Assembly (NCBI GenBank): GCA_903900335.1
Contig: CAIUMP010000050.1
Location: forward strand, 1 to 58,697
DNA: 58,697 bases
DNA from: an uncultured Ignavibacteriota bacterium
GTDB taxonomy: Bacteria > Bacteroidota > Ignavibacteria > Palsa-1295
Direction of reading: 5' to 3'
Positions 1 through 58,697 of the stretch are shown one piece after another (positions within the stretch are counted from its first letter, which is position 1; each line of letters opens with the position of its first letter). The translations under genes were made by a program, and so were the position numbers. The notes beneath the pieces are model-generated. The model was not told the origin of the DNA, ran no database searches, and was given only the letters and a program-made list of their open reading frames with translations.

Positions 1-1
1 C

Positions 2-403
2 GTCTGGCAGGACACCGCCTCGAACCCCGACCTGAGATATTTCGATTCAACTCTTCCCTCTATGCACGATATTGGGTTGGATTCGGTGCTCAAGATTGCC
101 GCAGGGGCAAGCGTTCATTACGAAGCTCTCGGCTCGCAAATTCTTCTCAGTGCGGCGCTCTCACCGAATCCCGTTACGGAGCGCACCTCGCTTGCGATCT
201 CGGTTGGGCGCGAGGCGTATGTGCATATTGAGGTCTATGATCTGCTCGGCAACAAACTGCGCGGCGTTGGCTATGAGGGCGTCTTCGAGTCCGGCTCGCG
301 CAATGTCGAGCTTGATCTCCATTCACTTCCCTCTGGCACGTACTACGTTCACATCTCCACGGCGAACAATGAGGTGAGGACGATTAGGCTGGTGAAGAAA
401 TAA
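2..403 (+). CDS. C-terminal part of a T9SS-sorted secreted protein (5' truncated by window)
   Basis: The reading frame is open from base 2 of the window to a TAA at 401-403, so the start lies outside. The visible 133 residues end in a typical type IX (Por) sorting domain of about 80 residues: an N-P pair early in the domain (LSPNPVTERTS), a VYDLLGNKL strand, an LPSGTYYVHI strand and a short basic end (IRLVKK). Such domains are known to direct outer-membrane passage and are removed or modified at the cell surface. The cargo function is not visible here. The first in-frame ATG (62) is probably internal because coding sequence continues upstream. Confidence 0.8.
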   Translation, partial: VWQDTASNPDLRYFDSTLPSMHDIGLDSVLKIAAGASVHYEALGSQILLSAALSPNPVTERTSLAISVGREAYVHIEVYDLLGNKLRGVGYEGVFESGSRNVELDLHSLPSGTYYVHISTANNEVRTIRLVKK

Positions 404-424
404 CCACCATCATGCTGCTTCAAA

Positions 425-450
425 AAGAAGTCCGCTACGGCGGACTTCTT
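425..450 (+). terminator. hairpin after the first gene
   Basis: An 11-bp perfect stem (AAGAAGTCCGC with GCGGACTTCTT) and a TACG tetraloop lie 22 bases after the stop codon. No U-tract follows, so a role in 3' end formation or mRNA stability is inferred from position and symmetry. Confidence 0.6.
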
Positions 451-584
451 GCATTCTGGCGGGCCAGATTTCGCCCGGCCGAACCCATACCGCGCTCCGC
501 CACGAAAATAGTTGGTGGAAAAACTGTAACCTTTTTCCTCTTCGTTGGTCTTAATATAGGTAGACCATTGTTACGGATTGTCCA

Positions 585-3500
585 ATGAAGTGTTTTCTAG
601 CCGCTTTCCTTGTCGGGATCACCCTGTTCACGTGTTCCGCTGACCGAGCCTTGTCGCAGACCTCCGCCTCTTCGGATGGCACGGAGTTCTATGTCACCTT
701 TTTTTCCGGGCAGACCTATCTCCCGACCGTCACAGCCCAGATCTGCGCCTTCCAAAGCTCCCTTGTTAAGTTGTACTACTTCGACACTTCGGGTCGCGAA
801 AGTCTCGATACTGCGTTCCTCCTGGATCCGATGACGTGCGCATCCATTTATCTCAACACCAAATATCTCACCTTTACGGATTCCACCAAGAGTTATAGCT
901 CCATCCATATTGTCTCCGACAAGCCCATAACGGTGCAGATGTATGGCTCTGGATATGGAACCACGGAGATGTACCTCGCACTGCCGACAAGTATGTTGGG
1001 CACGGCCTATTCGGTGGCTTCCTACACCAACAGCACCAAGAATGGAACATCCATTGAGCAGTTCTCGCCAACGCTTTCCACGTTCATGGTCATTGGTACT
1101 GCACCGAACACAAAGGTGCATATCAAATCGAGTGTCAATACCAGAAGCCCGCTCCCGGACACCATTGTCCTGCAACCGGGGCAGGTCTTGCGTGTCCGCG
1201 CCAGAGATCCCTTGAAGTGCGATCTTTCCGGAAGCCTTGTGCAATCCAGCCTTCCTGTGGTGGTGCTCACCGGGCACGAAGGTGCGGAGTTGCCGGACAT
1301 TGACACGCTCTGGCCGACCCGTTGGGACAATCTCCAAAATATGTTGATAGAAGAGCTGCTTCCTCTAAAGGATTGGGAAAGCAGCGGCTATTACGTCATA
1401 CCGTTTCAGGATCCCATTCCATCAACCAGACTTCTTCGCGCTGACACCGGCGACCTCATCCGTGTCTTCAGTGGACCGGGACTGAACAGCAATCTCAAGA
1501 TCCGAATTGGCAAGGCGACCGGCACTGGAACAGCAAGCAGCACACCGTTTGCGATCAATCAACTCGACAGTGGAGCGTCCATTACAAGCGTGGATTCCAG
1601 CCCGATCGGTGTCATGCAGTATGACTACTATCAGGGATTCGACGATCGCAACGTAACTTCTTCTGTCGCCGCGCCGGTAATGATGTCCGTGATCCCGTAC
1701 GCACTCTGGAAATACGACTATCTGTGGATGGTGCCTCAGCGCAGTGGCTTCAACGGCGGGCAATATTCCATGATGATCTACCACGTCGCGGCGCCTCCGA
1801 GGCTGTACAAAGGCAAGACACTCGTGGCGTTCCCACCCAGCGGGCCGACCTTTCAAATACCGGGGCACCCCGAATTGGTCGGGGAAAATTACCGGCTTGC
1901 TGCCGGTACGTATCACGCCGTGAGCGATTCCTCGTTCGTCGTCTATAGTTACGGCCGCTCGGAGTACAACGCCAAGGCGACGATGGCCTACGCCGCCCCC
2001 TGTGGTACGCTGACCACGCAGGAGAACATTCCTCCCATTGGCCTGGCGATCGATACCGGGTGTACTACCTGGTCCGGCATCATCCGCGATGGCAGAACGA
2101 AGATCTTGCGTCCGCAGGCCATTCTCATCGTGACCGATCCATTGGCCGTTCGGGCCGGTCTTCGAGTTACCACAAATGCGCTGCTGGATACTGAACGTCT
2201 CAATGACTCTGTCTGGACCTTTCACGCATCCGTCACGGATCCGTTCAAGCAATCGGATGTGACGATCTACATGCAAGACCTCTTCGGATTGCATATCATC
2301 AGTCACTTCCATTACGAGCCACCGAAGTGGATCGTCAGCGGCATTCGCAACATTGGTCGCATGAATGTTGGCTATGATACGTGCACCACGATTACGATCA
2401 CGAACCCGCTCGATTCAACGACGGTCCTGATCGACACCGTTGGATCACAGTCAAACCTGCGCGCCTTCCGGCTGACCAGTTGCGATTCGGCACTTCCGAC
2501 AAGGCTGAAGCCTCACGCGCTGATGCACTTCCATCTCTGCGCGGCCGGCCATAGCCCGGACACCACCTATCAGGATACGCTTGCTCTTGCCACCTCGTGC
2601 AACAGCATACCAATTGCGCTCACGCTTGCGACAATCTCCCCGCGCGTCAACTGGACAGCACCCTCTGCCGAGGATTCGCTGATCTGCGGGAAGCCCGACA
2701 CCGTGCGGCTCTGGCTGGTGAACGACAACCTCAAAGATGGACAAGAGGATGTGGAGGCTGTCACGCTGCAAGGAGCCGATGTTTCGGAATTCTCGATCGT
2801 CGGCAACGAACTCGGATATGATCCACTCGTGAATTTCCCGATGGACGCCGGACAGAAGATATGGGTTGACGTGGCGTTCCACCCTGACATGAACAAACCA
2901 GAACCTGATCGCTGGGCCGACCGTCATGCAAAACTCGTCGCGACGAACCTGTTGCACAATGACCCCGAGGTCGAATTGACGGCGCATATCCTCCAACCTA
3001 CACTTTCCAGCGATCAGTCTTCGGCTGATCTTGGCGTTGTTCTGGTAGGTGGAAGTGGTCATGCCGCCGTCGTGATCCGTGATACGGGCAGCGCCACAGT
3101 CAGTATTTCGGCGGTGACAATCGGCGATAGCAGGATCACCGCGAGCGGGATCCTGTCTGGCGATACGATACGGCCGGGAGAAAGTCGAACGATCACGCTT
3201 GATGGCACATTGCTGCAAGCCGATTCTATCAACACGCAGCTTACGATCACCGCCGGGCCTTCGTGTGCGAATCCCATTACACTTCCCGTCACGTTCCTCG
3301 CATACTCCAAAGGCTCTGTGAGTGCGACCTCCACTGGCGTTGGATTCCCCCTAACGTTTCTCTGCTCTCACCGCAGTGGGCCAGCCACTTTTACAAATAC
3401 GGGCACTGACACGATCACAGTCGATCATGCAACGATCACCGGGAGCAATGCCTTCTCGTTTGCGGATGGCTCCCAGTATCTGCTGCTTCGCAAAAGGCTT

Positions 3501-4370
3501 GCTCCGGACAGTTCGATCACTCTCACTATCACAAGTGCGCCGACAACACAGGGCATCTCAAATGGAAGTCTCGCCTTCGCGTGGGATAGCTCGATCTATC
3601 AGGTAATGAGCAATGCCCCGCTCACTACGGTAGCGCAATCCGCATCGGCAGCTCTGCAGGTGGCCGCTCCGAGTGTAACCGGAAATGGTGTGCCATCCAA
3701 CATGATCTACGTCCCGGTCGATCTGACCCAGCCCCCGCCCGCAGGCCTGAATGCTCAACGGGCAAAACTCACGCTTCGCTATCGCCGCGATCTCTTTGCG
3801 TTTGGTGCTGTCTCCTCATCCTATAAAATAGAGAATCAGACGGTTGCGGCCGATGGCAACGGCAATGAGCTGCTGACGCTCTTGTTGTCATCTTCTACCG
3901 GCTTCAATGCGGCAGAACTTGCTCGTCTGCAGTTCGAAGTGATGCTTTCGCTTGACACCGAGACTTCACTCGACATCCTTGATGTCCAATTCTTTGACGC
4001 AACAATGCAGGACACATTTTGCGTGGATGTTTCACAACAATCATCCAGCTTCAAACCGCGCGATCTCTGTTCGGCAATTGCGCTCCGAACCTACATGGCT
4101 TCAGGCTCACTTCCGTTAAACTTCGAAAGTATCGAGCCCAACCCGGGCACCGGCGAGTTCCAACTCGGGATCAGCGCTTCGAATTCACTTACAGTTCATA
4201 TTGGTGTCTATAACCTCCTTGGAGCGGGACTGTTCAGTATGGATCGTTCGGTACACTCGGGCCACAACAATGTGGCCTTGGACTTGGGAACCCTTGGCGA
4301 AGGGAGTTACATCGTCGAGATCTCCGATGGGAGTCAGAGCATACGAAAGAAGCTCGTGATCCAACGCTGA
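585..4370 (+). CDS. large secreted protein, IgGFc-binding-like N-terminal domain and T9SS sorting domain
   Basis: This 1261-residue protein begins with a signal peptide ending near residue 25 (ALSQ). Residues from about 30 to 480 resemble the IgGFc-binding N-terminal domain: it opens GTEFYVTFF and later has a SDKPITVQMYG strand. That domain is common in surface proteins of this bacterial group; the name does not prove antibody binding. Residues from about 590 to 1050 are repeated beta-sandwich units of the choice-of-anchor D style (NIGRMNVGYDTCTTITITN; LVGGSGHAAVVIRDTGS). The last 80 residues form a T9SS type A sorting domain (IEPNPGTGEFQL, VYNLLGAGL, LGEGSYIVEIS). The ATG at 585 gives a proper signal peptide. 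It is probably monocistronic, with the next gene convergent. Ligand unknown. Confidence 0.8.
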   Translation: MKCFLAAFLVGITLFTCSADRALSQTSASSDGTEFYVTFFSGQTYLPTVTAQICAFQSSLVKLYYFDTSGRESLDTAFLLDPMTCASIYLNTKYLTFTDSTKSYSSIHIVSDKPITVQMYGSGYGTTEMYLALPTSMLGTAYSVASYTNSTKNGTSIEQFSPTLSTFMVIGTAPNTKVHIKSSVNTRSPLPDTIVLQPGQVLRVRARDPLKCDLSGSLVQSSLPVVVLTGHEGAELPDIDTLWPTRWDNLQNMLIEELLPLKDWESSGYYVIPFQDPIPSTRLLRADTGDLIRVFSGPGLNSNLKIRIGKATGTGTASSTPFAINQLDSGASITSVDSSPIGVMQYDYYQGFDDRNVTSSVAAPVMMSVIPYALWKYDYLWMVPQRSGFNGGQYSMMIYHVAAPPRLYKGKTLVAFPPSGPTFQIPGHPELVGENYRLAAGTYHAVSDSSFVVYSYGRSEYNAKATMAYAAPCGTLTTQENIPPIGLAIDTGCTTWSGIIRDGRTKILRPQAILIVTDPLAVRAGLRVTTNALLDTERLNDSVWTFHASVTDPFKQSDVTIYMQDLFGLHIISHFHYEPPKWIVSGIRNIGRMNVGYDTCTTITITNPLDSTTVLIDTVGSQSNLRAFRLTSCDSALPTRLKPHALMHFHLCAAGHSPDTTYQDTLALATSCNSIPIALTLATISPRVNWTAPSAEDSLICGKPDTVRLWLVNDNLKDGQEDVEAVTLQGADVSEFSIVGNELGYDPLVNFPMDAGQKIWVDVAFHPDMNKPEPDRWADRHAKLVATNLLHNDPEVELTAHILQPTLSSDQSSADLGVVLVGGSGHAAVVIRDTGSATVSISAVTIGDSRITASGILSGDTIRPGESRTITLDGTLLQADSINTQLTITAGPSCANPITLPVTFLAYSKGSVSATSTGVGFPLTFLCSHRSGPATFTNTGTDTITVDHATITGSNAFSFADGSQYLLLRKRLAPDSSITLTITSAPTTQGISNGSLAFAWDSSIYQVMSNAPLTTVAQSASAALQVAAPSVTGNGVPSNMIYVPVDLTQPPPAGLNAQRAKLTLRYRRDLFAFGAVSSSYKIENQTVAADGNGNELLTLLLSSSTGFNAAELARLQFEVMLSLDTETSLDILDVQFFDATMQDTFCVDVSQQSSSFKPRDLCSAIALRTYMASGSLPLNFESIEPNPGTGEFQLGISASNSLTVHIGVYNLLGAGLFSMDRSVHSGHNNVALDLGTLGEGSYIVEISDGSQSIRKKLVIQR

Positions 4371-4404
4371 AACACGAGCCTCCGAGTCCGAACTCTGATC
4401 CTAT

Positions 4405-5259
4405 TTACGGCGCGGTGTAGTGCCGCTCGGGTTTCACACTATCATCTGTGTGGTGCGAGCGTTCATGGCGCATCGAGTCGCCGTTCTCAATCCGGTAGTC
4501 CTTCGGGATTTGGAAGATCGCGTCGTCGAGCTTCTCTTCAACAATATCGGTCATCTCGCCTTTGGCGAAGGTCTTGCCTTTGAACTTGGTCTCGAACTTG
4601 ACCGGTATCTTTCCTGCTACGGGTCGCATCATACCGAAGATCTGATCGAGCCCACCGCCGCCGGTCTGGGCACGTCCTAAGAACGCATCGCGAATGACTT
4701 CGAATGCTTTGATCTTCTCATTCGAACTAAGCCAGAGGTCGGTTTCCATATCCCCTTTGGATGCGTGATATTCCTCCGCCTCGAGACCATGCATTTCCTT
4801 TTTGACTCCCGTGGGCGTCGGCATCATCGCTTCAAGCGAATCGAAGATACCCATGTGACCTCGAAGGGAGTCGTCGATCTTCGCTCGATTGGAGTCGATA
4901 GAACGCAGATCCATCACCATCGCGGTGTGTGTAGGCAGCAGCACCGTGAGGGTTCGTGCATCGCGGTCGATGATGGAGCGCATGGAGATGAGCCCGCCAA
5001 GAAGCGAGACGTCATAGGCCACCTTGTTCTCACGTACATACATTTTGAGTGTCATGTTCGCGGCGGCACCGAGCATAGCCATGCCGTGGGGTGCTTCCTC
5101 CGAATCATTAGATTGCGCGTTCATCATGTCCGCAATTCCCGGCACCTGAATTACCTCGGTGATTGTTCCCTCAAATGCCTTACCGGGCATTTGCCCCCGT
5201 TCGGCACACGAGGCCAAGGATAGTGCTGTAGCAAAGATCAGTACAAAGCGAGACTTCAT
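4405..5259 (-). CDS. DUF4412-like lipoprotein
   Basis: The 284-residue product starts with a lipoprotein signal, with a lipobox-like LASC placing the acylated Cys at about residue 18. The rest is soluble and predicted periplasmic. It has the layout of DUF4412-type proteins: an early FEGTITEV strand, a KMYVRENKVAYDV stretch, and later strands ending in IFQIPKDY. These proteins are related in fold to outer-membrane lipoprotein carriers (LolA/RseB type), and no enzymatic residues are apparent. It is convergent with the 585-4370 gene, with only 34 bases between stop codons. The function remains unknown; the family assignment is by pattern only. Confidence 0.65.
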   Translation of the reverse strand: MKSRFVLIFATALSLASCAERGQMPGKAFEGTITEVIQVPGIADMMNAQSNDSEEAPHGMAMLGAAANMTLKMYVRENKVAYDVSLLGGLISMRSIIDRDARTLTVLLPTHTAMVMDLRSIDSNRAKIDDSLRGHMGIFDSLEAMMPTPTGVKKEMHGLEAEEYHASKGDMETDLWLSSNEKIKAFEVIRDAFLGRAQTGGGGLDQIFGMMRPVAGKIPVKFETKFKGKTFAKGEMTDIVEEKLDDAIFQIPKDYRIENGDSMRHERSHHTDDSVKPERHYTAP

Positions 5260-5620
5260 ATTCTTTATGTCTTGTTGGAATTCGTGGACTTGAACGAGCG
5301 GTGACTTAGTAAGTTTCCTGTATCCGTCACAGCCTACTCCTCCCCCACAGGCAACACTAATTCGATCCGTTCAAATTAATGAATGGATAACTATGTGAAA
5401 ATTCACCGCTACGTGTGACATCTCTCACGAAGATGTGTTATACGGCCGAACGTAACGCACAGAGATGTGTTGCGCGTCGAATTCGATCGTGAATTCAGCA
5501 TTGGTGATTAGGGAGTAATTACCAACAACCTTTGCCCGAACCGGAGTCAATCGGTTCATCAGTCAACGTCCGGTAGGTGTGCCAAGCACGCTTATTGGCA
5601 AATGCATAGAGCAGTAGTAC
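5260..5620. other. intergenic region between divergent genes
   Basis: No convincing gene was found in these 361 bases. The region must carry promoters for the divergent lipoprotein and esterase genes, but no clear -35/-10 pair was recognised. An imperfect inverted repeat, TGTGTTA (5434-5440) with TAACGCACA (5453-5461), is followed by a second AGATGTGTT. It could be an operator, which is only a guess from symmetry. Confidence 0.3.
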
Positions 5621-6718
5621 GTGAATAAGCTATTAAGAATTGTTTCGATACCTATCTTCTTCGCCACGATCCAGTTCTCGACGCTTCGAGCCCAGACAAG
5701 CGCCTCTCTGGAAGAGGTCCGGGTAGATTGGCATCTGGCCGGAGTTTCGGAAGCTGCCTCAGATTATGGCAGTGCGCTCGGCTACTTCAAGGAGGTCGTC
5801 GAAAACGCGAAGTACCTACCGCTGGTCTCGCGAGAGTGGTATCAGGGAATAGGTTGGTTGGGCATTTCGCGGTCCAAAGCTCGGCTTGGCGATACGTGCG
5901 GAGCGCGAAGAGCTTTGGCAACATCATTCAGCCACTCGTTTGCCAACGCTGCACTTCTCGAACAGGACACCTTTTTTGGCCCCTTAGTTGGGATCAATTT
6001 CATCGACTCCCTCAATGCCTTCTGGTCCCATATTCGAATGCTAAATAGGTCCGAGTGGATTCAGCAAGAGCCCATGGTCTTCCGCCCCCACGACGCCCAA
6101 CCCGGCGAACCGCTAATCATCTGCCTCCATGGAGGCAATGGCAATTATCGAGGTTTCGCGGATTATTGGACAAATGTAGCCGATAGCGCAAAGGCCACAG
6201 TTGTTGTACCACCCGGTATCATTCGAAACTCGGAAGTGCAAAACTCCTGGGAATTTGATTTGGCGGCTATATTCCCTTCGGTTGAGAGTTTACGTACCGA
6301 GTGCATTCGAAAATACAAAGCGGATCCAACTCAGGTGTATCTCGCCGGCTTTTCGCAAGGGGGGCAGGCTGCAATCGGCCTCACCTTGCTTCACCCCACC
6401 CTATTCGTAGGTGCTCTTTCATTTTCCGGCTTCCTACTTGATAGTTTGGACGAATCCGCGCTTTCTCAAGCGAGCCAACAACACGTGCGGTTTTACGCTC
6501 TCTCTGGTGAGTGGGATAGCAAGGATTTTCTCCGAAGCCTCGGGGATATTCAACGCAGGTGCACGAAACACGGCATTCCATTCCACCTAGAGCTCGAAGA
6601 GAAGATGTCCCACGAAATGCCTCTGGATTTTGGATCTCGGTTCGGAGAGGCCTGGCGATGGATTCGCCAACCAGAACCGGTTTACGATGTGCACTCTGTC
6701 GGCGGCTCTGGGCAGTAG
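5621..6718 (+). CDS. secreted alpha/beta-hydrolase, phospholipase/carboxylesterase-like
   Basis: The GTG start is chosen because it gives a signal peptide (about 25 residues, ending LRAQ); only a weak ribosome site precedes it. Residues 30-130 look helical, possibly repeat-like. From about residue 155 the alpha/beta-hydrolase core begins, with LIICLHGGNGN as the oxyanion-hole strand. The nucleophile elbow is GFSQGG (G-x-S-x-G) near residue 247. A C-terminal EEKMSHEMP supplies a candidate catalytic His. This arrangement fits the carboxylesterase/phospholipase or PHB-depolymerase-like group, acting outside the cytoplasm on an unknown ester. No operon partner is evident. Confidence 0.75.
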   Translation: MNKLLRIVSIPIFFATIQFSTLRAQTSASLEEVRVDWHLAGVSEAASDYGSALGYFKEVVENAKYLPLVSREWYQGIGWLGISRSKARLGDTCGARRALATSFSHSFANAALLEQDTFFGPLVGINFIDSLNAFWSHIRMLNRSEWIQQEPMVFRPHDAQPGEPLIICLHGGNGNYRGFADYWTNVADSAKATVVVPPGIIRNSEVQNSWEFDLAAIFPSVESLRTECIRKYKADPTQVYLAGFSQGGQAAIGLTLLHPTLFVGALSFSGFLLDSLDESALSQASQQHVRFYALSGEWDSKDFLRSLGDIQRRCTKHGIPFHLELEEKMSHEMPLDFGSRFGEAWRWIRQPEPVYDVHSVGGSGQ

Positions 6719-6830
6719 AATGCTGGATTAAACCCTAGACAGCTGGTGTTGTCAAAACGGCCGCGGCTATTCCCCCACGCCCGGCCCAGTCGTGTCCTGA
6801 AAGGACGATTGCCTTATCCAACAAATCGGA

Positions 6831-8384
6831 ATGCATATGAAAGCTTGCCACAACCTTAGTCGCGTTGCACTGCTGCTTGTCCTGAGCTTGACCTGTTTTA
6901 AATGGAGCGCCGCCCAAACACTTCATCGCCTCAATACAGGCCGTGGTGCCACGTTCCTTGCCCTCTCCTTCCCAACGGATAGTCTTGGTGTAGCCGTCGG
7001 AGACACAGATACTTCCGTACCGTTAGTAAGTGCCGCCGTCGCAGTCGGGACCACTGATGCCGGAGCGTCCTGGAACCGCATTCCTCTCTTTAGCACCGAT
7101 CCGCTTTACGCTGCTTTTTTCAACGATCAAACAAGCGGGGCAGTCGGTGGCGACAATGGGCGAATGATGGTCTTTGCCGGCCAATCCCTTCACAATGTGC
7201 AACTGCCCGAATTCGGGACAATTTACGGGATCACCTATCCATCCTACGATACCGTCATCGCAGTTGGTGGTGGAGGATTGATCTATAAGAGTAACGATAG
7301 CGGTAAAACGTGGAAGAAGATCGCCCCTCCACCTGCCGTCGCAAGCCGGGATTTCTATGGCGTGGACTATTGGGACGACAGTACGTATTGGATCGTCGGC
7401 CACGGAGGAATTGTGCTGTACACAGAGGACGCTGGCACCACGTGGCAGCGCATCAATCTGAACACCAATCACGATCTTCATTCGGTCTCCTTCCCTGACG
7501 CAAGCAACAACGGTTGGATCGCCGGAGACGGTGTGCTCTTCTACACAACCGATGGTGGTACAACCTGGACGGATGTGGGAACATCCGCACTGCTGCAACA
7601 GGTCGTTGGCTATGACAGCCTTCACGCGTATGCCGTTGGATTTTCGGGTCAGATGTTGCAAACAAGCAACGCGACAAGTTGGACGCCCGTCGAAACCGGG
7701 ACGACCGCCAATTTCTACGGTGTCGCTGTTCCCTCGATGGATCACATTCTCATCTGTGGCGATAGTGGAATTGTGATGTCCACGCTCGCCGTAAGCGCAC
7801 CGAAGGCAAGCTTTGCTGTATCAAACGATACGTTTCCTCGACTTAAGGTGGGCGCGGTGGCTGTGAACTCAAAACTTATTATTACGAACACATCGAACCA
7901 GGTTCCGGTAACTATCGTCAGCGCGGAGATTGACAGCTCAGAATTCACGCTGGACCCGACCGGGAATAATACTTTCCCCTTCAAGATACCTCCCGGCCAA
8001 ACGCATGCCCTCGATATTCGCTTCAGGCCTGCATATCCCGGACCGATCTCCTCTCTCATTCGTGTCGCTTCGAACGAGGCAGGTTCGAGCACAGGTATTC
8101 TAATGGGAGTGGCTGATCCAGCGGCGGGGGTTGCGACCAATGAGACCGCCACCGTACTTAAGCTCTCGGTCACCTCTGCGGGAAGACGCGTGTGGCTCGA
8201 CATTCCTGGAACCATGACAGGGCCTTTGCATATCGAGTTAATGAATGTACTTGGCAACAACTTACTATCGTCGGCAATCCACGATGATTACCAGGTAGAT
8301 GGTAGTTCTTTGCTTCCCGGTGTGTACTTGTTCCGGGTGAGCTCCAATACCGGTTCGACCAGCGGGAAGTTTGTGATCCATTAG
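6831..8384 (+). CDS. secreted YCF48-like beta-propeller with T9SS sorting domain
   Basis: The 517-residue protein has a signal peptide to about residue 28 (SAAQ). Residues 30-325 are propeller repeats of the YCF48/BNR type: recurring strands such as GLIYKSNDSGKTWKKI, GIVLYTEDAGTTWQRI and VLFYTTDGGTTWTDV, each with the D-x-G-x-T-W box. Residues from about 330 to 430 form one choice-of-anchor-like beta sandwich (LIITNTSNQVPVTIVSAEI). The end is a short T9SS-type sorting domain (IELMNVLGNNLLS, LLPGVYLFRVSS). An ATG preceded by GGA is taken as the start. The role of such proteins outside photosynthetic organisms is unknown; surface display is inferred. Confidence 0.8.
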   Translation: MHMKACHNLSRVALLLVLSLTCFKWSAAQTLHRLNTGRGATFLALSFPTDSLGVAVGDTDTSVPLVSAAVAVGTTDAGASWNRIPLFSTDPLYAAFFNDQTSGAVGGDNGRMMVFAGQSLHNVQLPEFGTIYGITYPSYDTVIAVGGGGLIYKSNDSGKTWKKIAPPPAVASRDFYGVDYWDDSTYWIVGHGGIVLYTEDAGTTWQRINLNTNHDLHSVSFPDASNNGWIAGDGVLFYTTDGGTTWTDVGTSALLQQVVGYDSLHAYAVGFSGQMLQTSNATSWTPVETGTTANFYGVAVPSMDHILICGDSGIVMSTLAVSAPKASFAVSNDTFPRLKVGAVAVNSKLIITNTSNQVPVTIVSAEIDSSEFTLDPTGNNTFPFKIPPGQTHALDIRFRPAYPGPISSLIRVASNEAGSSTGILMGVADPAAGVATNETATVLKLSVTSAGRRVWLDIPGTMTGPLHIELMNVLGNNLLSSAIHDDYQVDGSSLLPGVYLFRVSSNTGSTSGKFVIH

Positions 8385-8505
8385 CAGCTCGAACGAAAGT
8401 CATTCGTCGTCGGCCCCGTATTCCGAAGGGGCCGTAAGGTCTTTCGCCACTCCTCTTTTACTACGCTTCACGTTGTGCAGCGTCGCTTGCCGTATTTTTG
8501 CACCA

Positions 8506-9345
8506 ATGCTCATCACCGACTTCACCCGCGCACTCGAACGCATCGTCCCGTTATCCAGCATTGCTTTCGATGGCGATAGAGTTGGAATGCAAGTTGGGCT
8601 TCCGTCTGAGACGTTGCTTTCCAAGGTGCTCTTCGCATACGAAGTGACAACGGAGGTGATCGCCGAGGCGCGCGATCGCGACGCCAATCTCATCGTCGCA
8701 TTCCATCCGCTGATCTTTCCGAATATCACTTCTGTCACGGATACACACCGCACTGGCGCGCTGCTGCGTGAACTGCTCAAAGCAGACATCGCGCTGTACG
8801 TGCAGCACACGGCCTTCGACGCGCAGATCGAATTCGGTACCAGCAGACTCATGGCAGAGGCCCTCAAGCTTCAGAACATCCAACCATTAACACGTGCGCG
8901 GGAAAGCGCGGGAGGCTTGGATTTCGGAATGGGTGCGATCGGTAGCTGGGAAGGATCTAAGACCCGAGATGGATTTCTTCAGCTGGTGCAGCAGACTTTT
9001 GGGACACCCGCGATCCGTACAAATGCCGATGGCCCAAGCAAGATCAAGACGGTTGCGATGCTGGGTGGCGCCGGAATGGAATATTACTCCGCTGCCAAGG
9101 ACCTCGGTGCGGACGCATTTATTACTGCCGATGTGCGTTACCATGATTTCCACCGGGCAAGCCACGATAAAATTCTCCTAGTGGATGCCGGACACGCGGA
9201 GACCGAAAGATTTGTTACGGGGGGGATGGTCCAAGCGGCTCGGAGGGCATTGGAACTCTCGAACATGGAAAATGACCTTCCATTTTCGAGCTTACTCCCC
9301 GCCCGAACTGAGCCGAACAGCGTGCGTTATTACTGCCAGGACTGA
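8506..9345 (+). CDS. Nif3-like dinuclear metal-centre protein
   Basis: This is the NIF3/YbgI (DUF34) family, about 279 residues. The early block VAFHPLIF (near residue 65-72) matches the metal-binding HHP element but has one His, as in the eukaryote-like YHPP variant. QHTAFD near residue 100 supplies the conserved His/Asp. A C-terminal VDAGHAETERF supplies the His and Glu ligands. The family forms toroidal hexamers with two metals per subunit; the substrate is debated (folate or nucleotide metabolism has been proposed). The ATG at 8506 is preferred over a GTG 33 bases upstream because family members begin close to this methionine. The zinc-ribbon gene follows after 28 bases. Confidence 0.9.
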   Translation: MLITDFTRALERIVPLSSIAFDGDRVGMQVGLPSETLLSKVLFAYEVTTEVIAEARDRDANLIVAFHPLIFPNITSVTDTHRTGALLRELLKADIALYVQHTAFDAQIEFGTSRLMAEALKLQNIQPLTRARESAGGLDFGMGAIGSWEGSKTRDGFLQLVQQTFGTPAIRTNADGPSKIKTVAMLGGAGMEYYSAAKDLGADAFITADVRYHDFHRASHDKILLVDAGHAETERFVTGGMVQAARRALELSNMENDLPFSSLLPARTEPNSVRYYCQD

Positions 9346-9373
9346 CCGGCTTCCGCAGCCCGAACATTCGGGA

Positions 9374-10186
9374 ATGGACACCAGACTGGAGCCGACCCGA
9401 CAGACTTTAATAGATAAATACGTGAACGAATCACTTTTGCATCTCTACGAATTACAGAAGATCGACAGCCAGCTCGACGACCTTATCGAGAGCCGTGGCG
9501 AACTGCCGGATCGCGTCCAGGACATGCGGCGAACGGTGGCGGAGCAACGCTACAATCTTGAGCAGATCCGAAAGGACATTGCGGAGATCGACACACGATC
9601 GAAGCAACTTTCCGATGAGACCGTGGATCTGCGCGAAAAGGTAGATCGCTACAAAGCGCAGCAGTTCGATGTAAAGACCACACGCGAGTACGACGCCATC
9701 ACATTCCAACTTGAGGATGGACAGCGCAGACTGCATAACAACGTGGAGTCCATGGGCCGCATGGGTGTGGAGCTCGAGGGCATGAAGATCGACGAAGTTC
9801 AAATGACACAGGACTTCGCGGAGGTCGAGGCCGAACTCGCTGAGGCAGAAGCTGCACTCGGCGAAGTTTTGGCTGCGACACAGCAGGATGAGAAGAAGCT
9901 GATCTCCCGCCGGAACACGCTCGAAAAGAAGATTCAGCCATTCCATTTGACGATCTACAACCGAGTGCGTCCGGCAAAGAATGGCGTAGCGGTTGTCGCG
10001 ATCAAGAACGGTGTCTGTGGTGGCTGCTACAATGCTGTTCCACGCCAGCTTGCCCTTGAACTGCGCAAAGGCGAGAAGCATACCGTCTGCGAATACTGCG
10101 GTCGTATTATCGTCGGCGAGCCGATCGCCATCGCTGTCGATGGTGAACCCGTTGCCGCTCCTGTTGCGGTAGCGGAAGAAGATTAA
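9374..10186 (+). CDS. coiled-coil C4 zinc-ribbon protein (DUF164/CT398 type)
   Basis: The N-terminal 190 residues are a long charged coiled coil (LYELQKIDSQLDDLIESRGEL onward). The C-terminus is a C4 zinc ribbon: CGGCYNAVP, about 20 residues, then CEYCGRII. This is the bacterial zinc-ribbon family related to CT398/CdsZ and HP0958, with proposed roles as a chaperone-like or nucleic-acid-binding adaptor. The start could be the ATG at 9374 (270 residues) or the GTG at 9422 (254 residues, beginning just before the coiled coil). The gene ends 7 bases before the RNase P RNA, so the two are probably cotranscribed or overlap in transcript. Confidence 0.85.
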   Translation: MDTRLEPTRQTLIDKYVNESLLHLYELQKIDSQLDDLIESRGELPDRVQDMRRTVAEQRYNLEQIRKDIAEIDTRSKQLSDETVDLREKVDRYKAQQFDVKTTREYDAITFQLEDGQRRLHNNVESMGRMGVELEGMKIDEVQMTQDFAEVEAELAEAEAALGEVLAATQQDEKKLISRRNTLEKKIQPFHLTIYNRVRPAKNGVAVVAIKNGVCGGCYNAVPRQLALELRKGEKHTVCEYCGRIIVGEPIAIAVDGEPVAAPVAVAEED

Positions 10187-10193
10187 GAGTTTC

Positions 10194-10637
10194 GAGTCTG
10201 CCATCGGGCAACCGCTCTTTGTAAAAAGGGAGGAAAGTCCGAACTCCGTAGGGCAGCGTGCCGGCCGAGCCTTACAGCAAGTCCGGGTAACAGTTGATAA
10301 GTCAGCTTTGGCGGACGAAGGACTGTTAACAGCGCAGTGTCACAGAAATAATACCGCCGTGTGCTTCGGCGCACGGTAAGGGTGAAATGGCGGTGTAAGA
10401 GACCACCGCCCGAAGAGTGATCTTCGGGGTCACGATAAACCTCGCGCGGAGCAAGACCACGTAAGGGACTAATCCTTCGAACTACGGTCAAACGTAGCAG
10501 AATGGAAACGCTTCTGCCCGAAGCTCGGTCCCGGGTAGGTCGCATCAGAGTAATGGTTGCCTCCTCTTCATCGGCGATTCAGTTCGTTGTTGAGAGCAGA
10601 CAGAATTCGGCTTACAGATGGCAGACTCTTCTTTTTG
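10194..10637 (+). ncRNA. rnpB: RNase P RNA, bacterial class A
   Basis: The catalytic RNA of RNase P, which matures tRNA 5' ends. Conserved blocks appear in order: GAGGAAAGTCCG (near 10231), ACAGAAA (near 10342), GGGTGAAATGG (near 10380), a TAAGAG block (near 10397), and the 3' core CAGAGTAATGGTTGCC. Helix P1 is a perfect 12-bp pairing of 10194-10205 with 10617-10628. It is followed at once by a T-rich run (CTTCTTTTTG), so P1 probably doubles as the terminator stem. The length of about 440 nt fits the family. Exact ends are estimated. Confidence 0.95.
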
Positions 10638-10640
10638 TAA

Positions 10641-10745
10641 TGATGGATGAGTAACGGGTAACGAGTGGGGCTCCTTCACCATCACCACTTACGTTATTCC
10701 ACTACTCTACCGTTGCTCGTTACCTTCTTCTCGTTACTCGTTACA
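10641..10745. repeat. imperfect inverted repeat of GTAACGAGTAACGAG type
   Basis: The stretch holds GAGTAACGGGTAACGAGTGG on the left arm and, inverted, CTCGTTACCTTCTTCTCGTTAC on the right, separated by about 40 bases. It lies between rnpB and the TPR gene. It could fold as a long hairpin; no function is assigned. Confidence 0.45.
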
Positions 10746-10761
10746 AATCAACTCTCCGAAC

Positions 10762-11085
10762 GTGAGTCGTCTTAACAAACTTAAAGAATTTCTCGCATCT
10801 GAGCCGGACGATAGCTTTACGCGCTATGCGCTGGGGCTGGAGTACGCGAAGGTGCAAAATCTGCCAGAGGCAATAGCCACGCTGGAGTACCTCCGCGAGC
10901 GCGACCCGAAGTATGTGCCGACGTACTACATGCTGGGAGGATACTACCGAGAGATCGGCCAGAAGGAAATGGCACAAACGATTTATCAGGCAGGAATTCA
11001 CGTCGCCCATGCTTCGGGAGATCATCACGCTTCCAGCGAACTGCAAAGCGCGCTTGCAGAATTAGAAGACGAACTCGAGAATTAA
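10762..11085 (+). CDS. small TPR protein
   Basis: This 107-residue protein is almost entirely helical with two to three tetratricopeptide units: RYALGLEYAKVQNLPEAIATLEYL, then PTYYMLGGYYREIGQKEMAQTIYQAGI. There is no signal peptide, so it is predicted cytosolic, probably as a protein-protein adaptor. The GTG start is used because the frame has no earlier ATG and the product begins cleanly at the first helix. It precedes pyrE by 35 bases and may share its transcript. The partner is unknown. Confidence 0.75.
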   Translation: MSRLNKLKEFLASEPDDSFTRYALGLEYAKVQNLPEAIATLEYLRERDPKYVPTYYMLGGYYREIGQKEMAQTIYQAGIHVAHASGDHHASSELQSALAELEDELEN

Positions 11086-11120
11086 CACACGCACAACTCG
11101 CACTCCCTACGGATCTTTCT

Positions 11121-11759
11121 ATGACGTTAGAACAAGAAGCCATCGAATTTTTCCTCCGAGAGAACGTCCTGACCTTTGGTGATTTCACACTGAAGAGCGG
11201 ACGCAAATCTCCCTACTTCTTCAACACCGGCTCTCTCTGCACTGCACGCCAGCTATCGAAGCTCGGCGAATTGTATGCTCGCAAGCTGCAAGCCGAAAGT
11301 GTGTTCAATGATGCTGGTGTTATCTTCGGCTCAGCATACAAGGGCATTCCAATCGCAGTTTCCACGGCTGTGGCACTCGCCAATTCCGTTCGCTCTGACA
11401 TCCGGGCTGTCTCCGATCGCAAGGAAGCTAAGACCCATGGCGACAAGGGTGGATTCCTGGGCGTGCTGAATGCGAAAGACAAAGTCGCGATCGTTGATGA
11501 CGTTATCACCACAGGCGGCACAAAGATGGAGGCCATTGAGAAACTGAAAGAGGCTGGCGCTATTCCTGTCGGGCTCATCATCGCCTTCGACCGGGCCGAG
11601 CCCACGGAAGGCTCGGCGCTCTCCGCACGCGAGAGCTTCGAGAAAGAGACAGGGTTACCGGTTTTCGCGCTCGCGAACATTCATGACGTTGCACGCGTCA
11701 GGCCGGATGTGCGAGAGGCATTGGAAAAGTATTTGAGTCAGTTTGCTAAGACCGCATAG
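11121..11759 (+). CDS. pyrE: orotate phosphoribosyltransferase
   Basis: This enzyme joins orotate to PRPP to give orotidine 5'-phosphate in pyrimidine synthesis. At 212 residues it is of normal length. The substrate-side FTLKSGRKSPYFFN segment is at residues 22-35, the flexible loop SDRKEAKTHGDKG at 98-110, and the PRPP-binding motif VAIVDDVITTGGT at 122-134. The ATG at 11121 has no strong ribosome site. PyrH, also of the pyrimidine pathway, lies far away at 49.3 kb. Confidence 0.95.
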   Translation: MTLEQEAIEFFLRENVLTFGDFTLKSGRKSPYFFNTGSLCTARQLSKLGELYARKLQAESVFNDAGVIFGSAYKGIPIAVSTAVALANSVRSDIRAVSDRKEAKTHGDKGGFLGVLNAKDKVAIVDDVITTGGTKMEAIEKLKEAGAIPVGLIIAFDRAEPTEGSALSARESFEKETGLPVFALANIHDVARVRPDVREALEKYLSQFAKTA

Positions 11760-11807
11760 TTACTTCTCGACGATTGTGTCGGCGACTAGTCCCCCATGTA
11801 GGGCGAA

Positions 11808-12041
11808 TTAGAGGATCTCCGCACATCTTGTATTAAACTCATCAATTGTGAGACCGGCCTTTTGAATCTGGTCGCGAAGCAGTCCGCGCCCTACCTCTTT
11901 GTGATTCGGGATTGCGAGAGTGTGGATTTTGCCGGGACAGGTCAGCATTAGGTGGCTCCCTCGGGTGCGCTGAACGATCCATCCGAATGATTCGAATACA
12001 CGTAACACTTAACGTGGAGTTAGGACTGGAACCGAAGGCAT
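11808..12041 (-). pseudogene. hicA: HicA-family toxin gene with an in-frame stop at codon 11
   Basis: HicA toxins are small mRNA interferases. The ATG at 12041-12039 sits one base after the hicB stop, as expected for a hicBA pair, and reads M-P-S-V-P-V-L-T-P-R before a TAA at 12011-12009. The same frame then continues VLRVFESFGW, the conserved RTRGSH with its catalytic His, and the rest of the double-stranded RNA-binding-like fold to 11808. HicA proteins normally read through this point, so CAA or AAA to TAA is the simplest explanation. A GTG directly after the stop could allow reinitiation and give a 66-residue product lacking the first strand. A sequencing error is also possible. Confidence 0.75.
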
Positions 12042-12042
12042 G

Positions 12043-12249
12043 TTAGACAGTCACTTCAATCTGACGAGCGCTAACAATTGGAGGCATCCCAAGCTCGGCT
12101 CGTAGCTCAAGGCATTCGCGGATAGCGTCCTGGATATTCATCTCTGCTTCCTCGAACGTATCTCCCTGGCTCATACAGCCAGGAATGATCGGGCAATCTG
12201 CTATGAACTTGCCGTCCTCATCCTGATAGATATTGACCTGAAATCTCAT
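12043..12249 (-). CDS. hicB: HicB-family antitoxin
   Basis: The 68-residue protein has the HicB partial RNase H-like fold: MRFQVNIYQDEDGKFIADCP, then IPGCMSQGDTFEEAEMNIQDAI, which is the family signature. It lacks a C-terminal DNA-binding extension, so it is the short form. It precedes hicA by one base in the same orientation, an order in which the antitoxin is made first. It would neutralise HicA by binding it. With hicA interrupted, this gene may be an orphan antitoxin. Confidence 0.85.
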   Translation of the reverse strand: MRFQVNIYQDEDGKFIADCPIIPGCMSQGDTFEEAEMNIQDAIRECLELRAELGMPPIVSARQIEVTV

Positions 12250-12291
12250 AGCTAATTCACAATCCGAGAAACAAAGGAGTTCCTGTAACTT

Positions 12292-12606
12292 TTAGGTGTT
12301 CGGTTCCCAGCGCATTCCCTCGCACGGGGTGTAATCCTTCCCCACATGCTCATCCGTGATCTTGCATAACGCCTCCCGCGCTGCAAGGTGCTTGCACGTC
12401 GCGCAGAGCGGATTCTGATTCTCCGGGCTGATCGTCGCAGCGTGCTTTTTCCATCCGAGGCTCGCCGGATACAAGACGACAACCACTATAGCGATAAAGA
12501 ACATCATCCACCAGTCGTTGTGCTCTGGCACGAGGCCGTACACCGCCCATGAGGCGGCGATGACTAACGCGAATCGAAGAATCCCCCAAAAGATAACAGC
12601 TCCCAT
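12292..12606 (-). CDS. small two-TM protein with a Cys-rich tail
   Basis: About 104 residues: two hydrophobic helices (around 1-22 and 31-48), then a soluble tail with CATCKHL, an ALC and a TPCEGMRWEP ending. The four Cys suggest a metal-binding knuckle or disulphides. I do not recognise the family. The start could be the ATG at 12606 or a GTG at 12615. It is downstream of the AI-2E-type transporter on the same strand but separated by about 170 bases. Confidence 0.55.
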   Translation of the reverse strand: MGAVIFWGILRFALVIAASWAVYGLVPEHNDWWMMFFIAIVVVVLYPASLGWKKHAATISPENQNPLCATCKHLAAREALCKITDEHVGKDYTPCEGMRWEPNT

Positions 12607-12669
12607 ATCCAGCACTACGCAACCAGCAACGGAAAAGATTCAATTCTGCCGGATTCGTGTTATCGCGGC

Positions 12670-12774
12670 ATGAATTCAGAATACGCCATTCGCGTTTTTC
12701 CACGGATGATGGCCGCTGTTGCGATGATTGTCGTGTTGGGAGTCGCGTGGCTGAGGAAGCGAAATAAGAAATAG
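12670..12774 (+). CDS. possible 34-residue single-TM peptide
   Basis: An ATG at 12670 opens a 34-codon frame ending TAG. It has a hydrophobic stretch (MMAAVAMIVVLGVAWL) followed by a basic end (RKRNKK), the shape of a small inner-membrane peptide. It ends exactly one base before the stop codon of the convergent transporter gene. There is no clear ribosome site, so the call is tentative. Confidence 0.3.
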   Translation: MNSEYAIRVFPRMMAAVAMIVVLGVAWLRKRNKK

Positions 12775-13833
12775 TTAGTGCATCCCGGATTTTTTCGTCC
12801 CTCCCGAACTCATCAGCACGGCTACCGGCTTTGTCGCATCCACGGACTCCAGAGCGATCTTGATCATAGATGTCATTGGTACGGAGAAGATCATCCCCCA
12901 AGGGCCCCACACCCAACCCCAAAATATAAGTGAGAGCAGAACAAGCAATGGACTGAGATCCAGACTGTACCCCATTATACGTGGTGTAACTACGCTACTC
13001 CACAGGAATTGAATTGGCACTAATGTACAAGCTACGGCGAGCGGTGTTCCAAGGCCATCGAACTGCAACAACGCAACTGAGATTGGGAGAACCAGTGCGA
13101 TGATCGAACCGATCGTAGGAATGAAGTTGATCAGGAATGTGAAGAGTCCCCATAGCAAAGCAAGATCGACCCCAAAGACCATTAGAATTCCGGCAGTGAT
13201 GATTCCGCTCGCCAAATTGACCACGGTCACCGTCTGAAAGTACTTTTCGGTCTTCGCATCGATTCGCTGAATAAGGTCGGCGAGATTGTCCGCATGTTCG
13301 GGATAGGCCATACGAATCTTCTTCTCAAACAGCCCATGTCCACCGAGAATGAACAACATAAAGAGAAGAATTAGGGCGGTGCCGCTTAACACATTCACAA
13401 ACCCTCCAGCTCCTGCGTAGATCATCGTAATGATCGAGGAAACCTGCACGAGATTAGACCATTTCAGTGTATTGACCTGATCTTGTATGACCTGCGGTGC
13501 ACTTTCCAATAGGTGGGATAGTCCGGGCAAGATCGTGTTGTTCCAACGAAGCTCATAACGTGGCATTGCTTTCAGGAGCGATTGCACGCTGGAAACCGCA
13601 ACGGCTCCCACCCCGACCAAAAAAGCACCCACAATGATCATCACGACTACAAGCGCCACACCCATCGGAATGTGCCGATGACGCAAGTAGCCGACAACCG
13701 GGCGAAAGATATTCGCCAGAAAGAGTGCCACCACGAACGGAAGAAGCACTGGCTGCATCGTGTGCAGCGCGGCGCCCCCGATGATGAGGGCGATGAGAAT
13801 GATGGGAATGGTGATGCTGCGTGAATTTGTCAT
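12775..13833 (-). CDS. AI-2E family transporter (PerM/YdiK type)
   Basis: This 352-residue integral membrane protein has about eight helices. The layout is typical: two N-terminal helices (IPIILIALIIGGAAL, LLPFVVALFLANIF), a soluble central segment around the SLLKAMPRYE stretch, then a cluster of helices including FLINFIPTIGSIIALVLPISVALL and a TPRIMGYSLDLSPLLVLLSL block, which is the best-conserved part of the family. Members have been linked to autoinducer-2 export or to sodium/proton exchange; the substrate here cannot be read. ATG start. It appears to be transcribed alone. Confidence 0.85.
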   Translation of the reverse strand: MTNSRSITIPIILIALIIGGAALHTMQPVLLPFVVALFLANIFRPVVGYLRHRHIPMGVALVVVMIIVGAFLVGVGAVAVSSVQSLLKAMPRYELRWNNTILPGLSHLLESAPQVIQDQVNTLKWSNLVQVSSIITMIYAGAGGFVNVLSGTALILLFMLFILGGHGLFEKKIRMAYPEHADNLADLIQRIDAKTEKYFQTVTVVNLASGIITAGILMVFGVDLALLWGLFTFLINFIPTIGSIIALVLPISVALLQFDGLGTPLAVACTLVPIQFLWSSVVTPRIMGYSLDLSPLLVLLSLIFWGWVWGPWGMIFSVPMTSMIKIALESVDATKPVAVLMSSGGTKKSGMH

Positions 13834-14007
13834 AAGCCGTATTTATCCATACAAAGATACCACATCGGATTGGGTGAGCGAATAAAGCGACAAGCCGAGC
13901 GAAGAAGCGAAACGGAACCAAAGCTTCTAGACTTTTCTTCGACTACCAGTCCGCGACGAGATTTGCCCGTGCGCGGGAGAGTTGAAATTCTAAAAGTGAA
14001 GTGTGCT

Positions 14008-14681
14008 ATGAAAGATCTTCGTAAGTTCGTACTTGGGGGGGGCTTGTAGTCCTACTTGGTTTGCTTAGTTTTGTGTCCTCATCAAGAGCACAGTGTCCTG
14101 GACCTGATGATTGGCCCCCGCTCGGCACTGGCATTCTTTGGAATGGGCTATTCGTGAAAACCTATTCCATTAGCGGCTGTAATTGCGAGGTTGGGTGGTG
14201 TTCGCGAACTTTAGCAGACGGAACCGTCCAAGTCATTATAGAATACGTAACACAAGATGGCACGAGTCCCTGCAACGCATTTCCCCCAGATCAATTGATA
14301 AAGTATGCGGCGCAAGATGTCATGGCCGATCCTGACGTGATATGTGCCTTTCCAGCAGTCCCGAAATGTTCGGAGGGGACCACTACATCGTTCGACCTCA
14401 TACTTACGAACTGCTGGAACATGGTAGGCCTCGGATTTCCGCAGCCAAATGGGCATTACGACCATTACCGGTTTCGACCTTGCACTCAAACACAAGCGTG
14501 CTACAAACAGTGTAAAGTCTGTTGCGATAACACAACGATACCCCCGACCGTACAATGGTCGGACTGTCATTACAATATCTTTATGGGCTATGGTGCAATT
14601 CCATGCGCGGAGGCGCCTCAGGATTTGTTTTCGTGGTTGCCAGGCATCTGTTACAGTATTGGACATTGTGGAGGATGGTGA
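14008..14681 (+). pseudogene. Cys-rich secreted protein, signal peptide out of frame at a G8 tract
   Basis: The ATG at 14008 reads MKDLRKFVLGGG and then hits TAG because of eight G residues at 14035-14042. With nine (or six) G the frame continues through VVLLGLLSFVSSSRAQ, a normal signal peptide, into the long open frame ending at 14681. The mature part has about 17 Cys (for example GCNCEVGWC, CYKQCKVCC) and no recognised domain. An alternative TTG start at 14061 would give a truncated leader. The stop overlaps the start of the next gene, suggesting coupling. The frameshift may be phase variation, mutation or a base-calling error. Confidence 0.7.
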
Positions 14682-16069
14682 CGATGGGACCATCCTTGAA
14701 ACGAATCGCGCCACTCCTCGCTTGCTTCCTCCTTACGAGCATTGCCGTAAGCCACGCACAGGCACAATGGATATGGGATGTCACCAGAGAGTCGGATGGT
14801 TACGGCCCACCGACACTCTGGTCGTTCTCGTGTTCGGGATATAGCTGTTCGGCCTGCGGGACGAACGCCGATCACGATCTCGTAGTCTATCATTCTTCGA
14901 CTGGCGGCGCACCGTGGGCAGAACAGAATGTCGGACTTCCGAACGCGCATGCCGACAACGGTCATAGGATCTTAACAATCTATCAAATCGACGCGCTCCG
15001 GGCAATCGCTTCCGGATACTTGAAAGACTCGACCTTTACTCAAATTGACAGCGGCTTTATCGTTCGGACCGACGATGGCGGCGCTACATGGCGCCGCCAA
15101 TATCTGCCGGAGAAGTACGTTCATTTGTATGGCCCAAGTGCATTCCATTTCTCGAGTCCCGACACCGGGATCGGTATCATGGGGCGACTGATCGTAACAA
15201 CATCGGACGGAGGTAGCCACTGGAATTTGGTGCCTTTCCAAGCTTGGACGACTCTTGCCTCGTGCATCTCCGATGGCAACGGCGCATTCCGAGCTTTTGG
15301 GTATGGGGCTGCAGCAAAGATATACACTACGCATGATAACTGGGCAACGGTGGATTCCGGTCAGGCCTTGCCGGATTCTGTACAACATCATCTGGTGAAT
15401 TTAAAGCACTGTTTGTTTTCGGGTGATAGCGTGATTGCATACGGTGCACTCCTGACTCCCGGCCCAACGACAGCCATGATTGCCGTCTCTACCGACCGGG
15501 GCAAAAGTTGGCTCGACCCCATCGTTGCCGATAGTACGGTCTCCGGCTTCTCGTCCTTAATCTACGCCGGAGGAGATTCGATGATTGCGGGCTCCAATTT
15601 TGCCACTTTTGGTAAGTTGGCTGTAAGTACCAATAGAGGACAGACGTGGCATTTAGATTCCATGCATTTTCGTTGGGGTGCCAAGCCAAATGCACTCTTA
15701 GGAATCGCACGTCTTCCCGATGGAGACTTCTCCGCAGTGTTCGCTGAAGACCCTTTTCATGACGATTGCTTCCTCGCGCGCGCGCATTTCGGCGAGGCCG
15801 ACGTTGCCGAGCGTCGAATCATATCCTCATCCGGTATCCAACTGTATCCAAATCCAGCGACGGATGTCGTAATCATAAAATCACCAGCAGAGTCAGGCAC
15901 CGTTCACGTCTTCGATCTCCTCGGTCAAACAGTCCGCTCCGGCATCCTTAATGAGGGCGGCGAGCTCAGGCTGGATGTTTCTACGCTTCCTCGCGGCATT
16001 TATTCCTTGATGCTGGATCACGGAGGAGTGATGCTTCCAATTGGGAAGGTCGCGCTGATAGCCTGGTAG
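14675..16069 (+). CDS. secreted YCF48/BNR-like protein with T9SS sorting domain
   Basis: About 464 residues. The start is the ATG at 14675 (or 14684), overlapping the stop of the Cys-rich gene by seven bases. A signal peptide ends near AQAQ. The body has propeller-type repeats (GFIVRTDDGGATWRRQYL, LIVTTSDGGSHWNLV, IAVSTDRGKSW, LAVSTNRGQTW). The end is a T9SS domain: LYPNPATDVVII, VFDLLGQTV, LPRGIYSLML. The gene at 53166-54528 is a clear paralogue in ruins. Secretion to the surface is inferred; the binding target is unknown, but pairing with the Cys-rich protein suggests joint function. Confidence 0.8.
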   Translation: MVTMGPSLKRIAPLLACFLLTSIAVSHAQAQWIWDVTRESDGYGPPTLWSFSCSGYSCSACGTNADHDLVVYHSSTGGAPWAEQNVGLPNAHADNGHRILTIYQIDALRAIASGYLKDSTFTQIDSGFIVRTDDGGATWRRQYLPEKYVHLYGPSAFHFSSPDTGIGIMGRLIVTTSDGGSHWNLVPFQAWTTLASCISDGNGAFRAFGYGAAAKIYTTHDNWATVDSGQALPDSVQHHLVNLKHCLFSGDSVIAYGALLTPGPTTAMIAVSTDRGKSWLDPIVADSTVSGFSSLIYAGGDSMIAGSNFATFGKLAVSTNRGQTWHLDSMHFRWGAKPNALLGIARLPDGDFSAVFAEDPFHDDCFLARAHFGEADVAERRIISSSGIQLYPNPATDVVIIKSPAESGTVHVFDLLGQTVRSGILNEGGELRLDVSTLPRGIYSLMLDHGGVMLPIGKVALIAW

Positions 16070-16248
16070 GGGCTCACCTGCAATTTGTCGAGCTAGTCCG
16101 CTCGACCCCTTGTCAATGTGAAGGACTGCCCTTACATTGATTTGGGCCAGGCTCAACACTATATTACGGCGGTGTCATACCCTGAATAATCAATCATTCG
16201 GGAATTTCCAGGAATGACTGGTAGCAACGATGGGTTGCTTTAGCACGG

Positions 16249-16617
16249 ATGAGAATTGGTGCAATTATCGTGCTATGTGCCTCGCTCACCGGATGCTCGT
16301 CGAGTGACATCACGAATCCGGACCAGATCGTATTCCCTGCCTCGAAGGTGAGCTATCGGCTTCACGTTGCTCCCTATCTGCAGCTATCGTGCAACATCAC
16401 GGGGTGCCACGATGCCGCGCGCTCCGCTAATTTGGGGATCGACCTTACCTCCAGGATCGGCGTTCTATCAAACAACGTGACCACACCCAAGGACACGAAC
16501 TCGCCACTGGTCGGCGTACTGTACGCACGCTATGCGCACTCCGGTCAATTCCGCTCTAACGAGAATCAGCGCAACGGAATAAAGGTATGGGTGTTAGAAG
16601 GTGCACAAGATAATTAA
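16249..16617 (+). CDS. small lipoprotein with a CX4CH c-type haem-like motif
   Basis: The 122-residue product has a lipoprotein signal (SLTGC, Cys16). The mature part contains C-N-I-T-G-C-H at residues 48-54, a CX4CH motif of the kind that can bind haem c covalently in some multihaem cytochromes, followed by AARSANLGIDLTS. This layout (V-x-PYLQLSC...GCHD...LDLTS) is like the cytochrome-type modules found in lipoproteins of this bacterial group. Haem binding is not proven. The ATG at 16249 is used. It lies just upstream of the GWxTD gene. Confidence 0.6.
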   Translation: MRIGAIIVLCASLTGCSSSDITNPDQIVFPASKVSYRLHVAPYLQLSCNITGCHDAARSANLGIDLTSRIGVLSNNVTTPKDTNSPLVGVLYARYAHSGQFRSNENQRNGIKVWVLEGAQDN

Positions 16618-16642
16618 TCTAGATCGCATGTTGAGGCGAGGA

Positions 16643-18094
16643 ATGACCATGAAATGCATTGCGATGAAACCATGCCTTCCGGTGAGCCTATGGCTTGCAA
16701 TGAAACCACGTATGACGGTGCTTATCATTTCGGCGCTGCTCTTCGGAAGCGTCACCCGTGCGGGCGCCCAGCGCCACGCGCATGATTCGCGTGGGTACTT
16801 CGACTATGGTGACCCGATGATGACGAGCGTCATCCAATCTGCCGACGGGAAGACTGCCGACGTTCGCGTGAACACCGCAAGCGCCATGTTCTCGTTTCAG
16901 CGCGCGAAGAACTCCCCGAGAGGTGCGTACTTTGCCATTCGTGATGTCACGATCGAGGTGAGCGAGGATGGCAGCACACAACCACTCATGACACGCACGC
17001 GGCTCGACACCATCTTCGTGGCAACGTTTGAACTGTCCACCGCAAAGGACGACTGGCACGCCTTGAGCGAAAATATCAATCTTCCGACGCTCGACACAGG
17101 CAAGCAATACTCTCTTCGCATTGAAGTTCGCGACGGCATTGACCGCCTTGTCATGCGACCGGTCGTCACGCCGCTCCGCCGAACAGTATGTAGTCTCAAG
17201 GCCGATTCCTGCGGCATCGCATTCGGCGACATCATGTTGATCGATAGCCTGAAGGACGGTATGGCATACATGGGTGGGCGTGGCAACACCTATATGTTCA
17301 GCCGCGATGTCATCGGTGCTATCACGTTCAAACTCACCGATTCGCTCACCACCAATCCGAATGTGGACGTTCGCGTTCGGCAGATAACGAACCTCTTCGA
17401 TCCCGCGGATACGGGCGACCGAGGCCTGAAGGCGCTCTCGTCGTCCGATCTGAACACAGGCATGGAGTTCGCATTTCAACGAGCCGATCACATCCTGAGT
17501 TATACCCTGGCACCAACCAGTGACAAGAGCACCTGGACTGCCATCTTCACTGTTCCCGGCGCAACGTTCGAACAAGGCAAGTATGTGTTTTTTGTTCGGG
17601 TGAAGGCTGGCAGTTTTGAGCGCACACAGAAGAACGAATTCCAGATCATTTGGCAGAACCAGCCGCTCACGCTCGGCGACCCCATCGCAGCAATACAACC
17701 AATGCAGCATATCCTGTCGCCAGATGAATACAGCACGATGAACTCCGGCTCGCGGCAGGAGATGTTCAAGAAGCTCTTTGCATACTGGCGAACAAAGGAC
17801 CCAACACCAGGCACGGCATACAACGAGCGCATGGCCGCGTTCTATGCACGCGTGGACTATGCCGATTTCAACTTTGCCAACACACATCTCCTCGATGGCG
17901 TGATGACCGACCGCGGCAAAGTATATCTTCTCTACGGACCACCAACCAAAACGGATCGCAGCTTCCTTCCCGGTGAGTCACCCGTCGAAACGTGGACATA
18001 CACCAATAACGTCAAGCGCGTCTTCCGCTTCGAGTCGCACTCGCATGGGGAGTATAAGTTGACGGATGTGAAGACGTTGGCGACGACGAATTAA
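16643..18094 (+). CDS. GWxTD domain-containing secreted protein
   Basis: Several in-frame starts exist. The ATG at 16643 follows GAGGCGAGGA and is preferred (483 residues), although a later ATG at 16700 gives a shorter signal peptide ending AGAQ. Residues 60-330 are beta-rich. The C-terminal 100 residues carry the GWxTD-type domain: AYWRTKDPTPGTAYNE, then FYARVDYADFNF, then DRGKVYLLYGPP and an ETWTY strand. This domain is found mainly in FCB-group bacteria; its biochemical role is unknown. It follows the cytochrome-like lipoprotein by 25 bases, so the two are likely cotranscribed. Confidence 0.8.
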   Translation: MTMKCIAMKPCLPVSLWLAMKPRMTVLIISALLFGSVTRAGAQRHAHDSRGYFDYGDPMMTSVIQSADGKTADVRVNTASAMFSFQRAKNSPRGAYFAIRDVTIEVSEDGSTQPLMTRTRLDTIFVATFELSTAKDDWHALSENINLPTLDTGKQYSLRIEVRDGIDRLVMRPVVTPLRRTVCSLKADSCGIAFGDIMLIDSLKDGMAYMGGRGNTYMFSRDVIGAITFKLTDSLTTNPNVDVRVRQITNLFDPADTGDRGLKALSSSDLNTGMEFAFQRADHILSYTLAPTSDKSTWTAIFTVPGATFEQGKYVFFVRVKAGSFERTQKNEFQIIWQNQPLTLGDPIAAIQPMQHILSPDEYSTMNSGSRQEMFKKLFAYWRTKDPTPGTAYNERMAAFYARVDYADFNFANTHLLDGVMTDRGKVYLLYGPPTKTDRSFLPGESPVETWTYTNNVKRVFRFESHSHGEYKLTDVKTLATTN

Positions 18095-18168
18095 GGGAAA
18101 GTCGATGTGCCGGGAATATGCGGCGTCGGACTTCCCGGCCTCTACTACTATGAATTTGGCGATGCGTG

Positions 18169-18906
18169 ATGAACCATCTGATCCGACACTTGCGCACCAG
18201 TGATCCGATTATCGACAGCCCATTGACGCTGGCTGCAGTGTTGATAGTGTTGGTAATTATTGTCGTCCTGATTAAGCAGCGCAGACCACCGAACCTCCGC
18301 TTTAGCTCTCTTAGTAATACATACCGACAAAACGTCGGATATGTGTGCCTCTGGAACTCCGGCTCATCAGCGATTCACGGTTCTGACTTGTCCCCGATGA
18401 ACCCCATCAGGATAGTAGTACCGGAAAGTATTGTGCGGTATTCGCTGCTGTATTCAAAAAACGAGAATTCAAAATTCAGGATTGAGTCTCCTTCCGACCA
18501 CTCTATCCTCGTCGCTTTCGACCAGTTAGAGAAGGGTGACGGTTGTATTATAGAAGTTGAGCAATCAGGAGAACTGTTATGCGAACCTAAACTCATCGGT
18601 TGCTTGATTGATGGCAATCGGCCTCGGGAGATTCTGATGAGGCGTTCCAAATTACTTGGTGCTGTCTTTACTGCCATTGGTGCAATCGTGGTTTTTATTG
18701 GTTGCTACGCGATTAACCTCGTGATCTATTTCATCCTGGTGAGTCTGGGAGGCGCCAAGTATACGAGCGACCAGACTGCCGCTGAACTATCAGAGTACCC
18801 GGGAGCAATCGTAGTCATTCTTGTGTCATACCTTATTATGGAGAACTGGAGACTTGTTCCCAAAAAGCTCAGGCGGGAGTTCGAATCATTGGAATCCAGA
18901 TCGTGA
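18169..18906 (+). CDS. unknown membrane protein, three predicted helices
   Basis: About 245 residues. A first helix covers residues 20-38 (LTLAAVLIVLVIIVVLI). A soluble domain of about 115 residues follows, with an NVGYVCLWNSGSSAI strand. Then come two more helices (GAVFTAIGAIVVFIGCYAI and YPGAIVVILVSYLIM) and a basic tail. No known family is recognised. The start is the ATG at 18169; a GTG lies one codon earlier. AT content is somewhat higher than that of its neighbours, and it borders a dispersed repeat, so acquisition is possible but unproven. Confidence 0.6.
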   Translation: MNHLIRHLRTSDPIIDSPLTLAAVLIVLVIIVVLIKQRRPPNLRFSSLSNTYRQNVGYVCLWNSGSSAIHGSDLSPMNPIRIVVPESIVRYSLLYSKNENSKFRIESPSDHSILVAFDQLEKGDGCIIEVEQSGELLCEPKLIGCLIDGNRPREILMRRSKLLGAVFTAIGAIVVFIGCYAINLVIYFILVSLGGAKYTSDQTAAELSEYPGAIVVILVSYLIMENWRLVPKKLRREFESLESRS

Positions 18907-18961
18907 ATGGCGCGAGTGGCCCGTAGATTGGACATCCTTGCCCGACAAACCCAAAGGGAAG

Positions 18962-19330
18962 TCGGGCAAGGATGCCCGCTCCTTCGATAAGCTCAGGGCA
19001 GGCCCTATGCGAGAATTTTTTCTCAAAAATATTCGGGAAGCTCTTGACTTTGAGTTTTGGATGTGTTATGTTACAGGTAATGAGACGGGCACCTTTTCAA
19101 TTCGGCACACATCCTCCGGAGATCTGGATTCCCGCCCCCGATCGGGTCGAGGGCAGGCTATCTGCGGGAATGAGGGTATGGAGAGGGCGTTCATTAAATG
19201 AACACTCAATTGAGAGAATAGGGGCACCTATGTCAATTAGAAATTTAGAGTTAAGAATTAAGAATTTCGGGGAGGGGACGTCCGTTCATGAACATTTTCC
19301 GGACACACACATCAAGTTTATTTATACAAC
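18962..19330 (+). repeat. dispersed repeat, copy A
   Basis: This region is related to 33853-34193. Shared blocks are GCTCAGGGCAGGC (18991) with the following 110 bases, a 42-bp block at 19188-19229 identical to 34134-34175, and a block around the palindrome GTTCATGAAC (19284-19293). In copy A the 42-bp block interrupts the core, whereas in copy B it follows it, so the units are rearranged. No coding potential holds up. The element contains a promoter-like pair, listed separately. Confidence 0.75.
19044..19072 (+). promoter_or_regulatory. promoter-like sequence in dispersed repeat A
   Basis: TTGACT (19044-19049) and TATGTT (19067-19072) are separated by exactly 17 bases. The same pair, as TTGACA and TATGTT with the same spacing, recurs in copy B. 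Conservation between copies supports function, but this is the E. coli-type consensus, and the housekeeping sigma factor of this group may prefer other motifs. Confidence 0.4.
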
Positions 19331-19362
19331 CTCATCTTACAGAAACGTTGGGTGTAACGAGA

Positions 19363-19390
19363 AAAGGCCACTTCGAGAGAAGCGGCCTTT
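19363..19390 (-). terminator. intrinsic terminator of purA
   Basis: On the minus strand, AAAGGCCGCTTC and GAAGTGGCCTTT form a 12-bp stem with one mismatch and a 4-base loop, followed by TTCTCG. It lies 29 bases past the purA stop. Confidence 0.75.
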
Positions 19391-19418
19391 CTATTTTGGA
19401 GTGGTTTGTCCCTCCGGC

Positions 19419-20777
<1,359 letters not shown>

Positions 20778-20976
20778 CTACCCTAAATTTGGGCCGCGGG
20801 GATAACAAGATGTTCTCGAATTAGTTCGCATTGACTACCTCGCCGTATCATGCGAGGTTGGCGCGATGGCATCAGCAGTGGTCAAAAATTATTCCCCATC
20901 TATCTCCGGCACAACTCCCCCGCCTGTTGAGTTGTTGTGCCCCGACCCGAAGCTGTTTTCCGCTTAACAATTCCGC

Positions 20977-22398
20977 GTGGTATTCAATAGCCTTGCCTTC
21001 GCCATCTTCCTGCCGATCATTCTGATCGGCTATTACCTGCTCCCCTTTCGGGGACAGAACCGCTTGCTCCTGCTGGCGTCTCTCGTCTTCTATGCCTGGT
21101 GGGATTGGCGCTTTCTCGGCCTCCTCGGCCTCACCATCGTCGTTGATTTTTACGCCTCTCATGCTATCAAGAATGCTGCTACGCATAAGTTGAGGCTGCG
21201 GTGGTTGCGGCTGTCGCTCGGCCTCAATCTCACGGTTCTTGGCATCTTCAAGTATAGTAACTTTTTCATCCAGTCGTTCGAGTCAATGCTAACGAGCGTT
21301 GGCTTCCAAGTTCACACGAGCACGCTCCAACTCGCGTTGCCTATCGGCATTAGCTTCTACACGTTCATGTCCATGGCGTATGTCATTGATGTGTATTGGG
21401 GCAAGTTCGAAGCCGCCGATAGCTTCTGGGATTTCGCGCTCTTTGTTTCCTACTTTCCACATCTCGTTGCCGGACCGATTCTCCGAGCACATCAGCTACT
21501 GCCGCAACTCATCAAACCTCGGCGTGTCGAGAAGCGACAAATCCTGGATGGATTGGCGCTGATACTGATCGGGCTCGTCCGCAAAGTGCTGATTGCGGAT
21601 ATTGTCGCCGCATATGTTGATGAGGCCTTTCGTGGCGTCGCTTCCATGACGAGCATGGATCTTCTGCTACGCATGTGGCTCTTCACAATCCAGATCTATG
21701 GCGACTTCGCTGGCTATAGCGACATCGCACGCGGGGTGAGCAAGCTGTTTGGAATTGAATTGCACCTGAATTTTGCAACGCCATTTCTCTCGCAAAATAT
21801 CACGGAGCTATGGCGACGCTGGCATATCTCACTCTCAAGTTGGCTGAGAGATTACGTCTATATTCCACTCGGCGGCAGCCGCAAAGGACAAGCGCGCACC
21901 TACTTCAACAACTTCCTCACGATGATCGTGAGCGGCCTATGGCACGGTGCGAATTGGACGTTCGTGGGATTCGGCGTTGTCAATGGTGTTGGGCTCGCGG
22001 TGCATAAGGCATGGCTGCAAGTCACACATCGTACCATCCCGAAAGGATATGGCACCCCGAAGTGGGGATGGTGGTCGCCGCTGAAGATTCTCGCGACGTT
22101 CAATCTCTACTCCTTCTCCTTACTCCTCTTCCGGACGCCCGATTTCCCAACGTTCGGCAGATACGTCACGCGAATGTGCTCGTTCGTACCGGGCATTCAC
22201 ACAGGGACATCGCTCTTTGTGCTACCGTTCGTCGCACTAACGATCCTGCTCGATGTGATGCAATACACAGGCGTTGGTGTCCGATTGCTCGGGCGCTTGA
22301 ATCTCGGGACGCGAGCAATTGCATACGGCGTTCTTTTTGCACTTGTCCTCATCGCTGGTTCGGACAACAGCATTCCGTTCATCTATTTTCAATTTTAG
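20977..22398 (+). CDS. MBOAT family O-acyltransferase (AlgI/DltB-like)
   Basis: This 473-residue polytopic membrane protein of about 11 helices has all the MBOAT marks: FNSLAFAIFLPIILIGYY at the N-terminus, PIGISFYTFMSMAYVIDVYWG near 122-142, RRWHISLSSWLRDYVYIPLGG near 280-300, and the catalytic-His block SGLWHGANW (His323). Such proteins move acetyl or other acyl groups across the inner membrane onto polysaccharides. The GTG start matches the usual start (VFNS); no ribosome site is evident. The SGNH-hydrolase gene that follows is the expected partner. Confidence 0.9.
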   Translation: MVFNSLAFAIFLPIILIGYYLLPFRGQNRLLLLASLVFYAWWDWRFLGLLGLTIVVDFYASHAIKNAATHKLRLRWLRLSLGLNLTVLGIFKYSNFFIQSFESMLTSVGFQVHTSTLQLALPIGISFYTFMSMAYVIDVYWGKFEAADSFWDFALFVSYFPHLVAGPILRAHQLLPQLIKPRRVEKRQILDGLALILIGLVRKVLIADIVAAYVDEAFRGVASMTSMDLLLRMWLFTIQIYGDFAGYSDIARGVSKLFGIELHLNFATPFLSQNITELWRRWHISLSSWLRDYVYIPLGGSRKGQARTYFNNFLTMIVSGLWHGANWTFVGFGVVNGVGLAVHKAWLQVTHRTIPKGYGTPKWGWWSPLKILATFNLYSFSLLLFRTPDFPTFGRYVTRMCSFVPGIHTGTSLFVLPFVALTILLDVMQYTGVGVRLLGRLNLGTRAIAYGVLFALVLIAGSDNSIPFIYFQF

Positions 22399-22413
22399 AA
22401 ACGGAGTATGCGC

Positions 22414-23418
22414 ATGAAAAGCCAACGTCCACCATATCTTACGCTACTCGTCAATGCTCTGCTCATTGGCAGTGTGGCGTATGCGGTGATCGCTGGACTT
22501 GTCTTCGCCGTGCCACACCTCCCGCTTGCGAATAAGCGCACGTTTTACGCGCTATTGCGTGCACAAATGGCCGTAGATGAAGATGAGAAGTTACCCGAAC
22601 AAAAACGCGAAATGGTCCTCTTCCTCGGAAGTTCTGTTGTGGAGCGCGGGCTCTCCGAGCGAGCGATGGATACCGTCTTCGAACGAAACAACACACCAGT
22701 GGTTGCGATGAACGCAGGTACTGGTGGCTTCTGCGCAGAAGCAAATCTGCCGATGCTCCGTGCAATGTTGGAGGATGGTCTGCGACCAAAGTACGTGGTG
22801 TATGGGATGGGCATACAGGAGTTGAACAGAGAGTCGAGCGTCCACGCATTCCTGGGTGCTAGCGATACAAGCGCGATCAAGTTGCGCCGCAAAACCTTTT
22901 TTAACATCATCCGCTATGGCCCTACCGCGCTCGCACCGCTGGTCAACGCGGATCATCTTCATCAATATCTCTTCGCAGCCAACAACGCCTTCCGCGATGT
23001 GCCGAATCTCAACGTCTTCCAGCGGGTGATGTTTGGTGAGAATATGCCGCCGCAGGATAGCTCGTATCGTTTCGAGCCACGGTATTTAGATGACCTGAAT
23101 GAGATCGTGAATTTATGCAAAGCTTACAAAATTAGCGTCGCCATATACAATGCGCCGATGAGACCGCGAACGCTGAAGGAGCAGGATGAACCGTATCGCC
23201 ATCGGGCCGAGGCGTACGAACGGATTCTCGCGCTTGCTCAGACGCAACAGTTGCCCATCTGGAATTTTGATAGGGCGGGACTCTTCGTTCAAGAAGACTT
23301 CCAGGATAATTATCACCTCACTCCAAGTGGCGCCAAGAAGATCTCAGCAATGCTTGGGGATTCCATCGTGCGCTGGCGCGGAGGTGTCATCACGAAGGAT
23401 GCTGCGATGCCCAATTAA
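22414..23418 (+). CDS. SGNH/DltD-like acyl-transfer partner, membrane anchored
   Basis: The 334-residue protein starts with one membrane helix and has a periplasmic SGNH-like domain. The nucleophile block LGSSVVERG is at residues 71-79, and the C-terminal D-x-x-H block is DNYHLTPSG (Asp298, His301). Together with the MBOAT 15 bases upstream it resembles DltB/DltD or AlgI/AlgJ-type pairs that O-acylate cell-surface polymers. The ATG at 22414 is preferred because GGAG at 22403-22406 gives a seven-base spacing; the ATG at 22408 would be too close. The acceptor polymer is unknown. Confidence 0.8.
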   Translation: MKSQRPPYLTLLVNALLIGSVAYAVIAGLVFAVPHLPLANKRTFYALLRAQMAVDEDEKLPEQKREMVLFLGSSVVERGLSERAMDTVFERNNTPVVAMNAGTGGFCAEANLPMLRAMLEDGLRPKYVVYGMGIQELNRESSVHAFLGASDTSAIKLRRKTFFNIIRYGPTALAPLVNADHLHQYLFAANNAFRDVPNLNVFQRVMFGENMPPQDSSYRFEPRYLDDLNEIVNLCKAYKISVAIYNAPMRPRTLKEQDEPYRHRAEAYERILALAQTQQLPIWNFDRAGLFVQEDFQDNYHLTPSGAKKISAMLGDSIVRWRGGVITKDAAMPN

Positions 23419-23541
23419 GATGTGAGCTTGACACACCAGAGTGGCAGCGGCGGGACAATCCGATAGCAAGGCGCAATCTCCTTGACATCGGATTGTTTCA
23501 TCGGCCCGAATGCATCTTCTCCGTGATTGAGGCCTGAGCCA

Positions 23542-24159
23542 TTATTTCACCACGTCCGGATTTGCCTCATCCTGATCCGACCGCGCTGGCGGTTCTGGCT
23601 GCGGAAGGTCAGAACCGTAATGCTTGCCATAGACTTCGAACCAGTCACTTAGCGCCGCGAAGCTACGCATCTTGTTCTGCTCGTAGTATGAGTAAGCAAT
23701 GTCCGATTGCTGAATGAAGTGAGCATCCAGAACGTGGAGCAATATAGCGGTTGAACGATACACCTTCCAACGGTCTTTTGTTAGTACAGCGCGAGGCTCG
23801 GAAAAGGAAACGATCCAATCTGCACCTGCCTTGCGCGCATACTTTTCGAGAGCTGGAGCAATGTCCTCGGCGTCTTCGAATTGAAGTGTGATCGTCCCGA
23901 TCACCACAGCGCTTCGCGGCATGATGGAGTCCGGCATCGGCTCGTGGTACATGAGCTGGATCGTGTCATTTGTTGCTTGCAGTTCGAATGGTGTGGCTCG
24001 ATCAACAAGAACGGAATCCCGTCCGCTCGATTTCACGGTGATATGCTGGACGTTCGTTGGCAACGCCTCGAAGTATTGCGCTTGTGTAAGTGCGGGAATA
24101 ATCCCCATCGTCAGCGCTCCGAAGAGGAGCGTAATTGTTCGTTTTGTGGCTGCTTTCAT
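23542..24159 (-). CDS. secreted protein of unknown function
   Basis: The 205-residue product has a signal peptide ending TQAQ (about residue 28). The mature domain has ITVKSSGRDSVLVDRA, a VIGTITLQFEDAEDIAPALEKYARKAGADWIVSF stretch and a hydrophilic Pro/Asp-rich tail. The segment from VVIGTI to GADWIV recalls small domains that sense or bind in the periplasm, but no family is assigned. Monocistronic; convergent with the SGNH gene, with 123 bases between stops. Confidence 0.6.
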   Translation of the reverse strand: MKAATKRTITLLFGALTMGIIPALTQAQYFEALPTNVQHITVKSSGRDSVLVDRATPFELQATNDTIQLMYHEPMPDSIMPRSAVVIGTITLQFEDAEDIAPALEKYARKAGADWIVSFSEPRAVLTKDRWKVYRSTAILLHVLDAHFIQQSDIAYSYYEQNKMRSFAALSDWFEVYGKHYGSDLPQPEPPARSDQDEANPDVVK

Positions 24160-24468
24160 GGTTCGTGTCTCCTTACCTTGCCTTTCGTATCACGTCTTAT
24201 TCCTAACGATTGGATGAATCTCTCTTAAGCTTCCTGGAGTATTCGTCCCCTATCGTGTTCCATACGAGCATAATCCCAAGAATCGTACCACACGCGCTAT
24301 CGGATGACAGGAATTCATCCTGTATATAAGCAACTCCTAACTGATAAAGAAATGACTTGTTGCTTAGTTACTTCACTTAGCGGCTCCGGATTCAAAAAGC
24401 GGCTCCGGATTCAAATTGGGCATGCGGTCGACAAAGTACCGTAAATTTGTGGAGAAAGGAGTGACCGA
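24160..24468. other. intergenic region with a 19-base tandem duplication
   Basis: These 309 bases hold the promoters of the flanking divergent genes. AGCGGCTCCGGATTCAAA occurs twice in tandem (24379-24396 and 24398-24415) about 55 bases before the lipoprotein start. AGAAAGGAG (24453-24461) is the ribosome site for the TTG start at 24469. No other gene is seen. Confidence 0.6.
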
Positions 24469-25137
24469 TTGAGGTACCGATATTATCATTTTGTCGCATG
24501 TTTGGCGCTGCCGCTAATGGCAGCCTGTTCATCTGTATCAAGTGCCCCGGGTAGCGTGACGTACCACATTGTACCACTGAGTGTGCCCGCACCTTATGGG
24601 CACACGTGGCCCGAGTGGTCTTCGCGATGGCTGCAGTGGGCCGTGGGTTTGCCCCCGAGCCATCATCCGTTGTGGGACACCGCACCTGTTGATACTTGTC
24701 AATCATCCCCTGTTTGGTTTCTGGGAGGGGCTAATTCGATAAGTGTGCCGACGCGAACGGCAACTGTCCCCTACGGCACGGCTCTCCTTGTTAATCCACA
24801 GCTTGAGGAGCAGGATACGGCATTCGGGGTCACCTCTTTGGATTCGCTTGCACTATTTACACTCGCTGATTGGACGGCTTATCCACCGACTGGAACAATT
24901 GCCGTTGACGGAAACGACATACCCAATCTGTACAGCTATCTCATTGATACGTCGCGATGCGTTCTGGTCCTCCCCGATAGTAATCTCTTTGGCTACCCAC
25001 CCGGCAAGTTGGCCGCGTGTACCATGGGTTACTTTGTCATGATCGACAGCCTGTCCAAGGGTGAGCACACGATTCACTTGCAGGGCGGTACTACGGCTTT
25101 CCATGCCAGCATCAATTACAAATTCACCGTGCGTTAG
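24469..25137 (+). CDS. lipoprotein, first of three tandem paralogues
   Basis: The TTG start is supported by AGAAAGGAG eight bases upstream and gives a lipoprotein signal (LMAACSS). Conserved with the next two genes: TYHIVP, then PYGHTWPEWSSRWLQWAVGLPPSHHP, VWFLGG, VPYGTALL, a central VDGNDIPNL and a C-terminal MIDSLSKGEHTIHL strand. The W-x-x-W-S-x-x-W-x-x-W-A core and the following VWFLAG/VPxGxALF elements also appear in widespread uncharacterised secreted proteins. Function unknown; a beta-rich surface domain is likely. Confidence 0.65.
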   Translation: MRYRYYHFVACLALPLMAACSSVSSAPGSVTYHIVPLSVPAPYGHTWPEWSSRWLQWAVGLPPSHHPLWDTAPVDTCQSSPVWFLGGANSISVPTRTATVPYGTALLVNPQLEEQDTAFGVTSLDSLALFTLADWTAYPPTGTIAVDGNDIPNLYSYLIDTSRCVLVLPDSNLFGYPPGKLAACTMGYFVMIDSLSKGEHTIHLQGGTTAFHASINYKFTVR

Positions 25138-25233
25138 GGGCAGGAGATCTCATCGAAAGGGAGCCGTGCGGAACGATTCAGCTCCACAAAAGGCTCTTAG
25201 GGCGTCGCTACCTCGTCTCCAAATTACTCAACA

Positions 25234-25965
25234 ATGAAGCACCATTTTCTTGTCCTCGGGACGGCCATTCTGTGCGCATTCATCGGATCATGCAGTTCCA
25301 CAAGCACCACAGCCCCAGCATCCACCGGTACATATCATATTGTTTCGCGTAGTGAAGCAAAACCATACGGTAAGAGCTGGGAGCAATGGTCTTCGGCATG
25401 GTGGCAATGGGCCGTGCAGATGCCACCCGATCACCATCCCAGCTTTGGCTACGGCCCTCTGGATACGCTTCAGTCCGGTAACGTCTGGTTCATTGGCGGT
25501 CTGGCGGGCGTCGACACTGCCTTGCATCGAAATGCGGCAGCATTTACAGAGGGTAACGTGCCATTTGGAACGGCAATGCTCTTCTACGTGGCAGGCGTCG
25601 AGCTGGATACAGCTAATGGCCAATACCCGTTCGCTGGCACTACGCTTGCCTATGATTGCCGTGCGGGATGGGACTATATCAAATTCATTTCCGGTTCGCT
25701 CACCGTCGATGGTAACAACGTGCCCAACGTACCGAGCTTCTTCGTGGATACATCCATGTGTATGTTGAATCTTCCGGACAGCAGCCTCACGAGTGACCCG
25801 CGCTTTCGCGGAGGTGCACCATCGAAGAAGTGTGTGAGCCCCGCCGCGACGTGCGGTATTTATTTTTTCATCGATAGTCTTTCGAAAGGAATACACATCA
25901 TTCATGCCCAGGGTGAAACAAGTTTTGGCAGTGGCTCCCTGACATACAAGATCAACGTGCAGTGA
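25234..25965 (+). CDS. lipoprotein, second tandem paralogue
   Basis: 243 residues with a lipobox FIGSCSS. It shares with its neighbours PYGKSWEQWSSAWWQWAVQMPPDHHP, VWFIGG, VPFGTAMLF, LTVDGNNVPN and FFIDSLSKGIHIIHAQGET. It has extra Cys pairs (CVSPAATCG) absent from the first copy. The gap to the first gene is 96 bases with no terminator evident, so cotranscription is possible. Role unknown. Confidence 0.65.
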   Translation: MKHHFLVLGTAILCAFIGSCSSTSTTAPASTGTYHIVSRSEAKPYGKSWEQWSSAWWQWAVQMPPDHHPSFGYGPLDTLQSGNVWFIGGLAGVDTALHRNAAAFTEGNVPFGTAMLFYVAGVELDTANGQYPFAGTTLAYDCRAGWDYIKFISGSLTVDGNNVPNVPSFFVDTSMCMLNLPDSSLTSDPRFRGGAPSKKCVSPAATCGIYFFIDSLSKGIHIIHAQGETSFGSGSLTYKINVQ

Positions 25966-26358
25966 TGCGTGTTGCATTAGCGTCCGAAGTATTGTAGGTC
26001 GTGCGCGCTCCAACGCACACCTTTTTGAGCCTTTCTTTGGTGTTGTGCTGGGGAGGCCGATGCGCGTGGTCCGATTGGATTTCTATGCGGTCCGCCAAAA
26101 AGGTATTAACTTTGCAGTGAATACTTTTGGCTTCCATTCCTCTGTCTCCCTGCTGAATGCTGTCTCTGAGTCCTGATCTCAGCTCATTCCGACCCTCCGG
26201 CCACCGCCATCGCGGCGCGAAGCATTGCTGCGTTCTAACGCGCGCGGAGCTTGCCATCTGGTCTTCTACGCCCTCCTCTTCCCTCCGTCTCGCTGATTCT
26301 CCTGTCGTACCTTCATCGGATTCTGGATTTTTTGTTTTATCAAACTCCACAAATCATT
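25966..26358. other. intergenic region between lipoprotein paralogues 2 and 3
   Basis: No convincing gene lies in these 393 bases. A short inverted repeat, GTGCG (26001) with CGCAC, is followed by ACCTTTTTGAG and may end the upstream transcript. The remainder is T/C-rich on the plus strand just before the third lipoprotein gene. Confidence 0.35.
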
Positions 26359-27114
26359 ATGAACCGACTTCGTACTTTCGCGTTAGCGGGTTACCTGTTC
26401 ATCGCTGCGGCTTTGCTGAGTTCCTGCGCATCTAGCACATCGGCACCGACGGTAGCATCCACGTACCATATCGTCCCTCCCAGCACTACTTTGCCATACG
26501 GCCACAGCATGGAAGAATGGTCGGCAATGTTCTGTCGCTGGTTTCTCAATATGCCTCCCAACCGTCATCCGCTCCTCGGGACCGCCCCTGTCTCAGAGCA
26601 CCAGACCGGATACGGGCACGATGGGATTTGGTTCATTGACGGCATCGTGTACAATTTCACAGCCCCTATCCCAGGTTTGGGTTTTCGCGTTGATACCACC
26701 CGCACTGCGGTAGTACCGCATGGCACAGTGTTTCTCTTTGCGTTGGATAAGATAGCCTGGGATACGACCGGGGGTGATCCACCTCAGGACACGTTGTTGA
26801 TCCCCAGTCTCTTATCGACAGTTCAAAACCGCAAGGACACGCTCAACCAGATCGTCTCGGCAGATATTGATGGTGCGCCGGTCTCCAATATTGATGGCTA
26901 CTGGACCACCCCAACGCTTTCCTCGATCACCGTAGCCGATTCGAACCTGTATCCACCGGGACCGCCGAGCTACGCAGGCCGCACGTTCCGAATCGCCCAT
27001 GCAGGCATCTACCTCTTTATCGATGGTCTTTCTTCTGGCAACCATACGTTCCACGTCCGGAAGACATCGCAGAAAGAGCTGACAAATATTTACTATCGCA
27101 TCACAGTGCAATGA
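26359..27114 (+). CDS. lipoprotein, third tandem paralogue
   Basis: 251 residues from the ATG at 26359, with lipobox LLSSCAS. It is the most divergent copy: PYGHSMEEWSAMFCRWFLNMPPNRHP, IWFIDG, VPHGTVFLF, a longer central insert, then LFIDGLSSGNHTFHV. The aromatic core Trp positions are partly replaced (F-C-R-W for W-x-Q-W). The promoter is probably its own, because about 390 bases precede it. Function unknown. Confidence 0.65.
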   Translation: MNRLRTFALAGYLFIAAALLSSCASSTSAPTVASTYHIVPPSTTLPYGHSMEEWSAMFCRWFLNMPPNRHPLLGTAPVSEHQTGYGHDGIWFIDGIVYNFTAPIPGLGFRVDTTRTAVVPHGTVFLFALDKIAWDTTGGDPPQDTLLIPSLLSTVQNRKDTLNQIVSADIDGAPVSNIDGYWTTPTLSSITVADSNLYPPGPPSYAGRTFRIAHAGIYLFIDGLSSGNHTFHVRKTSQKELTNIYYRITVQ

Positions 27115-27309
27115 TATTCTTCCAGACTTTGATGTTCTGTGTGCAATGATGATGATCAAACTCGAAGATTCACGTAATCCGGCCGTTCATAACATGGCCG
27201 GATTACCTTGGGCGCTCGGCGCAGACGTGCCCGTGCGACCCCTCCGTTCCTTTGCGAGGATGACCCATAATGGCACATTGGTGCCTGCTACTTTCGACCC
27301 TTCAGCGCT

Positions 27310-28368
27310 GTGACCCTGAGAAGCCTGCTTGTTGTCTTCCTGTTCTCGCTCATCCTATTCCGACCCCAGCAAGGTTCGGCGCAGGACTGTGCGACTTCGC
27401 TCGCGCGCGCGGCTCGAAGCCTTGATGCGGGTGCGCTTCATGAGGTGATCGAGATCCTCACGCCATGCGTGCAGAGTATGAACTTGGTCGAGCAAGAACA
27501 AGCGTACCGATTGCTTGCGTTAGCGCATCTTTTTCGCAACGAGCACCAAGCAGCTGACTCTGCAATCAATGCCGTGTTGCTTCTCGACCCTAAATACCCT
27601 CGGGACACTGCGCGCGATTATTACGAATTGGTCGAAGCGATGAGCCCCTATGACTGGTACCCAGAATGGTCCATTACTACTCGGTTCGGTGTTAACCGAG
27701 CGTTGCCGAATGTTATCCGACCGTATACGCTTCAGATAACCCCTGTATCACTTTCTGATCGTCAAGTTGAGTATAGTGGTTCGGTCGGGGTTACCTTCGG
27801 ACTCGGACTCTCGTACCACCTCTCGAAAGTGTTGTCGCTTGATGTGGAGGCATCGTTACGGTCATTGGCGTTCTCGCGGGTTTCGGAGACGGGGTACAAA
27901 TTCCTCACGACCTATCACGAAAATCTTTCGCATTACGTCTTCCCTATCGTAGCGCGTCTTGAACTTCCATTTCGATTGGGGACGATTGCCCCGTACCTTG
28001 AAGGTGGCGCGTACGCTGCACTGCTATCCGGGGCAACGAGTTCCGTGAGCGCAACGGATGAGATCCTCGCGCAATCTCCCTCGATATCCGCGATACTTTC
28101 TGCGAACAGACGGAAGCCTTCCAGTTTTGGATTGCTCATCGGTACTGGTGCTTCCATAGAGAGCGGGTCATTCCAATTTGGTGCGGCGCTGCGATATTCC
28201 CACGATCTGACGGATATCGTCGATGGCTCCCAACGCTACTCCCAAAGCGACCTCACCAACCAGTACTACTATATCGACGATGACTTCTCACTTCGCAATT
28301 TCGAGTTCTCGTTGACCGCCTCGTATTCGCTGAACTTTAGGTCGTACAAAAGGGGGAGCGCAGAATGA
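27310..28368 (+). CDS. outer-membrane beta-barrel protein with N-terminal helical repeat
   Basis: The GTG start gives a signal peptide ending GSAQ. Residues 25-115 are helical and TPR-like (QAYRLLALAHLFRNEHQAADSAI). From about residue 125 to the end the protein alternates amphipathic beta strands (SVGVTFGLGLSYHLSKVLSLDV, GLLIGTGASIESGSFQFGAAL) like an OmpA/porin-type 8-10 strand barrel. The last codons overlap the next gene (ATGA), so translation is coupled. Similar two-part proteins are common in this phylum; the role is inferred to be envelope structure or assembly. Confidence 0.7.
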   Translation: MTLRSLLVVFLFSLILFRPQQGSAQDCATSLARAARSLDAGALHEVIEILTPCVQSMNLVEQEQAYRLLALAHLFRNEHQAADSAINAVLLLDPKYPRDTARDYYELVEAMSPYDWYPEWSITTRFGVNRALPNVIRPYTLQITPVSLSDRQVEYSGSVGVTFGLGLSYHLSKVLSLDVEASLRSLAFSRVSETGYKFLTTYHENLSHYVFPIVARLELPFRLGTIAPYLEGGAYAALLSGATSSVSATDEILAQSPSISAILSANRRKPSSFGLLIGTGASIESGSFQFGAALRYSHDLTDIVDGSQRYSQSDLTNQYYYIDDDFSLRNFEFSLTASYSLNFRSYKRGSAE

Positions 28369-29606
28369 AGACTCGTAGCTCTATTCTTCTTTTGCTCACC
28401 ATGCTCGTTGCCCTCGGGCTCGCTTCGTGCACAACCACGCTCGATGCGGGCAAGCCTAGTAACATCGCCTGTTTTATGAGAACGTACGGCGGGACATTCG
28501 ATGAAGCTGCCACTGCCGTTAGCCAGACAAGCGATGGTGGGTATGTCGCTCTCGGAACGACTTCCACATATGGTCATGGTAGCCAGGATTTCTACCTCGC
28601 TCGGTTCGATCCGACGGGGCTGGAAGTCTGGGAGCAAGAGTACGGGACGAACGCGATCGAAACCGCTACGGCTCTTCTAACAACACATCCAACGACAACA
28701 GGAGTCGCAGACGGTTATCTGATGTACGGCACCACGACCGGGTACGGCTACTTCGCTCAAGGAGTGTACTTGGTCAAAGCAGATCTTAATGGAAATCAGC
28801 TCTGGGAGAAGCATTTCAAGAGTGACACAACAGCGAATCGCTCGAATCAGTCGAGCGCGATGCTTGCTCTTGCCAACGGAGGATATCTGCTGGCGGGTTG
28901 GTCGTGGGTGAAGGATACCAGTTATCGGACACCCTGCCTGATGGCGATCGATGATACTGGGCGCATCCTGTGGTCTCGACTATATCCAGACACGACCGGC
29001 ACGCTCGACAGAAAGATCAATGGGATCGTACAAACGCCCGACGGAGGATTCGTCGCAGTTGGCAGCCAACTTGTTCGCGCAACCGGACAGATCTCGATCT
29101 ACTTTCTTCAAGTTGATGCGACTGGCAAGAAGATCAAGGACGCGACGTTGCCCACCACACCTGGGGAAGGATTCGGGATCGACCTGGATCCGGGCGGATA
29201 TGTCGTCTATGGATACACCGTTTCCTCCGGTGCAAGCACGATCTATGTCAGCAATGACTATAAGTTTTCAGCAGCCCCGGCTACGACGGCGACGAACAGT
29301 GGCTTCGCCAGCCAATTCAACTCCGGCTGTAGGACACGCGATGGCGGAACGATCGCGATCGGCACAACCACTGCCAACGGTAGTAATGACATCGTCATCA
29401 TGAAGGAAGACGCTTCCGTGAGCTCCGTGCCCCAATGGGTTCACACCTTCGGCGGGCCACGTATCGATCAGGGAATCTCCGTCAAACAAACCAATGACGG
29501 CGGCTACATTCTTCTCGGTACAACACAGAGTTTCGGCCCGCACATCCGTACCGGCCATGACCTCATCCTCATCAAAGTCGATCAGGACGGGAATCTCTGC
29601 AACTGA
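28365..29606 (+). CDS. lipoprotein with propeller-like repeats
   Basis: 413 residues, lipobox ALGLASC at about residue 22. Six or so repeats of about 55 residues follow the pattern Q-T-x-DGGYVALGTTSTYG...DFYLARFDPTGLEVW, with later units VQTPDGGFVAVGS and KQTNDGGYILLGTTQSFG. This is the delta-60/kelch-like repeat often found in secreted proteins of environmental bacteria. The start ATG overlaps the stop of the barrel gene by four bases, so the pair is an operon. A surface-exposed binding role is inferred. Confidence 0.7.
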   Translation: MKTRSSILLLLTMLVALGLASCTTTLDAGKPSNIACFMRTYGGTFDEAATAVSQTSDGGYVALGTTSTYGHGSQDFYLARFDPTGLEVWEQEYGTNAIETATALLTTHPTTTGVADGYLMYGTTTGYGYFAQGVYLVKADLNGNQLWEKHFKSDTTANRSNQSSAMLALANGGYLLAGWSWVKDTSYRTPCLMAIDDTGRILWSRLYPDTTGTLDRKINGIVQTPDGGFVAVGSQLVRATGQISIYFLQVDATGKKIKDATLPTTPGEGFGIDLDPGGYVVYGYTVSSGASTIYVSNDYKFSAAPATTATNSGFASQFNSGCRTRDGGTIAIGTTTANGSNDIVIMKEDASVSSVPQWVHTFGGPRIDQGISVKQTNDGGYILLGTTQSFGPHIRTGHDLILIKVDQDGNLCN

Positions 29607-29683
29607 GAGATGCGTCTACCGCAAATCTAACAACTACTTGTGGATGTGTTGGGTCGCAATTATCCATGCGAGGATACTGCTCC

Positions 29684-31066
29684 TTACGTCTGCTGCATTC
29701 CGCGCTTTTGCTCTTGCATCTCTCGCAGGGCCCAATCACGGTTTGCTGCTGCCAACGGGTATCCGGTTTGGAGCGCGAGCGCTCTGTCTGCTGCTTCGAT
29801 CGCCTCTTCATAGCGACCAAGCTGAATCTTTGCCACACAGATATTATTCCATGCTGCTTCATAGTCCGGGCGTAGCTCAAGCGCGCAGGTTGCAAGTGCA
29901 ATGCACATCCCATACTCCCCAATCATATACTGCTCATAGCTCTTTTGCAACCACTCGGAAGCTCGGAATCTGCGAACCATAGCCTCGACGGCGGACACCC
30001 ACTCTTCCTGCATACCACGCGCTCGCGCGGATCGAATCGCCTTTTCCATGATCGCACATTGGAACATGTTGCCAATCTCCATCGTCCTGATATCGGCAAC
30101 CGTGATCGTGCGATCGAAGGAGGCCGGGTGATCGACCCCTGCCACCATAAAATAGAGAATCGACTGCTGACATTTGAGACAGACGCCGCAGTTCTCGTAC
30201 GTCTCGCTACCCTCCCAGCATACCTTGACGGCGGCGGTTGCCGTTGGATTTTTTGCAATTTCCATGATCTTCGGCAACCGAACATATGCAGCACCATCAT
30301 GGATCAAACGGAGCCCTGCTCCCGACAACAGTGGATCCGTTACCGGGTTAGAACCATGATCGGCTGAAGGCAAGTCATACGGGTTGGAACTGGCAACGAG
30401 CGCGTAGCTATAAATGTGGGAGTAATTGTGCAGGCACGAGGCTATCTGAGCCATGTGGCTATCCTCCCAATCCTGCAGGACCAGATCCTTCAGATTGGAG
30501 CGAATGATCTTGAGGTTCAATTTCAATTCCGCCAGTAGGGCGCTGGTGCGCTGCTTCAACTTTTCGACATGATCTGGCCGGTCTAACGGAACATCGAAGC
30601 CATGGATAAAGATAACGTCCTTCTTGAGCGGATACTCTGCATCCCCAAGCATTCCCGTTGCATGACGGAGCAGCGTAAAGGTGGAATCGATCCCGCCTGA
30701 AAATGCCGCTGTCACAAGTCGTTCTGGCAACGGTTCTACCGACTCCACAATGCTCTGCGGAAAGACCTTGATCCTCCTGTAACGCTTCGGCACTAATTGC
30801 GCCCATGCTTCCTGAAACTCGAAGATGTTTCGCACGGCCTCGCGGCTCATCGGTCCCTCCACGCAGATATCCTGCCCCGTTCGCATTGCGTAGAAGATAA
30901 TAGCGAGGACGAACCCATCGAGCAGTGTGGGTGCTGGAATATCGTAGTCGCCAACCAGATCATAAAAGATCTCCAGCGATTCTCTCTGACCATCTCGAAG
31001 ATCCGTTAGGTAGGTTGTTCGGCGCGTTCCGTCGGCAATCGATTCTTGCGTGACTCGTAGGTTCAT
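29684..31066 (-). CDS. QueC-like PP-loop protein with TPR tail
   Basis: About 460 residues from the ATG at 31066 (longer starts up to 31225 exist). The PP-loop AAFSGGIDSTFTLL (SGGIDS at 123-128) binds ATP and adenylates a substrate carbonyl in this superfamily. A Cys cluster, Cys283, Cys293, Cys296 and Cys299, has the same spacing style as the zinc site of 7-cyano-7-deazaguanine synthase (QueC). Residues 385-450 are TPR units (YMIGEYGMCIALATCALEL, QLGRYEEAIEAADRALAL). The 110-residue N-terminal part is unfamiliar. No other queuosine genes are near, so the substrate is open. Confidence 0.7.
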   Translation of the reverse strand: MNLRVTQESIADGTRRTTYLTDLRDGQRESLEIFYDLVGDYDIPAPTLLDGFVLAIIFYAMRTGQDICVEGPMSREAVRNIFEFQEAWAQLVPKRYRRIKVFPQSIVESVEPLPERLVTAAFSGGIDSTFTLLRHATGMLGDAEYPLKKDVIFIHGFDVPLDRPDHVEKLKQRTSALLAELKLNLKIIRSNLKDLVLQDWEDSHMAQIASCLHNYSHIYSYALVASSNPYDLPSADHGSNPVTDPLLSGAGLRLIHDGAAYVRLPKIMEIAKNPTATAAVKVCWEGSETYENCGVCLKCQQSILYFMVAGVDHPASFDRTITVADIRTMEIGNMFQCAIMEKAIRSARARGMQEEWVSAVEAMVRRFRASEWLQKSYEQYMIGEYGMCIALATCALELRPDYEAAWNNICVAKIQLGRYEEAIEAADRALALQTGYPLAAANRDWALREMQEQKRGMQQT

Positions 31067-31478
31067 GGGGAGACTCTTATTACGAGTAATGAATGTCTTA
31101 GAAACTGGAGGATAGATCGTTTCTAAGTTGTCACGTAATCCATCCACGCAAGCGAATAGTTCATTATGAGCAACTGACGACGACCCCGGTGAGCGAGGGG
31201 GTCGTTGTGACCACCGTGTGTCCATCGATTATGAATTCTCCAAACCTTTCAAGATTACCTGAACGAACTTGTAGTAAGTTTGTAATGTGGTTTGTAGGAG
31301 AGTCGCTCTCTCCTTTGAGTCTCAGTCCTTGACACGTGGATGATTCCAGACTGTAGGAAGTCCCTCATCCTCGCCTGTTTTTCGAATAGATCGTAACGAA
31401 AGGATCGTTGCGGTTTTACTGTACCCTGTTCTATATCCGCCTGCGAAATTCATTGCAGGTTAATCGCCTACCTACACC
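31067..31478. other. intergenic region between divergent genes
   Basis: These 412 bases separate the PP-loop gene from the adhesin gene. The part up to 31225 could be coding if the PP-loop protein uses an upstream start, but that stretch looks low in quality as protein. No terminator or repeat is seen. Confidence 0.3.
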
Positions 31479-33596
31479 ATGAAGAAGATGCTTCTCACGC
31501 TGTGTGCTGGACTGCTCGCGCTCGCTTCCCTCTTTCCGATAACCGCGATGGCGCAATCGACGGTAGGAAGCCCTAGTGCCATCGGCGATGTTCCGCGTGT
31601 CATAGGCTACCAGGCCGCCCTCTCGGATGCTTCTGGCAAACCTCTGCCTGATGGCGATTACATCCTCGGCGCTGCGCTCTATACAGAAAGCGGCGCTCAT
31701 GCTATCTGGCATGATAACTACCGCGTGCATGTCGCACGAGGTATCGTAAATCTTGCGCTTGGTTCAGGAGCAATTCCGTTTCCGGATATATCGTCCGTGG
31801 GACCTGTTTGGCTTGGACTGCGGATCAATGGAAGTGAAGAGCTTCCACTTTCGCAGTTCACTGCTGCCCCGTATGCGCTCACCGTTCCGAACGGTGCGAT
31901 AACAACGACCAAGATCGCAGACAATGCTGTCACTGCAGAAAAAATAGGGACGGAATATGTTGGTTCTGTTTCGGTAAATGGGCAGAAGGTCTCGAACAAA
32001 GGCGGCGATGTCAACATCGTAACGGATGGCATCGACGCGACGGTCGATCCTACGTCGAACTCGGTTATTTTGCGAGGCGGCGCGGCTAATTCCGCGGCCG
32101 GGACGAAGGGTAGCACAGCGCAGGGAAATTCTACGATCACTGGGACGCTGACCGTCACTTCTTCCGCCAATCTCAATACGCATGATGGGACGACGACACT
32201 CGGAAGCAACAGCGCATCCAATCCCGGCATCCTCGCGCTTCAGCAAGGGACATCCGGCGGACACATGGTGACATTGCAAACGCCTTCAAGCAGCATGAGT
32301 TCGGATGCAACGGTGACACTACCGAACGCCAGCGGCAGACTCCTCACGGACTCGCGCACAATCTCCACCGGCACCGGCCTCTCCGGCGGCGGCGATCTCA
32401 GCGCGGATAGGACGATTACGCTTGCGAATACAGCGGTTACACCCGGCTCCTATACCAATGCGAATATTACCGTGGATGCGCAGGGGCGGCTGACAGCGGC
32501 GGCGAATGGGACGGGAGGCGGCCTCACGAACTTCACCGAATCGCTGACCACCACCGGCCAATACAACACTTCTAACGCTGCGTCGGGGCTTACGGCAACG
32601 AATGTCACGGCTACAAACATCGACGTTGCGCTCTCCCCGAAGGGCACAGGCGCGGTCGAAGCGCAGGTTGCCGATGGTGGTACGGCTGCTGGAAACAAGC
32701 GAGGCGTTTATGCGGTCGATTGGCAAAGGATCAGAGGAGAGAACACACAAGTCGCGAGCGGCACAGTGGCAACTGTCAGTGGTGGGCAGTACAACACCGC
32801 AAGTAACGACTTTACGACAGTCGGTGGCGGCTATGGCAATACGTCAAGCGGAGCCGATGCAACAGTTGCTGGCGGCAGCGCTAACTGGGCAAGTGGTGAT
32901 TATGCAACGGTCGGCGGCGGCGATGACAACACGGCAGGCGGACAACTTGCAAGGGTTGGCGGCGGCTTTGGCAATACGGCAAGTGGCCCCATAGCAACCG
33001 TCGGCGGCGGGCAAGACAACCATGCAGGTGGCGGCGGTGCAACGGTTGGCGGCGGCGACAACAACACGGCAAGCGGCACCGCTGCAACGGTCGGCGGTGG
33101 TGGCAGTAACTCGGCAAGCGGCAATTATTCTGCAATTCCGGGCGGCGAAAACCTAACGCTCGCCGGTTTCGAGGACTTTGGTTTTTTGTCAAATAATCAT
33201 GGTGCCGGTAATGCCATGACAATCTACGCGAACAACACCTCTGTCTTTGGCAATACCGATCTCTGGCTTGCCAATAACAAGAACACAGCGAGTGCGCTTT
33301 ATTTCTTCGCACCCTACAACGCTGCCGGTGCATTCCCGAATGGTGATATGTACGTCGGCTTCAAAGCGGGCGTGGTTACAACTTCGGTCATCTGGACGCT
33401 CCCGCTCGCCGATGGCGCTTCGGGGCAGGCACTAACAACGGACGGTGCAGGCACTCTTAGTTGGACAAAAGTATCACACGCGCCCAATACCTCTACAGCC
33501 CCAGCCTCACCACAGCCCGGCGACTTCTACTTCAATACAGGGGACAACCACTTCTACGGTTACAACGGTACGACCTGGAAGCAGTTGGATAATTAA
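31479..33596 (+). CDS. adhesin/tail-fibre-like secreted protein with head repeats
   Basis: 705 residues with a signal peptide ending AMAQ. Residues 40-150 form a conserved entry domain ([21 protein letters not shown]). Near residue 295 is [15 protein letters not shown], a phrase typical of phage tail-fibre-like proteins. Residues 427-553 hold about eight repeats of 14-16 residues with core ATVGGGxxNTASG, similar to the left-handed beta-roll head repeats of trimeric adhesins. The C-terminal part ends [20 protein letters not shown]. No T9SS domain or membrane anchor is visible, so the export and anchoring route is unclear. Surface attachment is inferred. Confidence 0.7.
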
Positions 33597-33638
33597 CTCA
33601 GTGCGTATGTCGGGCATACTTGCCCGACTTCCCGAGCT

Positions 33639-33843
33639 CCGATAGGAGCGGCATATTTGTAGCCCCCGGCGTGCGCCGGGGGTGGTGAATCATCGTAGCG
33701 TTCGGAGTCCCGTAGGGACGACATCATATCCGGGGGTCGTGGGAATATGGCGTCCCTATGGGACTCCCACATTATGAACCAACCGCGCACCCCGGGTTCC
33801 GCTACGCTCCACCCGGGGCTACAAATATGGCGTGCCTACGGCA
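33639..33843. repeat. nested palindromic repeat cluster
   Basis: The outer arms pair: CATATTTGTAGCCCC (33652-33666) with GGGGCTACAAATATG (33816-33830). Inside are CCCCCGGCG/CGCCGGGGG (33663-33682), GGAGTCCCGTAGGGACG with CGTCCCTATGGGACTCC (33704-33767), and CCCCGGGTTCC/ACCCGGGG. It is a composite of long dispersed palindromes of the REP type, not coding. Confidence 0.7.
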
Positions 33844-33852
33844 CTGGGTACT

Positions 33853-34193
33853 GTCGGGCAGAGATGCCCGGCCCTTCAACATGCTCAGGGCAGGCTCTAC
33901 GCGAGAAATTTTTCTTAAGAATATTCAGGAAAGCTCTTGACATTGAGTCTTGCATGTGTTATGTTATAGGTAACGAAACAGGCACCTGTTTTCAATAAGC
34001 AATTGAGAATGAAATATTAAGGGTTTTAGGAACGGGTCATCCATTCATGAATATTTTCCAGACACACGCATTTAGTTATTATATACAAATCCATCAAAGG
34101 GAAAACTGCACCATCTTGTTGGGCAGGAATGTCCGTTCATTAAATGAACACTCAATTGAGAGAATAGGGGCACCTGTTTCATTGAGCAATTGA
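33853..34193 (+). repeat. dispersed repeat, copy B
   Basis: Related to 18962-19330. It runs GCTCAGGGCAGGC (33882), then the promoter-like pair, then a block with the palindrome ATTCATGAAT (34043-34052; copy A has GTTCATGAAC), then the 42-bp block 34134-34175 identical to copy A. The change of the outermost palindrome bases from G-C to A-T preserves symmetry. Confidence 0.75.
33937..33965 (+). promoter_or_regulatory. promoter-like sequence in dispersed repeat B
   Basis: TTGACA (33937-33942) and TATGTT (33960-33965) with 17-base spacing, about 420 bases upstream of rpsA on the same strand. It could add transcription of rpsA or of a short RNA from the repeat. Confidence 0.4.
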
Positions 34194-34387
34194 ATGTCTA
34201 TTTTGGGAGGGAATCACGGTAGTTCGGAAGGTGCTCAGCAAGCGGTTTTTGGTGGCACTACTTCCCCCCTTTTTCCGTTATGCCGTGCCCCTGAAAACGG
34301 GGGTAAATCAATGTCGGTAACCTTGCAATGCGGGCAGCGGGGAATGCCGTTGTACTAACTAATTACAGCCCGCATTTTAACTTATAC

Positions 34388-36574
34388 ATGTCAGATATAC
34401 TCGAACAACCAAGCATGGTCGAAACAGCAACCATGAACGACCATGCTAGCATGAGCGATCATGCATCATCGCCTGCAACGGCGGACGTTGCAACGAATGG
34501 CGCGACAAACCACGTCGCGGCCGTTACCAATGAAGCTCCGGTCATTGCACAAGAAGCTGCTGCACCTGTTGCAGAAGTAAGCTCACCCGACTCTCTTCAA
34601 CCGGCACCAGAAACCAAGCCGAAGAAGCAGAAAACTGTTGCACAAGCAGCGGCAACCAAGCGCTCCAATCTCACCATCATCGATCCGAATGTTAAGTTGG
34701 GTGGTGGTTACTCCGACGCAGAGCGCCGCGAGTTGGAAATGCTCTATGGCACCGCGCTTTCCACACTAAAGGATGGCGAGATCATTAAGGGCCGTGTGGT
34801 CACGGTCACTTCGGGTGAGGTCGTTGTCGATATTGGTTTCAAGTCCGAGGGCTTGATCCCGAAGAGCGAGTTCGCGCTTACGCCGGACGTGAAGGCTGGC
34901 GATGAAGTCGAGGTCTATCTTGAGGCGATGGAAGATAAAGAAGGTCGCCTCGTGCTCAGCCGCAAGCGTGCCGAGTTCACGCGCACATGGCAGAAGATCG
35001 TTGAAGTGCAGAAGACAGGCGAAGTCCTTTCCGCGAAGTGTCTCCGCCGCATCAAGGGCGGTATGGTCGTTGACGTGTTGGGAGTCGAGGCGTTCCTTCC
35101 GGGTTCGCAGATCGACACGAAGCCCGTCCGCGATTTCGATGCATTCATTGGCCGCTCGCTCGATGTCCGCGTCGTGAAGATCAACTTCCCGAACGAGAAC
35201 GTCGTCGTTTCGCACAAGGTATTGCTCGAGGAGCATTTGCAGGATCAGCGTAAGGAGATCGTCGAGAAGCTCGAACGCGGTCAGGTGCTCGAAGGCACCG
35301 TCAAGGCCATCGCCGATTTCGGCGCGTTCGTGGATCTTGGCGGAGTCGATGGACTCGTTCACATCACCGATCTCTCGTGGGGCCGCGTATCGCACCCGAC
35401 GGAAGTTATCAAGCTCGATCAGGTCGTAACTGTTGTCGTGCTCGATTACGACGACAACAAGAAGCGCATCTCGCTTGGTATGAAGCAGCTCACGCCGCAT
35501 CCGTGGTCGGAGATTTCCGAGCGTTACAAGGTTGGCGATCGCGTTAAGGGTAAGGTCGTTTCGATGACCGACTACGGCGCGTTTATCGAGCTGGAGAAGG
35601 GCATCGAGGGGCTTATCCACGTCAGCGAAATGTCGTGGACGCAGCACATCAAGCATCCATCACAGATCATGCAGATGGGCGGCGAGACCGAGGCCATCAT
35701 CCTCAACATCGATCAGGATTCGAAGAAGATCTCGCTTGGTGTCAAGCAGTTGGAGCCCGATCCGTGGACGATGTTCCTCGAGAAGTATCCGATGGGTTCG
35801 AAGCATCGCGGTATCGTCCGCAACCTCACGAACTTCGGCGCGTTTGTCGAGCTCGAACCGGGTGTTGACGGACTCGTTCACATCAGCGATCTTTCCTGGA
35901 CGAAGAAAGTACGTCATCCAGGCGAAGTGCTGAAGAAGGGCGAAGAGATCGACGTGATGATCCTCGGCATCGACTTGGATGGCCGTCGCATTTCACTCGG
36001 TCACAAGCAGGTGCTCGACAACCCGTGGGATAACCTTGAGAACCTCTACGGTGAGGGCAAGGACACCGAGGGTAAGATCGTCCGCATCATCGAGAAGGGC
36101 GTTATCGTCGAGCTGCCGTTGGGCGTCGATGGTTTCGTGCCGATCTCGCAGCTTGCCTTCTTCCCGATCAAGAACATTCAGGACTCGTTCCATATTGACG
36201 ACACCCTGAACGTGCGCGTGATCGAGTTCGACGCGGAGAACAAGAAGGTCGTCCTATCGGCGACCGAGTGGCTGAAGTCGCAGGACCGCAGCGCGCTCGA
36301 AGAGTTCAACGCGAAGCATCCGATCCCGAAGGAGACGCTCGAAGAGATGCAGAAGCGTCGCGAAGATGGCGGCGGTGAAGCTCGCGGACCGCGTGGCGGT
36401 CGCGGACGCGGCAAGAAGACTGCAGCTCCGGTAACTGCCGAGGGCGAAGTCGATCTCGCGAAGCTCGTCGAGCAAGCGCCAAGCCCGAAGGAGCTTGGTC
36501 ACTTCGATCTCCCCGAGGAGATGATGGAGCCAGCACCTCCCGCACCCGGCGAAGAGTTAGCCGGGATGGAGTAA
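34388..36574 (+). CDS. rpsA: 30S ribosomal protein S1
   Basis: The 728-residue protein has six S1 RNA-binding domains at about 129-193, 210-278, 296-366, 383-453, 470-540 and 557-626, each with a GxVVxxxxGAFVELxxGVxGLVHxSxLSW core in domains 3-5. A 100-residue Ala/Pro/Thr-rich N-terminal extension and an RG-rich, acidic C-terminal tail flank them, as is usual in Bacteroidota-type S1. S1 helps the 30S subunit bind mRNA, which fits the scarcity of Shine-Dalgarno sites in this window. The ATG at 34388 opens the protein with MSDILEQ; a longer start at 34328 is less likely. Confidence 0.93.
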   Translation: MSDILEQPSMVETATMNDHASMSDHASSPATADVATNGATNHVAAVTNEAPVIAQEAAAPVAEVSSPDSLQPAPETKPKKQKTVAQAAATKRSNLTIIDPNVKLGGGYSDAERRELEMLYGTALSTLKDGEIIKGRVVTVTSGEVVVDIGFKSEGLIPKSEFALTPDVKAGDEVEVYLEAMEDKEGRLVLSRKRAEFTRTWQKIVEVQKTGEVLSAKCLRRIKGGMVVDVLGVEAFLPGSQIDTKPVRDFDAFIGRSLDVRVVKINFPNENVVVSHKVLLEEHLQDQRKEIVEKLERGQVLEGTVKAIADFGAFVDLGGVDGLVHITDLSWGRVSHPTEVIKLDQVVTVVVLDYDDNKKRISLGMKQLTPHPWSEISERYKVGDRVKGKVVSMTDYGAFIELEKGIEGLIHVSEMSWTQHIKHPSQIMQMGGETEAIILNIDQDSKKISLGVKQLEPDPWTMFLEKYPMGSKHRGIVRNLTNFGAFVELEPGVDGLVHISDLSWTKKVRHPGEVLKKGEEIDVMILGIDLDGRRISLGHKQVLDNPWDNLENLYGEGKDTEGKIVRIIEKGVIVELPLGVDGFVPISQLAFFPIKNIQDSFHIDDTLNVRVIEFDAENKKVVLSATEWLKSQDRSALEEFNAKHPIPKETLEEMQKRREDGGGEARGPRGGRGRGKKTAAPVTAEGEVDLAKLVEQAPSPKELGHFDLPEEMMEPAPPAPGEELAGME

Positions 36575-36611
36575 GTACACGATGACCGTGAATTGACACG
36601 GTTCGTTCTTT

Positions 36612-36652
36612 GAAAGCGGCGGTAATCCGAAGGGGTTGCCGCCGTTTTTTTT
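36612..36652 (+). terminator. intrinsic terminator of rpsA
   Basis: AGCGGCGG and CCGCCGTT arms enclose an imperfect inner stem (TCC/GGG) and are followed by eight T residues. It lies 38 bases after the rpsA stop. Confidence 0.85.
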
Positions 36653-36720
36653 GAGGGGGGATAAATTTGTGAGCTATCCGAAATTAGGAAATGGCGTCGA
36701 ATTGTGCTAAGTTTGTAACC

Positions 36721-37656
36721 ATGAAGTATTTCATCAACCATACCATCGTCATTGGGCTGCTCGCGATCATTCTTTTCTCTTCGATTAGCAATTCGGCGTG
36801 TGCAAAACCCACAACCAAGAAGATACAGTATCTAATCAGCACTGTTATCTATTTCGAGTTTAGCAGGATGAGAGGCACACCCCTGCAAGAATTTGATTCT
36901 TTGGAATTCACCTACGACTCTGTTGAGGTTACTAATGCTTTGAAGGCAGGAAACTCGATCTCAATTCATCCGGATAAAGCAAAAAGAGGTTGCTTCATGG
37001 AAATTGATCCAGAAGGTGACACGCAGTTCCACGGGAGCGGTCTGGTCTTTTGGTTTAACGATACGTTACCGCTCCCGGCATGGACTTTAATTTTCACCGA
37101 TAGTCAGACACATTTGATAATTCCTTCCTCAAAGCATAATTATTTCTTTTATGTTGTTCGACTAGATTCGAATCTTCAAATCATTAGTTATCTACCCAAC
37201 ATGATTGGTACCGCAACGTTACCTGGTGGGGACATTCTTATTCGCTTCAGTGACTCTGGCGTTGTCGCCGTTAAATCAAACATCATAGCTGGCTCCCTAA
37301 ATGATAACTGGCATTGGCAAATTTTACGTGAGTACTCTGATATTATCTTTTACCCGATAATCTCATCATCCGTATTCATTCCGAGCAAGGAGGGCGCTAA
37401 CTTGATGGGCACAGGTTTCCCCAACCCCTTCACCACCCACACCACCATCGGCTTCACACTCACGAAACCCGAGGCCGTCAAGCTCCAACTCTTCGACATC
37501 ACCGGCCGCACCCTCCGCGAAGCCGATCGTGAATGCACCGTCGGCACAAACGAGATCGAACTCGACACCCGCGACCTTCCGCCCGGTTGCTACTGGTACC
37601 TCCTCCACGGCGGCGAGTGGGAGCGCAGCGGGAAGGTGGTGAAGATCGAGCCTTGA
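36721..37656 (+). CDS. T9SS-sorted secreted protein of unknown function
   Basis: The ATG at 36721 gives a signal peptide of about 27 residues (ISNSACA) and a 311-residue product. The central 190 residues are beta-rich and unrecognised. The T9SS domain is clear: GFPNPFTTHTTIGF, LFDITGRTLRE, ELDTRDLPPGCYWYLL, and a basic end. Codon use changes from AT-rich in the body to GC-rich in the sorting domain (from about 37400), which suggests the domain was joined by recombination. Its last 170 bases are repeated, damaged, beyond the toxin-antitoxin pair that follows. Confidence 0.75.
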   Translation: MKYFINHTIVIGLLAIILFSSISNSACAKPTTKKIQYLISTVIYFEFSRMRGTPLQEFDSLEFTYDSVEVTNALKAGNSISIHPDKAKRGCFMEIDPEGDTQFHGSGLVFWFNDTLPLPAWTLIFTDSQTHLIIPSSKHNYFFYVVRLDSNLQIISYLPNMIGTATLPGGDILIRFSDSGVVAVKSNIIAGSLNDNWHWQILREYSDIIFYPIISSSVFIPSKEGANLMGTGFPNPFTTHTTIGFTLTKPEAVKLQLFDITGRTLREADRECTVGTNEIELDTRDLPPGCYWYLLHGGEWERSGKVVKIEP

Positions 37657-37701
37657 ATTTCTGTACAGGAATTGTGGTTATGCTTTGGAGGAGAAAATAC
37701 T

Positions 37702-37923
37702 ATGGCACACGACCGAATAACCGCGACCGTTAAGCAGCATTCCATCGCCCTCCCGCCGGGTGTGGATTGGCCGGATGGAATGAAGGTTGATATAGAACCT
37801 TCGAAGAAGAGCGGCATGACCTTGGCTGAGTTGTTCAAGAAGTACGATGGGATCGCGGATGATCTTCCGGAAGATCTCGCAGAGAATCTCGATCATTACT
37901 TGCACGGACATCCGAAGAAGTGA
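37702..37923 (+). CDS. antitoxin of a VapBC-like pair
   Basis: The 73-residue product from the ATG at 37702 has a perfect GGAGGAG eight bases upstream, unusual for this window. The N-terminal half (ITATVKQHSIALPPGVDWPDGMKVDIEP) resembles a swapped-hairpin AbrB-like or DUF104-like DNA-binding fold. The helical tail (MTLAELFKKYDGIADDLPEDL) would wrap the toxin. It overlaps the toxin start by GTGA. It probably represses its own promoter, which is an inference from the family. Confidence 0.7.
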   Translation: MAHDRITATVKQHSIALPPGVDWPDGMKVDIEPSKKSGMTLAELFKKYDGIADDLPEDLAENLDHYLHGHPKK

Positions 37924-38321
37924 AACCCCTCTTTGCGGATGCTTTTTATTTTGTCGCCCGGCTTAACCCGCGCGACCAGCATCACGATCAGGTCTCTCAG
38001 TTCGTAGAATTGTTTGAAGGTGACATCCTCACGACCGATTGGATTTTAATGGAAGTTGCTGATGCACTTGCAAGTTCGAAGATTCATTCTCGTATTCGGG
38101 ATTTTATGCTTGACCTCCGCGACAATTCAAGTTGTGAAATAGTCGAATCGTCTCGCGACCTACTGGATCGAGCGCTGGCTCTCTATGATCGGCATTCGGA
38201 CAAAGGCTGGTCGCTCACCGATTGCACATCTTTCATTGTAATGCGCGACCGAGGCATCACCGAAGCATTGACCGGCGATAAGCATTTCGACCAAGCCGGA
38301 TTTATTCCGTTGTTCAAATAA
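37920..38321 (+). CDS. PIN-domain toxin (VapC-like)
   Basis: 133 residues, the usual size of VapC ribonucleases. The acidic residues expected at a PIN active site are visible: Asp7 (FADAFYF), Glu45 (ILMEVADAL), Asp101 (SLTDCTSF) and Asp120 (LTGDKHF). It starts at a GTG inside the antitoxin stop, so translation is coupled. Likely an RNase inhibited by the upstream antitoxin; the RNA target is unknown. The stop is followed after four bases by a duplicate of the upstream gene's 3' end. Confidence 0.85.
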   Translation: MKPLFADAFYFVARLNPRDQHHDQVSQFVELFEGDILTTDWILMEVADALASSKIHSRIRDFMLDLRDNSSCEIVESSRDLLDRALALYDRHSDKGWSLTDCTSFIVMRDRGITEALTGDKHFDQAGFIPLFK

Positions 38322-38325
38322 TCGG

Positions 38326-38450
38326 CAACTCTTCGATATCACCGGCCCCACCCTCCGCGAAGCCTCGCAAGAATGCACCTCCGGCACAAACGAGATCGAA
38401 CTCCACGGCGGCGAGTGGGAGCGGTGCGGGAAGGTGGTGAATATTGGGGA
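38326..38450 (+). pseudogene. damaged copy of the T9SS sorting-domain 3' end
   Basis: The stretch matches 37486-37650: QLFDITGPTLREASQE aligns with QLFDITGRTLREADRE. A 42-base internal segment is missing at a CTC microhomology, removing the LPPGCYWYLL strand. It has no start codon of its own and no intact 5' part. It places the toxin-antitoxin genes between two copies of the same gene end. Confidence 0.75.
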
Positions 38451-38744
38451 ATCGCGAAGGCGTGGGAACCCGGGAGCGATAACACCTATCTCCTGGTAGC
38501 AGCCATTAAGACAGGATGCAGCGACGCAACGCAGCCGGTTCCCCGCCAGCTGAGCAGTTAGAATCGAGCGCTAACGAATAGGAGTGTTGAACATCCGCCA
38601 ACTTCCGTATCTATCAACTTTTATTTTATGAGGATGTCAGGCTGGGGTTGGCTCGTTCGTCTAATGTCATGGATTTTTTTGCGTTGACAGATCTCTGAGG
38701 AGGTGTTGTCGTCCTGTTCATCTTAAAATAACCCTGAGAATTCT
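38451..38744. other. intergenic region before the barrel gene
   Basis: No gene is seen in these 294 bases. The first part continues as non-coding sequence from the damaged T9SS copy; the rest must hold the promoter of the next gene. Confidence 0.3.
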
Positions 38745-39398
38745 ATGTTCCGGTTCTGTAGAATATTTGCTATTGCCATCATTCTGCTCTCGGTTGCCCA
38801 GGCGGCTTCTGCCCAGAGCGTCTGGAAATACATGTCCCGTCCCGATCTGACTGTTGGGATCAGCGCCTACAATACCACCGCCAGTGGCCATACACCTGGT
38901 ATTGATTATCAAAGCCACGATGGTTACGCGCACTATGGAGCAATGTTCAACTTTAACATCCCATTCTATGAGCTCTCCCAGCGTGCTTCGGTAGGATTCA
39001 TGCCCGGTGTCGCGTTGGGGATTTCTCCAACTTCCCAGTCCGACTTTGGCGACACTCCGCAAAGCGCCGACCTGTCACTCCCGTGGTTTGCGACCTTCAA
39101 ATACAACAACGATGCTACATGGAAAGGCGGCGAGGGATTTCAGATCGGTGCCGCGGCCGGCATCGGATATAGCTACCACCTCTTCTGGGCTTGGGGAGGA
39201 TACGATGACAGCCATAATTTTGGCAACCCCTGTTGGATGGCCGAGCTCAATTTCGGCGAGCGGCATTCAAGCATCGGCATCCTCAAGATTCGTTATATCG
39301 GCGCCATTGGCTCAGGCTATAGTTCTGTCACTTCGACGAGCTCGCAGACCGTCGATCAGGGCGGCAGTATCTATGTTGGTATCACCTATAACTATTGA
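38745..39398 (+). CDS. small outer-membrane barrel-like protein
   Basis: 217 residues with a signal peptide ending ASAQ near residue 24. The rest alternates aromatic, glycine-rich strands (DLTVGISAYNTTASGH, GEGFQIGAAAGIGYSYHLFWAWGG, GSIYVGITYNY) and ends in an aromatic residue, as many outer-membrane barrels do. It is probably an eight-stranded barrel. No family name is assigned. It precedes the PQQ-like propeller gene by 59 bases and may be cotranscribed. Confidence 0.6.
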   Translation: MFRFCRIFAIAIILLSVAQAASAQSVWKYMSRPDLTVGISAYNTTASGHTPGIDYQSHDGYAHYGAMFNFNIPFYELSQRASVGFMPGVALGISPTSQSDFGDTPQSADLSLPWFATFKYNNDATWKGGEGFQIGAAAGIGYSYHLFWAWGGYDDSHNFGNPCWMAELNFGERHSSIGILKIRYIGAIGSGYSSVTSTSSQTVDQGGSIYVGITYNY

Positions 39399-39457
39399 GC
39401 CGTTACAAACTTTTTGCACGCATTCATCACTTGAAGTACTTACTTAACCTTACCCCT

Positions 39458-41719
39458 ATGCTTCGTAAGCTCGTTTTCCTGTTCTTGCTTCTTGGTTCGT
39501 TCATCCATCTCCCTCCTACTGCTGCCGCCCAAAGCCCTCTGGCCTGGCAGGCCAATCTGGATGCGACTATTTATTACATGCCGATGTCGGATGACGGCAA
39601 CACACTGATGATCTACACCAAGAAAGGGATCAAGTGCTATGATGTTGCGACGGGTGCCGTGCGTTGGTCGCGTGACATGGAAAAGTTGATCCCTGGTTTT
39701 GGCGGACATTTCGTGAACAACTCCACGTTCGTCTTGGGGAATGGCGACCACTTCGAAATCGTGGATGTTGCCACTGGCACAGTACAGAAGTCGCTTCCGA
39801 TCATCGGTGAATCCTGGAAGAACCTTCGCTGGGATCCAGTCGCTAAACCTGATCTCGATACGATGGGACCCCACTTCTGGGGCAACCTCGGAGCATTTTA
39901 TTGGGATGACGGCTTCCAGCTCATCGACTTCGACAAGGGAGTCGTCATCCATTCCTCCCCCGAGCCGATCAAAGCAATGAAGTACGAGACGAGTGGTGAC
40001 TATGCTCTGATCTGGGCCCGCAGTGGTGCTGACACCGCCTACTTCATCGATACAAAGAACAACAAGCTTGCGTACCAGCTCTATACAGGTTCGAATAATA
40101 TCAATGCATCGGTATATCAACATTTTGTCGTCAACAACGACCAGATGTTCGTGATGACGGAGAAAAATGTACTTAGTGTCAATCTTCCAACGCAGCACAT
40201 TGACGCGATCCTGCCCGTTGATCCAGATGATCCGGATGTCTATCTGCCGGTGCTCACGAAGGATGCAACCTACCTTCTGACGAGCGACAAGAATCTGCAA
40301 ACCATGTACGACGGCAAATCCGGCGCTCAGATGTGGCAGACAAAGGAAGGCACAATTCCTGGCGTAGCAGAGCAGTTCACCCAGATCGAAGGCACGGGCG
40401 ACGGACTACTGGCGACCTACCAAAAGGATGGCAAGATTGGATTCCATCGAGTCAACATGAAGACGGGCGCGATCGTGTGGTCGAAGATCCTTGCTGAGCA
40501 GGATGGCTCCTATACGCCGGGGCATCACAAGTCAAGCTCGACTCTCGCAGTGCTTAGTGCAGTCGCTCTTCAAATTGCTACCGCTGCAGTGAATCGTGGG
40601 ATGAATCACGCGGGTGGATATAACTCTCGCTCGGGATGGGGTGCGGGTGGTGGTGGCGGGATGTCCGCCAGCCCGTACGCGACATCGCACATCAATTGGG
40701 CTGGCGTCGCAAATTCCACCAATCGCAATCAAGAGAGCGATGGATTCGTGAAGGTGATAGACATGAACAACGGAAAAGCCACCCTGCTTCTTGGAGGGAA
40801 GATGTGGACGGAATTGTCAAAGACCTCTCGCGATAAATACGATGGTGAAGGATTTATCATCCTCAATCTTGCTGATGGCAGCATCGTGAAGAACTTGCCC
40901 GCTGCGATCATTTCGAAGCCCAGCAAAAAGCTGAATGCTGCCAAGGACTTGAAGTACGATCTGATTGGAACCTCATTCGTCGTCGTAGGTTCTCATGACG
41001 TGCAAGTTCTGCGCGGTGAAGCGCTTGAATCATTCAGTTTCGGTGAAGAGGATATTACCTATATTGGAGCAGATGACAAGCAGGTTGAATTCGTCTGCGA
41101 CCACGATGGTGACTACTGGGACTATTGGAGCATTGATCCAACCGTCACGCCTTCGAAGAAGACGTTACTAGCGCGTTCATTGAAGAACAACTTTGTTTTC
41201 GACGGTACCGCACAATTCAATTCGACACTCTACTTTGACAAGGACAACCTACAGGCATTCCCACTAATGTCGGGGGATGCAGCATCAAAGCCGGAGTTCA
41301 AAAACCCGACATGGCAACTTACCGAGAAGGACTTGGACAAGCTTGATGTCGGTAATCTGACGAAGAACAAGAACAACACCGACGACCTTCAGGGAATCCG
41401 GGTTGATGGCAACGAGGTCTACCTTCTTGGCACGGACAGGATCGGCAAGGCTGTCATTAGCGACCAGTGCCGCTGGGCAGACAAATGGGATCCTGATGCC
41501 GAGAAGAAAGTACTGGGGGTAACCGCATATGGCAAGGGCCTCGTCTATGACTGCGGGAGTTACTGCACTATCCTTGCGAATGACTGCACGGGAACCGAGC
41601 TCGGAAAACATAAGATCAGCTTCGGCTACGCAAGCATTTTGCACACCCCGAACGATGACGTCGTGGTATTAAACCGTGATGACGGTCTCCTCTTCTGCTA
41701 CAGATTGAAAAAATCGTAG
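39458..41719 (+). CDS. secreted PQQ-like beta-propeller protein
   Basis: 753 residues; the ATG at 39458 gives a clean signal peptide (about 24 residues, AAAQ). Blades of the quinoprotein-like type are seen early (YDVATGAVRWSRDM, VDVATGTVQKSLP) and again later (NMKTGAIVWSKIL, LNLADGSIVKNLP). A Gly/Ser-rich linker interrupts the middle (SGWGAGGGGGMS). No catalytic dehydrogenase signature is seen, so a scaffold or binding role is more likely than an enzyme. A strong terminator follows. Confidence 0.7.
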   Translation: MLRKLVFLFLLLGSFIHLPPTAAAQSPLAWQANLDATIYYMPMSDDGNTLMIYTKKGIKCYDVATGAVRWSRDMEKLIPGFGGHFVNNSTFVLGNGDHFEIVDVATGTVQKSLPIIGESWKNLRWDPVAKPDLDTMGPHFWGNLGAFYWDDGFQLIDFDKGVVIHSSPEPIKAMKYETSGDYALIWARSGADTAYFIDTKNNKLAYQLYTGSNNINASVYQHFVVNNDQMFVMTEKNVLSVNLPTQHIDAILPVDPDDPDVYLPVLTKDATYLLTSDKNLQTMYDGKSGAQMWQTKEGTIPGVAEQFTQIEGTGDGLLATYQKDGKIGFHRVNMKTGAIVWSKILAEQDGSYTPGHHKSSSTLAVLSAVALQIATAAVNRGMNHAGGYNSRSGWGAGGGGGMSASPYATSHINWAGVANSTNRNQESDGFVKVIDMNNGKATLLLGGKMWTELSKTSRDKYDGEGFIILNLADGSIVKNLPAAIISKPSKKLNAAKDLKYDLIGTSFVVVGSHDVQVLRGEALESFSFGEEDITYIGADDKQVEFVCDHDGDYWDYWSIDPTVTPSKKTLLARSLKNNFVFDGTAQFNSTLYFDKDNLQAFPLMSGDAASKPEFKNPTWQLTEKDLDKLDVGNLTKNKNNTDDLQGIRVDGNEVYLLGTDRIGKAVISDQCRWADKWDPDAEKKVLGVTAYGKGLVYDCGSYCTILANDCTGTELGKHKISFGYASILHTPNDDVVVLNRDDGLLFCYRLKKS

Positions 41720-41743
41720 CTTGCGAAGAATCTGCTGAATTGA

Positions 41744-41780
41744 GCGGCGGCCACCAGCAGGTGGCCGCCGCTTCGCTTTT
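41744..41780 (+). terminator. intrinsic terminator after the propeller gene
   Basis: A perfect 12-bp stem, GCGGCGGCCACC with GGTGGCCGCCGC, AGCA loop, followed by TTCGCTTTT. Confidence 0.85.
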
Positions 41781-41877
41781 CGTAGGAACGAGAAGCGCCC
41801 AAATTGTCATTCAGTTAGGAATTAGTAGAATGGATTTCTTGCCGTAGGAGCACTCAAGTAGATTCTTATCATCGGGA

Positions 41878-42717
41878 ATGAAAGTAGTAATCGTAGTCCG
41901 CATTCTGGCTCTCGTAGCATTCGGTATCTGTGCCGAAAAGCTTCACGCTCAGACCGCAAAGGGTGACACAGTGTTCCTGGTGAAGGAGTCGCTAGGTGAG
42001 CAACACCATACCATATTCATTGCTCCTGGTAAAGAGCCCGATGTTATCCGCGGCGCGAAGGTACCCAGGATCCTCGAGCAAGATCTTCCCGATCTGATCT
42101 CCGAAATGCACTCCGCGGGAATTCGGGTGAAGCACCTTTCTGGCCACAACGTGCCGAGACGATGGGTAGCGCTCAATCAGTATCAAGGCAAACTGTATCG
42201 CTATCAACCGTGCAATGGCTCTGATCTTCACACCTTTATCACAGACAGCACGATCGTTGATTATAGCATGGAATCAACCCCGGCGTTGCTGGAGGCTATC
42301 ACGCTGAGTGGTGACTCGATCGTGCGCATTAAATCACTCTATACCTGCACAAATTGTCAGGCAGGCGCGAATTCTCCCGGGGATTCTTTGATCGCACAAC
42401 TCCCTGCTAAGTCATCGAGTCAGGATAAGCGGCCTGTCTCCGTTCGTCGCCATACCAAGACCATCTTCATCGTGGACCCCGCAACCAGATTAGCCGTGTG
42501 GGAAGAAGGGCTCGGCTGGAACCTCATGGTGCCGGCTGAGAATGCCGAGCAATACCCTCTCATCGCCTGCAATTGTGGCCCAGGAGTCTCTCCTGATCCG
42601 GAATTCAAGGACTTTGAACAAATTGAACTTCCACTGTTCTGCAAAAATGGCGTTCCGCCCCTTCGAGGTCAAGACAAGGGATACTATCATACGACGCCGG
42701 TACAAGAGGCAAAGTGA
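41878..42717 (+). CDS. secreted protein of unknown function
   Basis: 279 residues with a signal peptide (to about LHAQ, residue 25). The mature part has two Cys-containing motifs, CTNCQAG near residue 160 and ACNCGPG near 235, and a region of beta strands without similarity that I recognise. Flanked by a terminator upstream and about 180 bases of empty sequence downstream, so it is probably transcribed alone. Nothing further can be inferred. Confidence 0.6.
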   Translation: MKVVIVVRILALVAFGICAEKLHAQTAKGDTVFLVKESLGEQHHTIFIAPGKEPDVIRGAKVPRILEQDLPDLISEMHSAGIRVKHLSGHNVPRRWVALNQYQGKLYRYQPCNGSDLHTFITDSTIVDYSMESTPALLEAITLSGDSIVRIKSLYTCTNCQAGANSPGDSLIAQLPAKSSSQDKRPVSVRRHTKTIFIVDPATRLAVWEEGLGWNLMVPAENAEQYPLIACNCGPGVSPDPEFKDFEQIELPLFCKNGVPPLRGQDKGYYHTTPVQEAK

Positions 42718-42900
42718 TTTTCGCATTCAAAGTCTTCGAAGCTTCGGGAGACCGCTGATACCTAGCACAGACTCTTGAGCTGCAAAACCAATCGCTTCCC
42801 GCAAGCAGAACCCTTCATTCGCTGCGAACGATTTCATCGTTGATGAATCCCGCAAATGAGTGACGAAACTAACCAGCCCGCTACTCAATGCTAGACCGCG

Positions 42901-44031
42901 ATGATCCAACTTGCCGACAACAATCGAACTTCCCAATCTTACGGAATGAGTACGATCCTCCTATCGCAAAACGCCGCAGTGGCCATCGTTGCGTTAGTAA
43001 TGCTTTTCTTCTTCGGCGCGCTCATCCTCTTCGGCGTGCGCCGTGGCTGGACGCGCAATGGCTACTTCTCGACCATCGCGACGATGCTCGCAGTCGCATT
43101 CTTTTTCCTAACGTTCCAGGCTGTCGGCAGCGCTATCACGATCCAGCTTACTGGCGGACACATCGAAGAACATCGGTTTATCGCGCTTGCGGTTAATGGG
43201 CTCGCGGAAATTACGGTACTACTCGCCGGAGCGTATGCGCTCACGCATGGCGCGCGTCAACATGTACTTGCGATATTTCGATTAGAAGGACTTCGAGAGA
43301 CACCTATCTCAGCGTACTTCCTTGCAGTACCGATCATCTTCATGGCGCAGATCGCAGGCAGCGCGATCTCCACGCTGTGGGTGAGGGCGATCCAGGAGTG
43401 GCCATTACTCTACCACTGGCTCGACCACTACGAGACGATGAGCAATCAGGGAGTGGAACGTATGGTAACGGCCACTTCCTGGGAGCAGTTGATCTTCATT
43501 CTTGCATTTGTCGCACTGACCCCGGCCCTCGCAGAGGAAGCACTGTTCCGAGGGTTTGCTCAAACCAACATCGAGCGCAGCGGACGCTTGCATACACGTC
43601 CCATCTTTGCGCTCATCGTCGCATCGATTATGTTCGCAGGCGTTCATGCGAGTGTTTTCAAATTCCCCGGCCTGTTTGCGCTTGGTCTGGCGCTCGGTTG
43701 GATGACCTTTCGAACGAATAATCTCTTTGTTGGCGGCTTTGGGCACGCCATTAATAATGGAGCAATCGTCATCGCCCTTTTTGCTTCTCCTTCCGTGACC
43801 AATTCTACATCCGGTCTTGTTTCAGGGGAGCTTCAACCCATGCAGGCGCTGTTGGCCCTTGCTGTCTCGCTGCCGCTATTGTTTGGGACGCTGTTCGCTT
43901 TTAAAAGAGCCACAGAATCCCTAACGGCCAGGCATAACGCAGAGGAAGAGCTACAGAAACTGATCGCTCAACGAACGGGCCTGAGCGCCTTCGAATCGGC
44001 CTACGATTTGCACCATGACGAAGCAGACTAG
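42901..44031 (+). CDS. CPBP-family intramembrane endopeptidase
   Basis: 376 residues, about eight helices. The active-site pattern of the CAAX-protease and bacteriocin-processing (CPBP/Rce1) family is present: EEALFRG (Glu212, Glu213, Arg217), then VHAS (His249) and GHAINN (His282). Such enzymes cleave within membranes. The substrate is not indicated; in many bacteria family members act in envelope or bacteriocin biology. The ATG at 42901 is used, although one at 42946 is also possible. It ends 15 bases before cdsA and is likely cotranscribed with it. Confidence 0.85.
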   Translation: MIQLADNNRTSQSYGMSTILLSQNAAVAIVALVMLFFFGALILFGVRRGWTRNGYFSTIATMLAVAFFFLTFQAVGSAITIQLTGGHIEEHRFIALAVNGLAEITVLLAGAYALTHGARQHVLAIFRLEGLRETPISAYFLAVPIIFMAQIAGSAISTLWVRAIQEWPLLYHWLDHYETMSNQGVERMVTATSWEQLIFILAFVALTPALAEEALFRGFAQTNIERSGRLHTRPIFALIVASIMFAGVHASVFKFPGLFALGLALGWMTFRTNNLFVGGFGHAINNGAIVIALFASPSVTNSTSGLVSGELQPMQALLALAVSLPLLFGTLFAFKRATESLTARHNAEEELQKLIAQRTGLSAFESAYDLHHDEAD

Positions 44032-44046
44032 CACTCACAAAACACA

Positions 44047-44922
44047 ATGAGCAACCTCACACAACGCATTCTTGTCGCTGCGATCGGAATACCGATCGTG
44101 ATCTACGTCTGCTTTCAATCCTATAGCCTGCTCGGGCTTTCTCTCATCATGGCACTGCTCGCAGTGCATGAGTTCTACGGACTTGCGAAGGCGAAGGGCT
44201 TCGTACCCCAAGTCTGGATCGGGATGACGCTCTGCGCGGCCATCGTATTGGGATTCGCTCCGTTTCGCCTACACATTCACTCCGAAACGAGTGACCTTAT
44301 GCCACTTCTGTTGATCGCCGGAGTGGTTGCAACAATGACAGCAGAGTTGTTCCGAGGATACCCGAACCCGCTGGCCCAGATGTCGGCAACGATCGCGGGA
44401 GCTGTTTATGTCGGGGTGGGTCTTGGTGGATTTTTCGGAGTTCATGAGTTCTTCTTTATCCGCGCTGCTCTTGGAGCAGCCACTCCGTCTGGCGCAAACA
44501 TATCGCTTCAGGCCGGCTACTTCACCATTACAATGCTCGTGTCAATTTGGATGTGTGATAGTGCTGCATTCTTTGTCGGACGAAAGTTGGGAAAGCACAA
44601 GATCGCGGTAAGCGTCAGTCCGAACAAATCCTGGGAAGGCGGAATCGCAGGCATTATTGGTGCAATGCTCACGTGGTGGGCAGTTCGGCAGTTCATACCC
44701 GAGATGGCCGGGATCTCAATCACAACCGTGCTTGCAATGGGAGTTATTGTTGGTGTTCTCGGGCAAATTGGAGACTTCGCAGAATCGATGCTGAAGCGCG
44801 ACGCGGGCGTAAAGGACTCATCCAACTTGATCCCGGGACACGGTGGTGTCCTCGACCGACTGGACTCAATCCTGTTCGTCGCGCCAATTACCTACTTCTA
44901 CTTGCACGTATTTGGAGTGTAA
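44047..44922 (+). CDS. cdsA: phosphatidate cytidylyltransferase
   Basis: The enzyme makes CDP-diacylglycerol from phosphatidate and CTP, the entry to most phospholipids. 291 residues with about eight helices. The family signature lies near the C-terminus: SMLKRDAGVKDSSNLIPGHG, GVLDRLDS (near residues 239-267). DSAAFFVGRKLGKHK and SPNKSWEGG are further conserved blocks. ATG start, closely following the CPBP gene. The clear motif set makes the call secure. Confidence 0.95.
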   Translation: MSNLTQRILVAAIGIPIVIYVCFQSYSLLGLSLIMALLAVHEFYGLAKAKGFVPQVWIGMTLCAAIVLGFAPFRLHIHSETSDLMPLLLIAGVVATMTAELFRGYPNPLAQMSATIAGAVYVGVGLGGFFGVHEFFFIRAALGAATPSGANISLQAGYFTITMLVSIWMCDSAAFFVGRKLGKHKIAVSVSPNKSWEGGIAGIIGAMLTWWAVRQFIPEMAGISITTVLAMGVIVGVLGQIGDFAESMLKRDAGVKDSSNLIPGHGGVLDRLDSILFVAPITYFYLHVFGV

Positions 44923-44928
44923 TCTCCA

Positions 44929-44973
44929 CTGCCAAAATGGAATCAGTGCCATCGAGCACTGACGTATTGGCAG
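44929..44973 (+). terminator. hairpin after cdsA
   Basis: CTGCCAA pairs with TTGGCAG on the outside and TCAGTGC with GCACTGA inside, separated by internal bulges. No U-tract follows. It may end transcription inefficiently or protect the mRNA 3' end. Confidence 0.5.
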
Positions 44974-45338
44974 GAAAAGGTAGTACCATTGGAATTTTAG
45001 CGGGTGATGGTCAAGCTCGAATCCAATTCTCATTGGCATGTCGGGTCTCCGTGACTTTGCGTGTTTAAAACGGTCTGAACCTCAAATTGTGACGATTTTG
45101 AGATAATTCGTACGATTCCGGTCAAGGTGGCAGAGACTCAGGTGTTACAAAGATGAGGTTAGAACGTACTTTTTCCCAATTGTTGCTTGTTGTAACATTC
45201 AAGTGGCACAATCGTTGAAAATGTTAACCGGGAGAAAGGTGGACGGCATCCTCGGATCCGCCCTAAAGCTCCGGAAAGCTGTAACAACCGGCTATATTTG
45301 GCTTAGAAAATCGCCGCTCAAAACGGCACAACACTACA
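44974..45338. promoter_or_regulatory. clpC upstream region
   Basis: No gene is seen. TATATTTG at 45292-45299 matches the Bacteroidota-type -10 pattern TAnnTTTG and lies about 40 bases before the clpC ATG. A matching -33 TTTG was not found at the right distance. No CIRCE element was recognised. No Shine-Dalgarno precedes the ATG at 45339. Confidence 0.35.
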
Positions 45339-47915
45339 ATGGAAGGTAATTTTTCAAACCGAGTTCAGGATGTCATCCGCCTTTCTCGTGAAGAGGCGAT
45401 TCGCCTGGGTCATGATTACATCGGCACGGAGCATCTGCTCCTCGGCATTATTCGCGAGGGCGAAGGCATCGCGGTCAAGATCCTCCGCAATCTCGGCGCG
45501 GATCTCTATAAGATCAAGAAGGCGATCGAAGACACGGTCCGATCTTCGGGAGCGACGCTGACGATCGGCAACATACCGCTGACAAAGCAGGCAGAGAAGG
45601 TGCTGAAGATTACCTATCTCGAAGCCAAGCTTTACAAGAGCGATGTGATCGGTACGGAGCATCTCATGCTCTCGCTGTTGCGCGACGAAGACAACATCGC
45701 GGCGCAAATACTGAATCAGTTTAGCGTAACGTACGATGCTGTCCGTTCCGAACTGGACAACATCATCTCTGGACGCCCTACTTCACCACCCAAACAGGCG
45801 CAGACCGAGAAGAAACCCGAACGGACAAAGACTCCGGTCCTGGACAACTTTGGGCGCGACCTTACAAAGATGGCCGCAGAGGATAAGCTCGACCCGATCG
45901 TCGGACGTGAGAAAGAGATCGAGCGCGTATCGCAAGTGCTCTCCCGGCGCAAGAAGAACAACCCTGTCCTTATTGGTGAGCCTGGCGTTGGCAAAACTGC
46001 TATCGCCGAAGGTTTGGCGCTTCGAATCGTACAGAAGAAAGTGCCACGCATTCTCTACGAGAAGCGCGTCGTCACGCTGGATCTAGCTGCGCTGGTAGCT
46101 GGGACAAAATATCGCGGCCAATTCGAAGAGCGCATGAAGGCCGTGATGAACGAGCTGGAGAAAGCTAAGGATGTTATCCTCTTCATTGATGAGCTCCACA
46201 CCATCGTTGGAGCTGGCGGAGCCTCGGGTTCGCTTGACGCCTCCAATATGTTCAAGCCCGCTCTTGCACGCGGAGATATTCAGTGCATCGGTGCTACAAC
46301 GCTCGATGAGTACCGTCAGTACATCGAGAAAGATGGTGCACTCGACCGTCGTTTCCAAAAGATTCTGGTGGAGCCACCGAGTGTGGAGCAAACGATCACG
46401 ATTCTTAACAACATCAAACCAAAGTACGAGGCGCATCACAGCGTAAGCTATTCCCAGAAGGCGATCGAGCTTGCAGTGAGGCTCTCCGATCGTTACATCA
46501 CCGATCGATTCTTGCCGGATAAAGCTATCGATGTACTCGACGAGGCTGGCTCACGTGTCCATCTTGCGAACGTCCACGCTCCAAAGAACATCGAGGAGTT
46601 AGAGAAGAAGATCGAAGATGTCAAGGGCGAGAAGAACCTCGTCGTTAAGACACAGAACTTCGAGGAGGCCGCGCGTCTTCGCGATCTGGAAAAGAAGTAT
46701 CAGCAGGATCTTGAAACTGCTCTCCAACTTTGGGAAGCAGAAACAGGCGCGCAGATCTATAACGTCGTCGAAGATGACATCGCAGATGTCGTTGCGATGA
46801 TGACGGGTATTCCAGTCAACAAAGTGGCTGAAAGTGAATCAGCGAAGTTGTTGAACATGATGGATGCGCTGCGTGGCTCCGTTGTGGGTCAGGACGAGGC
46901 GATCGAAAAGCTTACAAAGGCCATCCGCCGAGCTCGTGCTGGACTCAAGGATCCGAATCGTCCGATTGGAAGCTTTATCTTCTTAGGCCCGACGGGTGTC
47001 GGTAAAACCGAGTTGGCTAAGTCACTAGCGCGCTATCTATTTGATAGCGACGAGGCACTCATTCGTATTGACATGTCGGAGTACATGGAGAAGTTCTCCG
47101 TTAGCAGACTCGTCGGAGCGCCTCCTGGCTATGTCGGCTACGAAGAGGGCGGACAACTCACCGAGAAAGTACGCCGCAAACCATATTCGGTCGTCCTACT
47201 GGATGAGATCGAGAAAGCTCATCCGGACGTGTTCAACATTCTGCTGCAAGTACTTGATGATGGTCAGCTCACTGATTCTCTCGGCCGCCGAGTGGACTTC
47301 AAGAACACGATCATCATCATGACGTCCAACGTTGGCACGAAGGACATCAAGAAGCAGGCACGTATCGGTTTCGGTGAATCTGCGGCTGGCGATGAACACA
47401 CGAAGATGAAAGATCAGGTTGACGAGTCTATGAAGCGACTCTTTAACCCGGAATTCCTCAATCGTATCGACGACACCATCGTCTTCAGACATTTGGAGAA
47501 ATCCGACATCAAGGAGATCATCAAGATCACATTCTCCAAGCTTCTCAAGCGCGTACATGAGATGGGCGTGGAGGTAGAGCTCTCGGATGCATCTCTCGAC
47601 TTCCTTTCTGATAAGGGTTACGACAAGGCCTTCGGAGCACGCCCACTGAAGCGTGCGATGCAGAAGTACGTCGAGGATCCTATCGCTGAGGAAATCCTCA
47701 AGGGGACAGTCAAAGAAGGCTCGATCGTTAAGGTTGGGCTCGCTGCGAACAATGCCGAGTTAATCTTCGCGATCGAATCTAAGATTGGCGAGCTTCCCAG
47801 CCCTACATCATCTATTGATGACGTAATGAAAGAGGTGGGGATCACACCGGCTCCCGATGAGGAACATCATGAAGCGGAGCCGATGGGAGACAAGAGCGAG
47901 ACTGCGACGGCCTAA
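45339..47915 (+). CDS. clpC: ATP-dependent Clp protease ATP-binding subunit ClpC
   Basis: An 858-residue AAA+ unfoldase that feeds substrates to ClpP. Two N-terminal Clp repeats (residues 1-145) are followed by AAA1 with Walker A GEPGVGKT (213-220) and Walker B LFIDE (291-295). A UVR/coiled-coil middle domain follows ([15 protein letters not shown], 440-454), which separates ClpC from ClpB. AAA2 has Walker A GPTGVGKT (550-557) and Walker B LLDEI (620-624). The RIGFGE segment near 675 is the ClpP-contacting loop. ClpP is not in this window. Confidence 0.95.
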
Positions 47916-47935
47916 GTGATGATGTCGCAGAGTGT

Positions 47936-47969
47936 AAGAAGGGACTTGCTGGGAGGCACGTCCCTTCTT
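47936..47969 (+). terminator. terminator hairpin after clpC
   Basis: AAGAAGGGAC and GTCCCTTCTT form a 10-bp stem with a 14-base loop. It is followed by CAGTTTC, with little U-tract. Symmetry lets it serve both convergent genes. Confidence 0.6.
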
Positions 47970-47974
47970 CAGTT

Positions 47975-48556
47975 TCAATCCCTACCCTTCAAGTAGTACG
48001 CAATAATCCAGCAACTAGGTAGCGCCGTCACCACACCCAAGCCAGCTCCCGCTAGCACATCAACTGGGAAATGTGCGCCAACATAGACACGTGAGAGCCC
48101 CACCGCACATGCCAGTGCACAAACGAAGCAACCATTCCAGAACGTCAGTTTGCCCGCACGCTTGTAAGCCCAAAGGAGTACCGTCGCCACTGTGAACGCT
48201 GTCTGAGTGTGTCCCGAAGGCATGGAATTCTGAAACAGTCGCTCGAACATCACGTTGACATACACCCGGCCGGCAGCAATGTCGTCCGCGTAGAACTCTA
48301 GGGGCCTTGGTGTATGGAAAGAGCTCTTCAGCCAATTGAGCAAAAGCCCGCCTACAATCGCTGACAGAACGAGTGATAGGAGATTTATCTTAATTCGCTG
48401 CCGGTCAATCAGTACAATCGCAAGTATCGCTATCGGGAACGTGATCCAGCCATTACCCAGCCAGGTTGCATACCCCAGCCAGATATCATTAAACGCACAC
48501 TTCCAGCCATGGTTAATGGCGAAGAAGAGAGGATTGGAATCGGTAGGATTGATAAG
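47975..48556 (-). CDS. PAP2-family phosphatase, start unresolved
   Basis: All three lipid-phosphatase motifs are present: K-x6-RP (KSSFHTPRP), PSGH (NSMPSGHTQ) and SR-x5-H-x3-D (SRVYVGAHFPVD). The open frame runs for 193 codons from a TAA at 48559-48557, the usual length of the family, and the upstream part reads as normal PAP2 N-terminus (SNPLFFAINHGW, then a helix). Yet no ATG, GTG or TTG occurs before 48343, where a TTG would drop the first membrane helices. A frameshift near 48557 joining the frame beginning GTG TTG GCG is possible, as is an unusual start. Located downstream of frr. Confidence 0.7.
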   Translation of the reverse strand, partial: LINPTDSNPLFFAINHGWKCAFNDIWLGYATWLGNGWITFPIAILAIVLIDRQRIKINLLSLVLSAIVGGLLLNWLKSSFHTPRPLEFYADDIAAGRVYVNVMFERLFQNSMPSGHTQTAFTVATVLLWAYKRAGKLTFWNGCFVCALACAVGLSRVYVGAHFPVDVLAGAGLGVVTALPSCWIIAYYLKGRD

Positions 48557-48610
48557 TTATTTGGAATAGGTTCGCCAACACGGAGGCGGGCGAATCACTT
48601 CGAAGCATCA

Positions 48611-49174
48611 CTACACCGCCATCACTTCCTTCTCTTTTTGCGCGACGATCGCATCAATATCCTTGATGTGATGATCCGTCCGCTTTTGAACGTCATCCTC
48701 GCCGCGTTTGCGATCGTCTTCGGAGAAGTGCTCGGCCTTTTCGGCCTTCTTGAGATGCTCCATCGCATCTCGGCGAACATTACGAACCGAGATCTTCGAC
48801 TCTTCGCCAAACTTCTTCACCAACTTGACGATCTCCTTACGGCGCTCCTCCGTCAACGGTGGCATGGGGACACGGATTACTTGGCCATCGTTCATTGGAT
48901 TGAGTCCCAGATTTGCGTTGCGAATCGCCTTTTCCACAGCACCAAGCAAGCTCTTGTCCCACACCTGGATCGCAATAGTGTGCGCATCTGCAACACTGAG
49001 GTTTCCCACCTGGGTAATCGGTGTCTCTGAGCCGTAGGCCTCAACTCGCACTGTGTCGAGCAGGCCAGTCGTTGCGCGGCCGGTACGGATCTTGGTCATT
49101 TCGTTGCGAAGATTCTCGAGCGCCTTGTTCATGCGCGTTTCGCAATCGTGGAGGATTTCCTTGGTACTATTCAT
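48611..49174 (-). CDS. frr: ribosome recycling factor
   Basis: RRF splits post-termination ribosomes together with EF-G. The 187 residues fit the family length. Typical blocks are seen: KIRTGRATTGLLDTVRVEAYG near the N-terminus, LNPMNDGQVIRVPMPPLTEERRKEIVKLVKK in the middle, and the charged helix ending EDDVQKRTDHHIKDID. ATG start. It follows pyrH by 105 bases in the same orientation, as in most bacteria. Confidence 0.95.
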   Translation of the reverse strand: MNSTKEILHDCETRMNKALENLRNEMTKIRTGRATTGLLDTVRVEAYGSETPITQVGNLSVADAHTIAIQVWDKSLLGAVEKAIRNANLGLNPMNDGQVIRVPMPPLTEERRKEIVKLVKKFGEESKISVRNVRRDAMEHLKKAEKAEHFSEDDRKRGEDDVQKRTDHHIKDIDAIVAQKEKEVMAV

Positions 49175-49279
49175 GATACTCGATACTTTGGGTTATAGGA
49201 GAACGAAAAGACGCTGATCGGCCCCAAAGGGACCATTTCATCATAGTGGGCCCCTAACAATTCAGAACAATCTCCTGGT

Positions 49280-49984
49280 TCAGTGAACCACGCTGCCAAC
49301 GCCATCTTCCGTCAAGACGCGTTGAAGATTTCCCTTCTGATTCATATTGAAGACCACGATCGGGAGCTGATTTTCCTGACACAGTGTGATCGCGGTAAGA
49401 TCCATCACACGCAAGTTCTTCTGGAGAACCTCCATATAGCTTATCGCAGGAATGCGAATGGCATTAAGGTTCTTCTCGGGGTCGGAATCATAAATGCCGT
49501 CAACGCGAGTGCCTTTGAAGACGGCATCAGCGTCAATCTCAACGGCGCGAAGAGCCGCCGCGGTGTCCGTAGTGAAGAACGGATTGCCCGTTCCGCAGCC
49601 GAAAATGACCACTCTCCCCTTCTCCAGATGCCGGACTGCCTTACGACCAATGAACGGCTCCGCAAACTCGCTCATCGTGACAGCAGACATCAGCCGCGTG
49701 TACAACCCCTTCGCCTCGATCGCATTCTGGAGCGCCAACGCATTGATCATCGTTGCGAGCATCCCCATTTGGTCGCCCTGGATGCGGCTGATACCATCGA
49801 TGCTGCCGGAGACGCCCCGATAGATATTGCCGCCACCGACGACAATGCCGATCTCCACGCCAAGCGCCGCGCTCGCGACTACGTCGAGGGCAAATTGCTC
49901 CAGCATTTTTGGGTCAATGCCATACTCGCGCTCGCCCATGAGGGCTTCGCCGGAGAGTTTTAGGAGAATGCGTTTATATTTCAT
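49280..49984 (-). CDS. pyrH: UMP kinase
   Basis: The enzyme phosphorylates UMP to UDP; it belongs to the amino-acid-kinase fold and is a hexamer. 234 residues from the ATG at 49984 (longer starts are unlikely, since family members begin [14 protein letters not shown]). [17 protein letters not shown], and [14 protein letters not shown] are the nucleotide-binding and catalytic blocks. It is the first gene of the pyrH-frr pair after the accessory block that separates it from tsf. No Shine-Dalgarno is evident. Confidence 0.95.
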
Positions 49985-50192
49985 GTTGCAAGAAGCCAAA
50001 TCTCCAATTCTGTGGATAGCTTGGGGGGTGAACGAACTCCAAACTTCTTTCGAGCCGCAACGGGACCACAAATGTAAGGGAAACACGTGAAAAATCTAGC
50101 GCATCGAACGCCGCTGCGGGGTTTATTGCGCAAAGCGGATAAGTTACGGATTGTTGTATATTTGCAACTGCCTTCTCGTTCGATCGATTGAA

Positions 50193-50744
50193 ATGCCCCA
50201 GGAAGTACGAATATTTGAGCTTGCCTCGCTCATGGATGCAATTAAAGCAGAAAGCCCGAACACGGATGACTCCCGCGTTCGCGATGCCGCTCAATTTGCG
50301 TACGAATGGTTGCTACTGCACATTTCAATCGATCAGACACCCGCGAGCGAGATTTTAAGCGCTGGGGTTCGACAGGGTTTGAACTATCTACGCCGTGAGA
50401 CACGGTTAGCTCGGAAACACCACACGCTCGACGAGACCAAAGATAAACTGCCTGTGAATGATGGCGGCTCTAACTCCTTTGAGAGACAAAATGCGCTGGA
50501 AACACTACTGCTTTTACTCCCCCTAAACGTGCGACCTATCGTCGAAGCACATTACATTGAAGGGATGAAGTATGAGGAACTCGTTGAACAATTTGGAAAG
50601 TCTGCCGACGCGTTGGAACGGCAAGTTCTTCGGGAGCTCGATAAGCTCCGCCGAAAGATACCAATGATTGAGTGGGAAACCTGGGGGGGGGGGGGGCAAC
50701 GAAAACCACCCAAAAGGCCTCGAAAACACCAGCCAAGAAAATAA
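50193..50744 (+). CDS. sigma-70 region 4-like protein with G14 tract near the 3' end
   Basis: 183 residues from the ATG at 50193. Residues about 108-160 have the sigma-70 region 4 shape: LLLLPLNVRPIVEAHYIEGM, then the helix-turn-helix KYEELVEQFGKSADALERQVLREL. A recognisable region 2 is not obvious, so this may be a divergent ECF-type sigma factor or a related regulator. The last 20 codons follow fourteen G residues (50683-50696). All three frames after the tract are open for about 15-23 codons, giving different basic or polar tails. Divergent from pyrH. Confidence 0.6.
   Translation: MPQEVRIFELASLMDAIKAESPNTDDSRVRDAAQFAYEWLLLHISIDQTPASEILSAGVRQGLNYLRRETRLARKHHTLDETKDKLPVNDGGSNSFERQNALETLLLLLPLNVRPIVEAHYIEGMKYEELVEQFGKSADALERQVLRELDKLRRKIPMIEWETWGGGGQRKPPKRPRKHQPRK
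50683..50696 (+). repeat. homopolymeric G14 tract
   Basis: Fourteen G residues inside the 3' end of the sigma-like gene. Such tracts slip during replication and are classical phase-variation switches; base-calling error is also likely at this length. Confidence 0.85.
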
Positions 50745-50816
50745 TTAAGTAAAAATGAGAAATGCTTGTCGGAAAGGGGCGGAGAAGATGGCTATTGTAT
50801 TAGAGGCCTGAAGCTC

Positions 50817-50914
50817 ATCTGTGGAGGGTCTTTAAAACGCGGAAGCCCGATGGATAAGATCAGGCTCTCCGCAGATTCCTAAGCCCTCAGATCGGGACTT
50901 AAACCGACTGAGGG
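50817..50914 (+). promoter_or_regulatory. structured leader upstream of the small secreted protein
   Basis: Two stem-loops are visible. In the first, ATCTGTGGAG (50817-50826) pairs with CTCCGCAGAT (50867-50876) with one G-U, and an inner AGCC/GGCT. In the second, CCCTCAG (50884-50890) pairs with CTGAGGG (50908-50914), with inner TCGG/CCGA. They end 24 bases before the ATG. No terminator T-run is present. It could be a riboswitch-like leader or a small RNA; this is inferred from fold only. Confidence 0.45.
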
Positions 50915-50938
50915 TAGTATCATTATTTCTCAACTACG

Positions 50939-51250
50939 ATGAAGACATTTTTGTTCGCATTAGCTACATTCTCTGTAGCCGTATTCTGTGTTCCCAAGCC
51001 GGTTTCAAGTCATTGGGAACCTGGCAAATGGTCGGGACCAAACGCCACAGGTAATCGTGTGCAAACAACAGACGACGGTGGTAACGGGGACAAGATAACG
51101 GATTGTAACCCAAATCCAACCATTTGGTGCCAGTACATCGACTGTAATGGAAATCTCTGGCTCGGGGATGAGTCCACGAGCGGAGGACCTACGGGACCGG
51201 GTTCTGGCGACCCATATTTCGCGCAGGTAACGGCGACACCTGTTCCCTAA
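50939..51250 (+). CDS. small secreted protein with three mature Cys
   Basis: 103 residues with a signal peptide of about 24 residues. The mature part is rich in Gly, Asn, Asp and Trp and has Cys56, Cys64 and Cys69 (DCNPNPTIWCQYIDCNGNLWLG), followed by a Gly/Pro-rich tail. No family is recognised. It is followed by a propeller lipoprotein and a thioredoxin-like gene on the same strand. That neighbourhood recalls the small NVEALA-type peptide loci of Bacteroidota, but the leader sequence here lacks that motif. Confidence 0.55.
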   Translation: MKTFLFALATFSVAVFCVPKPVSSHWEPGKWSGPNATGNRVQTTDDGGNGDKITDCNPNPTIWCQYIDCNGNLWLGDESTSGGPTGPGSGDPYFAQVTATPVP

Positions 51251-51319
51251 TTCAATGAGGGGGCTGGTCACTCTTTGAGCAGCCCTCTACAATCAGGTTG
51301 TTATTTTCTTAGCAATAGT

Positions 51320-52555
51320 ATGGGACTTAGAATTGGAGTAACATTTCTAATCGGATTAGTAATGGTGGGCTGTGGCAGTCAGCACGCACCCGAGAGAAAT
51401 CAGGTAATGCGACTGAGCAAGACACAACAGATCACTCTGAAAGAAGAAGGAGATTCTGCAATATCCGTCGTCTCATCAGCGGCAATTTCTCCGAACGGAA
51501 ACTTCTTAGTTATCACGGATTCTCACGCAGGGAATGTAGCTGTTTTCAGAGTGAGCGAGGGTACTCTCAGGAATTTCATATCAACTAGTTCAGCCATTAC
51601 AGACAGCCTTGCATTCTCAGGTGTTTCCAGTTGGGCAACAGGTAGCTATTCGAGCTTAGCGGATACCAGACGGAATAACCCCCAGGCGCTAAAAGAGTTG
51701 CGCAATAGCTACGCTCAAGCTGTCTTTGAGTCAGACTCGACGCTAGCAATACTCGGCGATGTGCGTGCATTGTTTTTGCCTCAAGGTCTCCAAGGTGACC
51801 TATCATGCTATATTGCTCACAGGATGTTCATTGAACGAATGAATCTTAGTGGGCAACCTTCGCGTGTGATCTTCCCAGATGAGAAAAGGCCAGAAACGAC
51901 GTTCGCACGCAGGGGAATCCTCCTTCTCGATGGAAGGGATGGGGGCTATATCGTTAGCGTTGGAAATCAAGATGCAGTGTCGCGAGGACGCTCTGATTCC
52001 GCTCCCACTATTGCGCTGTATGATTTTACCGGCAAGAGGAAATCAAATCTTTCTTTTATCCCTGAAGAATTTCAGCGTTCATCCCTAGGATACAACTACC
52101 TTCAGCCTGTCGGAGCTGTCGACAGCTCAGGCGAGATCGTAATTGGTTATGCACTGACGTCGAAATTCACTGAGTTGAAATCTGCAAAGACCATTGAGAT
52201 TCCAGCGATCACTAGTTCTAACAAGGCATTTTTTTCTTCCGTTACTAGCAAATCCAAAGGAGGCGTAAAACAATTCGATGTAGATCTTACCAATAGCTCC
52301 TGTATTCGAAGTGTGGAGGTGACGGAGCGAGGATACTTTTCATTCATTGTTCAACATGGAACTGGAGACGAGGCAAAAAGGGAAGCGATTGAGTTTTCTC
52401 CCAGCGGTGACCTTGTTCGCGAAGCTGCCTTTCCAGATTTAACCACTCTCGGTTCGATCAGGCATATTTCTTATCATGCTTCTCTAAAGGGATTCCTCTG
52501 TTTGTCAATTTCAAGAGAAGGTAAGCTGATAATGAGCATTTTTCGGTGGAGCTAA
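51320..52555 (+). CDS. propeller-like lipoprotein
   Basis: 411 residues from the ATG at 51320, with lipobox VMVGC. The mature part starts with strands typical of six-bladed beta-propellers (AAISPNGNFLVITDSHAGNVAVFRVSEG) and continues with blades of about 50 residues (GYIVSVGN, APTIALYDFTGK, YFSFIVQHGTGDEAKREAIEFSPSGDLVREAAF). It resembles the six-bladed-propeller lipoproteins found near small exported peptides in Bacteroidota. The next gene starts one base after the stop. Role unknown; ligand or peptide binding at the outer membrane is possible. Confidence 0.6.
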   Translation: MGLRIGVTFLIGLVMVGCGSQHAPERNQVMRLSKTQQITLKEEGDSAISVVSSAAISPNGNFLVITDSHAGNVAVFRVSEGTLRNFISTSSAITDSLAFSGVSSWATGSYSSLADTRRNNPQALKELRNSYAQAVFESDSTLAILGDVRALFLPQGLQGDLSCYIAHRMFIERMNLSGQPSRVIFPDEKRPETTFARRGILLLDGRDGGYIVSVGNQDAVSRGRSDSAPTIALYDFTGKRKSNLSFIPEEFQRSSLGYNYLQPVGAVDSSGEIVIGYALTSKFTELKSAKTIEIPAITSSNKAFFSSVTSKSKGGVKQFDVDLTNSSCIRSVEVTERGYFSFIVQHGTGDEAKREAIEFSPSGDLVREAAFPDLTTLGSIRHISYHASLKGFLCLSISREGKLIMSIFRWS

Positions 52556-52556
52556 C

Positions 52557-53051
52557 ATGACTAAGAACTACCTAACACTTCCTTTTCTGGTGCTGTGCCG
52601 ATTGCTTCTTCAAACCGGGATAGATACTGCCTTTGCTCAGTATCCTCCTCCCCGTCTGCCATTGAATATCGAACAATCAATGCATCTTAGGCATGGCGAA
52701 CGTGCCCTCATACTCTTTGTGAATCCGGGCACATGCTCAGCATGCACAAGTCGTGAGTGTGGGACTGCAGCGCTACTAAGGGCTGAAGGCTATAAGTCTA
52801 CCAGAATTCGTCTTGTTGCCGCAGTCCAAGGGGATCGAGAAGTAGCTTTGCACATCTTTAAACGAACCTACGGATGGGATGAGGAGGCCATTCTCGATAG
52901 TTCTGCTTCTCTCCGCGCAAAACTGTTACTGCCCAAGAATACCCGGGTTGCTGTCTATGGCAGCGACCATCATTTGGCAGGCACCGTTAGTGCGGGAACG
53001 AATGACCTAATCGATTGGTCGCAAGTCCAAAATATTTTGAGATCGCACTGA
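52557..53051 (+). CDS. exported thioredoxin-fold-like protein
   Basis: 164 residues with a hydrophobic N-terminus ending AFAQ near residue 28. LILFVNPGTCSACTSRECG holds a CxxC (Cys60, Ser, Ala, Cys63) after a beta strand, as in thioredoxin-like oxidoreductases, with an extra Cys68. The following RLVAAVQGDREVALHIFKRTYGWDE and RVAVYGSDHHLAGTVS segments fit the rest of the fold. A redox partner for the Cys-bearing neighbour is a reasonable inference. It is cotranscribed with the lipoprotein (one base between). Confidence 0.6.
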   Translation: MTKNYLTLPFLVLCRLLLQTGIDTAFAQYPPPRLPLNIEQSMHLRHGERALILFVNPGTCSACTSRECGTAALLRAEGYKSTRIRLVAAVQGDREVALHIFKRTYGWDEEAILDSSASLRAKLLLPKNTRVAVYGSDHHLAGTVSAGTNDLIDWSQVQNILRSH

Positions 53052-53151
53052 ACAACGGTCTTATCCCTGCGCCCCTGTCACCGTGATGCCAACGCACCAG
53101 GATGGCGGAGTTTGGATAGATGGGCAGTGCTATTCAGTAATGTGTAATTAG
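53041..53151 (+). pseudogene. remnant of a Cys-rich secreted protein C-terminus
   Basis: After the thioredoxin-like gene, one frame (no normal start) reads PCAPVTVMPTHQDGGVWI, then DGQCYSVMCN and a TAG at 53149-53151. The end of the Cys-rich gene at 14008-14681 reads IPCAEAPQDLFSWLPG, ICYSIGHCGGW. The shared pattern PCA...W-x-x-G-x-CYS-x(2-3)-C and its place just before a paralogue of the same T9SS propeller gene suggest a decayed copy. A GTG at 53083 could start a short product, but this is unlikely. Confidence 0.45.
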
Positions 53152-53165
53152 GTTCTGATATAGGG

Positions 53166-54528
53166 ATGCAAACCATAGTCACTTTCACAACTATTTGTGT
53201 GCTCTTGTGCCTGACCTTCGTGTCAGGCGCAAGAGCGCAATATCATTGGCATGTCACCCACGATGCTCAGTTGATCAACAACGGGAAGGCACAATACGAA
53301 TATCTATTCACCGCTGTTGATTGCTCAGGCGATGTCTGTACTGCTGCTGGGGTAGTTCTTGATACCTCCATTCATGCAATTGGTCGTAGCCGTGTAATGT
53401 TTTTTCGAAGTTCCGATCAGGGTAGAAGTTGGGTTGAGCAAGATCCACAGTTACCACCCGGGAGGGGGGACAAAGATCGCATCATCAATCTTGTTCAGCA
53501 GATCGATTCATTGAATGCTGTTGCATTCTCTGATTCAGGTCTCGTCCTGCGCACCTTCGATGGTGGACTTAACTGGGTGCGTCAGGACCTGCATACACTC
53601 GAATATGTTGATGACGTCAATTTTTCTGATCCATTAACAGGAATTGCCATTACGGATCGTGTGATTTCTGACAGTACCATGAGGGCATGTCGGATTCTCA
53701 CTACGACCGATGGTGGCCACAATTGGAAACAGGCGGCGTTCTAGCCACAAACATTTGCACTCTCGTGCCGTTCATTGGGCGGTGGTAAATTTTGGGTCAT
53801 CTCCTACGCTTCCGGGCCGGTTTACAAGACCTCCGATACCTGGGCATCGGTCGACTCCACGCCAGAGATACTTAGTCACGAACCAAGCGTGATCCTCGGA
53901 TATTTTGGGTATAAAGGTGAGGATACATTATTCAGCTACACCTCACGTCAGGAGGGTTCCAAGGTTGTTACACGCCTATTTAGGAGCCTCGATGGTGGCA
54001 CCGTCTGGGACGAAATACATTTGTCCATTGATAGTGTCGTTAGTCCGGGAGCGTATCAGTTGGCGCTTTCATCGCCTAATAACACCCCGACTTTCATGGG
54101 AGGAGGAGTGGCCGGTGGTCGAAGCATATTACGCAGCGAAGATCACGGGATGAGTTGGACGCTCGACTCACTCGCGATCGACACAGCAGTACCATTTTAC
54201 AAGATACCCGCACTTGCAACTTCCAGCCACGGCTATGCAGTCGCGGTCCTAGAAAAGGGGATTCTTGCACGTGGAGAACCGCTAAAGCTGGGTGTGGAGT
54301 CTTACGAGCAAATTGCTTGGAACACGCGCATGTACCCGAATCCAACGACAGACCGGATAACCATCCGATCGGTCGATCAATCGCGCCCTGTCTACTTACA
54401 AACTCAATGAACGCGGTGAACTGAGCCTAAATGTCTCGGCGCTTGCACGCGGGATTTACGCTGTCCTACTCGACCACGACGGAAAGTTGCTCCCAGTGGG
54501 GAAAGTGGCTCTCGTCCCAAGGGAGTAG
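53166..54528 (+). pseudogene. broken paralogue of the YCF48-like T9SS protein at 14675-16069
   Basis: A normal start and signal peptide (ARAQ) and propeller repeats (VLRTFDGGLNWVRQ, ILTTTDGGHNWKQ) are followed by TAG at 53742-53744, in a place where the paralogue has Gln (its codon is CAA): the paralogue reads VPFQAWTTLASC, here AAF-stop-PQTFALSC. The same frame continues to 54410. About 32 bases of the sorting domain are missing near 54390, shifting the frame; the end (NERGELSLNVSALARGIY, LLPVGKVAL) is in another frame, closing at 54528. So there are two independent lesions. The product would be truncated and unsorted. Confidence 0.8.
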
Positions 54529-54559
54529 CTACTTCAAGGCATTCTCTCGTTTTTTCCTT

Positions 54560-54640
54560 CCTCAACTGCATCCTCACAAATCCGGAGAGGGTCACGCCCG
54601 CACCAACTTCCTTCAGAAGATCGTTGATGGTCTTCGGGGC
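54560..54640 (-). pseudogene. second extra copy of the tsf 3' end (divergent)
   Basis: On the minus strand the frame reads PKTINDLLKEVGAGVTLSGF, then VRMQL, aligning with SKTITDLLKEVGAGVTVTGF of tsf. It continues past the normal stop as RKEKTREC. It is same-oriented to tsf and further from it than the 54673 copy. No upstream part of tsf accompanies it. Confidence 0.75.
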
Positions 54641-54672
54641 AGTTCAATCGCCGCCCCGGTTACACTACATTC

Positions 54673-54766
54673 CTACTTCGATTCCCCCAACTGCATCCGC
54701 ACAAACCCGGTCACCGTCACGCCCGCGCCGGCTTCCTTGAGGAGATCGGTAATCGTCTTCGAGGCG
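54673..54766 (-). pseudogene. first extra copy of the tsf 3' end (94 bases)
   Basis: These 94 bases align without gaps to 55228-55321, the last 30 codons plus stop of tsf, with seven differences by eye. Five are synonymous, one swaps TAA for TAG, and one gives Val to Ala. Homology stops abruptly upstream at the GCC codon. The pattern of substitutions is that of a sequence once translated, not of neutral decay. Confidence 0.8.
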
Positions 54767-55156
54767 CGAGCAACGCGGCATTCCTAAATCGACAATAGTT
54801 GGCAGTTCCAGCCACATTAGTTATTATTAATTACATTATTTGCGCCACCTGGAACTTCTGAGCCTATTATTGTGTTCTTTTATGTTGCTTTTGCTCTCGA
54901 CTTGTATGTGGCGGCATAATGGCCTCTGGAGTACACGAACTGCCATATCCCTGCCTGTAAGACGCGGAAGGTCGAGATGATAACGTTAAAAGCCCAAGGG
55001 CACACCGCTTATTGAAGCATTGTCAGGCCCGAGTCCGTTCGGCGTGTTGAGCCGTCCTAGGCCATTCCTTTGGAGACATAACATATCTCGTTCCTTGAAA
55101 TTCTATTGTGTCCCGAAGCAGTGTACGATGCCATGGGACTAACGAATCAGCTCCGC
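54767..55156. other. intergenic region between tsf tail copies and tsf
   Basis: No gene is seen in these 390 bases. The first part is AT-rich (TTATTATTAATTACATTATT). No integrase or insertion sequence remains. The terminator of tsf lies at its right edge. Confidence 0.4.
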
Positions 55157-55194
55157 AAAAAAAAAAGCGGCGCTATGAACAATAGCACCGCTTT
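55157..55194 (-). terminator. intrinsic terminator of tsf
   Basis: Minus strand: AAAGCGGTGCTA pairs with TAGCGCCGCTTT (one G-U), then ten T residues. A textbook Rho-independent terminator 34 bases after the tsf stop. Confidence 0.9.
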
Positions 55195-55227
55195 CAAATT
55201 ATTCAGACGAAAGGTCTCGTTGCGTTC

Positions 55228-56070
55228 TTACTTCGATTCCCCCAACTGCATCCTGACAAACCCGGTCACCGTCACGCCCGCGCCGACTTCCTTCAGAAGA
55301 TCGGTGATCGTCTTCGAGGCGTCCTTTACGAAGCTCTGTTCGAGCAGGCAATTCTCCTGGAAGTACTTGTTCAGCTTGCCCTTGGCAATATTGTCGATCA
55401 TCTCTTCCTTCTTGCCCTCGTTGCGGAGCTGCGTGCGATAGATGTCGAGTTCACGCTCGATCTGATCTGGCGGCGTAGAGTCGCGGCTGAGCGCGATGGG
55501 GTTCATCGCGGCGATCTGCATGGCGATGTCGCGTCCGAGCGACGGATGAGCGTCGGTACCGGATACGGCAACAAGCACTCCCAGCTTTGCACCTGGATGG
55601 ATGTAGCTGGTCACAAAACCGTTCGGCTCCGAGAGCATCTCGAAGCGGCGCGCATCAAGCTTCTCGCCCATGCGACCCGTCTGCGCACCGACCTCTTCCG
55701 AGATCGTCGCACCATTGGAAAGCTTAGACATGAGGAATTCCTCGTGGGAGTTCGGACGAGCTGTGAGCGCTGCGTCTGCAATGTCCTGCGCAAAACGAAT
55801 GAATGACTCATTGCGCGCAACGAAGTCGGTCTCCGAATTGACTTCTGCGATGACCGCGTGCTTGTTGTCAATAGCTACGCTTGCGACGATGGCGCCTTCC
55901 TTGGCCTCACGATCGGAGCGCTTTGCAGCCGAGGCAGCACCCTTCTTGCGAAGAATATCAATGGCCTTCTGCTCATCGCCACCCGCTTCTTCGAGTGCCT
56001 TCTTACAATCTCCCATACCTGCGCCAGTCTTGTCGCGCAGTTGACGTACTTGCTCTGCTGAAATTGCCAT
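55228..56070 (-). CDS. tsf: translation elongation factor Ts
   Basis: EF-Ts exchanges GDP on EF-Tu. 280 residues, normal length. The UBA-like N-terminus carries the first signature QLRDKTGAGMGDCKKALEEAGG (residues 9-30), and SETDFVARNESF near 79 is the second signature. The C-terminal block ends KTITDLLKEVGAGVTVTGF, VRMQLGESK. It follows rpsB by 73 bases in the same orientation. Two extra copies of its last 30 codons lie downstream. Confidence 0.96.
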   Translation of the reverse strand: MAISAEQVRQLRDKTGAGMGDCKKALEEAGGDEQKAIDILRKKGAASAAKRSDREAKEGAIVASVAIDNKHAVIAEVNSETDFVARNESFIRFAQDIADAALTARPNSHEEFLMSKLSNGATISEEVGAQTGRMGEKLDARRFEMLSEPNGFVTSYIHPGAKLGVLVAVSGTDAHPSLGRDIAMQIAAMNPIALSRDSTPPDQIERELDIYRTQLRNEGKKEEMIDNIAKGKLNKYFQENCLLEQSFVKDASKTITDLLKEVGAGVTVTGFVRMQLGESK

Positions 56071-56108
56071 AACTAAAATACTAAATGCTAATTCTTACCA
56101 ATACTACA

Positions 56109-56142
56109 CCTCTCTCCACAAAAAGGAAGAGAGGCTGGGGAG
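56109..56142. repeat. palindromic CCTCTCTCC...GGCTGGGGAGG element
   Basis: CCTCTCTCC and GGAAGAGAGG flank a short A-rich loop, then CTGGGGAGGTT, between rpsB and tsf. It is related to the two elements between rpsI and rpsB. Confidence 0.6.
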
Positions 56143-56143
56143 G

Positions 56144-56983
56144 TTATTGTGCAGCGGTGTTCGCTAGAACTGGCTGCTGGCCAGCGGCCTCGAAGTCGGC
56201 GGAAGAGATCTCCACGCGACGTCCACGGCGGACGAGGTTTGTGCCCTCTGTCGCACGCTCTTCTCTTCCTTCCATCGCGCCTTCGTCGAGGCGACGTGAG
56301 CGCGCTGCAGCGCGGCCGTTGTTGATCGCATCGGCGAACGCGTGCACGAAAAGCTGCACTGAACGCAATGCATCATCATTTGCTGGGATCGGGTAGTCCA
56401 CAACATCCGGATCAACGTTGGTATCAACGAGCGCGAAGATCGGAATACCCAGCACACGTGCCTCCTTGACGGCGATGTGCTCCTTCTTGATGTCAATAAT
56501 GATCATCGCTGAAGGCAGACCGCGCATCTCGACGATACCACCGAGTACGCTTGTGAGCTTGATCTTCTCGCGGGAGAACTCGAGACGCTCCTTCTTGGTG
56601 AAGTTGTCGATGGAGCCATCTTCTTCCATCTTCTCGATCTGCTGCAAACGCTTGAGCGACTTGCGGATCGTGGCAAAATTGGTGAGCATTCCGCCCGGCC
56701 AGCGATCGATAGCGAAGAACTGACCCGAACGCTCGGCTTCTTCTTTCACCATTGCACGCAGCTGCTTCTTCGTGGCGACGAAGAGGAATTTCTTCCCTTC
56801 GGCGGCCATCTTTTCAGCGGCTTCCAATGCATCTTCGGCGAGAGCCTGCGTCTTCTTAAGATCGATGATGTGGATGCCGTTGCGTTCCATGAAGATGTAC
56901 GGTTTCATCTTCGGATTCCAGCGGCGGGTAAGATGCCCAAAGTGAGCACCTGAGGCGAGGAGGTCTTCTAAGCTGAGTCTCAT
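56144..56983 (-). CDS. rpsB: 30S ribosomal protein S2
   Basis: 279 residues from the ATG at 56983 (in-frame upstream sequence is repeat-derived and not S2). Typical S2 blocks: [20 protein letters not shown] near the start, [35 protein letters not shown], and [28 protein letters not shown]. The C-terminal 45 residues are an Ala/Arg/Glu-rich extension without a known role. No Shine-Dalgarno precedes the start. It lies between rpsI and tsf. Confidence 0.95.
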
Positions 56984-57107
56984 ATCAATTGTGCGCACCA
57001 ATGGCACGCGATTGTTTTGGTTGATGTCTCTACGGAGCCTTTGCTGCAATTCGCCGTGGCGAACACCATGCAGAAATGGCGGAGCCCGTATCTGTTTTGA
57101 AATCTTG

Positions 57108-57212
57108 CTCCCTCTCTCCCAAAGGGAGAGGGGGCTGGGGAGGAGAGGCAGCCATTCGAACAACGTCGCGGCTCTGCCTCTCCCCAACCCCTCTCCCACT
57201 GGGAGAGGGGCT
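57108..57212. repeat. pair of inverted CCTCTCCC palindromic elements
   Basis: The left unit, CCCTCTCTCCC/GGGAGAGGG with GCTGGGGAGGAGAGGCAGC (57111-57152), faces an inverted right unit, CCCCTCTCCCAC/GTGGGAGAGGGG-like (57174-57211). Together they can form a very long stem between rpsI and rpsB. This GC-rich element type is common as a dispersed intergenic repeat in many bacteria. Confidence 0.7.
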
Positions 57213-57217
57213 TAAAA

Positions 57218-57622
57218 TTATCTCTTCGAGAACTGGAAGCGCTTACGTGCCTTTGGCTGACCAGATTTCTTGCGCTCGACCATTCTTGGGTCGCGTGTCA
57301 TCAAATCATCACCTCGGAGAAGCGGGCGATTCTCTTCGTTCATATCTGCGAGCGCACGAGCAATACCCAACCGGACTGCGCCGGCCTGACCCGTGGTACC
57401 GCCGCCAGCAACGCGAGCTGATACGACAAAGCTGCCAAGCGTATTCGTGATTTTGAACGGGCGATTCACGTCGTCGCGATGCAATTGGTTCGGGAAGAAG
57501 TTTTCGAATGTACGACCATTAATGGTAATGGTCGCTTCCTGACCGGAAGTCACAGGTGTGAGATAAACGCGCGCTACCGATTCCTTGCGACGACCTACGT
57601 AAATTTCTGCTTGCTTTGCCAT
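57218..57622 (-). CDS. rpsI: 30S ribosomal protein S9
   Basis: 134 residues. Diagnostic pieces: GRRKESVARVYL near the N-terminus, GGGTTGQAGAVRLGIARAL in the middle, DPRMVERKKSGQPKARKRFQFSKR at the end, where the last Arg reaches the P-site tRNA. ATG start. It follows rplM by 36 bases, the usual arrangement. Confidence 0.96.
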   Translation of the reverse strand: MAKQAEIYVGRRKESVARVYLTPVTSGQEATITINGRTFENFFPNQLHRDDVNRPFKITNTLGSFVVSARVAGGGTTGQAGAVRLGIARALADMNEENRPLLRGDDLMTRDPRMVERKKSGQPKARKRFQFSKR

Positions 57623-57658
57623 TCGGGAAGTGCTTATGCTAAATTCGTAAAATTGTTA

Positions 57659-58117
57659 TTATGCGAGATCGATCGCGACTGGATTCTGTGCCTCATGCTC
57701 GTGGTTCGGACCAGCGTAGACCTTGAGCTTCTTGATCGTCGTGCGGCCAAGCGAATTCTTCGGGAGCATACCCTTCACCGCCTCGGTGAGGATGCGATCC
57801 GGATGCTTTGCAAGCAGGTCCTTGAACTTCTCATGACGCGCGCCACCTGGATAGAGCGTATTATGGTAATACTCCTTCTGCTCCATACGCTTGCCGGTCA
57901 TCTTGATTTTCTCAACATTGACGACAACCACAAAATCGCCGGTATCAACGTTCGGCGAAAAAGTAGGCTTATGCTTACCGCGAAGGATCGAGGCCACGCG
58001 GGTAGCCAGGCGGCCGACGGTCTTATCCGTTGCATCCACTAAGTGCCACTTGCGCACCACTTCTTCTTGCTTTGTTGCTCGCGTCCGGAGGACGTTCTCG
58101 TATTTCTTCGTTGCCAC
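57659..58117 (-). CDS. rplM: 50S ribosomal protein L13
   Basis: 152 residues from the GTG at 58117, chosen because AAAGG sits about eight bases upstream and upstream residues are not L13. Blocks: KWHLVDATDKTVGRLATRVASILRGKHKPTF, DTGDFVVVVNVEKIKMTGKRMEQKEYYHNT, YPGG, and KGMLPKNSLGR. First gene of the rplM-rpsI-rpsB-tsf cluster. Confidence 0.95.
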   Translation of the reverse strand: MATKKYENVLRTRATKQEEVVRKWHLVDATDKTVGRLATRVASILRGKHKPTFSPNVDTGDFVVVVNVEKIKMTGKRMEQKEYYHNTLYPGGARHEKFKDLLAKHPDRILTEAVKGMLPKNSLGRTTIKKLKVYAGPNHEHEAQNPVAIDLA

Positions 58118-58510
58118 GGCGTAACCTTTTTCGACTAATTTTGGGTAATAAATAGCAATCCGCCATGGCGGACTCCTTTTCGGCGGCTCAATAAGCAGAC
58201 ATGGCCCCTGAAAGTTCCGAAAAAGGGAGATGTCCGAAAATCTACCAGACAACCTCCCCGTCCTCCAGCACTCCTCGGACGTTTCTTAGCTGTCAGAGTG
58301 AATACCAAAACCTCCCTCCGCCGACAGACCCGGACCAGCGCGAGCGGCCATTGTTGTGTGATGTTAATTCGCGATTCATGAACTTCTCATATAAATCAAC
58401 AACTTACAGCGTTTTGTCTATATGACAGAAAGCGCTTTCCATAAATTTTTTGCGGTTCCCGAACCGACCAGGAATTCGGTAGAAAGCGCAGAATTTCTCC
58501 CCGACTCCCC
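58118..58510. promoter_or_regulatory. rplM upstream region
   Basis: No convincing gene was found in these 393 bases. The region should hold the promoter of the ribosomal-protein cluster on the minus strand. TATATGAG-type AT-rich sequence near 58390 is a possible -10, with no firm -35 partner. Confidence 0.3.
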
Positions 58511-58568
58511 GTGTAGCACAGACTTTAGTCTGTGACCCCCTATGCGCAGACTGAAGTCCGCGCTACAC
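58511..58568. repeat. inverted repeat GTGTAGC...GCTACAC
   Basis: GTGTAGCACAGACTTTAGTC and GACTGAAGTCCGCGCTACAC pair imperfectly around a short spacer (TGTGACCCCCTATGCGCA region). It is a dispersed-repeat type hairpin lying before the last gene's end on the minus strand. Confidence 0.6.
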
Positions 58569-58578
58569 GTCACTACCA

Positions 58579-58697
58579 TCATCTCCCCACCACAACCCGC
58601 CGCGTCTCAACAAAACCGCCCGAACTCACACGCAGATAATACACCCCATCCGGCAAGGAGGAGACCTCCAGCGCCGCCCTCTGGCCGGAAACCTCCC
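58579..58697 (-). CDS. C-terminal end of another T9SS-sorted protein (5' part outside window)
   Basis: On the minus strand the frame, open to the window edge, reads GQRAALEVSSLPDGVYYLRV, then SSGGFVETRRVVVGR and TGA at 58581-58579. The LPDGVYYLRV strand and basic end are those of a T9SS type A sorting domain. Nothing of the cargo part is visible. Confidence 0.7.
   Translation of the reverse strand, partial: EVSGQRAALEVSSLPDGVYYLRVSSGGFVETRRVVVGR

Follow-up and report, generated by a model that had tools for sequence, protein, structure and literature searches.

Why does the 3' end of an essential translation-factor gene stand three times on the same strand within less than 1 kb of DNA, when only one of the copies completes a gene? 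The window analyzed here, 58,697 nucleotides in length, comprises all of contig G000:C50, one of the 62 into which the 4.0-Mb genome is assembled, and carries on its minus strand an intact tsf gene for EF-Ts (55228-56070; 280 aa; PF00889, E 1e-67). The last 94 nt of this gene (tail A, 55228-55321) recur downstream in the same orientation, once as tail B (54673-54766, 93% identical to A), with reading frame and TAG stop intact and no gene ahead, and again as the decayed tail C (54560-54640, 85% identical to A over 81 nt). A repeat search returned three in-register copies (55225-55321; 54670-54766, 93% identical; 54545-54641, 72%, this last value taken against the reference copy over 97 nt), and BLAST of the tail against the complete genome found the same three places only (E 4e-45 for A, 2e-35 for B and 3e-20 for C), both in agreement with the original prediction that the end of tsf recurs here in one close and one more diverged copy. 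The extra tails are not chance matches, as the two translated hits outside the gene reach E values of 5e-11 and 1e-6 and no extras occur elsewhere in the class, this genome being alone in having them among 149. A scan of 80 wider loci for tail repeats gave four matches, all short (15-23 nt) and located in loci of gammaproteobacteria and planctomycetes. The window contains no tRNA target, and an RNA element was rejected as a candidate because all Rfam matches across 49900-58697 fall below gathering scores, these being microRNA-type models at a palindrome at 57.1 kb and one frameshift-element model.

Read downstream from tsf, tails A and B are separated by a geneless interval of about 460 bp (54767-55227), which holds a terminator-like hairpin following the gene (about 55158-55196) and also, at about 54841-55142, a degenerate member of a dispersed repeat found across the genus, with matches in G000:C41, in G006:C339 and in more than 10 places in G003. 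This intergenic repeat, about 200 bp long and opening with the inverted repeat AGTCCTG...CAGGACT, is well conserved in G003 (loci L065, L069 and L159-L168) and degenerate both at 54841-55142 and at G000:C41:113109. Between B and C lie 32 bp of unique sequence (54641-54672). Beyond C follow an accessory block on the plus strand (50151-54530) and, on the minus strand, pyrH (49280-49987), the ancestral downstream neighbor of tsf, whose true start we place near 49987 because alignments with its relatives begin at residue 31-36 of the open reading frame at 49280-50086.

The boundaries and substitutions of B and C carry most of the information on their origin. Both begin at one tsf codon (GCC TCG AAG ACG...), within 1 nt of each other; in the 60 nt preceding this shared start they match tsf at 16/60 and 15/60 positions, which is chance level, and one another at 22/60, at or near background, while their 3' limits lie at or before the stop codon. 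With two copies to go by, this common 5' start suggests a fixed crossover point. Tail B differs from A at 7/94 positions, comprising five silent codons, a TAA/TAG exchange and one Val/Ala replacement, and our recount thus matches the seven differences, six of them synonymous or stop-to-stop, that had been reported initially; in a neutral simulation by random substitution of A, no more than one replacement codon among six changes arose with P = 0.007. B further carries Ala (GCC) and CGG where relatives have mostly Ala and always CGN, and Val and AGG are common to A and C. A 78-nt tail tree separates A and C from B and the relatives at 83 and sets the three tails together apart from the relatives at 80, values that, like the silent test, are modest because the tails span only 78-94 nt. 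Given the silent bias and the ancestral Ala and CGG that it carries, B probably diverged as part of a functioning tsf gene from outside the A/C lineage and not as a decaying local copy. C differs from A by four amino-acid changes and has lost the original stop; on moderate evidence from these 78-94 nt, it probably represents the local tail type in decayed form. The earlier proposal that the tails derive from other functional tsf genes is thereby supported for B, while A and C share the Val and AGG type. Under mosaicism the tail should be unusually near to relatives when compared with the body of the gene, and for this genome it is not.

Taken together, we consider it probable that B and C are old tsf 3' ends displaced by insertions that carried replacement tails. 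Insertions would have struck one point, some 94 nt ahead of the last base of the tsf stop codon, in two rounds, each incoming DNA bringing its own working tsf tail with extra DNA behind it; the incoming tail would have completed the gene, such that essential EF-Ts was never lost, and the previous tail would have been left at the far end of the insert and pushed downstream. Two fixed-point rounds of this kind would explain the common start, the silent divergence of B and the decay of C. We infer both the two events and their order: C would be the local tail, B would have arrived from a diverged lineage, and A, from a lineage near C, would be the latest arrival, with the inserts either having later shrunk to 460 and 32 bp or always having been that short. 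The tiny size of these geneless inserts speaks against the displacement model, as does the clustering of all three tails against distant relatives; the recurrence of a similar geometry at 36691-38444, described below, speaks for it.

Comparison of tsf-pyrH spacing across relatives, the check originally suggested, does reveal both empty and occupied sites. The two genes lie about 0.1 kb apart in G003, G005, G008, G010 and G012, the gap is filled with 0.9-2.9 kb of unrelated material in G004, G006, G007 and G009, and in G001 and G002 pyrH is on a different contig from tsf. The filled gaps contain no tail copies above shuffles. All of these comparisons are distant: the six other genus members compared are 70-75% identical in the tsf body at the DNA level, for which reason the donor of the tails cannot be named, and the nearest named EF-Ts records, from Candidatus Kapaibacterium, are 73% and 69% identical. 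Tails branching with this genome's own tsf had been put forward as an outcome that would count against integration, and the tails do cluster with it, but with relatives at such distances this grouping is not decisive. Further observations concern the neighborhood of tsf in individual relatives. The G006 gap (L036) holds a small pair of open reading frames with a PIN domain (PF01850, E 4e-5) and no tail copy, so that toxin-antitoxin-like cargo is found beside tsf in a relative too. In G001 a convergent guaA gene abuts tsf, and in G002 (L040) the last 21 nt of guaA alone directly follow tsf and then give way to unrelated DNA, resembling the edge of an island that entered at the 3' end of guaA.

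The accessory block between C and pyrH is real in its own right. It has a GC content of mostly 0.45-0.51, as opposed to 0.51-0.57 in the flanks, and by gene family it comprises an ECF-sigma-like gene, secreted or propeller-like genes and a BNR gene that is interrupted and ends in a sorting-domain-like part. When two genes of the block were searched against relatives, they gave no more than weak or single matches, the best at 40% in G006. The BNR-type secreted gene (53166-54530) is broken into several frames and is either a pseudogene or the product of a sequence error. Delivery of the 50-54 kb block by the tail events, as first proposed, is not supported, since the block lies outside the tail-bounded intervals: C adjoins it without enclosing it, and no remnant of a tail was detected on its pyrH side; a block brought in between two tails was rejected on these grounds.

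A second tail-bracketed insertion lies elsewhere in the same window, at 37486-38444. There, a gene with a type IX secretion sorting domain (36691-37656) is followed by a small unassigned open reading frame (37672-37923) and a PIN-domain one (37920-38321; PF01850, E 1.7e-7), which together form a toxin-antitoxin-like pair, and then by a partial copy of the sorting-domain gene's own tail (38326-38444) with a 42-bp internal deletion. The geometry of 36691-38444 is similar to the one at tsf. Another contig of the genome (G000:C51, L189) carries a further sorting-domain gene, its tail 89% similar, and then homologous small and PIN genes; this unit is 71% identical to that of the window over 901 bp, tail included, and has no second tail. 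Sorting-domain tails occur repeatedly in this genome, and this second case is therefore simply explained by ordinary homologous recombination from one such tail to another. That the lineage recurrently gains small cargo, toxin-antitoxin pairs included, at gene 3' ends by way of a homologous replacement tail and with no dedicated recombinase, leaving tail arrays of which two would fall in a 59-kb window, is a conjecture to which we give little credence at present. The window also holds two similar intergenic stretches, 18961-19245 and 33853-34191, which lie 14.9 kb from each other, match piecewise at 79-91% identity and each have the palindromic GTTCATTAAATGAAC, as well as a tandem array of open-frame-like 45-bp units (32769-33128).

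Could the tsf tails have arisen more simply? Had the gene's own tail been copied in tandem and the copies left to drift, all three would be expected to cluster against the relatives compared, as they do at 80 in the tail tree, and the Val and AGG that C has in common with A would follow naturally. Local duplication, however, falls short at several points, and we regard it as improbable: B is free of decay and has the Ala and CGN arginine codon of the relatives, the A-B changes carry the silent bias noted above, C, though by descent the nearer to A, has decayed further, a combination not expected from one drift clock, and unrelated DNA precedes the shared start in both copies. The silent differences are also what one would expect of strain variants, and tails of coexisting strains might have been joined if this is a metagenome assembly, as the nearest named records are; but the run identical between A and B at the start of B measures only 15 bases, short for a graph join, no run of N marks that start, and the decay of C is more than the working gene of any strain could bear, leaving an assembly artefact very unlikely. 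With displacement by incoming replacement tails as the preferred reading, the remaining alternative concerns how the joints were made.

For the joining step we lean only slightly toward site-specific integration, either in the manner of prophage e14 or as a decayed remnant of an integrative and conjugative element (ICE); it and recombination anchored by homology share the displacement core almost equally. The fixed crossover point speaks for it as far as two copies allow, and the arrangement itself, a gene body completed by an incoming tail with the old tail displaced in the same orientation, is that of an e14-type insertion. An integrase is not seen in or near the element or anywhere else in the genome beyond a XerC/XerD-like pair, the sole recombinases found by PF00589, one of which passes the XerD cut-off while the other matches XerC best and stays below its cut-off; the resolvase family PF00239 has no match in the genome. 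Searches of phages, plasmids and viral contigs by tail peptide or pattern yielded no kindred element, integrated or free, that shares the tail and no tsf-targeting carrier, and the other genomes of the class have no extra tails. The tsf tail as an attachment site for phages or plasmids was discarded, with no phage match at all; a single plasmid match (E 0.2), on a 2.83-Mb record lacking annotation at that place, is probably an ordinary tsf; one viral-contig pattern match is read in another frame than the 403-aa open reading frame that holds it and is due to chance, and a second tail pattern had no match among viral contigs. A literature search for tsf as an integration site found no report. 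Of the successive integrations originally envisaged, then, displaced and replacement tails stand, and the lost integrase is not borne out. In the homology-facilitated alternative, DNA from a related cell would have paired with tsf at one end and been joined illegitimately inside the resident tail. This is a version of the same displacement core, with which its probability overlaps, and we rate it as less likely than not, though hardly behind site-specific integration. It requires no integrase, of which the genome has none beyond the XerC/XerD-like pair, and no later deletions to make short geneless inserts, it would accommodate a second tail-bracketed insertion with a toxin-antitoxin-like pair and no integrase in the same window, and it has a published model with displaced 3' ends (PMC5361080). 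The homology end fits; two joins at one point go against expectation, as the version does not predict the common start of B and C, and the chance of independent joints coinciding so closely is by our own estimate only about 1% if joints may fall at any position of the final few hundred nt.

However the joints were made, the tsf tail array is a real, rare and readable scar. If displacement is correct, essential tsf would be a place where arriving DNA exchanges the end of the gene and yet leaves it whole, and the old tsf ends, in their array, would record the order of events. With two tail-bracketed insertions in one window, the lineage may also be suited to asking how toxin-antitoxin pairs and other small cargo spread without visible recombinases.

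Among known systems, Escherichia coli prophage e14 sits inside the 3' end of icd and supplies a replacement tail, with the original icd end of about 163 bp persisting as a pseudogene on the far side of the prophage (PMC6379469). The tsf locus resembles it in a probable insertion in the 3' end of a housekeeping gene, a replacement tail and an old tail at the far end, and differs in its target and in its geneless intervals of 460 and 32 bp, compared with a 15-kb prophage. Decayed ICE remnants flanked by att sites are known as CIMEs, for example at fda of Streptococcus thermophilus. The tsf array shares with these the tandem placement of tail-flanked intervals at a gene 3' end, devoid of genes including those for recombination, and the tails could be putative att sites; unlike for CIMEs, no related intact ICE or integrase was found for the tsf tails. 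In type VI effector and Rhs loci, displaced 3' ends have been attributed to a proposed homology-facilitated illegitimate recombination (PMC5361080). As at tsf, an incoming 3' module replaces the gene end, the old end is shifted downstream, arrays form and no integrase is known; whereas those modules are functionally different and selected, the tsf tails are equivalent and the gene encodes a translation factor. The displaced tails at tsf are probably scars of a known kind of event on a new target gene.
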